64,000 nucleotides of DNA from Paramacrobiotus metropolitanus (Eukaryota; Tardigrada; Eutardigrada; Parachela; Macrobiotidae), in the NCBI RefSeq assembly GCF_019649055.1, contig NW_026570224.1, positions 3,596,001 to 3,660,000 on the forward strand. Direction: 5' to 3'. The notes beneath the pieces were generated by a model. It saw only the letters and a program-made list of their open reading frames with translations. It searched no databases and was not told where the DNA came from. This document shows positions 1-64,000 of this stretch, piece after piece. The position numbers were made by a program, and so were the translations under genes. Position 1 is the first letter of the stretch; each line of letters opens with the position of its first letter.

Positions 1-567
1 CACTTCTGATGTTGTTGTAAGTGGATAAAGCTTTGTCATGCCCTTGGGTGTGTGCACTGCACACTGTGCAGTACATTTTTACTTTACTCTTTTTCGAACC
101 GATTGAATACTAGTATACCTAATGCAAGTAAGACGTGCGAGCAACATTTTCTGTTTCTTAGAATCTTACATTTTATTTCTACCATAAGCCACGAGACGCT
201 TTTTGCAATACTGCACTTTTGAACTGCTGTTTGATGGATTGCAGTTTTTTTATATTTGCAGCTAGGTACTACAGCTCTTTAAAGTTTAAACTGTAGTTTT
301 TTACTAGCTGTTATTCGAAAACTATGTGGGTCGTGGCCTGTAGTTGTATGCTGTGTTGATGTCTGTCCCGTGGTCTGCGACTTTTAATGTCACTCTTTTG
401 GAATCTGTTTATGCTGATTATGTAGCAGCTCCGCGACAAGTATTTTGCAATCACTGATAACAAAGAAAGCTGTTTGTCTATGCCAAGAGCAATATGTACT
501 ACTATGCACAGTTTAAAACTGCATTTTACCCATAGATATATCAGTATCATCTACCGTATTTTGACAG
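1..567. other. No gene recognised; probably intron of the first gene
   Basis: AT-rich sequence with no ORF I can support on either strand. It ends in the acceptor of the exon at 568 and is most simply intronic or 5' sequence of that gene. Confidence 0.35.
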
Positions 568-1029
568 GCCCGTATTGTTCGAGATTACGACATCTACGTA
601 CGGCGGAATCTAAAGCGTGGCTATACCCGGAAGGATTTAAATGTCGGCTTTATGAAAGAAAAGCGCATCCAGTTCCAGGAGAAAATAGGCACGATTCGCA
701 AGCGCACCCAGAAAGTTGTGGAAGACATTGAGGAGCGCAGCCATCAAGTGCTGAACAAGTGGGAGGAAAAAAGTCGTGAATTCGTGGATAATTTTCTGCT
801 GCTCTTCGGCCAGCAGGGTCGGTTAAATCGAATGTGGAGTGCCAGCAAGAAAAGCTTGAAAAGGGCCCTGTCACCCAGCGCTTCGGACGAAGAGGCCAGT
901 GATACTGAGGACAAGCCAACGGTCTCCAGGAAACGTCGACGGGAAGCGGATTTAAGTGAGGATGAAGACGAAGGAGCCAGTAATTACAGCAGCAAAGCAG
1001 CTCCCTTGTCGACGTCGTTGGAAAGCTGA
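568..1029 (+). CDS. Last exon of an unrecognised basic/acidic, probably nuclear protein
   Basis: An open exon starts after an acceptor (AG at 566-567; an in-frame TGA sits just upstream, so the exon must begin near here) and runs to TGA at 1027-1029. It encodes about 153 residues. The first half is basic and helical, with many Arg, Lys and Glu. The second half is a Ser/Asp/Glu-rich tail with SPSASDEEASDTED, a basic cluster KRRREAD and an acidic stretch SEDEDE, which looks like a nuclear protein tail with a localisation signal and casein-kinase-type sites. I do not recognise the family. A degraded copy of its 3' half lies at about 7095-7600, beyond eIF3b. Upstream exons must lie before 568 or outside the window. 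A start at the internal ATG at 652 is possible but less likely, because the frame is open back to the acceptor. Confidence 0.5.
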   Translation, partial: ARIVRDYDIYVRRNLKRGYTRKDLNVGFMKEKRIQFQEKIGTIRKRTQKVVEDIEERSHQVLNKWEEKSREFVDNFLLLFGQQGRLNRMWSASKKSLKRALSPSASDEEASDTEDKPTVSRKRRREADLSEDEDEGASNYSSKAAPLSTSLES

Positions 1030-1953
1030 GGTGGACAGACAAATCACTGAGTGCTTGCTTGCGCATGGGATATTTTTATTTTAAGCACTACTCATTGTGG
1101 AAGACCTCGAGATTGATCGATTGTAGCTGCGCTAGGCTGGGAGTACAGCTTCCTATTTAAGTCGGCGGGTTTCCTGGTTTCCTTAATTATTGTTGTTTTG
1201 CATTTTTTGGTTTGAGCAAGGAAAGGTGATAAATAATGTTGGCTTTGACCGGTGTGCATTTTGATTTCCTGTCGAATGTTCAATGTTGTTGTTTCTGTAT
1301 ATTTACTGCCATTCTGCCAACTTGTTACTGTGCCACTTGTCGCCATGGTTGATGGTCGCTCAGAATTCGAACACATTATGCGCGATTGCAAAATGTATGT
1401 TGGGTTGGATCACAGTCATAAAATGGTAGCATCAGTTTATCTAGTGAAACTGGATTTCTGTCAGATAATTGTGACTTTTCGATTTTGTTACAGATCACGA
1501 GGATACATAATAATACAGTAATTTATCTGCATCGTAACCCATAGACAAGACACCTCAGATTTTGACACTGTATAGAAAGGCTAGCGAGTGACGCTTTACT
1601 TAACATTGGATTAAATTGCTAACATAATAACCTCAAGTACTGAGCAGAAACCTTTTAGTACTCGTACTGTACTTATCAATTCAAAGTGAACCAGTTTCGT
1701 AAAATTGAAGTGTAGAACTGTGGCAGCCGCAAAGACGGGCTGATACAACTTACGGAAAAGAGAGGTGAGCTAATTTCAAATAAAAAAAAGTGGGGTCGGG
1801 GCCACCCGGCCATAGCTTACCCCAAGCTTTAGCCTCTGCTCGCTGCTCACCAGAATTATGCCACATTTTCACCGCAGTCGCGGCAAGGTTTCCCGTATCT
1901 GTTTGATAAATAATTTATCTTTACAGGTCTAATTTAATTTATTTTCTCATAAA
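1030..1953. other. 3' flank of first gene and 5' flank of eIF3b
   Basis: Positions 1030 to about 1280 are the 3' flank of the first gene and are part of the segment repeated near 7370-7600. From about 1740 to 1953 lies probable eIF3b 5' untranslated sequence, with a pyrimidine-rich acceptor ending in TTTACAG at about 1926 that suggests a 5'UTR intron or a splice-leader acceptor. No ORF here is convincing. Confidence 0.4.
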
Positions 1954-4900
1954 ATGGCTACTTTAGTCGACGGTCGAAAGCGTTCGACCGCATCACGCTC
2001 CGATTCTGCGAGCTATCCCCACATGCCGAATTTTGCCGATCCAGCCGATTACATCGACAATATCAGTGATGAAGGTGAGGAGCCGCCGTATGATGTATCG
2101 CATCCTGAACGGGGTTCTTCCCCATTTTCCGCATCCTACTTCCGAGGGAATCATGTTTCCGTATGGTTTACAGAATTATTAACGGATATCCTGAAAGTGC
2201 GTCCTAATGAAACGACGGGAATGGAAAGTATCATCATTCTGGATGGACTGCCTATGGTGCCACCGGAGCGCCTGGAAAAATTGAAGAACGTGGTCAAGAA
2301 GATCATGGGCCAGCTGGCCAGCTTTGATGTGGCCGAAATAATCAATGAGATTCATCCGCTGGATGAAAATAATGTGTCCAAAGGGTGAGTTAGAATGGTG
2401 AAATGCTGGAAAATCATGTAGTTTGTGCGGATTATTTATTCAAATTTTTTCCTGGATTTTATTTGTTTGCAGATTCGCGTTTTATGAATTCGCTGACTCG
2501 GATGCGGAACCATCGACAGCGGCGCGGGTTAAGAAAGCGATGAATGGATATAAATTCGACAAGCAGCATACATTATCTGCAGACTTCTTCGTGGATTTCG
2601 ATAAGTAAGGCTGTTAAGGCTTTATAGAAATTTGCCTCTGAAGTTTTAACAAAATTCCGCAAATCGTTATTTTTCTGGTCCGCTTGTTTTTTTCATCCTG
2701 TCAAATGCCGGCTTGATTAAGACAAATTAGCCTAAAAGTTTAATTGATTTAGGTATATCTCAGTCCCGGATGAAGCGGAAGAGCCAACAGTTCGGCCTTT
2801 CAAGGATCCCGTGAGTGTGTTTTTGGGAATTCGGATTTTTGATTTTTCTGTGTTTTCTTCCATTAATTTGGTTGTCGTTGATCAGGGGAATTTGCGCTAT
2901 TGGCTGGAAAGTGATGACTGTTATGATCATTATGCTGTCATATGGGGCGGCAACACAGGAACCGAAAAGATGACGGCATACGCGAATTCTCCCGTGGAGC
3001 CTGCTTTGCTGGAAGAACGCGATGTTCGTATACGTAACATTTGAATAGAATTTTATTACTTTTGTAGTGTTATTTGACAGTCGATTTTTACATTTCGTTG
3101 CACAGATTTCTTTGCTTAATTCCGCGCGGATCACCCGCTTATACATAAACTTTTATTAATTTAGACATGTTTTTTACTAATTAATTCAGCGCAGCAGGTT
3201 TCGTTTTGAATTAAACAGTAAAAGAAATTATAAGTGACTCGCTAATATGACCAACTGATTCGGAAAGCAGTGACGTTATTTCAGCACTGGACCGACCGCT
3301 ACGCCATCTGGTCACCCCTTGGCACCTACCTGGCCACCTTTCATCAGAAAGGAGTAGCCCTTTGGGGCGGACCCAAATTTGCGCAGATCACCCGTTTCAG
3401 TCACGAGGGAGTCGTAAATGCAGCCTTTTCTCCTAATGAGCGGTAAATATGCTACCAGTACTTGGTTTTTTCGGCCATGGTTGTCTGAAACGCTGTGGAT
3501 TTGGTTCTCCCGATTAGAGAAAAAGACGAGTCTAGCAGTTTTTAAAGTGATTATTCTGTTTGTTAGTTATATTCTAACGATGCGCAACAAGCCCGAACAT
3601 CTGCCGGTGGACGAGCAGTGTCTGATACTGTGGGATGTGGTAACGTCGGCGAAAAAGAAGAGCTTCGCCTGGAGCGAGAAGGACTCTCCGAATCCGAATT
3701 TTCTGAAGTAAGACCAGCGCATGCTGTTGGTTAGGTGATTGATGTTTGAATGTGGTTCGCATTCCAGGTGGAGTCCGGACGAAAACTACTTTGCCACAAT
3801 GACAAAAAACGAATGTATTAACATTTACAACACCAAGGTTAGTGCTGATTGTGTAATGTGAACAGTTTTCCGTGAGCTCGAATAGCGAAAGTTTTTCCTT
3901 TTTAAGGCTTTTTCATTTAATTACGATCGATTGGAGACATTTATATGCCATGTATAACTTGTATCAGCCGTTTAATATTATTTATCGTTACATAGACTTT
4001 CTCTCGCGTCGTCCGCGAGATTCCCGGCGTGGCAGATTTCTCATGGAGTCCGGCACATAATTATCTCGCCTACTGGGTGCGTGAGAGTGACAACAAAGAT
4101 GTACCGGCCCGAGTCGTTCTTCTGTACGTTCCACCCGACAAAGACAAGCCCATGGAGGAGATCCGCAGTAAGCAGCTGTTCAGCGTCAAGGACTGCGAAT
4201 TCTACTGGCAGAAAAACGGCGATTACATGGCCGTCAAAGTGCAGCGTTATAAGCATATCAAGAAAAAAGGCGAAAACAAGTTTGACTACGGTGGAATATT
4301 TCACAATCTGGAGATTTTCACCCTGATTAAAAGAAAGGAAGTCCCCGTAGAATCCATTGAGATACGAGGTGAGCAGAGCGAGACCGGTTTCGGAAGTTAT
4401 ATTTCAGTTTTTTAGACTACCAGTTCGCGTGGCAGGTTGTTAGAGAAATAGATCCATTGGTCCTGTTTCACAAGATCAGTTGGCATTTTGAAACCACGTT
4501 GATGATCTTTTTGCCTCTCATGGGTCTCTTCCTTTAATTAGTAAAAAAACTTGAACGTTAACTTATTTTAGTAACATGCAATGATTTATCAGAAAACTGA
4601 ATGAATTTCATTGACGTTTGCAGATCCCATCGTGGATTTATCCTGGGAACCAAATGGCAACAAATTAGTGGTGCTGACTGTTGCTGATTCAGTAACATCG
4701 GCTAATTTCTATAGTGGACGACAAGGCGTCACTTTCGAATTAGTCAGTAAGTGTCATTGTCCATCGAAAAGTTGCAGATCTTCTGCAAATTTCAGATTTT
4801 TGATTACGAGTATCTGTGCGTTATAGAAAAATTAGCGCTGCGGCACAAAGTGGAGAAAATCTCCTGGTCACCTATGGGACAATTTGTCGTTCTTCACACG

Positions 4901-6169
4901 GCTTCGAGGTAAAGCAGAATCGTATTTCTGACGGTGTACTGACTACTGATTAAGACAGTCTGTATGTTATGCAGCGGAAGCGTTGGGTATTTAATTTTTG
5001 TGGACACCGCCGATTTGTCAGTGTTGGCGGATGTGGAACACTTTCTGCTCTCTGATGTCCAGTGGGATCCCACAGGACGCTACCTCACAGCAGTTACATC
5101 CTCTTCGAATGCAGGAAACAGGGTAATAATTGTTGTTTAATAATTGAGCACTACCAATAATTTTTTGCTTCTTCGTTGGGTTTTTATGCAAAGAATATCG
5201 GATCCTAATGATTGGTTAAATGCTTGTACATTTATAATGATACTTTCTGTATTTCAAGACAGTGCAATTGTTTGAGGTCTGTCCAGGTTGATACTAGATT
5301 ATTTTGATTTTCTCAACCCAGAAATCTTTGTGAATTTACAGAAAGATAATGGATTTACACTGTATTCCTTCCAAGGCCGCTATATCCGTAATGAGAAAGT
5401 GGATGGATTGAGTATGTTTAGCTGGCGACCGAGACCCGTTTCGATTCTGCCGGCAGAGAAGCTTAAAGACATCAAGAAAAATCTGAAGAAATACGCATCG
5501 GAATTTGAAACTAAGGATCGCTTGTTGGCATCGAAGGCGTCGAAGGTGTGTTGATGTAATTGCAGCACAGGGAAGCACAAAAACCGTATTATGTTGATTT
5601 AGGAAGTCTCGGAGCGGCGAAAACGCCAGATGACAGAGTTCACGGATTTTTTGACGACAAAACAGCGCTATTTCGAGCAAGGACGACACAAACGAGTGGC
5701 GCTAAGACGAGGTGCGTATTTTGGTGTTCATAACAGGAAGACAGTTTAGAAAAAGTGCAAATTTGGTGGAAGATGGATAGAGTTGAAGTTGACAACGTTG
5801 CTATTCCATTTGACGTACATTTTTAAAAAGCATTTTCGGTAAATTTTCGAAATTGACTGACTTACTATTTAATGCTGGGCGTTTAAAATTTGCGTGATAG
5901 ATTTTAACGAATTTGCACGGTGTGAGTTCCTCCTGCATAATTTTTTTAATTTAGATTAATGAAATGCCTGTGTTTGTTTGATAAAATACTTCTGCTGTTT
6001 GGTGATTTGGAACGTTGTGCATGACGTTAAATATGATTAGTAGTTTTTTTATTATTTTGTTGACCACCCTTTAGGAGTGGACACAGACGCGCTGGATGCC
6101 CATCCGGATGAGCTGGTGGAAGAACAGCTTGAAGTGATGGTCAATATGACTTTTACTAACATCGAATAG
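1954..6169 (+). CDS. eif3b: Eukaryotic translation initiation factor 3 subunit B (eIF3b)
   Basis: Fourteen exons: 1954-2384, 2473-2604, 2753-2810, 2886-3023, 3285-3442, 3567-3707, 3768-3837, 3996-4368, 4624-4746, 4827-4908, 4975-5122, 5342-5545, 5603-5711 and 6075-6169. Together they make 2262 nt, an exact frame of 753 residues. eIF3b is a core scaffold of the cytosolic eIF3 complex that loads mRNA onto the 40S ribosome. The N-terminus is disordered and acidic. An RRM follows (about residues 85-210, with IIILDGLP and [11 protein letters not shown]), then a WD-like beta-propeller with family motifs [75 protein letters not shown] and WDPTGRYL. The C-terminus has the helical [19 protein letters not shown] and [10 protein letters not shown] region and ends with [10 protein letters not shown]. 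Length and order match the family. The start has an AAAATGG context. The exon 4 donor reads GTTCGT. The region is complete and looks functional. Confidence 0.95.
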
Positions 6170-7094
6170 TTTGTCGAGAGTCACTTTCGTTGTTTTTGGT
6201 ACATGTTGAGTTAATGCTAATTGTAATCGCATGGACAGTAGCTTGAGAATTAATGTTGGGAATATGTAGCTTATCTGTTTCATTTTTTGTTTGATTTCAG
6301 TGCTCTTTTCTAGTTAATTTTCGCAGGTTTTGCTGAAATTCCGAAATTGTATGACATCACCGTGTCTACTGCAAAACGCTTTAAATACGCTAATATTACA
6401 TACAAAAAATTGAAAAAAGCATGCCTTTTTGTATCCGCCGAACAACGTCAACGTCATTGATCTGCATAGTGCTAGCCTCGAAGGGTTCGGTTTAGGTAAA
6501 TGTTACGATATCTCTACAGCCCAAAGTACAACGTTATTTATGCAGTTCTGTAACGTATTCGTAGCCCGAAGGATTAGAACTGTAGTGTACAAAAGATGCA
6601 GTAAACCGTATTCGTAATAATTTAACGAAAGAATCCCAAGGTTCTGTAAACCACTAAAGATCTCACAAGTCAGTCCCACATTTTAGTCAAAAGACCAGTC
6701 AACAAATTGATAATTTACATGTACGAGTACGTAGTTATCCTGCTTGCACTTCACAGATAATGCCGGAAGTAGTTTGTCAAAGGGCACTACGGTAGCGTCG
6801 GAGATTGACAGTTCAATTAGTTTGACTTTTCAATAGCAATTTGCCATATTTCGACAAGCTAAAGGCGTAACATGCAGAATTTTTGCGAATGTCCACGTAC
6901 TGTACTCTGTACGACGGAAGTGCACAATTCTAAAGCACCGGATAATATGTTTAACAAAGGCAGTCACATTCTGGTTATTCTGTTCCAGAAAAAAAGGGCT
7001 GCATTCCATACGCAGATGCACCCGGAATGTTGACTAATAATAAAATAAAATTTATAGTTGGAAAACATAAGGAATGCAGGCAAGAAGCGCTGTA
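6170..7094. other. Intergenic, no gene recognised
   Basis: This is the 3' flank of eIF3b followed by AT-rich sequence. Short ORFs here have no recognisable content. The interval ends where the second copy of the first gene's 3' end begins. Confidence 0.4.
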
Positions 7095-7600
7095 CAAAAT
7101 ATGAAGAAAAATAGCGTAATTTTTGTTGATAATTTTCGTCTGCTCTCGGTCAGCATGTACACGACCGTTCAAATCGAATATGGAATGCCAACAAAATGCT
7201 TGAAAAGGGCCATGTCACCCAGCGCCACGGACATGATGCTTAGGAGAAGCCGCCTGTCTCAAGGAAGCGTCGACGGGAAACGGATGTGAGTGAGGATGAA
7301 GACGAAGGGGCCAGTGATTACAGCAGCAAGTCAGCTCCCTTGTCGACGTTGATGGCAGGCTGAGGTGGACAGACGCATTATTGAGTGCCTGTGTACGTCG
7401 GTTATTTTTAACGTCGTATAGACGTGCGAGATTGATCGATTGTAATTAAAACTGGGTTGGAACTACAACGTCCTACTACAGCCGGGGGATTTCCCGGCTT
7501 TTTCCTTTATTGTGGCTATTTTGCATGTTTTGGTTTAAGCAAGGAAGGATGATAATTATTTTGGCTTGACCGGTTGTGCAACTTGATTTTTCTTTTCTTA
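7095..7600 (+). pseudogene. Degraded duplicate of the 3' end of the gene at 568-1029
   Basis: The sequence aligns by eye with about 768-1275. Shared stretches include GATAATTTTC, TGCTTGAAAAGGGCC, GTCACCCAGCGC, AAGCGTCGACGGGAA, GAGGATGAAGACGAAG, TACAGCAGCAA, GCTCCCTTGTCGACG and CTGAGGTGGACAGACG, and the similarity continues into the 3' flank (TTTTGGTTTAAGCAAGGAA). The reading frame is broken: several small deletions remove part of the acidic tail, and an early TGA follows the basic cluster. The 5' half of the source exon is absent. It is best read as a 3'-truncated direct duplication now separated from its source by eIF3b. Confidence 0.75.
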
Positions 7601-8100
7601 TGGTTAGACTGACGGAAACTTTGTATCGGTACTGTGAGTAATTCCAGAGTGTGGAAGCTGATGGTGAGCAATGGCGGTTGGAGATTAAAATCGTTCCGAA
7701 TTAATTAAGTAACAAACACACCCATACATATACGCACTCTTACATAAATTATTTAGGTTGAAGATCGATAGGTCACTACTTTTGCAACTGTATATTCTTA
7801 ATACTTGTTGTTCTGCAAGTAATACGTCCCAGATATCAAAAACAGACCTTAGAAATATGCAAGGGAACAAAACTCAAAATACTCAAAATTTACATTACGG
7901 TAACACTGAAAATTCAGTTACACTAATCAAAATCATTATATATTGCATCGTACGTAAAATGTGGAAGCTTTTAACATAACAGAAATATTCTGGCAATTCA
8001 CGTAAACGGAATTAATGATAACTGAGAACTCGAAAATTTTTGGATTCATATTTCCAGTCTGCATGGTGTTTCTACGGCCTCCACGAGTGGAACAGCATGG
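7601..8100. other. Intergenic, no gene recognised
   Basis: AT-rich spacer between the pseudogene and the 3' end of the minus-strand LEA-like gene. I see no coding or structural signal. Confidence 0.4.
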
Positions 8101-11100
8101 CTAATCCAGACGTTCGTAATTATAACTAAGACTTCCACTGCGTATCGTATGTCCATGGTTGATTACATCGGCATCCTGCTGACCGGCCGTATCATCCTGG
8201 AGATTTTCTTTGCGTGACCGTGTCTCATCGCTGACATTGTAGGGCGACTCCGGCGTTAGGCTGTTGCGCCGTACTTCGAGATCATTATCACTTTTCCCCG
8301 GGAAATCCCGGCTGATCGACTGCTCCATGGAAGGGGAATTAATAAAAAACTCGGCACGCCGTTCGACAGCCGTATCGGCTGTCATAGTATTAGCATCTAA
8401 TCGCTCCCCGCTAAGTGACGGCGGAACGACGCCGGCAATAATCTCAGCCACTTCACTAATCAATTCCGTCGCACGGCCCATCATCTGCGTGACGACACTG
8501 CCCCGGTGGGCGGTGGCGCTGGGCGCCGCCGTCGTGGGCTCCATAATGGGCTCGGGATCGGATTCTAATAGGGTGTCGCGGGCTCGGGTTTCGTCGCTGG
8601 TCATGTAGGGGGATTCTGGGTGAAACTGCTCCGCCGACTGTCCGATTGCGTGGTCATGGAGCCACGCCGCGAGGAAGACGTGGAGCTGACGGTCGGGCCT
8701 GTGTCGGTGGAGTTGGTGGAGAGTTTGCGCATGGAAGAGGGTGCCTCCGGGGACAGCGGAGACTTGCGGGTGTTTGGCGCTGGATTTACGGTTTGCTGAA
8801 ACGCAGTAGAAAATTTACGAATTATGTATCGTGTATAAGGACATAGTTCCGTTAATGCACTAAATTCAAACTGGTCAATTTTTAAATAATTGACGTAAGT
8901 ACTGCAAAATCGATTCCGCTTATAAGGATACACCAAAGGTACTGTATACAATTAGATACATTCTCATAGCATAAAATTATTGAAAACGCCATTGAAAATT
9001 TTATGTGTACTTTTACGTACCACTTTTACTGCAATTTGTGGCACATAATTAATGCCGATGATACTCTGTGATCACTGTGATGGGTTTATGGCACTCCTTT
9101 ATACTGGCAAATTCCTTTTGCTGCCAAGTGCCAACTAATGCCATTTAGGCAGTCACAGAAATCCATTATTAAAAATTACAGTTTATGGTTAGTGATTTTA
9201 GCTTGATGCAGATTTTAGATTTCCAATTTTATTGATTTGCGTTGTAAGTAATAAAAATAGTACACTAGAAAACTGTTTGAAAGATATGAAATTGAGTTAC
9301 CCTTGACCACAAATCCAGAATCTCTAATGCGCCCATTTTGTAAAACAAGTAGGCATATCTATAAAGTAAGTATAAAGTGTACAACATGTGTATCTGCCTA
9401 CAGTACACTCGATTGATTACAAAAACGAAGCTACTTTACGTTGCATGTGTAAGTGTGACGAAAACCGCATCTAACAATGTGTTCGTACTTGTGCTTGCTT
9501 TTGGTAAATAACATATTGACAGTGTGAATTTCAGGCGGAGGGCAGTATTCCCTGCCCACTGTACAATGGCCACTCAAACCACAAGCTTATTATGGGTATT
9601 TGCTGTAGTGACCAATACTTCCCATAATTACACCACAATTCGGCGTTTCCAAACATTCAGTGACCTTCGCGATCGATGACACATTCCAAATGGTTTAAAA
9701 CGCCCTTAATCTTGTTAAATTCGAAAGAAGTGCGAGAAAACTGAACCGCATTGAGTATATATAGACCATACACTTGTCAATTTGCACTAAATTGGCGTTA
9801 AGCGAATTTCGTGCGTCCTCGGCAGGAAGCACTAGTATAAATTGTTGACAACAATTACCGTAATAGATTGTTAAGCTCACACATTCTGTCCATACAAAAC
9901 CAACGTGGCGTGCATTTCTAACGGGCATATTAAGATGAAATCCTGGCTGGAGCTTCCACTACGCTAAGCAAGCGATTGATACTTGCGAGTGATCATGACC
10001 TTGCACACATTAACCATAGCACGAGTATATACATAAGTAACACCTTTCATCAACAAATCTTGAGTTTTTACGAGTCGAGGCTTGTTGCATCTGCTTACCT
10101 TCAATGCGTATAATTTTCTTTACACTGTTATGTCAAAATTTTACTTTCTTGATAACTATTAAGCATTTATTGAATTTTAAGAAAGTCTGCTATATCCCAA
10201 AAACTCCAGTAACAGTTACTTATGCGCCTTAAAGGTTTTGAGCACATTAGAAGTGACCCTGATTTTGTGTATGCATCTGTCATAAATATTTTATGTGCTG
10301 CGCTGTAAATTAGCAGAAATCATCAGAATAAGACATCCGACCGGTCACCGAGGACGTTTTAGCTATATATATAGTTATTACCTTTGATTTACTTACGAGA
10401 CTGAGAGTACAGGAATCATGTAATAAAATATATGAAGTCGCTACTTTTTGAATTAAGTACCCTCATGCGCTGGGGACGGCTTCGATTTTCCGGGCATATA
10501 CAATACTATTATTTTTTGCTCGGGAACACAATCCGGATGCCTTAATCAAATATTCGCTGCTCTATACAGTAGTTCTTTTAAGTGGTTTTGCTGCTGAAAA
10601 GCTAAACTTCAAATGTTCAGCGTCTAGACTGATCACGCTTCCACTAGGCACCAATAATAAATATCTGTGTTTAAAACATGCGCGTGCTAGGCCTGATCAC
10701 TGTAATCAATGTGCAGTAAGCTATCAAAACTAATATTTAATGCAGTAGGAAAGTGGAATTCACGACTGTAGAAGTCCAAGCCAATTTATCTTTTTTACGA
10801 TCACCTCGTCATGCGCTACATATATAGTAATGGAAATGCAAGTGAGCCACTACAGAATTTTTGTTACTTAATTACCTCTGTGTAGAAAAAAGAGCAAAAA
10901 TTTTCAATCACGAGAAGGAAAAAGCGATACTAGAGTCTAAAAACAGACATAATATTATGTAAACTCTAACTGGCTTCTGCATAGTTATGTACAAAGTACT
11001 TATGGTGCGATATCGCCATATCTTAACGTTTTAACATACCTGTATACAAGTATTGCAAAAAGTACTCTAACAATTTATTAAAATTATACTCAACGCAGGA

Positions 11101-14100
11101 ATGTATAAAGATCCATTAATTTAACAAAAAAATGAGAATGCATCCATAACAATAGTATGACTGACATATAAATGAGAATGCATCCATAACAATAGTATGT
11201 CTTCAAACTTTTTTATGTACAGAGTATACAGCGTATAGTATAATTTTCACGGTTTGCAGTACAGACAGAGCAAAAAAATATTTTACGTGCATATTATATA
11301 TATACTGTTGTAGTACAACCATACTACAACTGTTTTGAATAAAAAATACAATTGCGAAGTGCTCAATGAGTAATGTTGATATATCGTTAAATTGTATGCG
11401 TAGCGCAGTCATCTTACCGTTAATGTGGATACGCTGAGTTTTTCTTCGATTATCTCCATTATTTGCCGGTATCAAACAAGAACATCAAGCAGTAAAAGTA
11501 TCCAACTGAATGGTTGGTAAATCTTCGCTATTGATACAACGAGCAGCATAACATCATTTTAAACGCTTACACAAAAGGACACATTATACAATGGATTATA
11601 CGGGATAAGCCGGTAAAACTGTTTTCCCCGGTGTGGAAGACAACCTCGTGCATGCACGGGAATACTATGACGACATTCCGTGGGCCATAATTGCAGAACA
11701 TTTACACAAACGCTGCAACGAGTGCAATCCACTATGTGTGCGATATTGTTGATGGGTGAATGGTTTTTCAGAGGAGACAGCGTTTTCTTAAACTCTCTGC
11801 AGTATATGTGTGCAGTGCAAAAATATCTACGTCGGAGAAAATGTCGATAAGTGCGCCGTGGGAATTTTATTTCCTGGCCCCAAACCGACTGGGATTGCAG
11901 CTGCAGCCTCCGCGCTGAAAAAGTTGCTTTAAGATGTTTGACGACTGCGCGAAGAGAGCGCCATTACCCAGTATTATACCGATAAATGCGGTCCCGTATA
12001 TGTACATATAACAATTTATGTTACGTTTTTTCTCCCTCAAGCTGTCATGGGCAATCGTTTATAATATTGTACGCAAGTAGAGAGGGATTCCGGCGCATTG
12101 TGTAACGATTGCACACGATAAAACGCTGCATCCACTCCGCGCTTTCTCTTTTCTCCTTCTCCCGGCAATGCTATGCGTATCCAGTGTGACGTAATACGAA
12201 ACGTATTTAACTCATGTTGGACAAATGAATTTCCCGTTGATCGATTGTGATCTTTCTGATCACTTCCCATCCCGAGCTGGCCGTCTTTCCGCTGAGGCAT
12301 GTTATTATTTTCTTTGCTAGTGTGTTGCCATCTTCGGAAATCACTCATAAGTATGCGGAGGGATAGGCTGATACACAATACCGCTAGTGTCATCTCGTTT
12401 CACTCTATATTTAAATTTTCTGTGTATTTGCGCGTTTTATTGTAACCAATTGCCAGCACTGGTGTTGCGCCTCGACTTGACAATCAAAGTTTTCGCTCAC
12501 TTAATGGATCACATTAGCCATTTCACTATATGCGTGTACGGGCTATTTCGGGTATACATAAGTGCGATCACCAATTAGTACGGAAAATTAATCCGTAACA
12601 GATGGAAAGCTTCTCATTTCAAGAACTTTAACTGGCGTTCGCATTTGTATTTTGTTGCGCAAAGCAGGAAGGCGCTTCGGTGGTTTTATTAGAGAGCTCA
12701 ACGTCGACAAATTAAAGCAATATGCAGAAACCCTTTAGAACACAACCCGTACATTATGACAGCAATTATATGCAATACATGTGTTATACGTGAGAACTGA
12801 CAGTCATATCGAAAAAATTGTAATAGTTATTGTTAATGACATCGATCGAAAGGGCGTTAAAGGCTCCCGCCAAAAAAAACAGAACTACCGTTACAATTTA
12901 AAAAGTCCGCATATATAGCATAAAGGTTATCATGTGCGCAGTATCATGTATATGTACAATTGCATTAATTCATAATTATATAAATTTAAATAAAGTCAGC
13001 ATTACGGTTTGTTAGTGAAGTCAAACAAATGAACCATGACTGCCGGTTGATGCACGCTGTAATCGCGTCCGACAATCCCGATTGGCGTGGCATTATTCTA
13101 CGCGTTCCAGTTGCCGACAGCTATCGGAAGTGTTGACGCTCGCCGACAGCGATGGGACCATCTTGGCAAAGGCCTCCGCCAAATCCCGTTCGGCATAGGA
13201 ATTGGAGCGACTAGATTCCTGTGCGAGACGGATAGCCAGACCTTCCTCGCGTAAACGATCGAATTCCGCTGATAAAGATAGACGGCGCAGCTCGGCAGCA
13301 TGTTCAAAATAATTACCGGGGTCCATGTTTTATCACTGGCTAATGTTGTGTTAACTACAGAATTAATGTCCGTGTGCGTAAGCGTAATTAAGATAATAAT
13401 ACTGTTGGTGGACGTGCGAAAATTTGCACTAAATCAAATCATTTGTGGAACAGCTCTTTTTAAATCGTTTCGCCCGTCTTTAATTGAACTCTTTCATTTT
13501 CATTTCATTACCATCATGCCAGCTAGCCACACCTAGTGAGTACTTAGTGCACGACCGCGGCACCGGTGAATAATGTGAAATTAATGCTCTACCCTACGAG
13601 GAGGTTGCCGCGCTGTCACTAGCCAATTAGCGAGACTTTCTTATTCAGCCAAATTATTGGCCAACGCTGGCCTGGTTGCTCTCTGTTCCCGGAAATCAGA
13701 CATCACATTACACCGATCAGATATGGAAGCAATTGCAACGGGAAGAATAAACAATGTTGTGTAAGAAGACATTGTACGTGATTTAATAAGTGACCCGGCG
13801 CAAAGGTCGCACAAGTTGACTTGTCCACGCCATGGTCACAGCATGTTGGCATGTGCTTCGTGCAAAAACGCTATGCTAGCTGGAAGCATTGTATGTTGTG
13901 ACTGCTTCAAAAAACTGTCCGTGTCCCAGATTCGATTTTGAGGAATTCTGTTTCGACTCCTGATACAAAGAAGGCACAGAGTGCTTTCCACAAGATTTTC
14001 GAACCTGCTACGCATTCCAAAAATAGCGGTGATAAAGCGCCTCGAACTATACTTTGGTTTCTTTCATCTTTCCGAACAGACTATAGCTTATAAATGACGG

Positions 14101-15989
14101 GAATTTACACTTTGACTATCTTTAATCAAAAGGCCAACTCGTAAAAGATCAGATCAAGGGTCCAAGTTCGAAATGGCGCAATTCCCGGAGAAGATTTAAG
14201 AAAGGTCAAATAGTACAAATTTTACAGGAAAATCAAGCATACGCCTTAGTGTTAAGAATGCTTCTGTTTCGTAGCAGTTTCCGTTCCTACAATCTGAGTT
14301 GGACGCTGGCCATCTTTGTCAGCGACCTGTATATCTCCATGCAAATAAATCCCTAGAAGAACGTACAGCGCGTTTAAGACACATAATAGAAACAATACTC
14401 GTACTCTTCGTATTGTTTCCATTTTTAATAAACAACACATACAAATTACGTTTGAATTTAAAAAGGGCAGTACTAAGCCGCAAAATAATGCAGAAAATGG
14501 AATACGTTTATCAAATGAGTACGAGTTTTAACAGTACCATGAACTTCAAGTTCGGGGCACAGACACTCAGTACTACAAGTCTACAACCAAGTTCTCACAA
14601 ACCCTAACGAATATTTTTGGTTTAAGAAGTACCTGCAGGCGAATTCACCGGAGGTTGGTATGAGCTGATATTAACACCTAGTTCCTGTCCCGGTTGTTTA
14701 GCAGCGCCCTGCGGAAAAACATCCCACAATAAGCGGAGATCAAATTCAGTAAACAAACAATGCTAAAAATAACTCTGGATGGTAATTTCGTGGAGCGGCG
14801 GAAGTACTCGTACAAATCATTAGGCACCACATTTCTCTGAACAATCCAAGGAAGCTCGTATACAAAGAATGACCGATTTCTTAACAAGAGAAACATAGCA
14901 AGTGAGGACTGAAGACTAATCGTCAAAACAGAAATTTCACTTCTATTGATTACGAGCAAATAAAATCCAAAAAAAAATATTTTGGAATTATGGACAGCCA
15001 GGTAGAAGTTCAAAACACAATAAAACGGAAAGAAACCTGTCGCTTCCCAAAAAATTAAAAATACAACCACAGTATCAAAAAATAATTTAGAAAGCAAGTG
15101 TCGAAATCCAAACCAGGCTTTAAAAACTAAATAAATTACCTTCCAAGGCCTGAACTGCGATATTGCGTGAACTTGTGGTAAAATAAACTGTCGGACAATC
15201 ATTTTTCTGAAATATGTTTACCACATCTTCACGCAAACATACCAGAAAGTCGTTCTAGCTCAGATCAAGCATTTTTAAACCCCTGGCCTATTAAAAAAAT
15301 TTCAGTGGACATCGGGACAAACATACCTCGTCCGCTCCCGTGACAATCACTTCACTCTGATCCTCCCGGAGCTCTTTCCCGGGTACAGCCCCGACCACGC
15401 CAGCGACGGTCTGCCACACTCCGGTAGCACGATCCTTCAGCTCCCCCAGAGCAGGCCCCAGAACATCCCCCGCCCGCTCCTTGACATCGCCAATGATTTC
15501 CGATGCTTTGTGGATAACTTGCCCGAGGACGCCTTCCTCGGGATTTTTGGGTTTATCCCCGTTCGGATTCGTCCGGGACGAGTCGGAGTGTGAGGCAGGA
15601 GGATAGGAGGCGGCCTGAACGAGATGGCCGGGCTTCTGTGTGGTTGGTGCTGGGCCCACTACAGGTTCGTGGCCGACACTGTGCAGGTTGACTGGAACCT
15701 GGTGGAAATGGAGAGTGGCTGGAGCAGTGGAGTGTGGCGCAGAAGAGTCCATCTCGATGCCGAGAGATCCGCCCTGGCCGTGCTCAGCCGGCTGGGAATT
15801 CTGAAATCAGTTCCATTTATTGAAATGCTGTACTCTACAGAGATAATGCTAGATCGTAATATAAAAATATGGTATCACAACTGGAAAAACGAGAAGTGCC
15901 GAGTCAAGAAACATTTGACGGTACGGTACGCAAGCGGCAAGCTGTGCTCTACTCTTACGGAGTCTTACCTTATTCTGGTCTGAATCCAT
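8101..15989 (-). CDS. LEA-like hydrophilic amphipathic-helix protein (frameshift in last exon)
   Basis: Exon 1 is 15989-15969 (MDSDQNK, donor GTAAGA). Exon 2 is 15800-15327 (158 codons, donor GTATGT). The proposed last exon is 8795-8101. All joins are phase 0. Exon 2 is Pro/Ser/His-rich and then carries amphipathic 11-residue-like segments (VIHKASEIIGD, VKERAGDVLGP, ALGELKDRATG). The last exon has a related helix (QMMGRATELISEVAE), which supports joining the exons. It also has a Ser/Thr/Arg-rich region and two copies of an SPY-SDETR motif. The last exon is 695 nt and changes frame at about 8618-8620: upstream it reads an S/T/R-rich frame, and downstream a frame ending in YERLD and a stop. One missing base in a C run explains this. 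The composition resembles LEA-type desiccation proteins, but I cannot assign a family. The intron from exon 2 to the last exon is about 6.5 kb, unusually long here. Confidence 0.45.
8796..13092. other. Long AT-rich intron or intergenic stretch
   Basis: No convincing exon is visible. A 28-bp direct repeat (AATGAGAATGCATCCATAAC plus following bases) occurs at 11131 and 11171, with a period of about 40 bp. Around 11600-11760 (+) a short reading frame has a cysteine pattern faintly like a MYND finger but is interrupted; it is discussed as a finding. Confidence 0.4.
13102..13326 (-). CDS. Possible alternative first exon, or a separate 77-residue gene
   Basis: An ATG at 13326 (context AAAACATGG, with two in-frame stops just upstream) opens a charged helical sequence starting MDPGNYFEHAAELRR and continuing through SAEFDRLREEGLAIRLAQES and SYAERDLAEAFAKM. 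It can end at a TAA at 13093-13095 as a 77-residue protein. It can also splice at a weak donor (GTAGAA after 13102) in phase 0, the phase needed by the exon at 8795. It lies inside the long intron of the LEA-like gene on the same strand, so an alternative promoter and first exon is a reasonable inference. The strong helix propensity and Ala/Glu/Arg content fit the surrounding gene. I do not recognise a family. Confidence 0.4.
13327..14677. other. Intron or intergenic, no gene recognised
   Basis: Mixed-composition sequence without a supported ORF on either strand. It lies inside the long intron of the LEA-like gene model. Confidence 0.35.
14678..15202 (-). CDS. Hypothetical multi-pass membrane protein (174 residues)
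   Basis: A single uninterrupted frame runs from an ATG at 15202. The product is strongly hydrophobic and aromatic, with at least three or four candidate membrane segments (around FFDTVVVFLIFWEATGFFPF, IFFFGFYLLVI, LQSSLAMFLLL and VIFSIVCLLNLISAYCGMFF) and a basic end. It is located in the intron of the LEA-like gene on the same strand. I do not recognise a family. A single-exon gene, an exon of a longer membrane protein, or a chance ORF in T-rich sequence are all possible; the length and spaced hydrophobic blocks favour a real protein slightly. Confidence 0.3.
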   Translation of the reverse strand: MIVRQFILPQVHAISQFRPWKVIYLVFKAWFGFRHLLSKLFFDTVVVFLIFWEATGFFPFYCVLNFYLAVHNSKIFFFGFYLLVINRSEISVLTISLQSSLAMFLLLRNRSFFVYELPWIVQRNVVPNDLYEYFRRSTKLPSRVIFSIVCLLNLISAYCGMFFRRALLNNRDRN

Positions 15990-16703
15990 CCTGATGAATT
16001 ACGGCGAAGGAAATCAAGAGTTTCAAAGTGCAGACAACCACACTGCAACAGATTCCCTTTTTCTGTGACAAAATTACAGAAAATTGTGCGAAGAAAATAA
16101 AAATAACTTGGACTGTAGCTGGAAGTTTAGGAAACGTTAAAGTTTTAGGAAACTTCTGATGTGACTAGAACTAGTGAATACAACACGCAGGTGCAGCCTA
16201 ACCAATAGAATTTGCCTATTTTGAATAGAGAACTTTCTTAGCAAATCACAACAAAGGAGGATGAGTCAGACTCTAACAAGCTGGAAAAAGCGAAAGAAAC
16301 TTGGCTAACATCGGCTCCGCTATGGTAAACCGTAAATAGCGTAAAATTTTCAGTTTGAATTCATGACTTTTAGGATTTCCGATTTTATCCAAAGATGTTT
16401 CCTCTCGCTCCTTAGTTTTGGTGTTTATTAGTTTAATCGCAGCAGACTACAAGCCTTATCATTTTGCTGTAGATTACGCAACGTTTAATGCGAAATACCA
16501 CGACGGAGAGTGGAAGGTAAGGACATGAAGAAAGCGACGAAGTCTTCCCGTCCTTGGTTCCTTGGTTGCAGCCGTTTCGCCGCTTGTTTGTTAAAATCAA
16601 AAGCAACATTTGTGATTTATGTGGTACAATGGCTATAAACCAGTGAAGCTTATTTTTACCATAGAAGTCCTGATAAGTTACCCTGTTCGAAGTAAACAAG
16701 AAA
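15990..16703. promoter_or_regulatory. Putative shared 5' region between divergent genes
   Basis: The LEA-like gene starts at 15989 on the minus strand and a hydrophilic ORF starts at 16704 on the plus strand, so the roughly 0.7 kb between them would hold both promoters. I see no clear TATA box or repeated operator, and the call rests on gene layout only. Confidence 0.25.
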
Positions 16704-16916
16704 ATGGAGCATGGAAGTGTTCCGACGCAGAGCGATTATCCGCGAGAAGCTGGGAAAGAATCCAAGGATCCGGAACTGAATCCCAACGACACGCTGTCAT
16801 CGGAGCGGGAAGGTGAACAGTCAGAGAGAAATCAGGACACTTCGGCTGGTTTTGGCTCTAATACTGGACAGCACATCAAGCAGCATACCGAAAGCGCTGG
16901 CAGAAATCCTACATAA
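16704..16916 (+). CDS. Small hydrophilic ORF (70 residues)
   Basis: An ATG in a good context (AGAAAATGG) opens a 70-residue, very hydrophilic, probably disordered product rich in Ser, Glu, Gly, Asn and Gln (for example KESKDPELNPNDTLSSEREG), ending at TAA 16914-16916. Composition is like LEA or other anhydrobiosis-type disordered proteins, and it sits head-to-head with the LEA-like gene at 15989. The stop codon overlaps the left copy of the 10-bp direct repeat that flanks a MITE, so the insertion lies immediately after the coding end and did not change the frame. I cannot assign a family. It may be a first exon or a chance ORF. Confidence 0.35.
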   Translation: MEHGSVPTQSDYPREAGKESKDPELNPNDTLSSEREGEQSERNQDTSAGFGSNTGQHIKQHTESAGRNPT

Positions 16917-16921
16917 ATTCG

Positions 16922-17343
16922 TGTCCATTCATTTTGGCCGCCATTCATTTTGGCCACCGTTCATTTTGGCCACCATTCATTTCGGCCACCACTGATTTGG
17001 TTACCGCGTTCGATTTTCTTAGGTTATTCTTACGGTATTCGTAGGTTTTTTTTTCTTAGGTTGTACATGTACAACCTATAGTATATATGTACAACCTATA
17101 GTATATGTGCTCGTATTTATATGTGTTCTTAGGTTTGCTTATTTTTGTTTTCTTATTTTTGCTTTTTTTATGTTTCGTTTTCAAAAAAAATGTTTGGTCA
17201 TAGCCTTACAAAGTGAGTAGCGAGTGCATGTACGAGTATTAGCTAAAAATCGAAAGCGGTAACAAAATCAGTGGTGGGCGAAATGAATGGTGGCCAAAAT
17301 GAATGGTGGCCAAAATGAACGGTGGCCAAAATGATAGGGCGCC
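16922..17343. mobile_element. Nonautonomous inverted-repeat element (MITE) with internal tandem repeats
   Basis: The element is flanked by the direct repeat CATAAATTCG (16912-16921 and 17344-17353), a likely target-site duplication. Both arms carry tandem copies of a 16-17 bp motif (TTTTGGCCACCATTCA on the left, its complement on the right at about 17280-17335), so the ends fold into a stem. The interior has TTCTTAGG words resembling the satellite spacers at 25.9 and 27.7 kb. No ORF is present. Confidence 0.75.
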
Positions 17344-17353
17344 CATAAATTCG

Positions 17354-17580
17354 CTGTTCAGTATTTTTGCATTTGTTGCAGCGTTAGTTGCAGTCATGCG
17401 TTTGAAAGGTTTCTGTGATCTTGGATTTTGTTGCTTGTAAAACAGTATTGTATTAATTATCCATAAGAACCTTTCAAATTCTCCAGTTCTTTAAGCTTTT
17501 CAATTGGGTATAAAGTGTCATAACCGCAGTTTAAAAGGTTATAAATACGTCTCAAGTCTCAACATGCTCGCACATGTACA
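17354..17580. other. Spacer between MITE and hAT element
   Basis: AT-rich sequence with no feature beyond the flanking target-site duplications. Confidence 0.3.
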
Positions 17581-17588
17581 GTGTACGT
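17581..17588. repeat. hAT target-site duplication, left copy
   Basis: GTGTACGT, identical to the right copy at 23254-23261. Confidence 0.85.
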
Positions 17589-18299
17589 TAGTGCCCTGCA
17601 ACGGATTGGGAAATCCGATCCATTCCGAACCCACTCCGTTTTTCGGAGCGGATTGGGCGGGTTTTCATTATTAAATTTCGGATTAGGAGTGGTTTCGGAG
17701 TTTAAACGTGTTTGATTCGGATTTAGTGATGAATCCGAATTACCCGAAATTAAATAAATTTTTAATAACCATTTTTTATTGAATTTCATGAAGTCACGAG
17801 CGAGAAGCAGTAGGCACTAGGCAGTACCACAATGCAATACGTATTATGCAATAAGTAGCCGAACATGGGCGGCCGAACAGCACGTAGTCTTCTTAACGGG
17901 CTCCCGCCCTCTGTAACGAGCTAGCTATTATTACTGGCACGTTGCATAGTAAATGCGAAGTTTGCAAACCGAAAAATCTCCCAGCTTTGTTATTAATGAA
18001 AGTGCAGTAATTCCCACAATTTTGCGGCAGGTTCATTGAACCGTGACAGGTTCTTATATGCGGTATACGACTAGAATCAGTCGTAGCATATATGAAACTG
18101 TAGTTTCGGTTTTTGGTCTTCGATATCCGTGTGTAAACAAAAGTAATTTTTGGCGCCCGTAGAGTACGGAAGGGTCCGGCCGGTTGAAGGAAGCGGTGGG
18201 GCCTAACAGTCATGTGACATGAGTCATGTGACATGCGTCGAGTAACGATGCGTGAAACTTGTAGATGGCGTTGTTACCTCGGCATCTTCTTTAGGTTAC

Positions 18300-18560
18300 A
18301 TTATGTGCTCCTACATTATGTAGGAGCACCTTGCAATGTGCTCGTACATTATGCAGGAGCACATTGCATCGGTTTCATCGGTTCTTGGAGGAGAAAAACG
18401 GAATTGTAGTACCCAAACAAACGTAATCCAATATGCTCCTGCAATGTGCTCCTACATATGTAGGAGCACATTGCAAAGTGCTCCTACATATGTAGAAGCA
18501 CATTGCAATGTGCTCCTACAAAATGTAGGAGTACATTGCAGGAGCATATTGTATGTGGAG
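18300..18560. repeat. Palindromic minisatellite
   Basis: Several tandem, partly inverted copies of a unit built from GTGCTCCTACAT, an ATGTAGGAGCAC complement and ATTGCAA. Each unit is itself a perfect or near-perfect palindrome. It lies in the left half of the hAT element. Confidence 0.75.
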
Positions 18561-18859
18561 ATTATAAGGGGTAGGAATATAAAGTGCTGAACAGAGAATT
18601 TAATAATGTAGTAAATTATATTAAAGGTGACATGTTTGACGAAAAGTGATAATGAAGAAATGGTGAACTAATCCAGTGTAGCGAAGAAAAGGTCTACATT
18701 GAATTTGGGTGAAGATAAAGGGATTTTTACTGTAGTATGGCATAAATATATTCGACTTTCTGGTTGTTCGTATTTGAGTGTTTAATGAAGTGTTACAGGA
18801 AGTGGAGTGTGTCGCAGGTTGTAGATAGTGATGGATTATTGTGGAAAATTCAAGAAATT

Positions 18860-20240
18860 TCGAGAAAGTTGATTGCTTAATGGAGCAGACTATTATGTTT
18901 TGCTCTGATAGTCTTGGATGTGTAGGAACAGGTGGTTTGTATATGGGAAGTAGGTTGGTAGGTACATTAAAAGGTTGTTCGAGAAAATGTATAGTTTAAT
19001 TGGTTTATTGACTGGATTTTTTGAGTTCGGTGGGTATATAAGAAGTTGAGGAATCTTGTGTTTGAGTTATTATGGAGTGGACGAAGTATATGGAGTGAGC
19101 AAAATCTTTTTCTTGTTGGTTATTTTTTGGTGGCCGGTGTGGATTTGTGGATACTTACTGATTCAGGTTGCTGTCTTTTGTTTGGCTTTGGTAAGTCTTT
19201 TTAGGTTGAGTATGGTTTAGTAAGTTTTCTTTCATACATTATTTTCGTTTAAGAATTCTTTTTTTCATAAAATAATGGAAGGTGGTTGTGATTGTAAGAA
19301 ATACATGCGTGAGTATATGCGTGATTATAGAAAGAAATGCAAAATCGAAACTGATGGTAATTGTAGCAGGGAGGATAACGTGGGAAGTGGTGATGATGTT
19401 AGATATGAGAATGTAAAAGTTAAAAAACAAAAATGTAATCGGAATACTAAAGGTGGTGCGTTTTCTGGTATGTTTGGAAAAAATTATTGGAGAATTTTTG
19501 GACAATTATTGGACAATTTTTGTAAAGGGAACGTGCTAAACGACATTTGCGGAGTATGGTAATGTGTAATGGTTGTCCGGATCTTTTCTTAAGCATTACT
19601 TTACGATTTACTTTACTTTACAAAAAACTTGAATTGTTGTGTTTTGTTGACCCTGTTAAGTTTACATTTTTGTTTTTTAACTTCGCATTTTCATGTCTAA
19701 CATCATCACTACTTCATTATCTTCCTTGCTACAATTACCATCAGTTTCCGTTTTGCGGTTTTTTCTCTATAATCACGCACATACTCACGCATGTATTTTT
19801 TGCGATCACAACCAGTTTCCATTATTTTATTAAAAAAAAACAATACTTAAAAGAAACTATCTATGAAAGCAAACTTACTAAACTATACTCAACCTAAAAA
19901 GACCAAAGCCAAACAAAACAACAACCTGAATCAGTACGCTTCCGAAAATCTAAACCGGCCACCAGAAAATAACCAACAAGAAAAACATTCTCCTCACTGC
20001 ATATACTTCGTCAAATCCATAATAACTCAAACACAACGTTTCTCAACTTCTAATATACCCACCGAACTCAAAAAATCCAGTCAACAAACCAATTAAACCA
20101 AACATTCTCTCGAACAACCTTTTAATGTACGTCCCAGCCTACATCCCATATACAAACCACCTGTTACTACAGATCCAAGACTATCAGTGCAAAACATAAT
20201 AGTTCGCTCCATTAAGCAATCAACTTTCTTAACTACACAA
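18860..20240. repeat. Long inverted repeat (foldback) inside the hAT element
   Basis: The left arm (about 18860-19475) and right arm (about 19650-20240) are diverged reverse complements. Matching pairs include GAAAGTTGATTGCTTAATGG with its complement near 20205-20230, and the ATGCGTGAGTATATGCGTGA region with its complement near 19765-19795. The loop is about 170 bp. The left arm has a 95-codon ORF at 19275-19559 whose start reads CKKYMREYMRDYRKKC, a basic helical motif. The right arm carries a decayed version of that ORF in mirror orientation. The outer borders are uncertain because similarity fades. It may be a separate foldback transposon nested in the hAT element, or part of this hAT's own structure. 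Confidence 0.7.
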
Positions 20241-20536
20241 ATTACTACTACAAAAATTACTACCACCAAAATGACTGTGTAAACCTATGGAAAGTTACAG
20301 ATTAAACGCGCAATTTTCAAGGTCTCAACTGCAGTAAAGAAACACCCACAACCTCTCATGTCCTTCATACACTCACAAAATTCTTTCCCCTACTATTATT
20401 ATTCCTTTTATATACACAAATCCGAAATTATTTTAAATCCCAGTATTCCTCTTTCTTATCCCGTACCTGCCGCTACACAATCGAGAGATTGTCCACGCAG
20501 TGTATATTTGATTGGTTACACTCCACATCGTTTACA

Positions 20537-23086
20537 ATGTCGGAAGAACCGATTGAGATTTCTAGCGATGAAGAGACATCTACAAATGATTCTGGTAAAA
20601 AGCGTTTACGTTCTTTTTCTGCAAAAGTTTATAAGCGCGGAGATATATCAAGTGGTTTGAACGATGGAAGCCTGTCAAAACGGCAGACTAGAAAGCGTTC
20701 AAAGGCATGGGAAAACTTCATGGAGATTTACGAGACTGAATCTGGAGGCATCGTTCCATATGTCTGCTGTACTGGATGCAAAGACATTCTCAAGCACACG
20801 TCCGGAAATGGAACGTCTCATTTATCCCGACATGTCAAGGAATCTTGCAGGCCGATTGTGCAGAAGAACCAGCCTAAAATCACTTCCTACGCTCAAAGCG
20901 AAAAGCCTCCCGCTGTTTCCATTACTGCCAAAACTCTGATCACGGAGAGCTGTGTTCGTTTTGTAGCAGAGGTAAGTTGAACATTTAAAAGTGCTTGACT
21001 GTTTTATTGCAATAATGCTTTACGAGGCACCGCAGATTTTTGCTAACTGCTAACATCTGATATCACTTCAGCAATCAGTAACGTTTTAATTTTTTAATTT
21101 ATTACGTGATTCATGGCGTTATTACTTTTATTTTTTTTACACTAGTCAATTTCCTAACGAATTTCACGCTAAATTGCAGGACATGCGATCGTTCGAGTCT
21201 GTGAAGGGAAATGGATTTATGCATCTGGTTCAAGCAGCCATCAATATTGGCCACCAATATGGACCTGTTTCCGCAGTCGAGCTGCTACCCCATTCGACAA
21301 CTGTGAGCCGAAATGTCGAAAGCACAGCCAAAAAATTGAGGGCCGATTTATTTCCCAAAATTGCTGATATCCTGCGTGCTAATGGTGGCGCTGTTGCCTT
21401 CGATTTCTGGACGGATCCGTGCAACAGCGTGCATTATATGGGCATGACAGCTCACTATATCTCTGACTGGAAGCTGATGGACTGTGTCGTATTTGTTTCA
21501 TGCTACGATCCTTCGGTTAAGAAACGGCTGTCAATGTGAGAAAGTTTCTGGCGGAAAAGCTTTTGCTGCTGGGTCTTAAAGAGAGTGAATGCACCGAAGT
21601 GACATTCGTCATTGACGCTGGAGCGAATATGATAGCTGCACTGAAGCTGGCCAATTATCAAACTCTCTCCAGAATTTTGTGCGCTGGGCACTTACTCAAT
21701 CGTGTGTCCAAGAATGCTGTTAAGAATATGCCGGAAGAGCACCAGATGGTCAACGAGGTGTTACAGATGTCTAAGGCTCTTGTTCGATATATCAAGGCAA
21801 CAACACTACAACACATGCTGCCCCGCAAGGTGAAACAGAAGGTGGACACGCGGTGGAACACTGTGATTGACATGCTGGATTCACATGCTGTATACGATGA
21901 CATTCAGGTACAAAACCACAAATGACACTGGACCTGTGTAGTGTGCACTTTAATATTATCCCGCTTTAATACAGCACCTGTAAGTAAACAAGTGTGCATA
22001 GTTGCTCTAGTACAGTACATATGACAGACTAGCATAAGGAAATAAACTATAATAATTATAAGAAGTATACAAGTACATACAAATTAAGAACTAAAAATAA
22101 AGACTCAGTTCTTAGCGACTTGTTTCTTAACTCTTTCTAATTATATGTAATATTTGCATTTATTTTCAGTATATGTACTTGTATACTTATAGTTATACTA
22201 CATAGTACACATTACACAACAATAGCTTGTAAAGGGACAGTGATTCCGAAATGGCACTGTTTAGTTTGTACTGTACAGTGTACACCCATTATAATTATGT
22301 TCATTACAGGTCCTGTTGGTCGAACGAAAGGAAGACGAGATGTTACCTGAGCCACGTGAATTTTTGGAGCAATTAGTTGAGCTCTTGCGGCCGGTAAAAC
22401 AAGCTACTGAAGAATTGTCTGCAAGCAAAACTCCAACGTTACATTTGGTACTTCCATGGCGCAAAATGTTGGAGGGTATTTATTCGGCGGCCGGCGCAGG
22501 TGATGAAGCTCCGGCTATATTTGCCTTGCGTAAGATGATGCTGCGTTATTTGCGAGAGAAATTCGTGATACTAGACATTCATAACATTGCTACGTTTCTT
22601 AATCCCCGGATGAGAACGCTGAAAATGTTGACCGAATCTGAGAAAAAGGCCGTGCTTGCCCGGGTACGTGCTCTACTGCCGGTTGTGATCAGTGACAAAA
22701 GCACCCAAAAGATGAAAGCAGGTACAACGAGTAAAGCAAGCAAGTTTGCAGACTTCGAAGACGATCTGGCCATCGATCAGGATAACGACGAAGTTGGTTC
22801 CTACCTTAAGACATCTGTGCCGCCTAAATCAGCTGATGAGGATCAAGGATGGCTACTTAAATTTTGGAAGGACAAAGAAGGGGAGCTACCGCGGCTGGCG
22901 AAGTTGGCCAAGCAAGTTCTGCCGGTATCGGCGACTAGTACTGTTTGTGAGCGCACGTTTAGTCTGGCTGGATTTGTGATTGATGATCGGCGTAATAGTC
23001 TGAAGCCGGAAAAGGTTGATGATCTGTTATTTTTAAAAAGTTACTATAATAATGCGTCGGCTGATGTTTTAGATCAGTCTTTCTGA
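20537..23086 (+). CDS. hAT transposase with N-terminal BED zinc finger (one-base frameshift in exon 2)
   Basis: Exons are 20537-20971, 21180-21907 and 22310-23086; start ATG MSEEPIEISSDEE. A BED-type finger follows a basic stretch: about residues 50-105 have VCCTGC, then HLSRHVKESC as the second ligand pair. The middle has the RNase-H-like core (FDFWTDP, FVIDAGANM, CAGHLLNRV), and the end has the hAT dimerisation region (LAKQVLPVSATSTVCERTFSLAG, with RRNSLKPEKVDDLLFL). Exon 2 changes frame at about 21520-21540: one frame ends in SM-stop and the downstream frame continues from VNVRKFLAEK. The exon is 728 nt; one more base would close the frame and give about 646 residues. So the copy is either inactivated or shows a homopolymer assembly error in the run of A at about 21520. 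Confidence 0.85.
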
Positions 23087-23253
23087 ATTTAGCAAATAAA
23101 CTTTCGGAGTGGATCGGAGTGGGTTCGGATAAGTGAAAAATATATTCGGATCGGAGTGGCATTTCAAAAATTCGGAGTGGGATTGGGTTCGGTAAAAAAA
23201 TTAAAAATATGGGTAGGAGTGGACGACGTTTCTCACTCCGATGCAGGGCACTA

Positions 23254-23261
23254 GTGTACGT
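23254..23261. repeat. hAT target-site duplication, right copy
   Basis: GTGTACGT, identical to the left copy at 17581-17588. Confidence 0.85.
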
Positions 23262-23610
23262 ACGCTACGTATAGTACGCTGACTTTAATAGTTTGTCGTT
23301 TGTGAGTTACTTTAATTTACTGTAGTTTGTCGTTTAGCATCCAGGCTGGATTGCTCTAATTGTAAGTAATCAATTCTAGCAATGCTATGACTTCACGGAA
23401 TTTCGATAATACGTATTTTACCGACTATTACAACCAAAGAAATGAATGCAAACTTTGAAAGCCAGATTTCCAATAGTTTGTTAACAGCTGTGTTTTGTAA
23501 AAATTTTTGGGCACACTTTCTTGTTAATTTTGTGCTTATCCTGCTTACGCTTTGAGTTAACTTCGCTGATAATTTATATTACTGTACAGTTTGTACTTAT
23601 TGCAATGTAA
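23262..23610. other. Spacer, no gene recognised
   Basis: AT-rich sequence between the hAT element and the next foldback. Nothing supported. Confidence 0.35.
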
Positions 23611-24562
23611 TTATATGAATACTAACTACGTGACAAGGGTCCTCGACACTTTGCCGTTCGAGCGAATGTTCTCCCGTTCCACACATCCAATCTGCACGCT
23701 CTAAAGTGCTACAGGATCCTCTCAGTGTCGAGAGTGTTCCTGCATCACCAGTTTTCTGGAAAGCCCACTACCCACAGTCCAGTGGTCACTCAAAAGCTTG
23801 TTACCATGGTGGCTATTAGCTTAACATGGGCTGTTTGTATATCCCCAGATTATTATAATTATTACAATTATTGTTATTACATCGAATTGTCATTGAAATT
23901 AGCGAACTACGATTAAGCAGAACAACAGATTCTGCTCATGCCTCCTTATCAATGTAATAAACATCGTGCCATTATTTATTACATACGTAATTAACCTTCT
24001 AACATGCTAGAAATCTTAAGACATTATTCATCCGTGCTCGGCTAAGTCGGCTTGTTATGTTATACTTCTGGTAACGTAACTACCTTCGAATCGGAAACTA
24101 CCATTGTATTTAAAATATAAACAAGCCCAGCACGGATGAATAATGTCTTAGGATTTCGAGCATGTAAAAAGGTTAGCTGTATATGTATTAAATAATGGCA
24201 CGATGTTTATTACATTAAGGAGGCACTAACAAAATAGACAGGCGTGAGCAGAACCTGTTATTTTTGCTAATTCGCAGTTCGCTAATTTCAATGACAATTC
24301 GATATAATAACACATAGTAACAATCTGGGGATTTATAAACAGCCCATGTTAAGCTAATGGCCACCATGGTAACAAGCTTTTGAGTGACCACTGGACTGTG
24401 GGAATTGGGCTTTTCAGAAATTTGATGATGCAGGATTACTCTCGACACTGAGAAGATTCTGTAGAACTTTAGAGCGTGCAGATTGGATGTGTAGATCGGG
24501 AGAACATTGAGTACAACGGCAAAGTGTCGAGGACCCTTGTTACTTAGTTAGTATTCATATAA
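23611..24562. mobile_element. Foldback (inverted-repeat) nonautonomous element
   Basis: Two arms of about 400 bp (about 23611-24050 and 24120-24562) are reverse complements with about 10-15% divergence. Both run from TATATGAATACTAACTA at the outer edge, through GGGTCCTCGACACTTTGCCG, TCCAATCTGCACGCTCTAAAG and CCAGTGGTCACTCAAAAGC, to GACATTATTCATCCGTGCT near the centre. It shares GAGTGACCACTGGGCTT-type and CACGGATGAATA-type words with the repeat units that follow, so it belongs to the same family. No ORF is convincing. Confidence 0.8.
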
Positions 24563-25755
24563 CCAGTTTACGGAGGACTACATCCGTACCCAATTTATCG
24601 GCGTCGGCTTGATTAATTAATTTTGTTTTTGTTCGCATCGAGGCAGCTGGCCGAGGCGTGTCGTGTCATTTACGCACATGGGAACAACTTGTCCATGTAT
24701 GTCTATGGAGGCCCATGGTAACAACTTTCCTTTCCGGTCCCCTTTTTTCCCCTCGAGGCGCATCGTCTCGGTAATAGCGTAACATCCACCGCGTCGTTGC
24801 AGCGGTTCTGGCGCACTTGACCGCGTTGAAATCGGCCTACCCGTTCTCCCAAACATAGGTTTTTTAACCTTACTCTGTCACGGTTGTTACGGATGTAGTT
24901 AATTAATAACAAGCTGAGCACGGATGAATATTGGCTTACGACTGGGTAAATAGACTAAATTCAAAAGTTGCAGTGTGTTCGAGGAGACAGTAGTTACGAT
25001 TTCATAGTTTAGCAGTTATGACTGTATTCGAGGAAGCAGTAGTTATTTAATAGCAGTTATGAATTTGTTTGAAACCAGTTAATTTTAATACGAGTATAAG
25101 ACAACAGGTGGCCTTCAGTTTATTAGATTTAACTGGTGACATCGAGAATGCTCTGCGGTCAACTTGCGTTTGAATCAGCTGAAATTTTTCCTGTTTCTGC
25201 ATTTAGTTTGGTGACTAGTCAACAAGCGGACGTTTACTGGCATTATCTATTACGTTAGCAGTTGGCACTTTTTCTTATGAGGTGAGGTCGATCAGGCCAG
25301 TATCTAGATCTGATGCCCGCTTCTACAAATGTTGACCTTTCGCCATTAAAGTTTGTTTCGCTTGTGCCTTGGCTGCTAGTTTTCATTTTATTCTAAAACT
25401 AACCGAATCATTCGTTCACTCGGTACGTGGTCCACAAGAAACGCAGAGGCGAAGCCAAAGCTGTTTCTTGTTAAACCCTAAATTGGCCGTGGTGACAGAC
25501 AAGCGTATGTTAGCCCTATGGCATCCATGGCAACAAGCCTTTGAGTGACCACTGGGCTTATCCTGCTTGTGAGAGTTAAAAAACTACTAGCTTTGTTTTA
25601 CTCTACGTTTTGAAAGGATTCTGTGAAAATTTAAAGCTGCAAAATCGGCTCAGTGGAAGCTGAGAACATAGGTAACAAATAGGAGAGGCCGAAAACCTGC
25701 AAGAGATGTACAGTATTCATATAACCAGTTTACGGGATCTACATCCGTACGTATT
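24551..25755. repeat. Dispersed repeat unit, copy 1
   Basis: Head module at about 24640-24960 (GTCTATGGAGGCCCATGG, GAGCACGGATGAATATTGGC, TTACGACTGGGTAAATAGAC), middle module (GTCAACTTGCGTTTG) and tail module (CCATGGCAACAAGCCTTTGA, AAAACCTGCAAGAGATGTAC, then ATTCATATAACCAGTTTACG near 25715). The order is shared with copies 2 and 3. The 3' border word GTATTCATATAACCAG also occurs at its left border (24551). No coding content is visible. Confidence 0.75.
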
Positions 25756-25854
25756 GTCGTGGCGTATATTAGTTTCGAAAATTTGTATTTAAAGAAACAT
25801 ACGAATCTTCTGTATTCAAAAGTTTTATGAGCGTAAGAATTGTAAGAAGCTTTA

Positions 25855-26035
25855 AAAACGTAAGAAACACAAGCAACTTAAAAAAACCTAAGAAATCTAA
25901 GAAATACAAAACCTAGAAACCCTAAGAAACGTAAGAAACCTAAGAAACCTAAGAAATCTAAGAAAACCTAAAAACCTAAGAAATCTAAGAAATCTAAGAA
26001 ACTTAAGAATCCTAAGAAAGATAAGAAACAAAGCA
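25855..26035. repeat. Degenerate short tandem repeat (AAGAAACCT type)
   Basis: About twenty degenerate copies of a 9-10 bp unit, CTAAGAAAC/CCTAAGAAA (TTTCTTAGG on the other strand). It separates repeat copies 1 and 2. Confidence 0.85.
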
Positions 26036-26039
26036 AAAA

Positions 26040-27565
26040 TACAGATTGCGCTAATCGCCAGCTTGATTACTATTATATTTTGCCTGGTTATACGATTTTT
26101 CATTTTGTTTGCCGAAGCGATGCCGAAGGCCGCGGTCTGCCTCTGTCGTTGCGACTGTATTAATTAATAAGCCACGTCCGTCTATGGGGGCCCATGGCAA
26201 CAATTTCTTTTTCAGGGCGTCTGTTTCCCCGTTGGGGCGCATCGATTAAGCAATAGCGCAACATTACCGGCGTCGTTGCGACGATTCTAATGCACTTTTC
26301 TGCGTGAAAATCGGCCCAGCCGTTCGGCCAATCATTCGGAACAAAGCATACTCGTGTATAAGATGTTACGGATGTAGATAACAAGATGAGCACGGATGAA
26401 TATTGGCTTACGACTGGGCAAATAAATTAGTTTAAAATTCATACGTTGCAGCGTATTCGAGAAAGCAGTAACAGTTATTTTTTTTTGTTTGAAAACAGTT
26501 GGTTTTTGTAAGAAAACAGATTTTATTTAGTTTATCGGATTTAACAAATGACAGGGAATGCTTTGCGGTCAACTTGCGGTTGTATCAGCTGAATTTTTCC
26601 TTTTCTTGTCGTTTGGCTTAGTGATTAGCCAACCTGTGGACGCTTGCTGTCATTGTCGGTTATTACTTTAGCAAACGGAGTCTATTATCAGTCCAGTCTC
26701 TACTAATGTTCAGTTTTTAGATTGTTGACCTTTGTTAATAGAGTTTGTGTGGTTCTGTTGCTCGGCTGCTGTTTTTCTGTTCATTCTGCTAAACTCGCGA
26801 AAATGTAATAGCAACTGTAGCCAACGAAGTGTCGTTCAGTCAGCCCACGGAACATAGGAAACGTAGAGGCGCAGCCAAAGCTGTTTAATGTTTGAGCTAA
26901 TTGAGTAAGTACAGTTTAATGTGACCTTGGTAACAGACTAGCCCATATTAGCCCTATGGCCTCCATGGTAACAAGCTTTCGAGTGACCACTGGGCTTGAG
27001 GTTCTGCATACAGCAAACAACGATTGGTCTTAGATCACCCGCCAGACCGAGCGGTTCCCAGAACATTTTAAAGCGAGAAAATTGGATGAGTGGGAGTTGA
27101 GATCATAGGGAACAAAGAGGAGAGGCAGAAAACCTGCAAGAGATGTATAGTATTCATATAACTATGGCATCCATGGTACAATGTAGGACGAAATGGTCGC
27201 ATAGCCCCATACCCAGCATTCTGTACGCAAGCGGTGCAGTGCACTTGTACGAACCGGATATTTTGAACTCATTCGTACAGTGCACTGCGCTGCATACGTA
27301 CTGAATGTGGAAATTTTGGGTATGCGACCATTTTGTCCTAAGCTGTAACAAGGTTTTCAGTGACCAATGGGCCTACCGCGATCGCGATGGCGAAAGGTCA
27401 AGAGTCTAAGAACACTCCCCGCACTGGGAGAATTCTTGTGCAATTTGAAGCACAAAACTCGATTGAGTAGAAGCGGAGATCATGCGTTACAATCAGGAGA
27501 GGCCGAAGGTCTGCAAGAGATGTTTAGTATTCATATAACCAGTTTACGGGATCTACATCCGTACA
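26040..27565. repeat. Dispersed repeat unit, copy 2, with a nested MITE
   Basis: Same order of modules as copy 1: head at about 26100-26410, middle at about 26560-26600, tail at about 26940-27150 and again at 27340-27560. The tail is duplicated, and one of the two tail copies is split by a 160-bp inverted-repeat insertion at 27184-27342. Confidence 0.7.
27184..27342. mobile_element. Short MITE nested in the repeat
   Basis: The ends are inverted: TAGGACGAAATGGTCGCATA on the left, and the complement of the right end starts TAGGACAAAATGGTCGCATA. Inner arms share GCAGTGCACTTGTACGAA-type words. Outside it, CCATGGTA and ACAAGGTTTTCAGTGACCA rejoin the tail module seen intact in the other copies, so the insertion is later. 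Confidence 0.75.
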
Positions 27566-27637
27566 CAAACTTTTGCGGCGCAAGTTGATTGCATTGGTTT
27601 GACCAATGCAATCAACTTGATTGCATTGGTCCCAGCC

Positions 27638-27950
27638 GCTAAGAAAACTACGAAAACTAAGAAAGAAAAAATCTAAGAAAACGTGAGAAACCCTAAGAAA
27701 GCCTAAGAAACCTAAGAAAACAAAGAAACCCAAGAAATCTAAGAAACCTAAGAAATCTAAGAAACCTGAGAAACCTAAGAATACCTAAGAAACCGGAGAA
27801 TACCTGAGAAACCTAAGAATACCTAAGAAACATGAGAATACCTAAGAATAACCTAAGAATAACCTAAGAATACCTAAGAAACCTGAGAATACCTAAGAAA
27901 ACCTAAGAAACCTAAGAAAACCTAAGAAACCTAAGATATCTACGAAATAT
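27638..27950. repeat. Degenerate short tandem repeat (AAGAAACCT type), second array
   Basis: More than thirty copies of CCTAAGAAA/CCTAAGAATA-type units; it separates repeat copies 2 and 3. Confidence 0.85.
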
Positions 27951-28039
27951 CGTATATGAAAGAATACGAGGTATACCGATCACGCTGGTGGGATTGACTG
28001 CGATTAATTTTTGCACATGTTTCTTAAATTTTCAATACT

Positions 28040-29110
28040 TTGTAACGTGCCGATGCCGAAGGCCGCGGTCTGTCTCGGTTTTTCCGAACGGTCCGCGAAC
28101 AGACAATGCATTTACCATGTATGTCTATGGGGGCCCATGGCAACAATTTGTTTTTTGGGGCCACTCCTTCCCTTTTGGGGCGTATCGATGGTGCAATAGC
28201 GTAAGAACATTCGCGCCGTTGAGACGAATTTAACGCACTTGGCCGCGTCGAAATCGGTTCAGCCGTTCGCCCAAACATTGGCTACATTATCAATCAGCTG
28301 AGAACGGATGAATATTGGATTACGACTGGGCAAATAGACTAGTTTAAAATTCAAATGTTGCAGTGTATTCGAGGAGGAAGTAGTTATGATTTCATAGTTA
28401 GGAGTTATGACTGTATATTTTGTGGTAGCAGTAGTAATTCACTAGCAGTTAGGAATTTGTTTGAAAAGAGTTAGTTTTATAGGAATATAAGACAATAGAT
28501 CGCCTTCAGTTTATTTGATTAAACTGGTCACAGCGATTGCTCTGCGGTCAACTTGCGTTTGTATCTGCTAAAATTACCTGTTTCTGCATTCAGTTTGGTG
28601 ACTAGTCATCAAGCGGGCATCAAGCCAACATTATATATTATTACGTTAGCAGTCTGCACTTTTTTTATGAGTTGAGGTCGATCAGGCCAATATCTGGTGC
28701 CCGGTTTTTCAAATGTTGACCTTTCGCCATTAAAGTTTGTTTCATTTGTGCCTCGGCTGCTAGTTTTCATTTTATTCTAAAACTAACCGAATCATTCGTT
28801 CACTCGGTATGTGGCCCACAAGAAACGCAGAGGCGAAGCCAAAGCTGTTTCTTGTGAAACCCTAATTTGCCCGTGGTGACAGACAAGCGCATGTTAGCCC
28901 TATGGCATCCATGGCAACAAGCCATTGAGTGACCACTGGGCTTATCCTACTTGTGTGAGTAAAAAAACCACTAGCTTTGTGTTACTCTACGTTTTGAAAG
29001 GATTCTGTGAAAATTTAAATCTGCAAAATCGGCTCAGTGGAAGCTGAGAACATAGGTAACAAAGAGGAGAGGCCGAAAACCTGCAAGAGATGTACAGTAT
29101 TCATATAATT
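28040..29110. repeat. Dispersed repeat unit, copy 3
   Basis: Head (TGTCTATGGGGGCCCATGGC, ACGGATGAATATTGG), middle (CTCTGCGGTCAACTTGCGTT) and tail (GCCCTATGGCATCCATGGC, GAGTGACCACTGGGCTTA, CTGCAAGAGATGTACAGTAT) in the same order. It is close to copy 1, including GAAACGCAGAGGCGAAGCCA at about 28820, present in copy 1 at about 25440. Confidence 0.75.
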
Positions 29111-30794
29111 ATGGTGCACATAATCATTTGTGTTGCAGACCAGTGAGACCACGAAACGAAATTTTGCTGATTTTACTTATACTTCAGTACTGTTAAGTCA
29201 TCGCAAACTACGCTACTCGTAGTATTTAGTTTGCCATGGTTTAGTACCTAATCGGGTAGGTTGTTTAAGGGACCGCATTAATGGTAAGTACTGGATCAGT
29301 TTGGAGCCTGGGAGGAGCCCATGGGATGCGGTACGTCGGTAACTGCGGCGTAAACAATAATTTGTTATGTCAGCCAGTATTTACTATAAAGTACTAGTAC
29401 AGGTAGCTGTTTCTTGTTTACGTACTAAGTCGTACTTCAGCTGGTGACATCCTCCGGCGTCCAGGTCAACGCATATAAATAAATGCTTTTATGTTGAACT
29501 CATTACGACTCGAAAATGTTGTCATAATTCTACAGCCACTACGTATGTTACTGTTATAAAAAGAATTTACAGTATAGCATAAACTGCGCAATAAATGCGT
29601 AAGTTAACCAATTCCTACAAAGAAGTGCGCTACTCTATACGCGCGAGAGTAGTGTGTAAGGTCACAATGCAATTCTAACTTATTGTCAGCTCCAGCTAGG
29701 AACTATACTCTAGTATTAGAGGGACAAGAAACCGACACTTATCAAACTTTCGTTTTATTATACGTTTTCATTTCTCGCTTTCCAAAATCAACATGAAGCT
29801 GCATTTTAATCGGGAGGCTACAGAATTCTCTCCAAGACGGGAAACGAAGAAGTGTTTAGATGCATGGCCACTCCATTCATAACCTAATTTAGTTCAATCA
29901 ACTCACAATCTTCTGCACGTACCTTAAATTTTTTTTCTAAAATTTTTTATTGTTTTGTTTACCAGCTAGGATTGTTAAACATCACGCTCAGAAACATTAC
30001 AACACAAAGTAACAGCATTAAGACCGTCCGATCGTGGAACGGTCGGCGACAGTTCGAACGCTTGTGAACCGCGTGAAAGGTTGTGAACGGAGGGGTCACC
30101 AAATGTTTATTATTGAAAGAAATTTTAAAGTTAAAATAGTTATGCGACATTATTTTATATTGCGGGAGTAAATTGGTATTATTTCTTTGATTGGTAGGAG
30201 TGCTATTGCTATTTACGATAATTTTTCGCTAATTCTTACATAGGCAGTTCGTCTAAAATGCAGTAATGGGTGTTAAAATAAACGCTTCGGAAAGTTTCGA
30301 ATCAATGTCAACACATATCTCCACCAATTTTCATAGTGCTTGGAAACATACGTATTCTTAAAATCATACGTACATGTATGAGGCTATCCAGAAAACACAA
30401 CATCCTGTTAAATATTCACCGGGAAAACTCCCGCTGTGGCCAGGTGTACTGCAGTTTAAGCAGCCGTCATAAGTTTCCGCAGGGCAATATGTGGCCTCGT
30501 GGCTCATGTACTGTACTGTATCTCATACAGAGTACAGTACAACAACGGTGAAAATTCCGTTTAATTCTTTCTGATTCGTGTGATTCCCTATAAATATTCC
30601 AGTGCGGTGCCGGTTTCCTTTTTGAAAAATTGCTCAAATACAGTAAGGTCAATATTGGGTCCTCTTCGCTTCCCCATATCAGATGTATCAGATATTTATA
30701 GTTTAATTTAACGGCAATCAGACACATAATTTGCAGTGTCGTCTTTTACGTAATTATCGAGACACATTATCCATTCGGGTTCGAGTAATTGTAC
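29111..30794. other. Intergenic, no gene recognised
   Basis: AT-rich region with no supported ORF. It ends at the GPCR promoter. Confidence 0.4.
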
Positions 30795-30803
30795 TATATA
30801 AAG
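30795..30803 (+). promoter_or_regulatory. TATA box of the GPCR gene
   Basis: TATATAAAG lies about 75 bp upstream of the preferred ATG (30875). An initiator-like CCAGTC follows about 25 bp downstream of it. Confidence 0.5.
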
Positions 30804-30874
30804 CGATTGCATAAGCGTTGTCCAGTCTCCTGAAAGCGGTGTTATTATCAATGTTGGGAATTTTGTCTACCACC

Positions 30875-33078
30875 ATGATCAACGAAACAGCTGCGATATA
30901 TCCAACATTAAAAGAAGATATACAGGAAAATTATTCTAGAAAAATACATATTGGAATACTCTTTTCTTTATCGGCGCTAGCCGCCACGGGAAATATGGCG
31001 GTCATTGGCAAATTAAGCTACAATCGACTTCGTCAGCATTTTCTGACCAACATAGACTTCTTGATTCTCAATCTGGCCATTGCTGATTTGCTTGTGGCGG
31101 TGTTTTGTTTATTTACGGATGCTGTATGGAAATGCACATATGAGTGGTTAGCCGGAGATTTGCTGTGTAAAGTGATTAAATTTATGCAAATGTTCGCATT
31201 ATACGCCAGTACGTTTTCCACCGCCATTGTCGCCGTTGACCGGTGTATTGCTATACGGCTGCCCATAAAAAGGATAAATCATCGTCGAATAATGCGATCG
31301 TTTATTCTAGGATCATGGACTTGTGCTACACTGTTGAGCTTTCCGCAGGTAACAACCAATGCAATTGTCACGCATGCTTGCGCTGTGCTTTGGTGCTAAA
31401 AAAATTAGCTTAAAATTAAAGTAAGCACAGACTCAATTTTTTTCAGGTTCTGATTTTTCGCGTGTTACGATCGCCAGGTAGAACCGAAGACGAACGCTTT
31501 GACCAGGTATTTATATTTTGGAAATGTTTGAGGATTTTATGTTATTATACTGAATTTCTTTTTCTGTGAGTCAACAAGTAAGATAATTAAAAATATGATG
31601 ATATCATATAACACATGTGCTGATTTAAAATTCGACTTGTAAAATGTTAATGCAGTCGACTGATGATATGTTTGTTCTATCGGTAGTGTGTGACATACGG
31701 AGCCTATACGGAGTCATGGCAAGAGCCGGCATATATATTTTTCACTTTTTCTGTCATGTTTATCCTGCCCTTTCTGATTATCATTGCCAGTTACATTTTG
31801 ATTGTTTCTGCATTAAGACAACAGTCAACAACAGGTACGGGGTTTGTGAAAGTGCAAAGGAAATCCTGACAACCAATATATGTATATATGAGTTACGGAT
31901 GGGCGCTTATTAATTAGGCTGTTAGATGGTGTCAAGCCCAATAAAGCCCGATAAGGGCATTAAGGAACTCTTAATTAATAATAAATAATTTGCATAGACA
32001 TCTAATCGAGTCTCCTAATAGAAACTTTCGAAAGGGCCTTTTCCCGTCACCAACATATCATACTGGATCTTGGGACATATCAGTTTCTGTTGCAGATTCA
32101 GCAACAGGACTGCGTGTTAGCGATAATTACTCAGGAACTGGATTAGTGCGCAGAACCACGTCAGACAACAGCTCAGCTGATGAAAAACGGGGGGCTTTTC
32201 TTCGGAAAGCCAAAAGGAAATCTCTCTATGTGTCCATCCTGGTGATAATGACCTTTCTGCTGTGCTGGGGTAAAACGCATAGATCCGCGCTCACGAATAA
32301 TAACAAAGCAGATTAAGCGCAATAATCTTGTCTAACGGCAACGTACCGTATGTAATAGCTATAGTACGAGTATTTGCACCTGGACTGTAAGAACGCACAG
32401 CGCTTACGAGTATTTGGACTTGGAGCTACAGGAAAATTCCAAGCAACAACTGAATTCTCCAAATAAGAACTAATTTTGAAACAAATAGCGCGATTACAGA
32501 TGTTTTTGTTTTACAGTGCCTTATTATTGTTCAGTTATTTATTACGTTGTGGTTCATCAGCAAACGGAAACAACACCGAAAGATCATGAAATTTTTCAGT
32601 ATATTTTCTGCTTTGGTGAGTGCAAGCACCCAGAAGGATAATCGCTTAACAACTACGTATACGAAGTATAGATAGTACAGATAGATATAAGCTACAAATT
32701 ATACTGTACAAATTGTAGCTACAAATTGTCTTATTTGTATTTCTAAGTTATTGGTAACTTATTATTATGCATGCAGCAAATAGTAATTTATCAAGCATAT
32801 TTTGTGTAGGTATGTCAAGCGCAGTATTAAATCCTTTGGTATATGGAGCTTTTCACATGTCTCAGCGGCGTGGGAATTTTGATTGGAAAATCAGCAGTAG
32901 CCGTGCAAGCTATATCCAACACTGCCAGAATTCCCCCTGCGTTCCTTTCAGGGAACATGGAGGGTCGTTTTCAGTCAGCCCCGCAAAAACGTTCCATCAC
33001 CGCAATTCTTTGCCGACGATGCACTGTGTTTCGAAAAATGCCGATTTGTTTCAGTTTTCTCACGTTCATCTCCATTGA
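30875..33078 (+). CDS. GnRH/AKH/corazonin-family neuropeptide GPCR
   Basis: Exons are 30875-31348, 31447-31506, 31687 to about 31841, about 31998-32269, 32517-32615 and 32810-33078. The ATG at 30875 has a strong context (CCACCATG); 30851 is an in-frame alternative. Class-A rhodopsin-type receptor at the plasma membrane. TM1 has GN, TM2 has NLAIADLL, and TM3 ends in DRCIAI in place of DRY. ECL2/TM5 reads CVTYGAYTESWQEPAY, a pattern typical of the GnRH/AKH/corazonin group. TM6 is CWVPYY and TM7 is NPLVYG. One N-glycosylation site (NET) lies in the short N-terminus. The third cytoplasmic loop is long and Ser/Thr-rich. The border between the third and fourth exons is uncertain; the choice given closes the frame at about 442 residues. 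The ligand within the family cannot be decided by eye. Confidence 0.85.
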
Positions 33079-35333
33079 CAATACTACTTAGAATGCGTAC
33101 ATCTTTTCCTGTGTCGGCTGCAGCTTACGTTGCAGTACGTTCCAGACATATGTAATTTTGTAACTGGCAGTTGCAATCTTTGTAAATACAGATATATTGT
33201 ACTGCAGTTTAATCAGAATTTAGGTCAACGGCATTGGATTATGTGTAATTATGGAAATGTAAATAGCAATTTTATTTTGAATTACTAAATTTATGTGTAC
33301 AGTACAGTATTCATATGTAGAATATAGCACATACACATATTTTATTAGCAGAGACAGATCACGGCAGTTATTCTGGTTCGCTGCATGTAAATTACATTCG
33401 AGGTGCATTACGCCGTAATATCTGGAAGAAAATGTAGCAGTAAAGTTATCTGTACAAGGGTGTATATGCATATAAATATACCATAATACAAAATCCTTTA
33501 GGACACGTTGTTACTCTCTACCCAGCCCTTTTGCCAGAAAAAAAACATCCTCATTATCCACTGGAATATTATGAAAAGCTTTCTCTGACAGTCTGCAAAT
33601 CTATGTATTAATGCAGGGAAGAGCTGCACATCGTGGACTTTCAAATCACGCTCCGGCTTGTGGAGAATGGCAATTTCGACAACTTAGTTCGCATGCTTCC
33701 AGAGTGTAATTTGCATGAGTTACACACTGCCCAGCCTATATTCAAATATAAACTTCGTCAAAATAGTCTGTAGATAATAAGATACATAATTAACGTTACA
33801 TGTATGGTATGCAGTAGGTGCTATACTTCTATATTAACTGGAATCAACTGAAAACCACACAACCAGTGCATTTACCTGTGCCAGCATCGGACAAGCCGGA
33901 TCACGATCAACGCAACCTGTCGTTAAAGGAATTAATTACGGAAGTCGTAGCGTACTAAAATTTTTGACTGTCCGTGGTAAATTATCTACGAGTATTACGC
34001 TGGGTGATACTGGCCACAAATGTAAATTATCCATCCATAATCGCATATTATCACACTATCGACTAGGGTGATACCGCGGGGATGGATTTCAGTTTAATCC
34101 GACAAATGAGCGCAAACTTAGTTATGTTCTAATTTTTTTAATTCGCACCCGATTCCAAGCTATAATAAAAATGCTTAGTCAGTCCTAGAAGATTTTACTT
34201 AATTTGCAATACTTCATAAATCATAATACAATACCGCATAATTCATGAACGCTTATGGTATAACTGTATAAGTCACACCTCGGTTATAATGCAATCACGC
34301 GCAACTTGCAGCTCAAGCGAATATTTTCTACGTATACGGTAGATGTTTATTATTGTTTACCTCCAGAGCTGACCCCGTTGACATTTCTTATAGCGCGAGC
34401 ATCGGTAATAACGCTGAAACGAACGATTACGGCAAACGTCACAAGTATCGACATTATCACGAAGGTCTGTTTCCGATTACACATTTTCCTCTGATTCCGC
34501 AATGGAAATTCACCCATAAAAAAACGCAAAAAAAACAGCTTCACAAAGGACCCCGCCGAAAGACACCGTGTAATAGTACAATAAAATGTTTCATTCTGAA
34601 ACATGTGCTCTGCAGTAATTTGGTAGTTTCAAAATAATATTATTATTACATGTGCTAGGCTACGATGGGCCGTTCTTATCCCGGCTCCCATCTTTCTGAT
34701 CGTACCATGGATAATAAGTAAAACCAGGCTGCACATGTTGCACACATTCCTTTTGGCTTTTATTACACAGTTCTGCAATAACATACAATATATTCAATAT
34801 TCCTATACAGTACAAAAAACCGCTGTTTTTGATTGTGACTGTACACGAAGTGCAGTATCCATCGCTTCGCCTATCATAAAAAATGCCTTCTCAAAATACT
34901 TTTCACAACTGGTACACAAAACGTCGACTGCTATAACTCTCCAAACATGTTTCCGATAACAGAACGAGTGAAAAATGGTGCAGGTTACGAAATATACCAT
35001 TTTAAAACTCATAAGCAATAAATGTTGTTCATGCCCAAAGCCATCCATGAAAACAAATCTCCTTAAGATTCACATGTGCGAAAAAATATCATAACATAAA
35101 TTAGAATTCAATTTAGCGAATTACCGAATTGAGCGAATTAATTAGCGAAGGTACCTTATAGTTTCTGTTCATGCAAACATACACAGGCAACAAAACGCAA
35201 TAATCAATGCCCTACTTCAAATAGACTTTCTAGGTCGGCGATTATTGAATGTTTATGGCATAAAGGTGACTAGATCCAGCTTAATTCCTCGGTAGATGAA
35301 TAATTCCTCGGCAGCGATAGCGCATCCTCTCTT
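33079..35333. other. Intergenic, no gene recognised
   Basis: AT-rich sequence. The region around 34300-34640 has overlapping ORFs on both strands without family features. It probably contains the GPCR 3' UTR. Confidence 0.35.
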
Positions 35334-37064
35334 TCACCAGCATCCAAAGGAAAGTGGCCACAACATCGCCGAACCCAGTAAGGCTCCGGCAGCAACACCT
35401 CCCAGTAGACCCAAGGAATAGTCCGGACCGGAGTAGTAGTAGCCCGGTCGATCCACGTAATACACGCGTGTCACATTGTCGGGACCCACTTGGTACACTG
35501 TCAACAACATCATATGAATCCCAGCTTCTGATTACCAAAACAACATCCCACCATATACTTAAATGATTATATTATGTAACGATTCACGTAAACGGCACGG
35601 GGGACAATCAGTCTCAGCTTACCGTAGCCAGTGGGAAGGTAAAACCCATCTGGTGCTGGTGAGAAAGCATAATACCCGGCGGGCATAACATTGATGGCCG
35701 ACGTGGATACTGTGCGGCGCACTCCTGCCTGCTCAACACAGACGTTTAATAAATATCAAATACTATAAATTTTAGTCTCACAACCGAAAAAATTATTTGT
35801 ATAATTTCAATTGAAAATAGTATAATCCTGAAAATAGTACAGACTTGAGCAATAACGGTGACCTAAACTCTACGTAATTATTAAAATACCAATTAAATCC
35901 TACGATCCCAGCCCCTCTAATTGTGGAGTCAGCCATTGAAGTCCTCACTTTTCACGTTTGATTTAAAACTGATTTAATGATATTTGCAATGAAAAAGTAA
36001 TGAAACAATAATTTAATCGATAAAAGTGTGACGTTCGTCAGTGTTAAGGTTGGTTTATCTGTATCAGTCGGAAGGGTAAAACCCGTGAAAATCGCAGGTA
36101 TTCGGAATATAAATCCGTGAAAACGTTTCTCTTTTTCAGGTAAACAAAAGAAACGTTCAAATTTTCAAAAGATAATTGACAGCAAGTAATATTTCCTTCC
36201 TCACAACGCGCCAATATCATCTACAAAACCGCGTCACGTACCGGTGGCGCAGCCGTTCGTGCCTGTTCCAGTGCGATTTTCCAAGCGGCACAGTCATCTT
36301 GTGATTCCGCACACAGATGCCACGCTGAGCCGTGGCGTGGTCGGATGGCGAAAAGGGATTCGGCGGGCATTCCACTGGGTGGCGAGTATTTGCACTAAAA
36401 ACCCAACACGCAGTACGTATAGCAATCACACAAGTGACACAACAAAAACCCAACCATGCGATCACTGTCAATGTATTCCCAAAAGGGTAATCATCGGCCG
36501 TAACATGCAAAGCCATTGTTCTACGAACCTCACGTCCTGTCTGAACACTCAGTGTGTCTGGCATAAACAGAGCATCCTTGGCTCTGGATTTGTTGGGCTC
36601 ATCGTAATACTGCAATTCTCCAGTCTGTTGCAGCACCAGCCAGACTTTTTTCCAGTGCTTTAAAATCGAACCTAGAAAGCAATCCTATGTAGAAATCCTG
36701 TAAAAATTATTTCAAAGAAGTGACAACAACAAGAACAAAATCTATCACTGTAGCTCGACGGCAACACTATCGCTTTTACAGAGCCAAAAAGAATTGCATA
36801 CATGGAGCTATTGTACGATTTCCAAATCTATCAAACTAAAAATCTTCCAACGAGAACTTTGCGCAAGATGGTACGGAACAACCCATTGCAGTTAAAAGCG
36901 ACCCACTTCCGGACGTACAGTGCAGAGTACGCTCTGCTTTTTGAAGACAAGCAGGGCCAGCACTTACTTTGACGATAGACCCATCCGCTTCTGGCCATAC
37001 TTCCTGGAACGGGGACGGCGCCGCCGTCTGGCGCATTCTGACCCGGAACACCTTGAACCCTCAT
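35334..37064 (-). CDS. plekhb2: PLEKHB/evectin: PH-domain protein with C-terminal membrane anchor
   Basis: Exons are 37064-36968, 36671-36529, 36394-36242, 35728-35623 and 35497-35334, totalling 663 nt and 220 residues in exact frame. The PH domain (about residues 24-130) starts with SGWVYRQSSILKHWKKVWLV, followed by LQYYDEP, the TGRE|C join seen in vertebrate PLEKHB2, and AWHLCAESQDDCAAWKIAL. A Tyr/Pro/Gly-rich linker follows (VMPAGYYAFSPAPDGFYLP, RPGYYYSGPDY). The end is hydrophobic (LGLLGGVAAGALLGSAMLW), as in evectins, which are tail-anchored; PLEKHB2 binds phosphatidylserine on recycling endosomes. Length is close to the vertebrate proteins. The exon 2 donor is GTTCGT. The start is the first in-frame ATG. 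The symbol is by family resemblance; PLEKHB1 is not excluded. Confidence 0.88.
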
Positions 37065-38003
37065 GGTGCGTATGCGAAGTTTGTTTAGTTCGACAAAATC
37101 TGAGGCTTTCAAACCAGAAATACAAAACTAACAAAAGCACGTTAACAGGAAAAGGGTTCGCTCAGTTGCTGTTGGCAGTTCACTAAACAAGAAATGTGTT
37201 TATAGATCAGGGCTTTCCAGCTGATTAAAAGACTTGATAAGAAGCGTATAAAATGGTGAAATACGACAAAATGCTCGGGTTTTACGCGTTTCGGATGGTT
37301 GTAACAATAAACCTTCAGAGTGTAAAAACGTAAACAGATCGATCAGCTGCAGTTTCAGGGAATTTGCGCGATGCAGTCATGAAAGTTGAATCACTCGTTC
37401 GCTGACTGCTACCCAAATGGTTAATAGCTGCCGCCCGAAGAAGATGGTCCTTTTGCCGCTATTTCTACAAATTACCGCCCGGTTCGACCGAAATGGTTCA
37501 GTACACGTTTAAAGTAACCTTTCGAAGTAATTATTGTTTGGAACTAATTATTCTTATAATCTTATTGTTTTCGTATATTGCTTGTGGAAGTGTGGCGCAT
37601 GGCGGCGAAAAGACACGCCCTCCCGAGATCAGCACCGCCGACGACCAATTCAAGTGAAATGTTTTCCGTGATTAGATCGCCAGTGGTTGCTGCTTACTGA
37701 CCATAAGTACTTCTACTAACGCTGTGTGATAATGCCGCATTTTTTACAAAGCAGTTTACAATAATATCCACAACAAAAGAACGTGAATTACTTTCTGTCG
37801 TATTATAAACGATCGAGCTGCCATAACATTTTCCAAAGGAATTGAATCAGTACAAATGCAAAAGAATCGTCCAGTAGCAACAAATGCATTGGAATCGTCC
37901 AATAGCACTCAGCACGAAATTACGAAATTTACGTTACAAATCGTCCATGTTGCGTAGTGTTATGATAATTATGTTATGCGTAAGTAATTCACAGCTATTC
38001 TTT
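37065..38003. other. Intergenic between two minus-strand genes
   Basis: Holds the 5' flank of the PLEKHB gene and the 3' flank of the guanylyl cyclase gene. No ORF is supported. Confidence 0.4.
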
Positions 38004-41000
38004 ATGCAGCTCCGAAATCAACCAGTAAGTGTTCTGCATGCCCTTCCCCTGCAAAAGCAAAGAATACGAATTCCATGTTTCTTGCATGGGTTTCAGTTCT
38101 GAGGTAAATTAATTTTCAGATTGAGAAACTGGCATGATAGCTTTCAAAAGAAAGTTTTCGTACCTTGACTTCCAGCTGACCTCTGTATTCCGATTTGAAA
38201 TTAAAGTAACGCTCCAAATATTCCCTTGCAGCACTGCTAATTTGAATTTTCAGCGCTGTAAACATATTGACCTATTATTGATACTTCACTATAAAAATTT
38301 GATTACCAACTGCACTTTTAGCGCTCACAGTAGGCCCAAATATCGAGTACTGAGCGACTGACCTTTGCCAAAGGAAGTCATTCTACTTGCAGTGTTGACC
38401 GTGTCTCCAAATCTAAAACAAAAGGAACATTGCACAAGTCCAGCAAGACAAAAATATTATGACAGACAAGCAGTAACGTGGCATCCGCGTTCCAACTATG
38501 GCTGCTGCACATCCGCCGGTATGACATCCAATTTTCAACTGTAGCGTACGTCCTGGATGGTGGGCGATAAGGAAGCTTTTTGCTTGCTTAATTAAGTCCA
38601 ACGCTATTCTGGCTATTTGTCGAGCATGTTCTTGACCATTGCGATTGGGAACTCCACTGGCTATCTGCAGCCACAAATAATTCTAATCAGCTTATAATCA
38701 CTATGACCTTTATTAACTTTTATAGCCTGCCCGGTTCGACCTCCTTATAAATCTTACATAATAACATTACCATGTAGGAATCTGCAATTGTCTCCACTTT
38801 GTAAACATCATAACGATCCAGTGTGTTATCGAACATCGAATACAAATCGTTCAGTAACTTGACAATCTGGAATGGCGAACTCCCGGTGGCGATTTCTCCG
38901 AAGTCAGCAATGGCCGTGAAAGCAATTGTCACACTATCAAATGTCTCCGGTTTGATGTCTCTTCCCTGTGTCATAGCCAGTGCAAGATGTCTAAAAGCAA
39001 AATAAAAACTGAAACATATATAAATAAAATATTTTGCACACAGCTTTCTTTATTCGGTCATCGCCCACTTATCTAGTAATTCGGTCGCAATGTACTGCAT
39101 GCAAACTGCTAAGCACTTGATTAGACTGCGATGTAAACGATACATACTGGGGTAGAATTTGAAATAGCAGCTCTTCCGATTTTCGTTTCTCTTCCATCAT
39201 GTTCGCCGTTGCTGCTCCAATGCGATCTTCCAGCTCCCGAGCATACACTTCCATTCGATGCATGAGGCTGTCGACGAAATTCTTGTTCCGCTCAAAACCG
39301 GGCACCGTCTTCAGGAACTGTTGTACGGCTTTGATGGTGGGACGCGACTCAGGCCTGTCTTCCCAGCACCGTTCAATCAGCATTGTCAGTGGAGCCGAGC
39401 ATGTGTCGGGAATTTCCGGACGAAATGCCGTGGTTGTTGCACGCGTAAGTCTCGTTAAAATATCTAGAAGGGAACAGCGCGTTGCCTATTGTTGGTCAGC
39501 GATATTAAAAAAAATTCCGTTACAGCAGTATGTAGTCATAAAAGTTCCGTATTTAATAAATAACAGATTTTTAAAAATTGCAGTGTAGACGTAAAAATAG
39601 ACAAGTTCGTTTGTAAGTCTCCCGAAAACCATATACATTATTTAATTGATATTTTGGTTGACATTTCACAATGCCCTTGACCTTTTGGAGAAAGTATCCC
39701 AAGTGCTAATTCTTTTTGGAATGGCGATATCCCGCAAAATATCTCCAGCAGTACGTATGCGTATGAATACAAATCGCTCTGCTTTGATCCCTGATAGATA
39801 TGTGATATGGGACCTCTCAGCCGTTCTGGCGCATAACTAAGGAATCGGGATTGCACCACTTCTTCGTTATTCATATCCGGTATAAGCTGCGGCAGAATAT
39901 CCAAGCGGTAATAAGCAATTTTCAAAACAAACCGACTATCAATTATGAGGCAGTAGGTATTTATGGAGGAATGATGGTCGACCGGAGAGTCATGCAGATA
40001 CTGCAATCCCTGAAAAAAGTAATCACATAATTTTACAAAGTGTTAGTAAAATGTAATGGGTCATTTTAAAGCCGTATTCCAAATGTTAATTACAGCAGAT
40101 GTGTCAGTTATCAACTTATCGTAACCGTTTTTAACAATTTTTTATGTATGATGCATAGCACATAGCTTAAGTTTTACCAGACTAAATGTGAAAAAAATTT
40201 TATGAACGAAAAATTCTTATAAATAAAACTGATTTTTGATTAAAAGATGGCTTTGCAAATGTCACTTACATTGGTCAAATCTGTCGTCACGGACTGTCGT
40301 AAAGCATCGTCAACACGTACGGTGGAGTTGTGCATTAGGCTAGCCAAATTTCCTCGTGAGCCATGTTCGTACAGCACGTGCATTAGTAAGTTTGGTGGCG
40401 CTTCCGGTGAAAAACCGTAAAAATGTGCGACATTCAAACTGCGAAGCATTTTCATCTGCATAAGAGCCCAAATGAAAAAGCCAGTTTTAAAAAAATTAGG
40501 CATGTCCCGGTTGCAGTTTGCAAACATACCTTTTTGATACAGTCTTCTTGCTGTCGTGAGGGAGAAAATCGGTGTGAGAGAACAACCTTTCTATCCCAGA
40601 TTGTTCGATCTTTATAGCGGACCAAATGTGCGTCCGGTTTCTTTGGCTTCTTCTCAGTTTTGCCCAGCGCTTGGAGATGCAGTCCACTCACTGTGGTATT
40701 AATCTGCACCACCTAGCATACTTGCATATTATTGTGAAAAATTAAACCAGCTATACTGAGTATACTCAAAAAGTAAAAATAATTTTAATGCATTCTGTAA
40801 TGTACTTGTAATATTAATTTGATGATTGTAAATTGTAATGCATACGGTATTACGCAAGACATATGCAGAGTAATGTTCCAGTCTTATTACACCGCTAGTA
40901 AAGCGAAAAAAAAACTATACCGGGATTTTAATGCTCGCAGAGACAGCAGGGTTGTCGACAGGTTCATCCTTATTAAATTCCAAATCGCTTAGCGGTATGT

Positions 41001-44000
41001 ACCACCGGGAATCTTCGTCTTCGTATTTGTGTCGATTGCGCCTGTAAGATGACCGCGAATTTTGGGCTGTTGTCAATCGAAAGATCTAGGTTAGGTTGTC
41101 AGAATTTCTTTTTTACCGAAAATATATATACGCGGCTGCCGCTATAATAATGATTGTAAGCGGAATCCCTAAATATATTCCAATCCTGCCTCTCAGTGCG
41201 GCGTCATTATCTATAACCAAACAATAATAACATTGTTTATTCTGTCAACCAGATGTTAAGTGCAGTTTTATATGCCGGTACAAGCGCAGTCTGTATTGTA
41301 CACAGTGCAAAAGGTATTCCATCACAAGAATGCACCCTCAACATACAAAATGTAAAATGCCAATATCTGACGCTTCAATACTTTTTTTAAAAAATAATCT
41401 TACTTATTTCACAATCGCCATCTAAACCATCGAAACCACATGGAGGCACATTCTGAGGAGGGCTGTCACGATATGCCCACGAAATGGCTGTTCCGTTTAC
41501 CGGAACCAGAGTTCCATTAGTTGTGTCGTACGTGAATACTACCTAATAATAACGACCATAAGCAACAAGCATTACAGTTACTGTATTGATACACTAAGTT
41601 GTATGCAGAATAGGGTAATTCTACTTTCGTTGGAACTTGGAAGTCGTGGTAGCAGATTCACAAATTAAATTTTATTCATTCCCATATGGAATAAATTTTT
41701 TATATACGCATACGAAAATTGTTGATGTGTAAAAAACCTTGGAAGCGGTTTATTTGCCAGGCATGGTAGTTAATGATTTATTTTACACTTACATTATCGT
41801 TTTACCGCAGCACAATGAAAATAATGTACGAAAATACATTTTACCCGAAATGTGGACGAATTCGGCTCCATCGAAAGTATAACGTACGAGTATTCCGTTC
41901 TGTCTCCTTTGTCAAACTGGAAGTCCCCTGCCACTGACGACACATTGCGTGGGAGGAACGCTCTATGCATGACCTTTTTCGCCGATTCAAAATCGGCCAA
42001 ACCGTCTGCCAATGTCTCATTCACTATCTAAGCAGGTAAGAAGTCGTCAGAAAAAATACATCAACAAGCAGCACTATTAAAAAATAAGTAATGCATAACA
42101 GCAGTGTGCATTTAATTGTTGTCAGCGTATTATTAGCATTTTCTGAAGCTCAGCTGTACCTCTATCAGAAGGCGAATAAGTGTATGCTGGAGTGCAGTAA
42201 ACGATGAAACCTGTGATAGACCAATGGTTTATCGTTAGTACCTTAAAAAATCAATACCGTATATGTGAATGTGATTGTGGAACACTATATCTAAGATTGA
42301 TTTTCAATAATAGTTAATTTATTGGCTTACGTACTCGTTCTTCTGGTTCGTAAGTGTAATTGTAGTGTTTATAAGCATTATATTTAATTTCCATTTCAAA
42401 TGCCGCATAGTCCGGTCCTCTCATGGGCTTGCTGCTGATGTAAAATAGCGATTTGAACGCGTTTCTAGCATCCTAAAATTAAATGTAGTTATTTATTAGA
42501 AAGAGAACGTAAGATTGTGCATAGACACGTTGTAAACAACACTAAGCATACTTCGTAGCTATCAAACTTGCTTAGATGCAATGTTTGAACAGATTTTGAT
42601 GTTACGAACCTCATCATCTGCATCATGAAACTGCCAGCGATAAAATCCATGTAAAGGATGCTCCATTGGATTTAAAGAAATATAAACCTAAAACGACATT
42701 GTTGTGAAATTGCTAAATAAAATTATTAAATCCTGTAGCTTTTAGAGATAATACAGGCAGACTTCTTGGTTTCCAAAATAAAAGGTCACTTACGAATTCT
42801 CCTTTGGTAAATCCAATCCGGTGCGCAGCGACCTAAAATAGTGTGATCGTGTTGTAATTGCTTATAAATTTGACGTATTTTAAAACTTTGTGAACAATTG
42901 TATATTTTAATTTAACCATAGAAGTGCCGTGGATCTGTGACGTTAATTATCTGGAAAATGTGATTTTAAAAGAAAGTTCTGCTTTGTGTACAGATACACA
43001 CACATGTATACAATAATTGTAGATGTATATGAATCAGAACATTTACCAACAAAGATCGAGTTTGATTTCCATGGGTTAAAAGGACAAATACTGCAAACAT
43101 TTCAAAATATACGTGGTTCTCATTCACGTCATAGCATTGCAGTATATTAGATTTTTGACCACTTACTACGACTGACTTTTGCCAGCCTGTGCAACTCAGA
43201 TACGAAATCCACAGGTTCCAGAGAATTAAATTCATTAAGGAAGACATTCATCCGTGGTCCATTTTTAATTGTTGTTTCAGCCGCCATGCATGCCAGTGCA
43301 AAGAAGTTGCCCAGGTTGGGATTCTTATCGCATAGTAAAGCTATATCCCGCCATTCAAAGAGATCGAGAAACAGCATCAGCGCTTGAATGATATCCGGTG
43401 TGCGATAGGGTTGCAATCGGAGCAGAGTAGGAAATCGTTTCTTATCGCTTAAACCCATATCCGATCCACCACTTCATGAATTAAATAAAATATCACTTAT
43501 ACAGGTAAAATTGAAATAATCCGATTCGATAGCCTTCAAACATGAGCGTACCTAGAAATGGCGGGACTGTCCAGTTCTACGTAGAAAATGCGTATAATGC
43601 AACACTGGTTTAACTGCTACTCGTAGTGATTAAATTTTGATCATGATATAAGGCAACTTTTCGGGAAATTATACCAGCATAATGCCGCTTACCTCTTGCA
43701 AAATCGCCAATATTTTTTAGGGCGCCGCTGCATGCTGTGAGAATGGATTTGTGTCACAAGTTCGTGTGCGGAGTTAAATAAATATACAATCATTCTAGAA
43801 GTTGAATGATTTTAAAATGTTTTCATGTGTTTCAAGTAAATGTGCGTACTCACTCTTTGGATCGATGTGATATTGTCGGCATATTCAATCCAATATCTTA
43901 TGAAAATAATGATATGTACTGACTATGCTCCATAATTTAGGTCTGCTGCATTACAAAATTTATTGTTTAAAAAGAATCGCTGCTGAATATTGTTTGTCGC

Positions 44001-44414
44001 GCATAAAGTATTAATGACATGCATACCTGTTAACGAAAATACTATCTGCGTACTATTCTTACCATCAGCGACAATTACTAATAAATTGGCCGGATCCAGT
44101 AGATAGCCGCGTCCAATTTCGTTCATAAAGACATAATTAGCCACCAGTTCCACAATGCGAGCCTCCAGTTCGGGACAAGTGCGCACTTCCGGAGGCGCTA
44201 ATATCGCTTGGGTTATCGTGATATTGTCGTATTTCCCTTGCACTTCACTGACGGCCAGATCCGTGGGTGGACCAAGATAGTCGTAACTGTAGGGTAGCGA
44301 TGTAAAGGACATCGCCATAATTAGCGTAATATTCCAAGCGGCGCATTTGAAAATATTGGCAAAAACAAGCGTAATTACTATTCTGGTAAACATATTCGTA
44401 TTAATAAAAGACAT
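38004..44414 (-). CDS. Receptor-type guanylyl cyclase (degenerate metal site)
   Basis: About 17 or more exons. Exon 1 is 44414-44027 (signal-like MFTRIVITLVFANIFKCAAW). The extracellular ANF-receptor-like domain runs to about 41400 (KNIGDFARG, FPTLLRLQPYRTPDII, RIGFTKGEF, HGFYRWQFHDADDE, VPPCGFDG). A TM helix is at about 41200-41118 (GIPLTIIIIAAAAYIYF). The kinase homology domain follows (about 41040-39640; the HRD and DFG motifs are lost, a pseudokinase), then a helical linker (ERCWEDRPESRP, MEEKRKSEELLFQILP). The cyclase domain (about 38990-38004) has LLNDLYSMFD, DVYKVETIADSYM, MPRYCLFGDTVNTASRM and EYRGQLEVKGKG, ending in TYWLISELHKE. Last exons: 38239-38174 approximately and 38048-38004. 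The usual FSDIVGF reads FTAIADF, so one metal-binding Asp is Ala. Exons near 43475-43735 are not all phase-resolved. The family makes cGMP in response to peptides or other cues. Confidence 0.85.
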
Positions 44415-44765
44415 CCTAGAAGAATTAGAGCTTTTAATGGAAGACACCGTCAGGATAAAATTTTGAAACCATTTAGTTACTGGTGCTACTTGAGTCGATT
44501 GCACAGTTATTGGCGGTTTTACGAAAGAAAAGTTTCAGACAGTAATCAATTATTTTTGCATTGTTCTATAATCTGAGCAGTTGCAGCGACCAATCTAACC
44601 GCACCCTTCCGAATTTTAATGTTGTTTGACAAGCGTTTTACCTTGCCATCTGAATATTAGCTGCTCACAGTCAGCACAGATTTGTCAGTAAACATGCGTA
44701 AGTTCAAAACAGTAATCAAGATGACAGGTACATTTGCGTTCAGGATCGAAAAACCTTTCAGTTCT
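44415..44765. other. Intergenic: cyclase 5' flank and RING gene 3' flank
   Basis: Short spacer between two minus-strand genes. No further feature seen. Confidence 0.4.
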
Positions 44766-45565
44766 TTATGCATTTAATTGCGCAACTAAACGCAGTTCAA
44801 GAATAATGCTGTACCAAATGATAAAAGCAGTGGCTATGAAGATAAAAAAGTAATCAACTGTACATTCATTTAAATGGCTTAAGGATAATAAGGTGTGCAA
44901 AAATACAAACAAACGGGCGCAGAAATTTTGATCCGGTCGACTTGGTGAAAAAGGCTGCTGGGTTGCTCGGGAGATGGCCAATGGTGTCGGTGGAGAATCG
45001 AGGTTGTCATCGACGGATACCGGAACACCTGCTGTATATATCGCGGCAAAGCTTTCGTAATGTGTTCGACATAGTGGACAAGTCCTATAACACCAATAAC
45101 AAAATTTCAAATCGTCACTACACCCTCAGTTGAAATGCCTGGTATTTTTCTAACTTTACCACTTCTTTTTAACGAACCAATCAACTGGCACATAGTTTTC
45201 TAATATCTCGTTAATAGGTACTAATGTTACTTTCTTAATTAGTTATTATTATTATATAAACATTAATCTAAATCTAACCATAAGCGCGACTGGCTTAGCA
45301 GTCGATAGCACCTGTGATTTTCCACCGATTTATTTTCTCCGGCGTATTCGTAGTGTTCTCTGCTGTCTAGTTGCCGTATTTCTCCTTGGAAATGATCCCA
45401 TAACGCTATACAGTCATAGCAAAATTTGTGGAGGCATTGATTTAGCGAAACAGTTCGGACATGGGCTCCGTATTCCGTAAATGGTAGTCCATCCATAGTC
45501 CGGTCGGTTCCTCCTTTAGCGAATGGTTCAAAGCAAATGCAACATGTTTCGGTATATTCGTCCAT
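44766..45565 (-). CDS. Tail-anchored RING-finger protein, probable E3 ubiquitin ligase
   Basis: Exons are 45565-45312 and 45084-44766, totalling 573 nt and 190 residues; the intron splits an Arg codon just before the last cysteine pair. RING ligands are CCICFEPF near the start, then CLHKFCYDCIALW, and CPLC after the splice. The spacing between the third and fourth pairs is long, about 35 residues, unlike a classic RING where CPxC follows within 10-20. A Pro/Ser-rich linker follows. The C-terminal hydrophobic segment (DYFFIFIATAFIIWYSIILEL) is a membrane anchor close to the end. It likely ubiquitinates membrane-linked substrates at the ER or an endosomal compartment. No known family is assigned. 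Confidence 0.8.
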
Positions 45566-46079
45566 ATTCTGGAACTATCACATCCGTTTGTCATTTTACT
45601 TTATAATACATACATACATACATTTTTACATAATACATTGTGTTAGTTTTCAATATCAATGTTTGCAATACGGGAAATATTTTGCTGTTCCAAATTTCCC
45701 CGTGCGACTTTCAAAAGGACTATACAGCGTCACTGCCGAGTCAGGAACTGAACTCTGGACACCACGAAACCGTGCAAAGGGGCTGTCCCAAATTTAAGCC
45801 CGCTCCTCGCAGTCGTATACAATCAATCGTATCGCACCATTGACGGCGTTCGACAGTTGATTTTTGAAATAAAAAATTTTCCAACTTTTTAACTGGAAGT
45901 CGGGAAACCAGAATTGTTCTACAGTGAATTTGATTTGGTCTTTGTTACAGTGTTACTTATCATTTTGAATTACCCCTGCCTCTGAATCTGGTACATAGTA
46001 TAAGTATCTGTAATCGTATTTTTGACTTTCACAGAGGAATCAGTTAGAGGGCTTTTAATTTGATGAATGGTGCTGCTTG
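45566..46079. other. Divergent intergenic region between RING gene and TYW3
   Basis: The two genes are divergent with about 510 bp between start codons, so both promoters should lie here. I see no clear TATA box. Confidence 0.35.
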
Positions 46080-47338
46080 ATGGAGTCAATAGCAGACCAT
46101 AAGTTTTTCGAGGAGAAACCCGCCGTTGTATCCGATCTGTGTCGGACGGATGACACGAAGGACAACAGCAGAAAAGGCTCGTTTGACCGTGAAATCGAAG
46201 ACTTATTGCTGTACCTTAATGATCTGCGGCAATTTGTTTCCACCAGTTCATGTTCCGGGCGGGTTATTGTGTTTTCCCAGGTGTTTACTGGGTTTTAACC
46301 ACGATTGAAGAATATGCTCATATATAAAGAAACGCGCAATGATGATCCTGAGTTAATGTTTTGTCTCTTTAGGGTGCGATAGGTAAGGGAGCGTGCCAAT
46401 GGCATTTTGTTGCCCACAGCGAATATACGCCTACGCTCTTGGTAATTCCCGGTGTGCAGCAGTGTTGTATCTTTCTGAAAATTATCCGCATTAATTCATA
46501 TGGTTTAGACAAGCTCCGTGGAATCCCTGACGAAGAACCCAGCGTTTTTCGAGAATGATGTTTTTCTCAAATTTGAACCATTTATTCTGCATGTGCGGTG
46601 CGAAACACTGGCGGATGCGCAGAAACTGGTAAGCGCCGAGCAGCGTTTTTAAAGATAAATTATACATAATCGTACAGAATGAATTCGAGATACGTTCTGT
46701 TTTACATTTTAACAGACTGTTCATAGTGCGTCTTTGCAGCATGCAATCTCGGTTCAGTCTGGCTTCCGCAACTCCGGAATTACCATTCGGAAAAAAGGGA
46801 AAGAGGGATTCGCAATGCACGTGGTAAGTTGACGATGGATTGTGTTTGTACTCTAATAATCAAATACTCTAATAATCACTTTTGTATCCAAAAGTTTAAC
46901 TATAAATAGCTTTCAGAAATTCGAGAAAATTGCTGAAAAGCGAGAAATGCGAATTTTTTAAAAGTAGAAATATCGGGTTACTGTTGCAGGCAGTCAGATG
47001 TACCCATAATTTTGAAATGCCACTCGTTTTGAATGGAAAATTGGTTACAAATAGCGAGGTAACACAATAACAACGTGAAAACGCATGTGAAACCTATGCT
47101 TTTGAACTTTGTGATTTGCATTATTTTTTTGTAATGGCACAGAGCCTCATTAGCATTGGAGAACTTTTAGCTCGGAAGATGCAAAAGAATAACGACTTGA
47201 TTGATCGGTAAGAAACACTGCAGTTTCTCCAGTTGTGAATACTGAGGTGTACCTATTTTTAGGTTTTTCCATTCATTAAAGAGCGCTTTTGAGATTTCAA
47301 AGCCAGATTCTGATCCGGCTACTATACAATTCTTCTAA
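46080..47338 (+). CDS. tyw3: tRNA wybutosine-synthesising protein 3 (TYW3)
   Basis: Exons are 46080-46280, 46373-46441, 46509-46628, 46740-46823, 46990-47058, 47143-47207 and 47263-47338, an exact 684 nt and 227 residues. TYW3 is the SAM-dependent N4-methyltransferase of wybutosine synthesis on tRNA-Phe. Family marks are DRE-x-DL followed by FVSTSSCSGRVIVF, then WHFVAHSE, FKFEPFILHVRC (here LKFEPFILHVRCETLADAQ), the diagnostic SGFRNSGITIRKKGKEG, AVRCTHNFEMPL, and the C-terminal helix ARKMQKNNDLIDRFFHSL. The length is slightly below the human protein. The start ATG follows an in-frame TTG; an earlier ATG is not present in this frame. All introns are short (about 65-130 bp). Confidence 0.95.
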
Positions 47339-49509
47339 AAAATGATCTGGAATACTAGCTATGTATCTGTAGTCTGTCAGTTGCGGTTGCTCGCAATCGA
47401 ATTTTTCTCTCGGCTTGGACCAAGCAGACTTAGTCAGTTCCTTTCCAAAAATTATTAGCTTCGGTATGGATTGACAAGTTCATGTGTTTTCTTCGGCATT
47501 TGTATAGCTTTGATGTTTTGAATAAATATAAAAGAGATTGCCACAACGGCAAAGACAAGTTCCGTTTGGGCAGGACTGTTGCGATCTGTTTTTTTATAAT
47601 ATACAGTACAGTGGATATAAATAAACTAAATTTCTGTAATATACTTTTATGCATTTATGTAAAGAGCATTTCCCGGCAGTCTTATTATACGCGAAGCAAA
47701 AAGTGTATTGGTAGTTCCATACAATTGCATGACGATATTAAATAGTCCTAGAGTGTGTAGGCTGATTAAAATTGCAAAATCGATAAATTATGACAGTGCA
47801 CTGGATCGATGGGTTATGATATCCATATATCAAGTAAATAAGTCAAAAGCATGACGGATTCTCTTTCTCGAGAATTTTCACTATAAAGAGTTGTTTTTAG
47901 TTATGAATGGTTTTGAACCAGTTCTACCATTAATAGCGTTTTTATTGTTTTGTGTAGTTTGGCTTGTAAATAGTTTTACCTTGTGTGGTTGGTCTTGACT
48001 GGCTCCTTGATCCCTGGACTGAACGGCTTGTCCGTTGCTGGAAAAAAGTTAGATTCGTTTGTCTGATTGTCGCAGCTTAGCGTTAACTGTTAAATTAGAA
48101 TAGTATCCACAGGTGAACGATAAAATTCGATTTCTTACCTGGGGTTACTCTTCTGAATTAGCAGTACGTCGTGTACAGTTTTTGAAGGAATTGTTGAGAC
48201 GAGATACTGTGCAACCATTGCTAGAACGAAGCGCTTTCAGCTGTGATGTGGACTGCTCATTTATTGTCCCTGTGTTGCTACATGGACTGGATGGAAGTGT
48301 ATTTTGTATCACTCGTATTTACATTCCAATCGCTCTGAGCTGGCATTGCTAGTGGGGAAAGTTGCCAGGACATCAATAAGTCGATTTTGTGGATTATTGC
48401 ATGCGTGATGCGGTTAGTACTATTGGACCCATTTACAGACGTATCTGTTTTGATAGTCCATGGAAAATCTGCCGCCGGTATTGTTGTGCTTGCTGCATCC
48501 AGTTCGCAACGATGGGAAAATGCATGTCGCAAGGTACTATGCGTAACAGTTATGTAGCGATTTTGACTGCCGTGGTGCCGTCATTGCTGGATTAAATACA
48601 AAATTACTCCAGTATATTGCGGGTAGAATGAAGCTTGCGTGTGCTGTCTGTTTTTTTTGAAAATGCACTAAATTCACCCATTTTTAAATACTTCATACTC
48701 TTAACTTTCGAACGAGTAAGCCGTAACTTACAGTAAAATGGAGTGACCCCGTACTCTGTAACACGTTCCAAACTTCCCATGTTCCCATACAAAATTAAAC
48801 TGGTATACGAGTATAAAAATTGTACATAATTATGAGTAAAATTTTATGCGTTGATGGATGTCACTGCAGATAAACAAAAACCCACTACAGACCCCCTATA
48901 GTTTGCTAAATACAAATTAGCACTATACTCGTAGCTTTTATTAATTTGTGCATCTCTGAGTTTTATCTCTACAAATACGTTTTGAATAAATAAAAATCTC
49001 TGCCTCTTTTATATATATGGAACAGGCTAATAAAAAGGCGAACAGCTGCTGAGACTATTTTTGGAACCACATAACTCGCACTATTATAGTGAAACTATAG
49101 TGCAGTTATACCGAAAGCGTTCATGCCATGTAGACATCTGATTGTCAGTTGTTGACTGGCAGATTGAGGTATAATCGGCTCTGCAGTCATTTTGTAGATA
49201 CCTTTTAGGTGTAGGCTGAGGTGGGATCGATGCCGCAGGTTACATTTGCGATTCCATTTCGTGCCTCTTTATCGAGCGTGTGAGTTCCGGCACCTCGCAT
49301 TCCTGTGAACACTACCTACTTGATTAACATTCTATGCACATCAACTTTTGATCAAGAGCCTTCCCAGTGCACAGTTGCGCACATTAGCGTGGCCTTAACG
49401 AACATTTTGTCTGTGGATGTGAGAGCCCATTGACTTGTATGTCGATATTAATTTCGCTGTTGATCGGTGTGATACAGGTGGCTGGCGTACAATAACGGCC
49501 TCTATATAT
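47339..49509. other. Intergenic; possible unassigned exon near 48350-48570
   Basis: Mostly AT-rich. At about 48350-48570 on the plus strand a frame with a coding look contains LLDPFTDVSVLIVHGKSAAG followed by IVVLAASSSQRWENACRK and a stop after VTVM. I do not recognise it; it could be an exon, a pseudogene remnant, or chance. Confidence 0.3.
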
Positions 49510-51849
49510 ATGGACAACATACCGGATGGACGGAAAGCACCATCCCCGGAAAGCAGGCGTCGGGCTCGGTTATCCTTCGATGATGATGATGAAGACGATT
49601 ACGATATTCAATCTGCACGCACAGGTTAGTTAGAGAGTTCAGCCGACTTGACGCCGGAATCGGATCATACGTCGATGGATTAGCCGCAGTGTGCTGTGTA
49701 CCATTAAATAATCGCCCGACTGATTCTTCTTGCATTTCATTTGATCGATTTTTATTGCGATCTGCTGCTCTTTATTTTTCCTCTCCTGCCGAGCAGGGAT
49801 CGTATTTTATCATCTTTCAGGAAATAGGTCAGCATTCAACAGCGACATGCAGCGGCCAAAGATGGTGTACTCCAGGGCGGAAGACGAAGAAGCTGGTTTT
49901 ATGGAAACCAAGGTGAGGTGTTCCGTAAAAATGGCAACTAATTCGGTTTTTATTGCGCATTATATTTTGTAGCCTATCATCGCGCGAACATTAGCCAGGC
50001 AGTCAATTGATAAACATATCACTGAACAAGAAGTGGAAGCAATTGCTTTAGATGGACTTGGAGGGAGAGATGACGAAGAATCAAGGTAATAATTCAATTT
50101 AACCAGCGTCATGACGGATTACATAATAAGCAGTAGCTAGCCGTTACATTTTCATACGATTGTGCTTCATCAAGGTTGTTTCAGCTCGTGCGTATACTGC
50201 ATTACACAGTCCAAATTTTTCTTGTGTTGATATTGAGTATTAAGCAGTATTCTGGTATTCCTTGTTTCGTAGTTGCATATCGTATAATTGCATTATAACA
50301 TAAAATAATTATTGTGTTGCATTTCGTTCGCCGCTTTGCGTTGGCGAAATTATTCAACCATGGTTACAGATACCACAAAGACCGACCACGAGCGCCAAGA
50401 GTTCCCTTTCGAGGCAGCAGAGTAAGTATTTTTTATTCTGAGTGATCTTTTGAATAACTGCCCAACTGTAATAATTTTTAAAGGTTAGCACGGACGACCA
50501 GCATAGCGAAGAATTGCGTCGGCATTTCCAACGGCGCAGCTCCTTGCGTAAAGCACCGGAAGTCGCAGCTGGCAACTTGGACATGGGAACTGGATTGTCT
50601 TCGGTGGGTAGAAAGGCCGCCCATCTTTTCTTTAAAAAAGTATCGAGTGTGACCATCGTGCCGGTAACATTAACGAAGAATCGAGAGAATTAACGTTAAT
50701 TGATACTGTCTTGTGAGTACGATGCTGCACGTGAAATCTAGATTTCTCATTTATCTGGATGCACCGAAAATCAGACTCTTGATTGAGATTATGAAACAAT
50801 TTTGGTTTTTATATTTGAACAGGATCGCATTTCCTCTCCGAACCCGCCAGGGACAAATGAAAAAATTGATGCTTGGCTGGACGAGATGAAACGGAATCGG
50901 CCGCGTTCGGCTGCTGTTACAAAGATTCAGTATTCAAAGTATGCAGTTACAGTAGTACTTACTCGTACTTCAATTGCATATTGGCTGGGATATCGCTTTC
51001 ATGGCTGTGTTTTGGGTTTAATAAAACAAAACTGTGAAGTCTTTATTAATGTTTGTCTGCATCGTAGCCCAATGCCGGACACGGAAACATTAATGCAGGG
51101 ATGGCCGAGTGGTATGGAGCACATGTTGCGTTATCCAGAACAAACCATTTCCAATCTCGACTGTTCTCTGGAGGAATATATCGATATTATTTGTGGTACG
51201 TACGCAAATGTGGTATAACGTTTCACAGGTAGGAGTGCAGTCATTTCACAGTGTACAAGCCCTACTAACCCGGCTAACAGCAAGCGGTGACCTTTAACGG
51301 TGCAAATCGAACATAGAAAGCTTGCCTCAAGAAAGCAGTCTGTTGTAAGGTGTTATTGACCTTGGACATTTTGAAGTCAAGGATGAAAGCTATGGATAAA
51401 TGCAGAATAAATTTCAAAGATGTTTTTGACGAAATTATAGCAAGTAGCAAGGTGGAATGCTGGTGGAATGATCTGTTCAGCTTATATTTAGATTTCAAGG
51501 ACATTCCAAGGTGAGCATTCTTTATGGATTCTCAAGTTGACGCGTCCGAGTTTTTAAACTTTTTCCGGTGATAGTACAGCAGCCGGTTATTGCGCGCACA
51601 TTTTGAGTTTAAATCGGTGAAATTCAATGTTTTGAGCACCAAAAGCAGTAACGTACACTATAGAACTGTTTACGAGTCCGCAGTGGTGTTTTTTCTCGCA
51701 AGAGGGGTGCAAACGAGTAGAAACTCAGCTTAATTAATGACCGGTATGGATTTCGCAGCGCTGGTGGGCATCCCGGTGTATGATGGCAACAGGATGGAAT
51801 CGCTACACCATCTGTTCAGCTTATATTTAGATTTCAAGGACATTCCAAG
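49510..51849 (+). CDS. ift46: Intraflagellar transport protein 46-like gene, central core apparently missing
   Basis: Exons are 49510-49624, 49821-49912, 49973-50085, 50370-50421, about 50485-50603, 50823-50938, 51068-51195 and 51759-51849, with a possible further exon downstream. IFT46 is an IFT-B subunit needed to build cilia. The first exon has an acidic disordered start (SFDDDDEDDYD). The C-terminal half is clear: NEKIDAWLDEM, then PMPDTETLMQGWP, LDCSLEEYIDIIC joined to ALVGIPVYDGNRMESLHHLF and SLYLDFKDIP, all as in IFT46. The region usually between them (ELFQYI, LKPFIPDFIPAVGDIDAF) is not visible; exons 3-5 look disordered instead. Exon 6 begins only about 220 bp after exon 5, so the core is not merely an overlooked exon there. 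The last exon and stop codon are not identified. Confidence 0.75.
51465..51540 (+). repeat. Partial duplicate of the last identified IFT46 exon and its donor
   Basis: About 70 bp (ATCTGTTCAGCTTATATTTAG onward through the donor and intron start) is nearly identical to 51808-51880. Both contain the exon end CATTCCAAG|GTGAGC. The first copy has no upstream exon half or acceptor, so it is a nonfunctional duplicate within the intron. Confidence 0.8.
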
Positions 51850-52991
51850 GTGAGCATTCGTTATGGATTTTCAAGTTGCATATGGAGCAAAGTGTATCTG
51901 TTATTAGGTCTATGTGATAGTTACGACCGGCGGATCATATACATGCGAAAAGGCTTTATCGCCAGAAAATTGGCTCAGATCTATGGACTAATGGTCTTGC
52001 GCAAGCATACGGGATTCAGCTTGGTGTTGCAATTTGTACATGTTATCGATTTTTTACTCAGTGAGCACGGCAGTGAGCACGCTGAGCAGAACGCATGCGG
52101 CGCATTAAAGGTTTGGTCCTGGGGGCGCCTGTACAGCAAGAAGATTTTTGTACTCGTAATGTCTAATTACATCCTCTTCAGTGCTGTGTGACTGGAGTAA
52201 ATAGGAAAAAATAAAGCGCGAAACAATTCACAGAATTAGTCGAGCTGGATACGTGGCAAAATTGAAAAAAATCTCGATACTGTCTCAAAAAAAACTTTAA
52301 GAAATCCCTATTGTGTAGTTTATAAAGGACGTCTTAATTGAAATATGACAATGCCTGCCAGTTACGACCAACGAGGATAACGTTACACAATGGATCTTCC
52401 ATAAAATTAATATGTTAAGGGGCGTGATCAGAAAACATAATATATGTATTTCGGTTTCCGTACATTTTTGCGTTAAAACTAAGAAACTGGTCACATTAAC
52501 AGGTTACTGTAACTTAAGTTTAAATTTTAAAACAGAAAAATGAAAGTGCGTTGTTTGGGAAAATCCTCCATGCCGTATGCAACCGCACACGGGGATTAAT
52601 TTCTGTGAAAGGTTTTCAGTGCCCCTGGGCACTAGTTGGCAATCAGCTTGAGAGCTTGCAAACGCTCAAAGTGGAAGTAAACATTCCGCGGGGCAGTTCA
52701 CAGCAGCTGACTAATGCTGGCTTCTTATCACACATTATTTTTCAACTTTAAGGTCTAAGGAAGTTTATCGCTTCGTAGTGTCAAATAGTCAACCAGAATA
52801 ACCTCTTACCAGAGTTGATATCGGATATATTCACAAGCAGTATCGGATGAATAGTGGACAGTTGTGTGAAGGTTGATTTGTGTTATCGTGATGCTCTACA
52901 ACACCAATCAGCATACACTGATTGGGACTGTCAGGTTCTTGTCTAGAACCAGTAGACAGTTCTCTTGGACATCGTTGAACACGTGTTGGCA
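51850..52991. other. 3' region of IFT46 and 5' flank of the Ig gene
   Basis: May hold a final IFT46 exon that I could not identify. No other supported ORF. Confidence 0.35.
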
Positions 52992-54986
52992 ATGCTTTTA
53001 TATCTTCCTTTTCAGCTGATATTTTCCTATCTACTGTGCATAGTGGTTATCGATGGATTCCGAATCACCGGGATTAATTTGACGGAGGAATTTCGTGGCC
53101 TTGACTTCCATGCGATTCTGCTGACGCTCAACTCCAGTGCCGTACTTTCGTGTGGTGGATATGGTGGAAATGCTACCTGGACGAATCCGTCCTTGGCTCA
53201 ATTCTCTGAGGGATCTCGGCCTGTGGATCTGCGGACACGGGTGGATGGAAATGGGACACTTAAGCTGTCTTCCATAACCAGGGAGGATGGAGGTTAGTTC
53301 CGTCAATTCTCTCAGATTTGATACGGATGGTCGGGATGGATTTTACTTTATATATCTGTAGTATATATATCTGTTTAATATTACAAATGTATTAATTTTG
53401 TTTGTACGTTATCTTTGGCTCATTTATTTCTCCGGGTTTCCGAAATAATCATTAAATTTTTTGGCACTGATTTGGCTAAATACAAACTACAAATTGAGGA
53501 CGTTTAAGTACTGTTAGCTTGTTAAAATGTTATTATTTAATGTTATACTCATTAGTCAGTATACTGTACATTTTCAGATATTTTGACATTGTCGTTATTT
53601 TAAAGCCGACACTTTAACTGCGGAATGCGGTAACGTGGGGTAAAACAATTGTCGAGTTGGAATAGCTGATCTTCGTACAAAATAAATTTTTTTACACAAT
53701 TGAGCTCGTCTTGCAGTGTATTGAGTTTTTGTAATTCAGTGGCAAGCAGTGAGTTATCTGATCGGATTTAATTAACAATAAATAGTGCAAAAATTTTATT
53801 GTTGAATAATAGCACTGCTTATTTACCTGTCATTGTGGACAGTAACTTTCCGAGGGAATAGATTTTATTCGTTCTCGACTTTATGTCAGTGATGTTTGAT
53901 GTAAATAGAGTAGAAGTACTGTAGATGGCGCAGCTGAACTAATTTTTATTCTCTTTAGGCTTTTACTGGTGCAGTCGCGCTGACAACACTACCGCCTCTT
54001 CCGTCTGGCACGTAATGATCGACCCATGGTTCCGTCACAATGTGGAAATGGAAAGCATCACCTACGGATGGTTCGCGGGACTGGGCACGCTTTTGATCGG
54101 TATCACTGTGGGCATGATGAAGGTCGTGGTGCGCCTGTGTTGTCCGCAGTGTCACGCACGGGACAGTGCCGCTGCCCGTGTCCAGCAGGTCCGGCAGCTG
54201 ATTGTCAATCTTGAAGAATATCGACATGACCAAGCCACGCGCATGCGCGATAACTACAACTCCCAGGTGAACAAACTGAAAGAAAGCTGTGCTCAGCAGA
54301 TGGAAAGTCTTCGCGATCACTACGGGACCAAAATAGCACGTTTCCGCAACTATCGCCTCCCGCTGGGCAACTTCCGCGAACAGTACTGGCAGCAGTGCAG
54401 CCGGATACGCGATTACAGTTCGGTACAGATGGAACGACTGCAGGACAACTACGCCAAGAATCTGGGACGATTACGCACGTACAGTGTGGTGCAGTTGGAA
54501 CGCTTTCGTGAGCAGTACAAAATCCAACACAAGCATATGGTGAAAATTCTGGAAGCCATGAATTTTAACATGGAAACATGTCGCAGCGGGGAGATGACGC
54601 CGGGGGATTCTATGGCTTTGAATATAGAACTGAGTCTGGCCAATATGCCCATGGAGTCGTCGGTGGGACGGGGTCGGTCGGCTTCGTCGGACAGTATAAC
54701 CATTGAGCAGGGTGAGACGGAGTTTATTGTACAAGTTGGTATGGAAGTGCCCTTACGCTTCGAAATGCAGTCGTCCTCCCTGATGGATGCTTCCAGTCTG
54801 AATTATGCTACTCCGCCGACGGGGAGCTTCTTTGATCAAGAGGAAGGTGCACCACCGGTGTTGAGTGAGAATAAAGTATTAGAAGGGACGGAAAATAGTG
54901 CAGAAGGGCTCGAAACTGGATTGGGTCAAGGAAATGAAAATGGAAGTGGTGATAAAGCGCTGACATATTTTGAATCGCCTGTCTAA
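52992..54986 (+). CDS. Single-pass membrane protein with one Ig domain and cytoplasmic 11-residue repeats
   Basis: Exons are 52992-53292 and 53959-54986, giving 442 residues in exact frame. The N-terminal signal peptide is MLLYLPFQLIFSYLLCIVVI. The Ig domain has Cys in VLSCGGYGG and the closing EDGGFYWC (D-x-G-x-Y-x-C). A TM segment lies at about residues 136-159 (YGWFAGLGTLLIGITVGMMK), followed by a CCPQC cluster near the membrane, a possible palmitoylation site. The cytoplasmic part has nine near-perfect undecad repeats, about residues 196-293 (for example FREQYWQQCSR, IRDYSSVQMER, LQDNYAKNLGR, LRTYSVVQLER). A Ser/Gly/Glu-rich tail follows. Comparable single-pass Ig or leucine-rich-repeat membrane proteins with similar cytoplasmic repeats occur in arthropods, from memory, but I cannot name an ortholog. 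The role is likely adhesion or surface signalling. Confidence 0.8.
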
Positions 54987-56596
54987 ACTATTTTTCTTTT
55001 TTTTTGTTCTTATTCGGTTTTACTGGTGTGAACTCTGAATTGACGTTTCAAACAGTTTGGCATCTCTCTGAAATTTTACTCAGAAATTATGTAGTAGGTA
55101 GTTTTATTCAGATTACTTTGTGAAAATGTTTTCGCGTAGTAAGAAAAAGATCAATAATACGTCCGGCCTCATAGTCTGGGGATCTTGCTAACCAAAAACT
55201 TTGGAAAAAAAACTGACACCACCATCAAATTGGCCATGGTCCAGAGCTAGGTCACATATATTTGATTTTAATTCGTTCGACTAGAGTCGTGCCGGCATGA
55301 TGCCGCAACGTTTTGTTTGCGAACGTGAACTTTATAACGCATTTAAAAAAGATCGATCATACGTGCGGCCTCCCCACAGTCCGGAGATCTCTAACCAAAT
55401 ACCTTTTAAAAATCTGACCATGACACCGCCGGCAGAGCGGCCGTGCCCGGGCCGTGGTCCAGACTCCAGAACTGCTTCACATGGCTTTTGGTATTTAATA
55501 CTACGATCGAATCGTCGCGCTCTAGATCGTTTTTCATCAAAGGTTTTGAATAATCGCGTACAAGTATAAAATAATATAAGCTGAACTTGAGGGGGTGAAC
55601 CGGTACTGTGGTACTGTACATATTGTACATGGACCAAATTCGTGTACGCGTTTTAATTGGTGGTTATCAACAACTTGCGTAGTTAAGATTTATTACTCAT
55701 TTGAAAACCCAAATTAACAAACTAAAAAAATTATAAATTTTATTTTATAAATTTGTGGATATAAAATGAAAAAAAAAACTGAAGGACTAGAACCGTGTAA
55801 CTTTATTGGCACCCAGGCCGAATTAATACTATAACAAAACAATCCCAACCGAATTTTTGTTGCCGTTTCTTTGCTCTCCAACCCCAACTACAACAGTACA
55901 GCAATAAAAAAAATCCCCACTTATTTTAAAGGATTTCAACAGATTTTGATGTTCAATTGAATTTATCTTGATTTATTTTTGCACCGGGATTTTTGTCTCC
56001 GATGTGCATTTTTTAGTTTGCGGCGTCTTTTGCCCTGCATCTCACGGCGCCTTTTGACAGGTTTTTCTGTCCGTGCTCGCTGTGATTTAGTCATTTTGCC
56101 ACTATACCACCGGGGACAATACTAAAAGAGTGCTTTTTTGTCTCCCGAACGTGCAGAGTAGCGGGTTCTACACATACTTCGTATTAGTGATAATGATGAG
56201 TTTTCTTTGATACACTCGCAGATTTACAGCAAGCAAGTACTAAATTATTATCATTTTATCACTCGCTTATACCTTACGGTCCTTACCTAATTACGATTTA
56301 CGAGTACGAATCCTTACTAAAATTGTAAACTAATAAGTAATTTTATTGTTTAACGTAGAAGTAGTTATATAACGTAGCAGTAGTTACTCTATAAAGCGAG
56401 AAAATAATTCAGAATAAGCAGCTCGTTATAGCTGGTAGAGTAAGTTGAAGCTTGGAGATTTCGTACCAGCTACTGTAGTACATTTTTTTTATTCTAACAT
56501 ACAGTAATTATATGATACGATATATATCATTTGCGGCAACTGAAGACAGACGTTCCTAACAGTCAGTTTGCGGTTATCGTGATTCGTGATCGCAGA
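54987..56596. other. Intergenic, with an old direct duplication
   Basis: Segments at about 55140-55250 and 55345-55470 share AAAAAGATC, TACGTCCGGCCTC/TACGTGCGGCCTC, GATCTTGCTAACCAAA/GATCTCTAACCAAATA and GTGGTCCAGA, so they are diverged direct copies. No gene is supported. Confidence 0.5.
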
Positions 56597-58099
56597 ATGG
56601 ACAAAGATGTTAAACTGTGTCTTGCTGCAGTATTGATCTGCCACATGATTGTTTTGGTTTTATCCGCCATGAAATGCGAACCCGAATCCGTTGAGCACAA
56701 ACACCACTCCGAACAGTCTCGTATTACGAAAAGCTTCTCGGAACACCACGTCGTCCCCGATGTCCTGGATTTCTCACCTGCATCGGTTCTCGATGTATGC
56801 TAACCGTATTCGGTCTTCAACCTTACACGAAATACGATGCCTAATGCTTGCCGATCTGACGTCGTGTTTGCGTACAGATCAAATATCGTCCCGGAGTGGC
56901 GGGAAACCTGGGTAATGAGCTGAAGGTCGACGATGTGAAGGAAGCCCCTGAAGTGGTATGGACGGCGGATGTGTCTAAATTCTACACGCTCATCGCCGTA
57001 GGTGAGGCAGTGGGGTATTGGTGGAAATGCACACCGAGGCTGGGATGTGCAGCACGATGATAGCGTGCTGTTATATCTGCAGATCCGGACGCGCCATCGC
57101 GTGCACAACCTTCTAATCGGGAGTATCAACATTGGCTCGTGGGGAATATCCCGGGAGGGAATGTCAAGGAGGGGAAGATCTTCACCGAATACAAACCTCC
57201 GCTGCCTCCGCATGGCTCCGGTAGGTGCACAACTTGTTTGATCAGTCAGAAAGCATGGTTGTTGAAGATTTTTGTGGTCTTAAACAGTGTACATTTCTTT
57301 TTTTATACTTCGGTAGCTAGTTCATTTACTGGGTTATTTAGGGGTTTTGTACTATGATACAATCCTTGTAATTCTTTTTGCTGCATTCACGTTGGTAAAT
57401 TTGCGGTAGTCGCTTCTATAAACGTTGCTCTTAACTCTTAAGCAGTACAACCTGCGCTCAGAAACATCAGAGGCTGCTGATGGCAACCATCCAAAAAAAG
57501 TAGATGATCTAGCAGTTACTTTTGTATTTTTTTTACTTATTTTAAAATAAATATTATCAGCTGATTTGTAAATTTATAACTGTGCATAGTGTTCAAGTAC
57601 CAGATGCATTTAAACTATTTTGAATTATCACATTTATATCTGCCGAAGTGCTGTCGTTATACTTTGTAGATTAAAGCCATTTGGAAGGTGCGAATTATGT
57701 GGTTGCGTAATCATAAGCGTGTGCGATCTCCAAAATTTTGTCCTTGTTAATAATTTATAGATCTCAAATTTTACTGGTGTGCAGTACAGTGTGTGTTGTG
57801 TGTATGTAACTAGTGTACTGTATGTTCGAATGTTTCGTAAAGGGCGGGAGTTACTTACTTATATGTGGGAAAATTATTCCCATGGCGTACACATATTTTG
57901 TCGTTTTTTTTCAGGATTGCACCGATATGTGTTCATGGTGTTCGAGCAACCCGATCGCATATCATTCGATCTGCCGCATATTAGCTCCTCTTCGTCGGCC
58001 AAAGGACCATCCCGAGCTAAATTCAGCACGAAACAGTTCGCACGACATTATCAGTTGGGTGCTGTGGTCGCAGCTAATTTCTTCCAGGTTCAAGCCTGA
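56597..58099 (+). CDS. Secreted phosphatidylethanolamine-binding protein (PEBP family)
   Basis: Exons are 56597-56794, 56878-57001, 57083-57220 and 57915-58099, totalling 645 nt and 214 residues in exact frame. An N-terminal signal peptide (VKLCLAAVLICHMIVLVLS) precedes the domain, so this member is probably secreted or lumenal. PEBP marks include PGVAGNLGNELKVDDVKEAP and PEVVWTADVSKFYTLIAV, then DPDAPSRAQPSNREYQHWLV with the anion-binding DPDxP and the HWLVGNIPG motif, GPP-like PPLPPHGSG, GLHRYVFMVFEQ and a C-terminal FSTKQFARHYQLG-type helix ending VAANFFQ. PEBPs bind phospholipids or nucleotides and some act as kinase regulators; a secreted member fits a cuticle, immune or signalling role. 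The last intron, about 690 bp, is longer than the others. Confidence 0.92.
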
Positions 58100-58808
58100 T
58101 AGGACAAAGGTGTACCGTATGCTCAGGGAAATTCATTCGAATTGCCGAAGGCTTTCAAGAGGATCTTTTTAGTGCAGCTAGGTGATTTCTTTGTCATGTA
58201 GGTAGTGAAACACTGGCAACAGCTAGAATTAATTAAAAGTGTGGAAAGTTTTAATTTGGCTTGTGCATAGTTCTGAACTTCTTGGGTGAACAGTTAATCT
58301 CGTTGTAGGTGTGATAATCTTGCTGCATTTATTAAAAGCTACTGACTAATTTATGGCTATTGTTAGTTATCGCTACCAAAATGCATTTCGGCATTACAAA
58401 GGGTTCATTCAAAGGAAAGAGAAATATTGTTAAAAAAGATACAGCATTTGTCGGCCTACCTGCGCCGCAATATGTATACGTGGAATGGATTTGAATATGA
58501 ATTTAATCAGAAAGAGCATTATTGCTTCTTGTCCGGAACACAGCTTACATATCGATTCGTTTTTGCATCGGGATAGCTGAATGCGTCAGCAACTCCTCTT
58601 TCACAAAATACTGAATAGAACGGGATATACACATCTCCAATGAATATTCTGTACAGGCGTCTTAAAAGCTAATTATTACAACGGTTGGAAAAATTAATCA
58701 GACCCAATTCTCTCTCACGGGAATGCGTGGGACAGATAATTCCGCATATAGAGGAAAGAACATGAGGGCGGCAATTTTTTCTCCCGTTCTCGCTCACCCG
58801 CCGCCAGA
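58100..58808. other. Intergenic between convergent genes
   Basis: 3' flanks of the PEBP gene (+) and the double-C2 gene (-). Nothing else supported. Confidence 0.4.
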
Positions 58809-61800
58809 TCAGGTTTCCTTGTCATCAATAGGCATCAATGCGTGCCATTTGGTGAACTCCTTCCCATATTCCCGCATGGTCAACGACCAGTGACGTAGTT
58901 CAGATTCTTCGGTGCTGCCGTAGCCCAGAATTACCTGTCCTAGCGCTGCCGAACCAAAAAGATTCTCTTTAGCGTAGACGGTCAGCTCCACGGTGGTATG
59001 TTTAATTTCATCCAGAGAGATGCCCAGCACGAAGGAAAAGGCTTCCTTGTAAATGGGATTTTTTGTACGTTTTACCAGCTTCGTCTGCTTCCGGTCCAGT
59101 TTGCGCTCATTTTGTATTACCTCGAGACGCACATAGGTGTCTGAAATGACAAATTTATTACCTTAAATTTTATGTGTTACGCTTTTATTAAATTTTTCTG
59201 GATAACGGAATCAATGCTTGTGCAAAACATATGCGTCGCGGCGTCTGTGCAGCAATTTTCTACAGACTGGATATTCTAGACTATAGACAGTGCAGATACA
59301 TATTACATGGTCTTTGATAATTTCAGACAACATGAGTGAATGTCTCGTAAAATTTGCACAGTGCCGCCTGTACATATGTATTGCAAAGAAATTATGCATA
59401 GAAGTATGAATAATGAGCAATTTTATCGCTTACCGGGTGGTCCGATTAGTGAACTGCGCAGTAAATCTTGAGCTTTGATGACCAGCACGGTAAGTTTTTT
59501 GGTCTGTTTACTAAATCTGGTACGGATCTGCAGATAACCACTTTCCTGAAATGAAAATGCATATAATCACTATTTCGAATCAAAAACACAGAGCAGCAGC
59601 CACTAATTCCATTTTGCAATCAAGCTTCGGTTCGTGGCGTTTATTTATAATGTGCCGTCAAAAATTCCTATTTTTCTATGCTCACGTCAGATAGGTTTCT
59701 GCACCAGAAGTAAATGTAAGACAGGTCACTGTAATAGTATCACTGATTTTCATCGCATGTTCGAAATTTAATTGCGTCTCACACTACAGAATATAGTGAA
59801 TTGCCATCCTCACGGTTTTCACAAATACGTAAGATTTATTGCGTATTTTGTTTTGTGGATAAGTCCTACTCGATAATTAGCAGGTTGCTTATCAAATATA
59901 GAGAAGTATACAAAGCAAACTGCTATCGTCTACTCTACGTTTTGAATGGGCAATAACCACTTGCCTGCATGGGATTTTGGCACTTTTTGCGTAAGTCTTT
60001 CCACATGCGGTTATCCACATCGGGGTCAAGCCGGAGTAGCGGAAGCAGCACTTCCCCCAGATCGTCGTTCTTTAATGTTTTCTGATTCTGTACACTAATA
60101 CGTAGTAAATGATGCTCCAGCGTCTCCCAGTCCATATCCATAAATTCAAACTCCTCATTATACACGGGATTTTTTGTTCCCTTTTGTATTTTTCCCGATT
60201 GCTTTTGCTGCTTTCCCGGTAACAAACACACCGTCACAAACGAATTAACCTGAGCATCGTTTTTTATTTTCCCCCCAATATTTTCCCCACGAATCACCGT
60301 CACCCGGAGTCCCGGCCAGTCGGCAAAATACCGTACGGAGAATTTTAGTTCGCCCATGTCGGCGATTAATTTGGCTTCTAGTTTATTAGCACTACGCGTA
60401 CGCCGCGGTTTCTGCATGGCAATCTGCGAAATCGCCAACTGCGGCGCCAACGACAGACGCCGGAAATTCAGTATCTTCTCCTTGGATTCCCTGTACAGAT
60501 CGCGTTCACACAGACTATATGTTGAGCGGGAGAGATTGTTGTCCTCCGACGAGAGATTCGACAGCGCTGACGACCGGCGCCTACTATACAAGCGGTCCCG
60601 TTGTGGCGGTTTCAGGCGCAGGGCATAATCCGGTGTGGCATTGTCCCAGTATTTGGGATCACACATACTGTTCAACGACGGCGACAATGTCAGATTGATA
60701 TTCTCATCGATCTTCAGCGCATTATCCTGACTATCCTCATCCTCTTCCACGCTCTGCACGTTGATGGAGATGAAGGCCGGCGCATAGGAGGCCCGCCGTG
60801 ACCTTTGGGTCATAAACTCCCCCGGGTGCTTCGGGGAGGGCGATTTGGAACTGGGGCTGGTGGCGCGGGAGTTGGGATATATGGGGGCCATGGGGGCGAT
60901 GGTCAGGCGGCGTTTGTCGTTGACTTTGACCGGGTGGGTCACCACCGGGCTGGAGGGGGCGGATTTGTTCTGGCTGAGCAGGTTGTGCTCGGTGTTGAGA
61001 CGAAGGAGTTTGCGGTTGGGCGATTTTGATGTGGATTTGCGCTGTAGACTCTCCCGGTCACTGCGGACTTCCGTGATGGTTTTGGGAATTTGGAAGCGCG
61101 GCATATTCTGGGGACTAGTGCCCAGGGGGCCGTCGGCCAATGATTGACTGCGATTTTTCGGGGTGGGCGACGGGGACGGTGATTGGTTGCGCGCCAGGAC
61201 GACGACTTTCTTTTCTTTGACCATGGATTTGATGGATGCCCATCGTTTATTGATGGTGGACATTTCTTTACAGATACCTGGTAAAACATACAAAAGAATG
61301 AGATTAATTTATTTGTTTACTTGTGAAAGAAAGATGCGGACTCGAAGCCGTTTTAAATTAAACAGTGTTGTTGCCGGTATTGTTTCAAACGCAATCGAGA
61401 TCAAACTAAATAAGAGTACGTACATGCTCGTATATCATAACAATTACCAAAGCGTTACTAAGTATTACATGTAGCCGGTGTAATTATGAGAAAATGATTT
61501 ACAACGGATGCAATCAAATGAAGTCTCGCATTTCATGACGGCATCGTCACCGAATGCAAGCGTCATTATTATCTAAAATAATTATGACTATTTAGTGAGC
61601 ATGCGTCGGTGATTAACCAAAATAATTCATTTAATAAGCAACTAGCGCATGCACACCAAATGACATGTGCCCAGAGCCCATGGCAGTTCTTATTCCCATA
61701 TTCCTACCTATGAGACGATGTATATATTAAGCTAAACTGTTGCGTAAAATACGATAATGCATTTGTTTTAAAAGATATTGTTAGGTATGAATTTGTACGT

Positions 61801-62034
61801 AGTATAAATTTAAATTTTATTTTTTTAATTTGATAGCTTAAAAGGTTTGTTACGTGTAGCTATTAATAAATGCGTATGTTTATAATGTTTTAATAACTAC
61901 GAAGGATTTGACTTACCTTTCGCTGCAGTATAATAATATCCTTGCACACCTGATTGCGGTGAAAATGTCGTCGTGGTTGTAACCTTTGACAGACAACACT
62001 TAAATACGACAGAAACTGGGCCTGTTGAGCGTCC
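58809..62034 (-). CDS. Synaptotagmin-like double-C2 protein, probably Ca2+-independent
   Basis: Exons are 62034-61917 (less certain), 61277-59965, 59545-59434 and 59140-58809. The N-terminal half is Ser/Pro/Arg-rich and disordered, with many SP sites. C2A (about 60370-59965) contains LRVTVIRGENIGGKIKNDAQ and NPVYNEEFEF; the Asp residues that bind calcium in classical C2A are replaced (VNSFV for SDPYV). C2B (59545-58809) has KKLTVLVIKAQDLL, PPDTYVRLEV, KNPIYKEAFSF and the C-terminal KWHALM, the WHxL motif of synaptotagmins. The intron before C2B starts GCAAGT, a GC-AG intron. The product likely acts in vesicle traffic or membrane docking without calcium sensing, like Syt-12/14/16/17-type proteins. 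An ATG at 61263 may serve as an internal start if the 5' exon is wrong; a membrane segment is not seen in these exons. Confidence 0.82.
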
Positions 62035-63100
62035 CTAGAATACACGACAATTGTACGTCCTGTGAAAAACTTATCCGGGTAGGAAATAGAACAACCGGTA
62101 AAAAAACGTTGAGGACATCCGAACAAGTCAGAAGGCCGGTTCAGTCGAATGCATTCGGAAGCAGACGTTACGCAAGTGTTCCGAATGGATTATTAGCTGC
62201 CCTTTCGGCAATGGAACCGCACCACCTGTTCTCGCACGTACATACGTGTGAGATGAACCGGAAGCTTTCCAAGCTACAGGAAAAGATGATGGATGGATTA
62301 CAGTGGCATAGTGCTGCTGGGTATAATATTAGCGTGTGTGTTCAGAGTGTTAGATGCCGGCAGCCGCTAGCTCGCAATGGCGAAACCTGCTGTGAATTAA
62401 GTACGTAGATACACCGCGCGCATCCCCCATTTTCAATGGGGAAGGTATAGATAGGGAACGGGGAAAAATGTGACAAATAAATAACCGCCCCGACCATACA
62501 CGGATTGTGTTACATTTAAACAATCAATTTTTAAAGCAATGAATAAGGCCCCATTGATTGGCATCGGGGTGGGACAACACACGTTGGACTATTAATGCCA
62601 CTTAGGACGTATGTACAATTGTGTGTGTCTGTATATGCTGCTTGTATGTATTAATGCCGCTTATAACCAACGTAATGGGTATCGCGCGCGTCGCCAACGG
62701 GAGAAATCCATAGATGAAAAATAAGCCTTAATTCAAAGCTTGCCAAAATTAATAAGCTTCCTTATGAGAGCGTTATTGTGGCTGACGCAGGACATCTTCT
62801 CGCTATAGTCAATCGCTTAGGCTCTGTTTTCCCCTTTTCTATACCAGCGGCTGTTCAAAGGATGGTAATAATATTACATATTCGACGCGCAAAAATAACG
62901 GCTATTTTCGCCAATTGCACGTGAGATTCCCCAAGGACATTCTCGGACTCAGTATATGGTGACCGCGATGCGTAAATTAATCAGCGGACTTAGTATCACA
63001 TGCATCATGGATGATTCTGTACGAAAGCTGAAAATCAATGTATGAACTGCAAATTTATATGTAGGTCTCTAATTATTAGCAGTATTTCTACAAGTTCTAC
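62035..63100. other. No gene recognised
   Basis: Probable 5' flank or first intron of the double-C2 gene. An ORF at 62025-62405 (+) has no family features. Confidence 0.35.
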
Positions 63101-63104
63101 CATA

Positions 63105-63775
63105 CGTATACATACGAGGAGGAGCTACCTTGGCCCGATCAAAGGCATATGCACGACCATTAACCGATCACTGTTTCCATGTGCGTGCAGCACGGCTAAC
63201 CGCCCCGCGGTGGCAGATTGCAAGCACCAGCGCGTAAACGATTGCAAGCACCAGCGCGTAAACGTCAGTTTTAAACATCCATTAAGAAATCCAACTTATC
63301 CAGTTAAAGCGAGCGTTCCTTTCTTCAGAGTCTCTAAAATAAATTTCATATGCGAAAAAGGTAGGCATAAGTTTTATTTTTACCAGGAGAACCAAGTGAG
63401 TTACAAACTCTTGGGTTTTCGTGAAATTCTTTCTTGGAACCGTGACCTGAAGTCCCGTGCTATGTCTACAAGAGATTCCACCACGCATAACTTTCTTGGT
63501 TTGAAATGGAAGGGATATGTGTGTAGAAGTTCAATTTTTCTTCACATTTTAAAATACTGGTTGAAAGTTTAAAAATAGGTAAAAAACAAATGAGTGGTTG
63601 GTCAACTGCTGTGGCAGCTGTGCTGTTTTAAGTGCTGACTTCCATGCGCTGCCACCGCTGGGTGGCTAGCCGTATTACACAACCACGTGACCCAGCATGC
63701 ACATACACGGGCACAGTGATCGGTTTATGGTCGCGCATGTGCCTTTGATCGGGCCAAGGTAGCTCTTCCTCGTAC
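63105..63775. mobile_element. Foldback / MITE-like inverted-repeat element
   Basis: The left arm (about 63105-63215) and right arm (about 63660-63775) are reverse complements: GAGCTACCTTGGCCCGATCA on the left matches the complement of the right arm, as do GACCAT-AACCGATCACTGT and ACGGCTA-CC. The arms are about 110 bp and the loop about 450 bp. Target-site duplications were not clear. Confidence 0.7.
63219..63264. repeat. Two-copy tandem direct repeat
   Basis: A 24-bp unit GATTGCAAGCACCAGCGCGT-AAAC occurs twice in tandem. It lies inside the foldback element. Confidence 0.8.
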
Positions 63776-64000
63776 GGAAAGAGAGCAACCGGCGTTAAGA
63801 TGCAAAAATAACACTAAAGCTCATGATTAAAGTTTTCTTGATTATGAATTGCAAGTCAATGTATTTTACATTTTTCCCGCGAGAACGGGCGACGAGATTT
63901 ATATCATGCAAGGATCGTATTAAAAATTTGCATGTTTAATTCAATGGAGAGACGGAAAATGCATTCATAATTTAAGAAATCTCGTGTACACACATAAATC

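Follow-up and report, generated by a model that had tools for sequence, protein, structure and literature searches.

A hydrophilic tardigrade gene and its paralogue share a short predicted amphipathic helix resembling group-3 LEA repeats

The locus at 8101–15989 in the DNA of Paramacrobiotus metropolitanus raises the question of whether it encodes a hydrophilic protein whose 11-residue amphipathic segments recall group-3 LEA repeats, and whether such a protein could take part in stress protection. Tardigrades depend mainly on lineage-specific disordered proteins and less on canonical LEA proteins (PMC9224920). We analyzed the window, a stretch of 64,000 nucleotides (C4:3596001-3660000), and searched the whole genome (169.8 Mb, 533 contigs) with single-sequence queries, the first pass being loose and limited, so that absence of further copies is no proof. 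The preliminary description made a stress role conditional on an anhydrobiotic organism, and the organism is indeed of such a lineage, a eutardigrade whose genome carries at least 12 CAHS-like loci (best 69–72% identity to an approximate CAHS core query).

At the 5′ end of the locus, we identified a gene, termed gene A, with the following exons.

15969–15989, minus strand: exon 1 of gene A, ATG at 15989, MDSDQNK, donor AAG/GTAAGA in phase 0; sequence read directly, splice site putative
15327–15800, minus strand: exon 2 of gene A, 158 codons, acceptor TTTCAG/AAT, donor GAG/GTATGT, codon score 59.7 bits

The codon score was trained on the codon usage of this genome's other genes, and the null sequences, Markov-generated from adjacent non-coding DNA, always scored below 13 bits. 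Exon 2 comprises an N block (HGxGGxLG...SSAP...LHFHQV...HS) and an 11-mer helix, both conserved. Its comparison with the whole genome returned one further match, on contig C40 (E 3.3e-28, 51% identity, frame intact), which has a short upstream exon, MEGSKPTREEIHSV, with a GT donor. Two blocks are shared in the alignment of gene A with this paralogue, HGxGGxLGxxxxSSAPxxxAPAxLHFHQVxxxxHS and DKPKNPxEGVLxQVxxxASEIxxDxxxRAGxxxxxAxGxLxxRAxGVWxTVAG...GKEL, and each of them, used as a separate genome query, found gene A and the C40 copy alone in a limited search that is no proof of absence. Over 144 aligned codons, the copies differ at 43 first, 42 second and 98 third positions, with pS of 0.72, pN of 0.33, dS of ~2.3, dN of ~0.43 and dN/dS of ~0.18. 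The codon-position pattern and the dN/dS value therefore indicate a real protein under purifying selection. With its GT/AG boundaries, strong codon signal and conserved paralogue, exon 2 bears out the preliminary description in that a real gene lies here. The prokaryote genome contigs searched held no relative of gene A and no sign of transfer.

According to the gene models and predictions, the products of both copies are ~165–200 residues long, hydrophilic, mostly disordered and devoid of a recognisable signal peptide. Exon 2 of gene A encodes no cysteine and has a GRAVY of -0.5, milder than the -0.94 of RvLEAM (PMC4326354). Proline and glycine together make up 22% of exon 2 in gene A and 17% in the paralogue, versus 3–9% in the LEA-like genes of this genome.

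The resemblance to LEA proteins is confined to one segment of exon 2.

15381–15533, minus strand: LEA-like amphipathic helix, EGVLGQVIHKASEIIGDVKERAGDVLGPALGELKDRATGVWQTVAGVVGAV, supported by hydrophobic moment, 11-mer consensus and AF2

Three segments had been likened to LEA group 3 in spacing and composition, and the likeness holds for two of them, VIHKASEIIGD and VKERAGDVLGP, which directly adjoin each other within exon 2 (minus strand, ~15.5 kb) at 11-residue spacing. The third, QMMGRATELISEVAE, is encoded on the minus strand at ~8.47 kb, 7 kb downstream of these 11-mers, in another exon (exon B) whose 11-mer score does not exceed that of shuffles (P 0.19), and exon B was ruled out as a LEA-like part by this test. 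Scored with the consensus that PMC4326354 prints for group-3 LEA proteins, the best 11-mer triple reaches 18/27 in gene A (21/27 with an insert allowed, the units scoring 6/9, 8/9 and 7/9) and 19/27 in the paralogue, and in neither copy was the triple score matched by any of 4000 composition-matched shuffles of the same helix segment. Specifically, the paralogue units RASEIYEDYRD, RAGEAIGDLRE and RASGVWHTVAG are spaced exactly 11 residues apart, while gene A carries a 4-residue insert, about one helical turn, ahead of its third unit. Strong 11-mers (at least 7/9) number two per copy, compared with 6–14 in four LEA-like genes of this genome and three in a fifth (L021). The hydrophobic moment of gene A has its optimum at 98 degrees, that is 11 residues per 3 turns (P 0.0014–0.0016), and that of the paralogue is marginal (98.2 degrees, P 0.046). 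AF2 models show a single long helix at exon 2 residues 87–137 in gene A (helix pLDDT ~64) and 90–134 in the paralogue, with almost all of the remainder as coil; their confidence is low, with mean pLDDT of 51 and 53 from an input alignment of two rows. The prediction thus amounts to a lone amphipathic segment of 45–51 residues between disordered flanks. Since any amphipathic helix scores somewhat on the group-3 consensus, these data show resemblance to LEA proteins, not descent from them.

Does gene A belong to a known family? Pfam, NCBIfam and PDB sequence searches assigned it to none, in agreement with the preliminary description; matches to CsbD (E 0.12), DUF883 (E 0.2), and DnaJ, L25 and other PDB entries (E 0.2–3.8) were taken as chance. 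The LEA_4 model (PF02987) matched neither gene A at E up to 10 nor the paralogue at E up to 1, and neither copy appeared among the matches of a genome-wide PF02987 search, which speaks against membership in LEA group 3. Like the group-3 proteins RvLEAM and HeLEA1, gene A has contiguous consensus 11-mers (three units), a hydrophilic composition, a low-confidence long AF2 helix and 11/3 amphipathicity, the last marginal in the paralogue; unlike them, it has only three 11-mers, Pro/Gly/His-rich flanks and an additional conserved N block. The AF2 picture of both copies, one long helix with the rest as low-confidence coil, is similar to that reported for HeLEA1 itself (PMC10808001). At least five genes in this genome (L021-L025, on C29, C18, C4 and C3) resemble LEA_4 under the Pfam cut-off, and both copies show weak local similarity to these genes above shuffles, strongest between gene A and L025 and present also with L021. 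We describe gene A as LEA-like over a short stretch, and not as a LEA protein, because of the missing LEA_4 match and a profile comparison probability of only 5%. Two of the five genes, L024 and L025, have signal-peptide-like N termini, a sequence feature that suggests secreted LEA-like proteins in this tardigrade.

The comparison with LEA, CAHS, SAHS and MAHS families proposed in the preliminary description was likewise negative for CAHS and SAHS. Gene A shares with CAHS proteins its tardigrade origin, hydrophilicity and a predicted helix, but lacks the CAHS core, and alignment scores of both copies against three CAHS proteins of this genome are at shuffle level. SAHS features are also absent, the low-confidence models having no strands and exon 1 (MDSDQNK) no signal-like stretch. 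MAHS, as described in PMC4326354, resembles gene A in lacking LEA homology and in having a conserved amphipathic helix region within a hydrophilic protein, and differs in its long N-terminal presequence, which the gene A model does not have.

On this basis, we tentatively propose that gene A encodes a minor, lineage-restricted disordered protein whose action resembles that of short LEA or MAHS proteins, a reading to which we give somewhat less than an even chance. The helix segment of both proteins would be disordered in dilute solution, would fold into an amphipathic 11/3 helix as water is lost or when it meets a membrane or the surface of a partner, and would then shield that surface, as proposed for short group-3 LEA or MAHS helices. 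Helix formation on drying or at a surface is described for disordered LEA proteins of group 3, among them HeLEA1 of tardigrades (PMC10808001), and a similar mechanism has been proposed for the non-LEA MAHS (PMC4326354). For gene A, we infer the disorder-to-helix switch, its target, the protective role and a cytosolic location. The reading is favoured by purifying selection, the 98-degree moment, the 11-mers, the AF2 helix, the LEA-like similarity, the lack of cysteine, the negative GRAVY and the CAHS-rich genome. Against it stand the mere three or so 11-mers per protein, the high Pro+Gly content, the GRAVY milder than that of RvLEAM, the marginal moment of the paralogue, the low AF2 confidence, and an N block conserved about as strongly as the helix, although a pure shield could do without it. 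Judged from sequence, gene A is a plausible stress-protection gene.

The same helix could instead be a lipid-surface or membrane-binding 11-mer helix, as in perilipin, synuclein or apolipoproteins, within an ordinary lipid or organelle protein that has no role in drying. We regard this as less probable and on balance unlikely. Such a helix would fit the 11/3 periodicity and a face made up of bulky aliphatic and aromatic residues (V, I, L, W), with an AGVVGAV end, that exceeds the usual Ala/Thr face of LEA proteins in hydrophobicity, and Apolipoprotein and ApoLp-III models also give scores for this genome's LEA-like genes; however, the Pfam models of Perilipin, Apolipoprotein and synuclein match neither gene A (E up to 10) nor the paralogue (E up to 1).

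The N block directs attention to another alternative, namely a disordered adaptor or scaffold of ordinary cell biology, in which a partner would be bound by the SSAP...LHFHQV block, with the helix serving as a coiled coil or docking helix. Conservation of the N block about equal to that of the helix, and its occurrence in these two genes alone within the limited genome search, are what such a protein would display, yet neither solved structures nor domain families yielded a match and the helix optimum in gene A is an 11-mer, not a heptad; we consider this explanation unlikely.

It has also been suggested, in the preliminary description, that the whole of 8101–15989 is one gene. Exon 2 would then be spliced across 6.5 kb to exon B, and a single protein would carry LEA-like segments at either end. 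The features downstream of exon 2 are as follows.

14625–14714, minus strand: possible terminal exon of gene A, GAAKQPGQELGVNISSYQPPVNSPAGTS and stop, phase-compatible acceptor TTTTTCCGCAG; uncertain
13093–13326, minus strand: ORF D, 77 aa, MDPGNYFEHAAELRRL...RQLERVE and stop, in-frame stop just before its ATG, codon score 27.4
8101–8795, minus strand: exon B, QMMGRATELISEVAE and two PESPYxxSDETRxR repeats, acceptor GTTTCAG/CAAACC, codon score 83.7

The one-gene model draws on exon 2 ending in phase 0 and the acceptor at 8795 opening the matching frame, on the strong codon signal of exon B, and on a local similarity between gene A and exon B slightly above shuffles (P 0.01). However, ORF D, with its own start and stop, sits inside the presumed intron, the paralogue locus gave no match to the 8.1–8.8 kb exon B, the resemblance between exon B and the paralogue is absent (P 0.23), the repeat of exon B is common to an unrelated gene on C1, and the codon signal along exon B reveals a reading-frame switch near 8620–8680, which likely stems from a long-read assembly error, possibly an indel. 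Because exon B lies far off with its own repeat and frame switch, and ORF D lies between, 8101–15989 probably comprises two or three genes, and we find a single gene improbable. The longer form of the repeat, PESPYxxSDETRxRxENLxxD, is present in four copies in the ORF on C1 (L011:4131-4646, GRAVY -1.76) and in two in exon B (8101–8620); the PESPYxxSDETRxR repeat has no match in Pfam or NCBIfam.

ORF D is probably a separate gene or a first exon between gene A and exon B, and looks separate because a stop immediately precedes its ATG, it ends in a stop of its own and its codons are coding-like; no second copy was found in the genome. Alignment scores of gene A with ORF D, and with ORF H described below, are at chance. 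The 3′ end of gene A may lie in the short exon at 14714–14625, to which the codon score gives no support, in part of ORF D, or in exon B. Read-through beyond exon 2 reaches a stop at 15291 in gene A, near which no polyadenylation-type AATAAA signal was seen; in the C40 copy it reaches a stop at 7392 (in L003) with AATAAA ~40 nt further, which is a possible 3′ end of that copy. A candidate N-block repeat at 14.6 kb (ELGVNISS...) had been picked from hundreds of ORFs and lost its significance after that count.

The hydrophilic ORF described as lying head-to-head with the gene does exist.

16704–16916, plus strand: ORF H, 70 aa, hydrophilic, GRAVY -1.67, codon score 23.3 over 16680–16826 (~50 codons)

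Its start codon is 714 bp from that of gene A, no other copies were found in the genome, and its alignment with the C40 paralogue is marginal (P 0.036). The idea of a joint stress locus is not supported, gene A and ORF H having no sequence similarity to each other. Directly 3′ of the ORF H stop lies a foldback element (16925–17343) with 89-nt inverted arms of 16-nt repeats. Further along the window, transposase-like coding segments, hAT-like by eye, are present on the plus strand at 20306–23083. Near-identical coding-like segments with KPxVSRKRRRExDxSEDEDEGASxYSSK occur on the plus strand at 565–1023 and 7244–7339, on both sides of a gene at ~2.7–5.6 kb that we take to be eIF3b-like.

Finally, a true but divergent group-3 LEA (LEA_4) gene whose ancestors were this genome's LEA-like genes, secreted or cytosolic, is very improbable, for although RASEIYEDYRDRAGEA aligns to RASELYDDAKEAAGDA of L025, the similarity to L025 exceeds register-preserving shuffles (P 0.0025 for gene A, 0.015 for the C40 copy) and that of the C40 copy to L021 does so too (P 0.0025), the closest similarity is limited to ~17 residues, PF02987 finds neither copy and the profile-profile probability is 5%.

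Returning to the LEA- or MAHS-like reading, a more specific form of it can be put forward as a speculation that is rather unlikely to hold: gene A and its paralogue would be the two members of an undescribed tardigrade family, in which an N-terminal binding block and a minimal three-unit LEA-type helix form an independently evolved minimal desiccation protectant with a specific client. New families of tardigrade disordered proteins are still emerging. If gene A is instead an ordinary adaptor or lipid-surface protein, 11-mer likeness alone would be poor evidence for a stress role. If the proposal is true, gene A would offer a simple test of how few repeats protect and of whether such proteins have specific clients.
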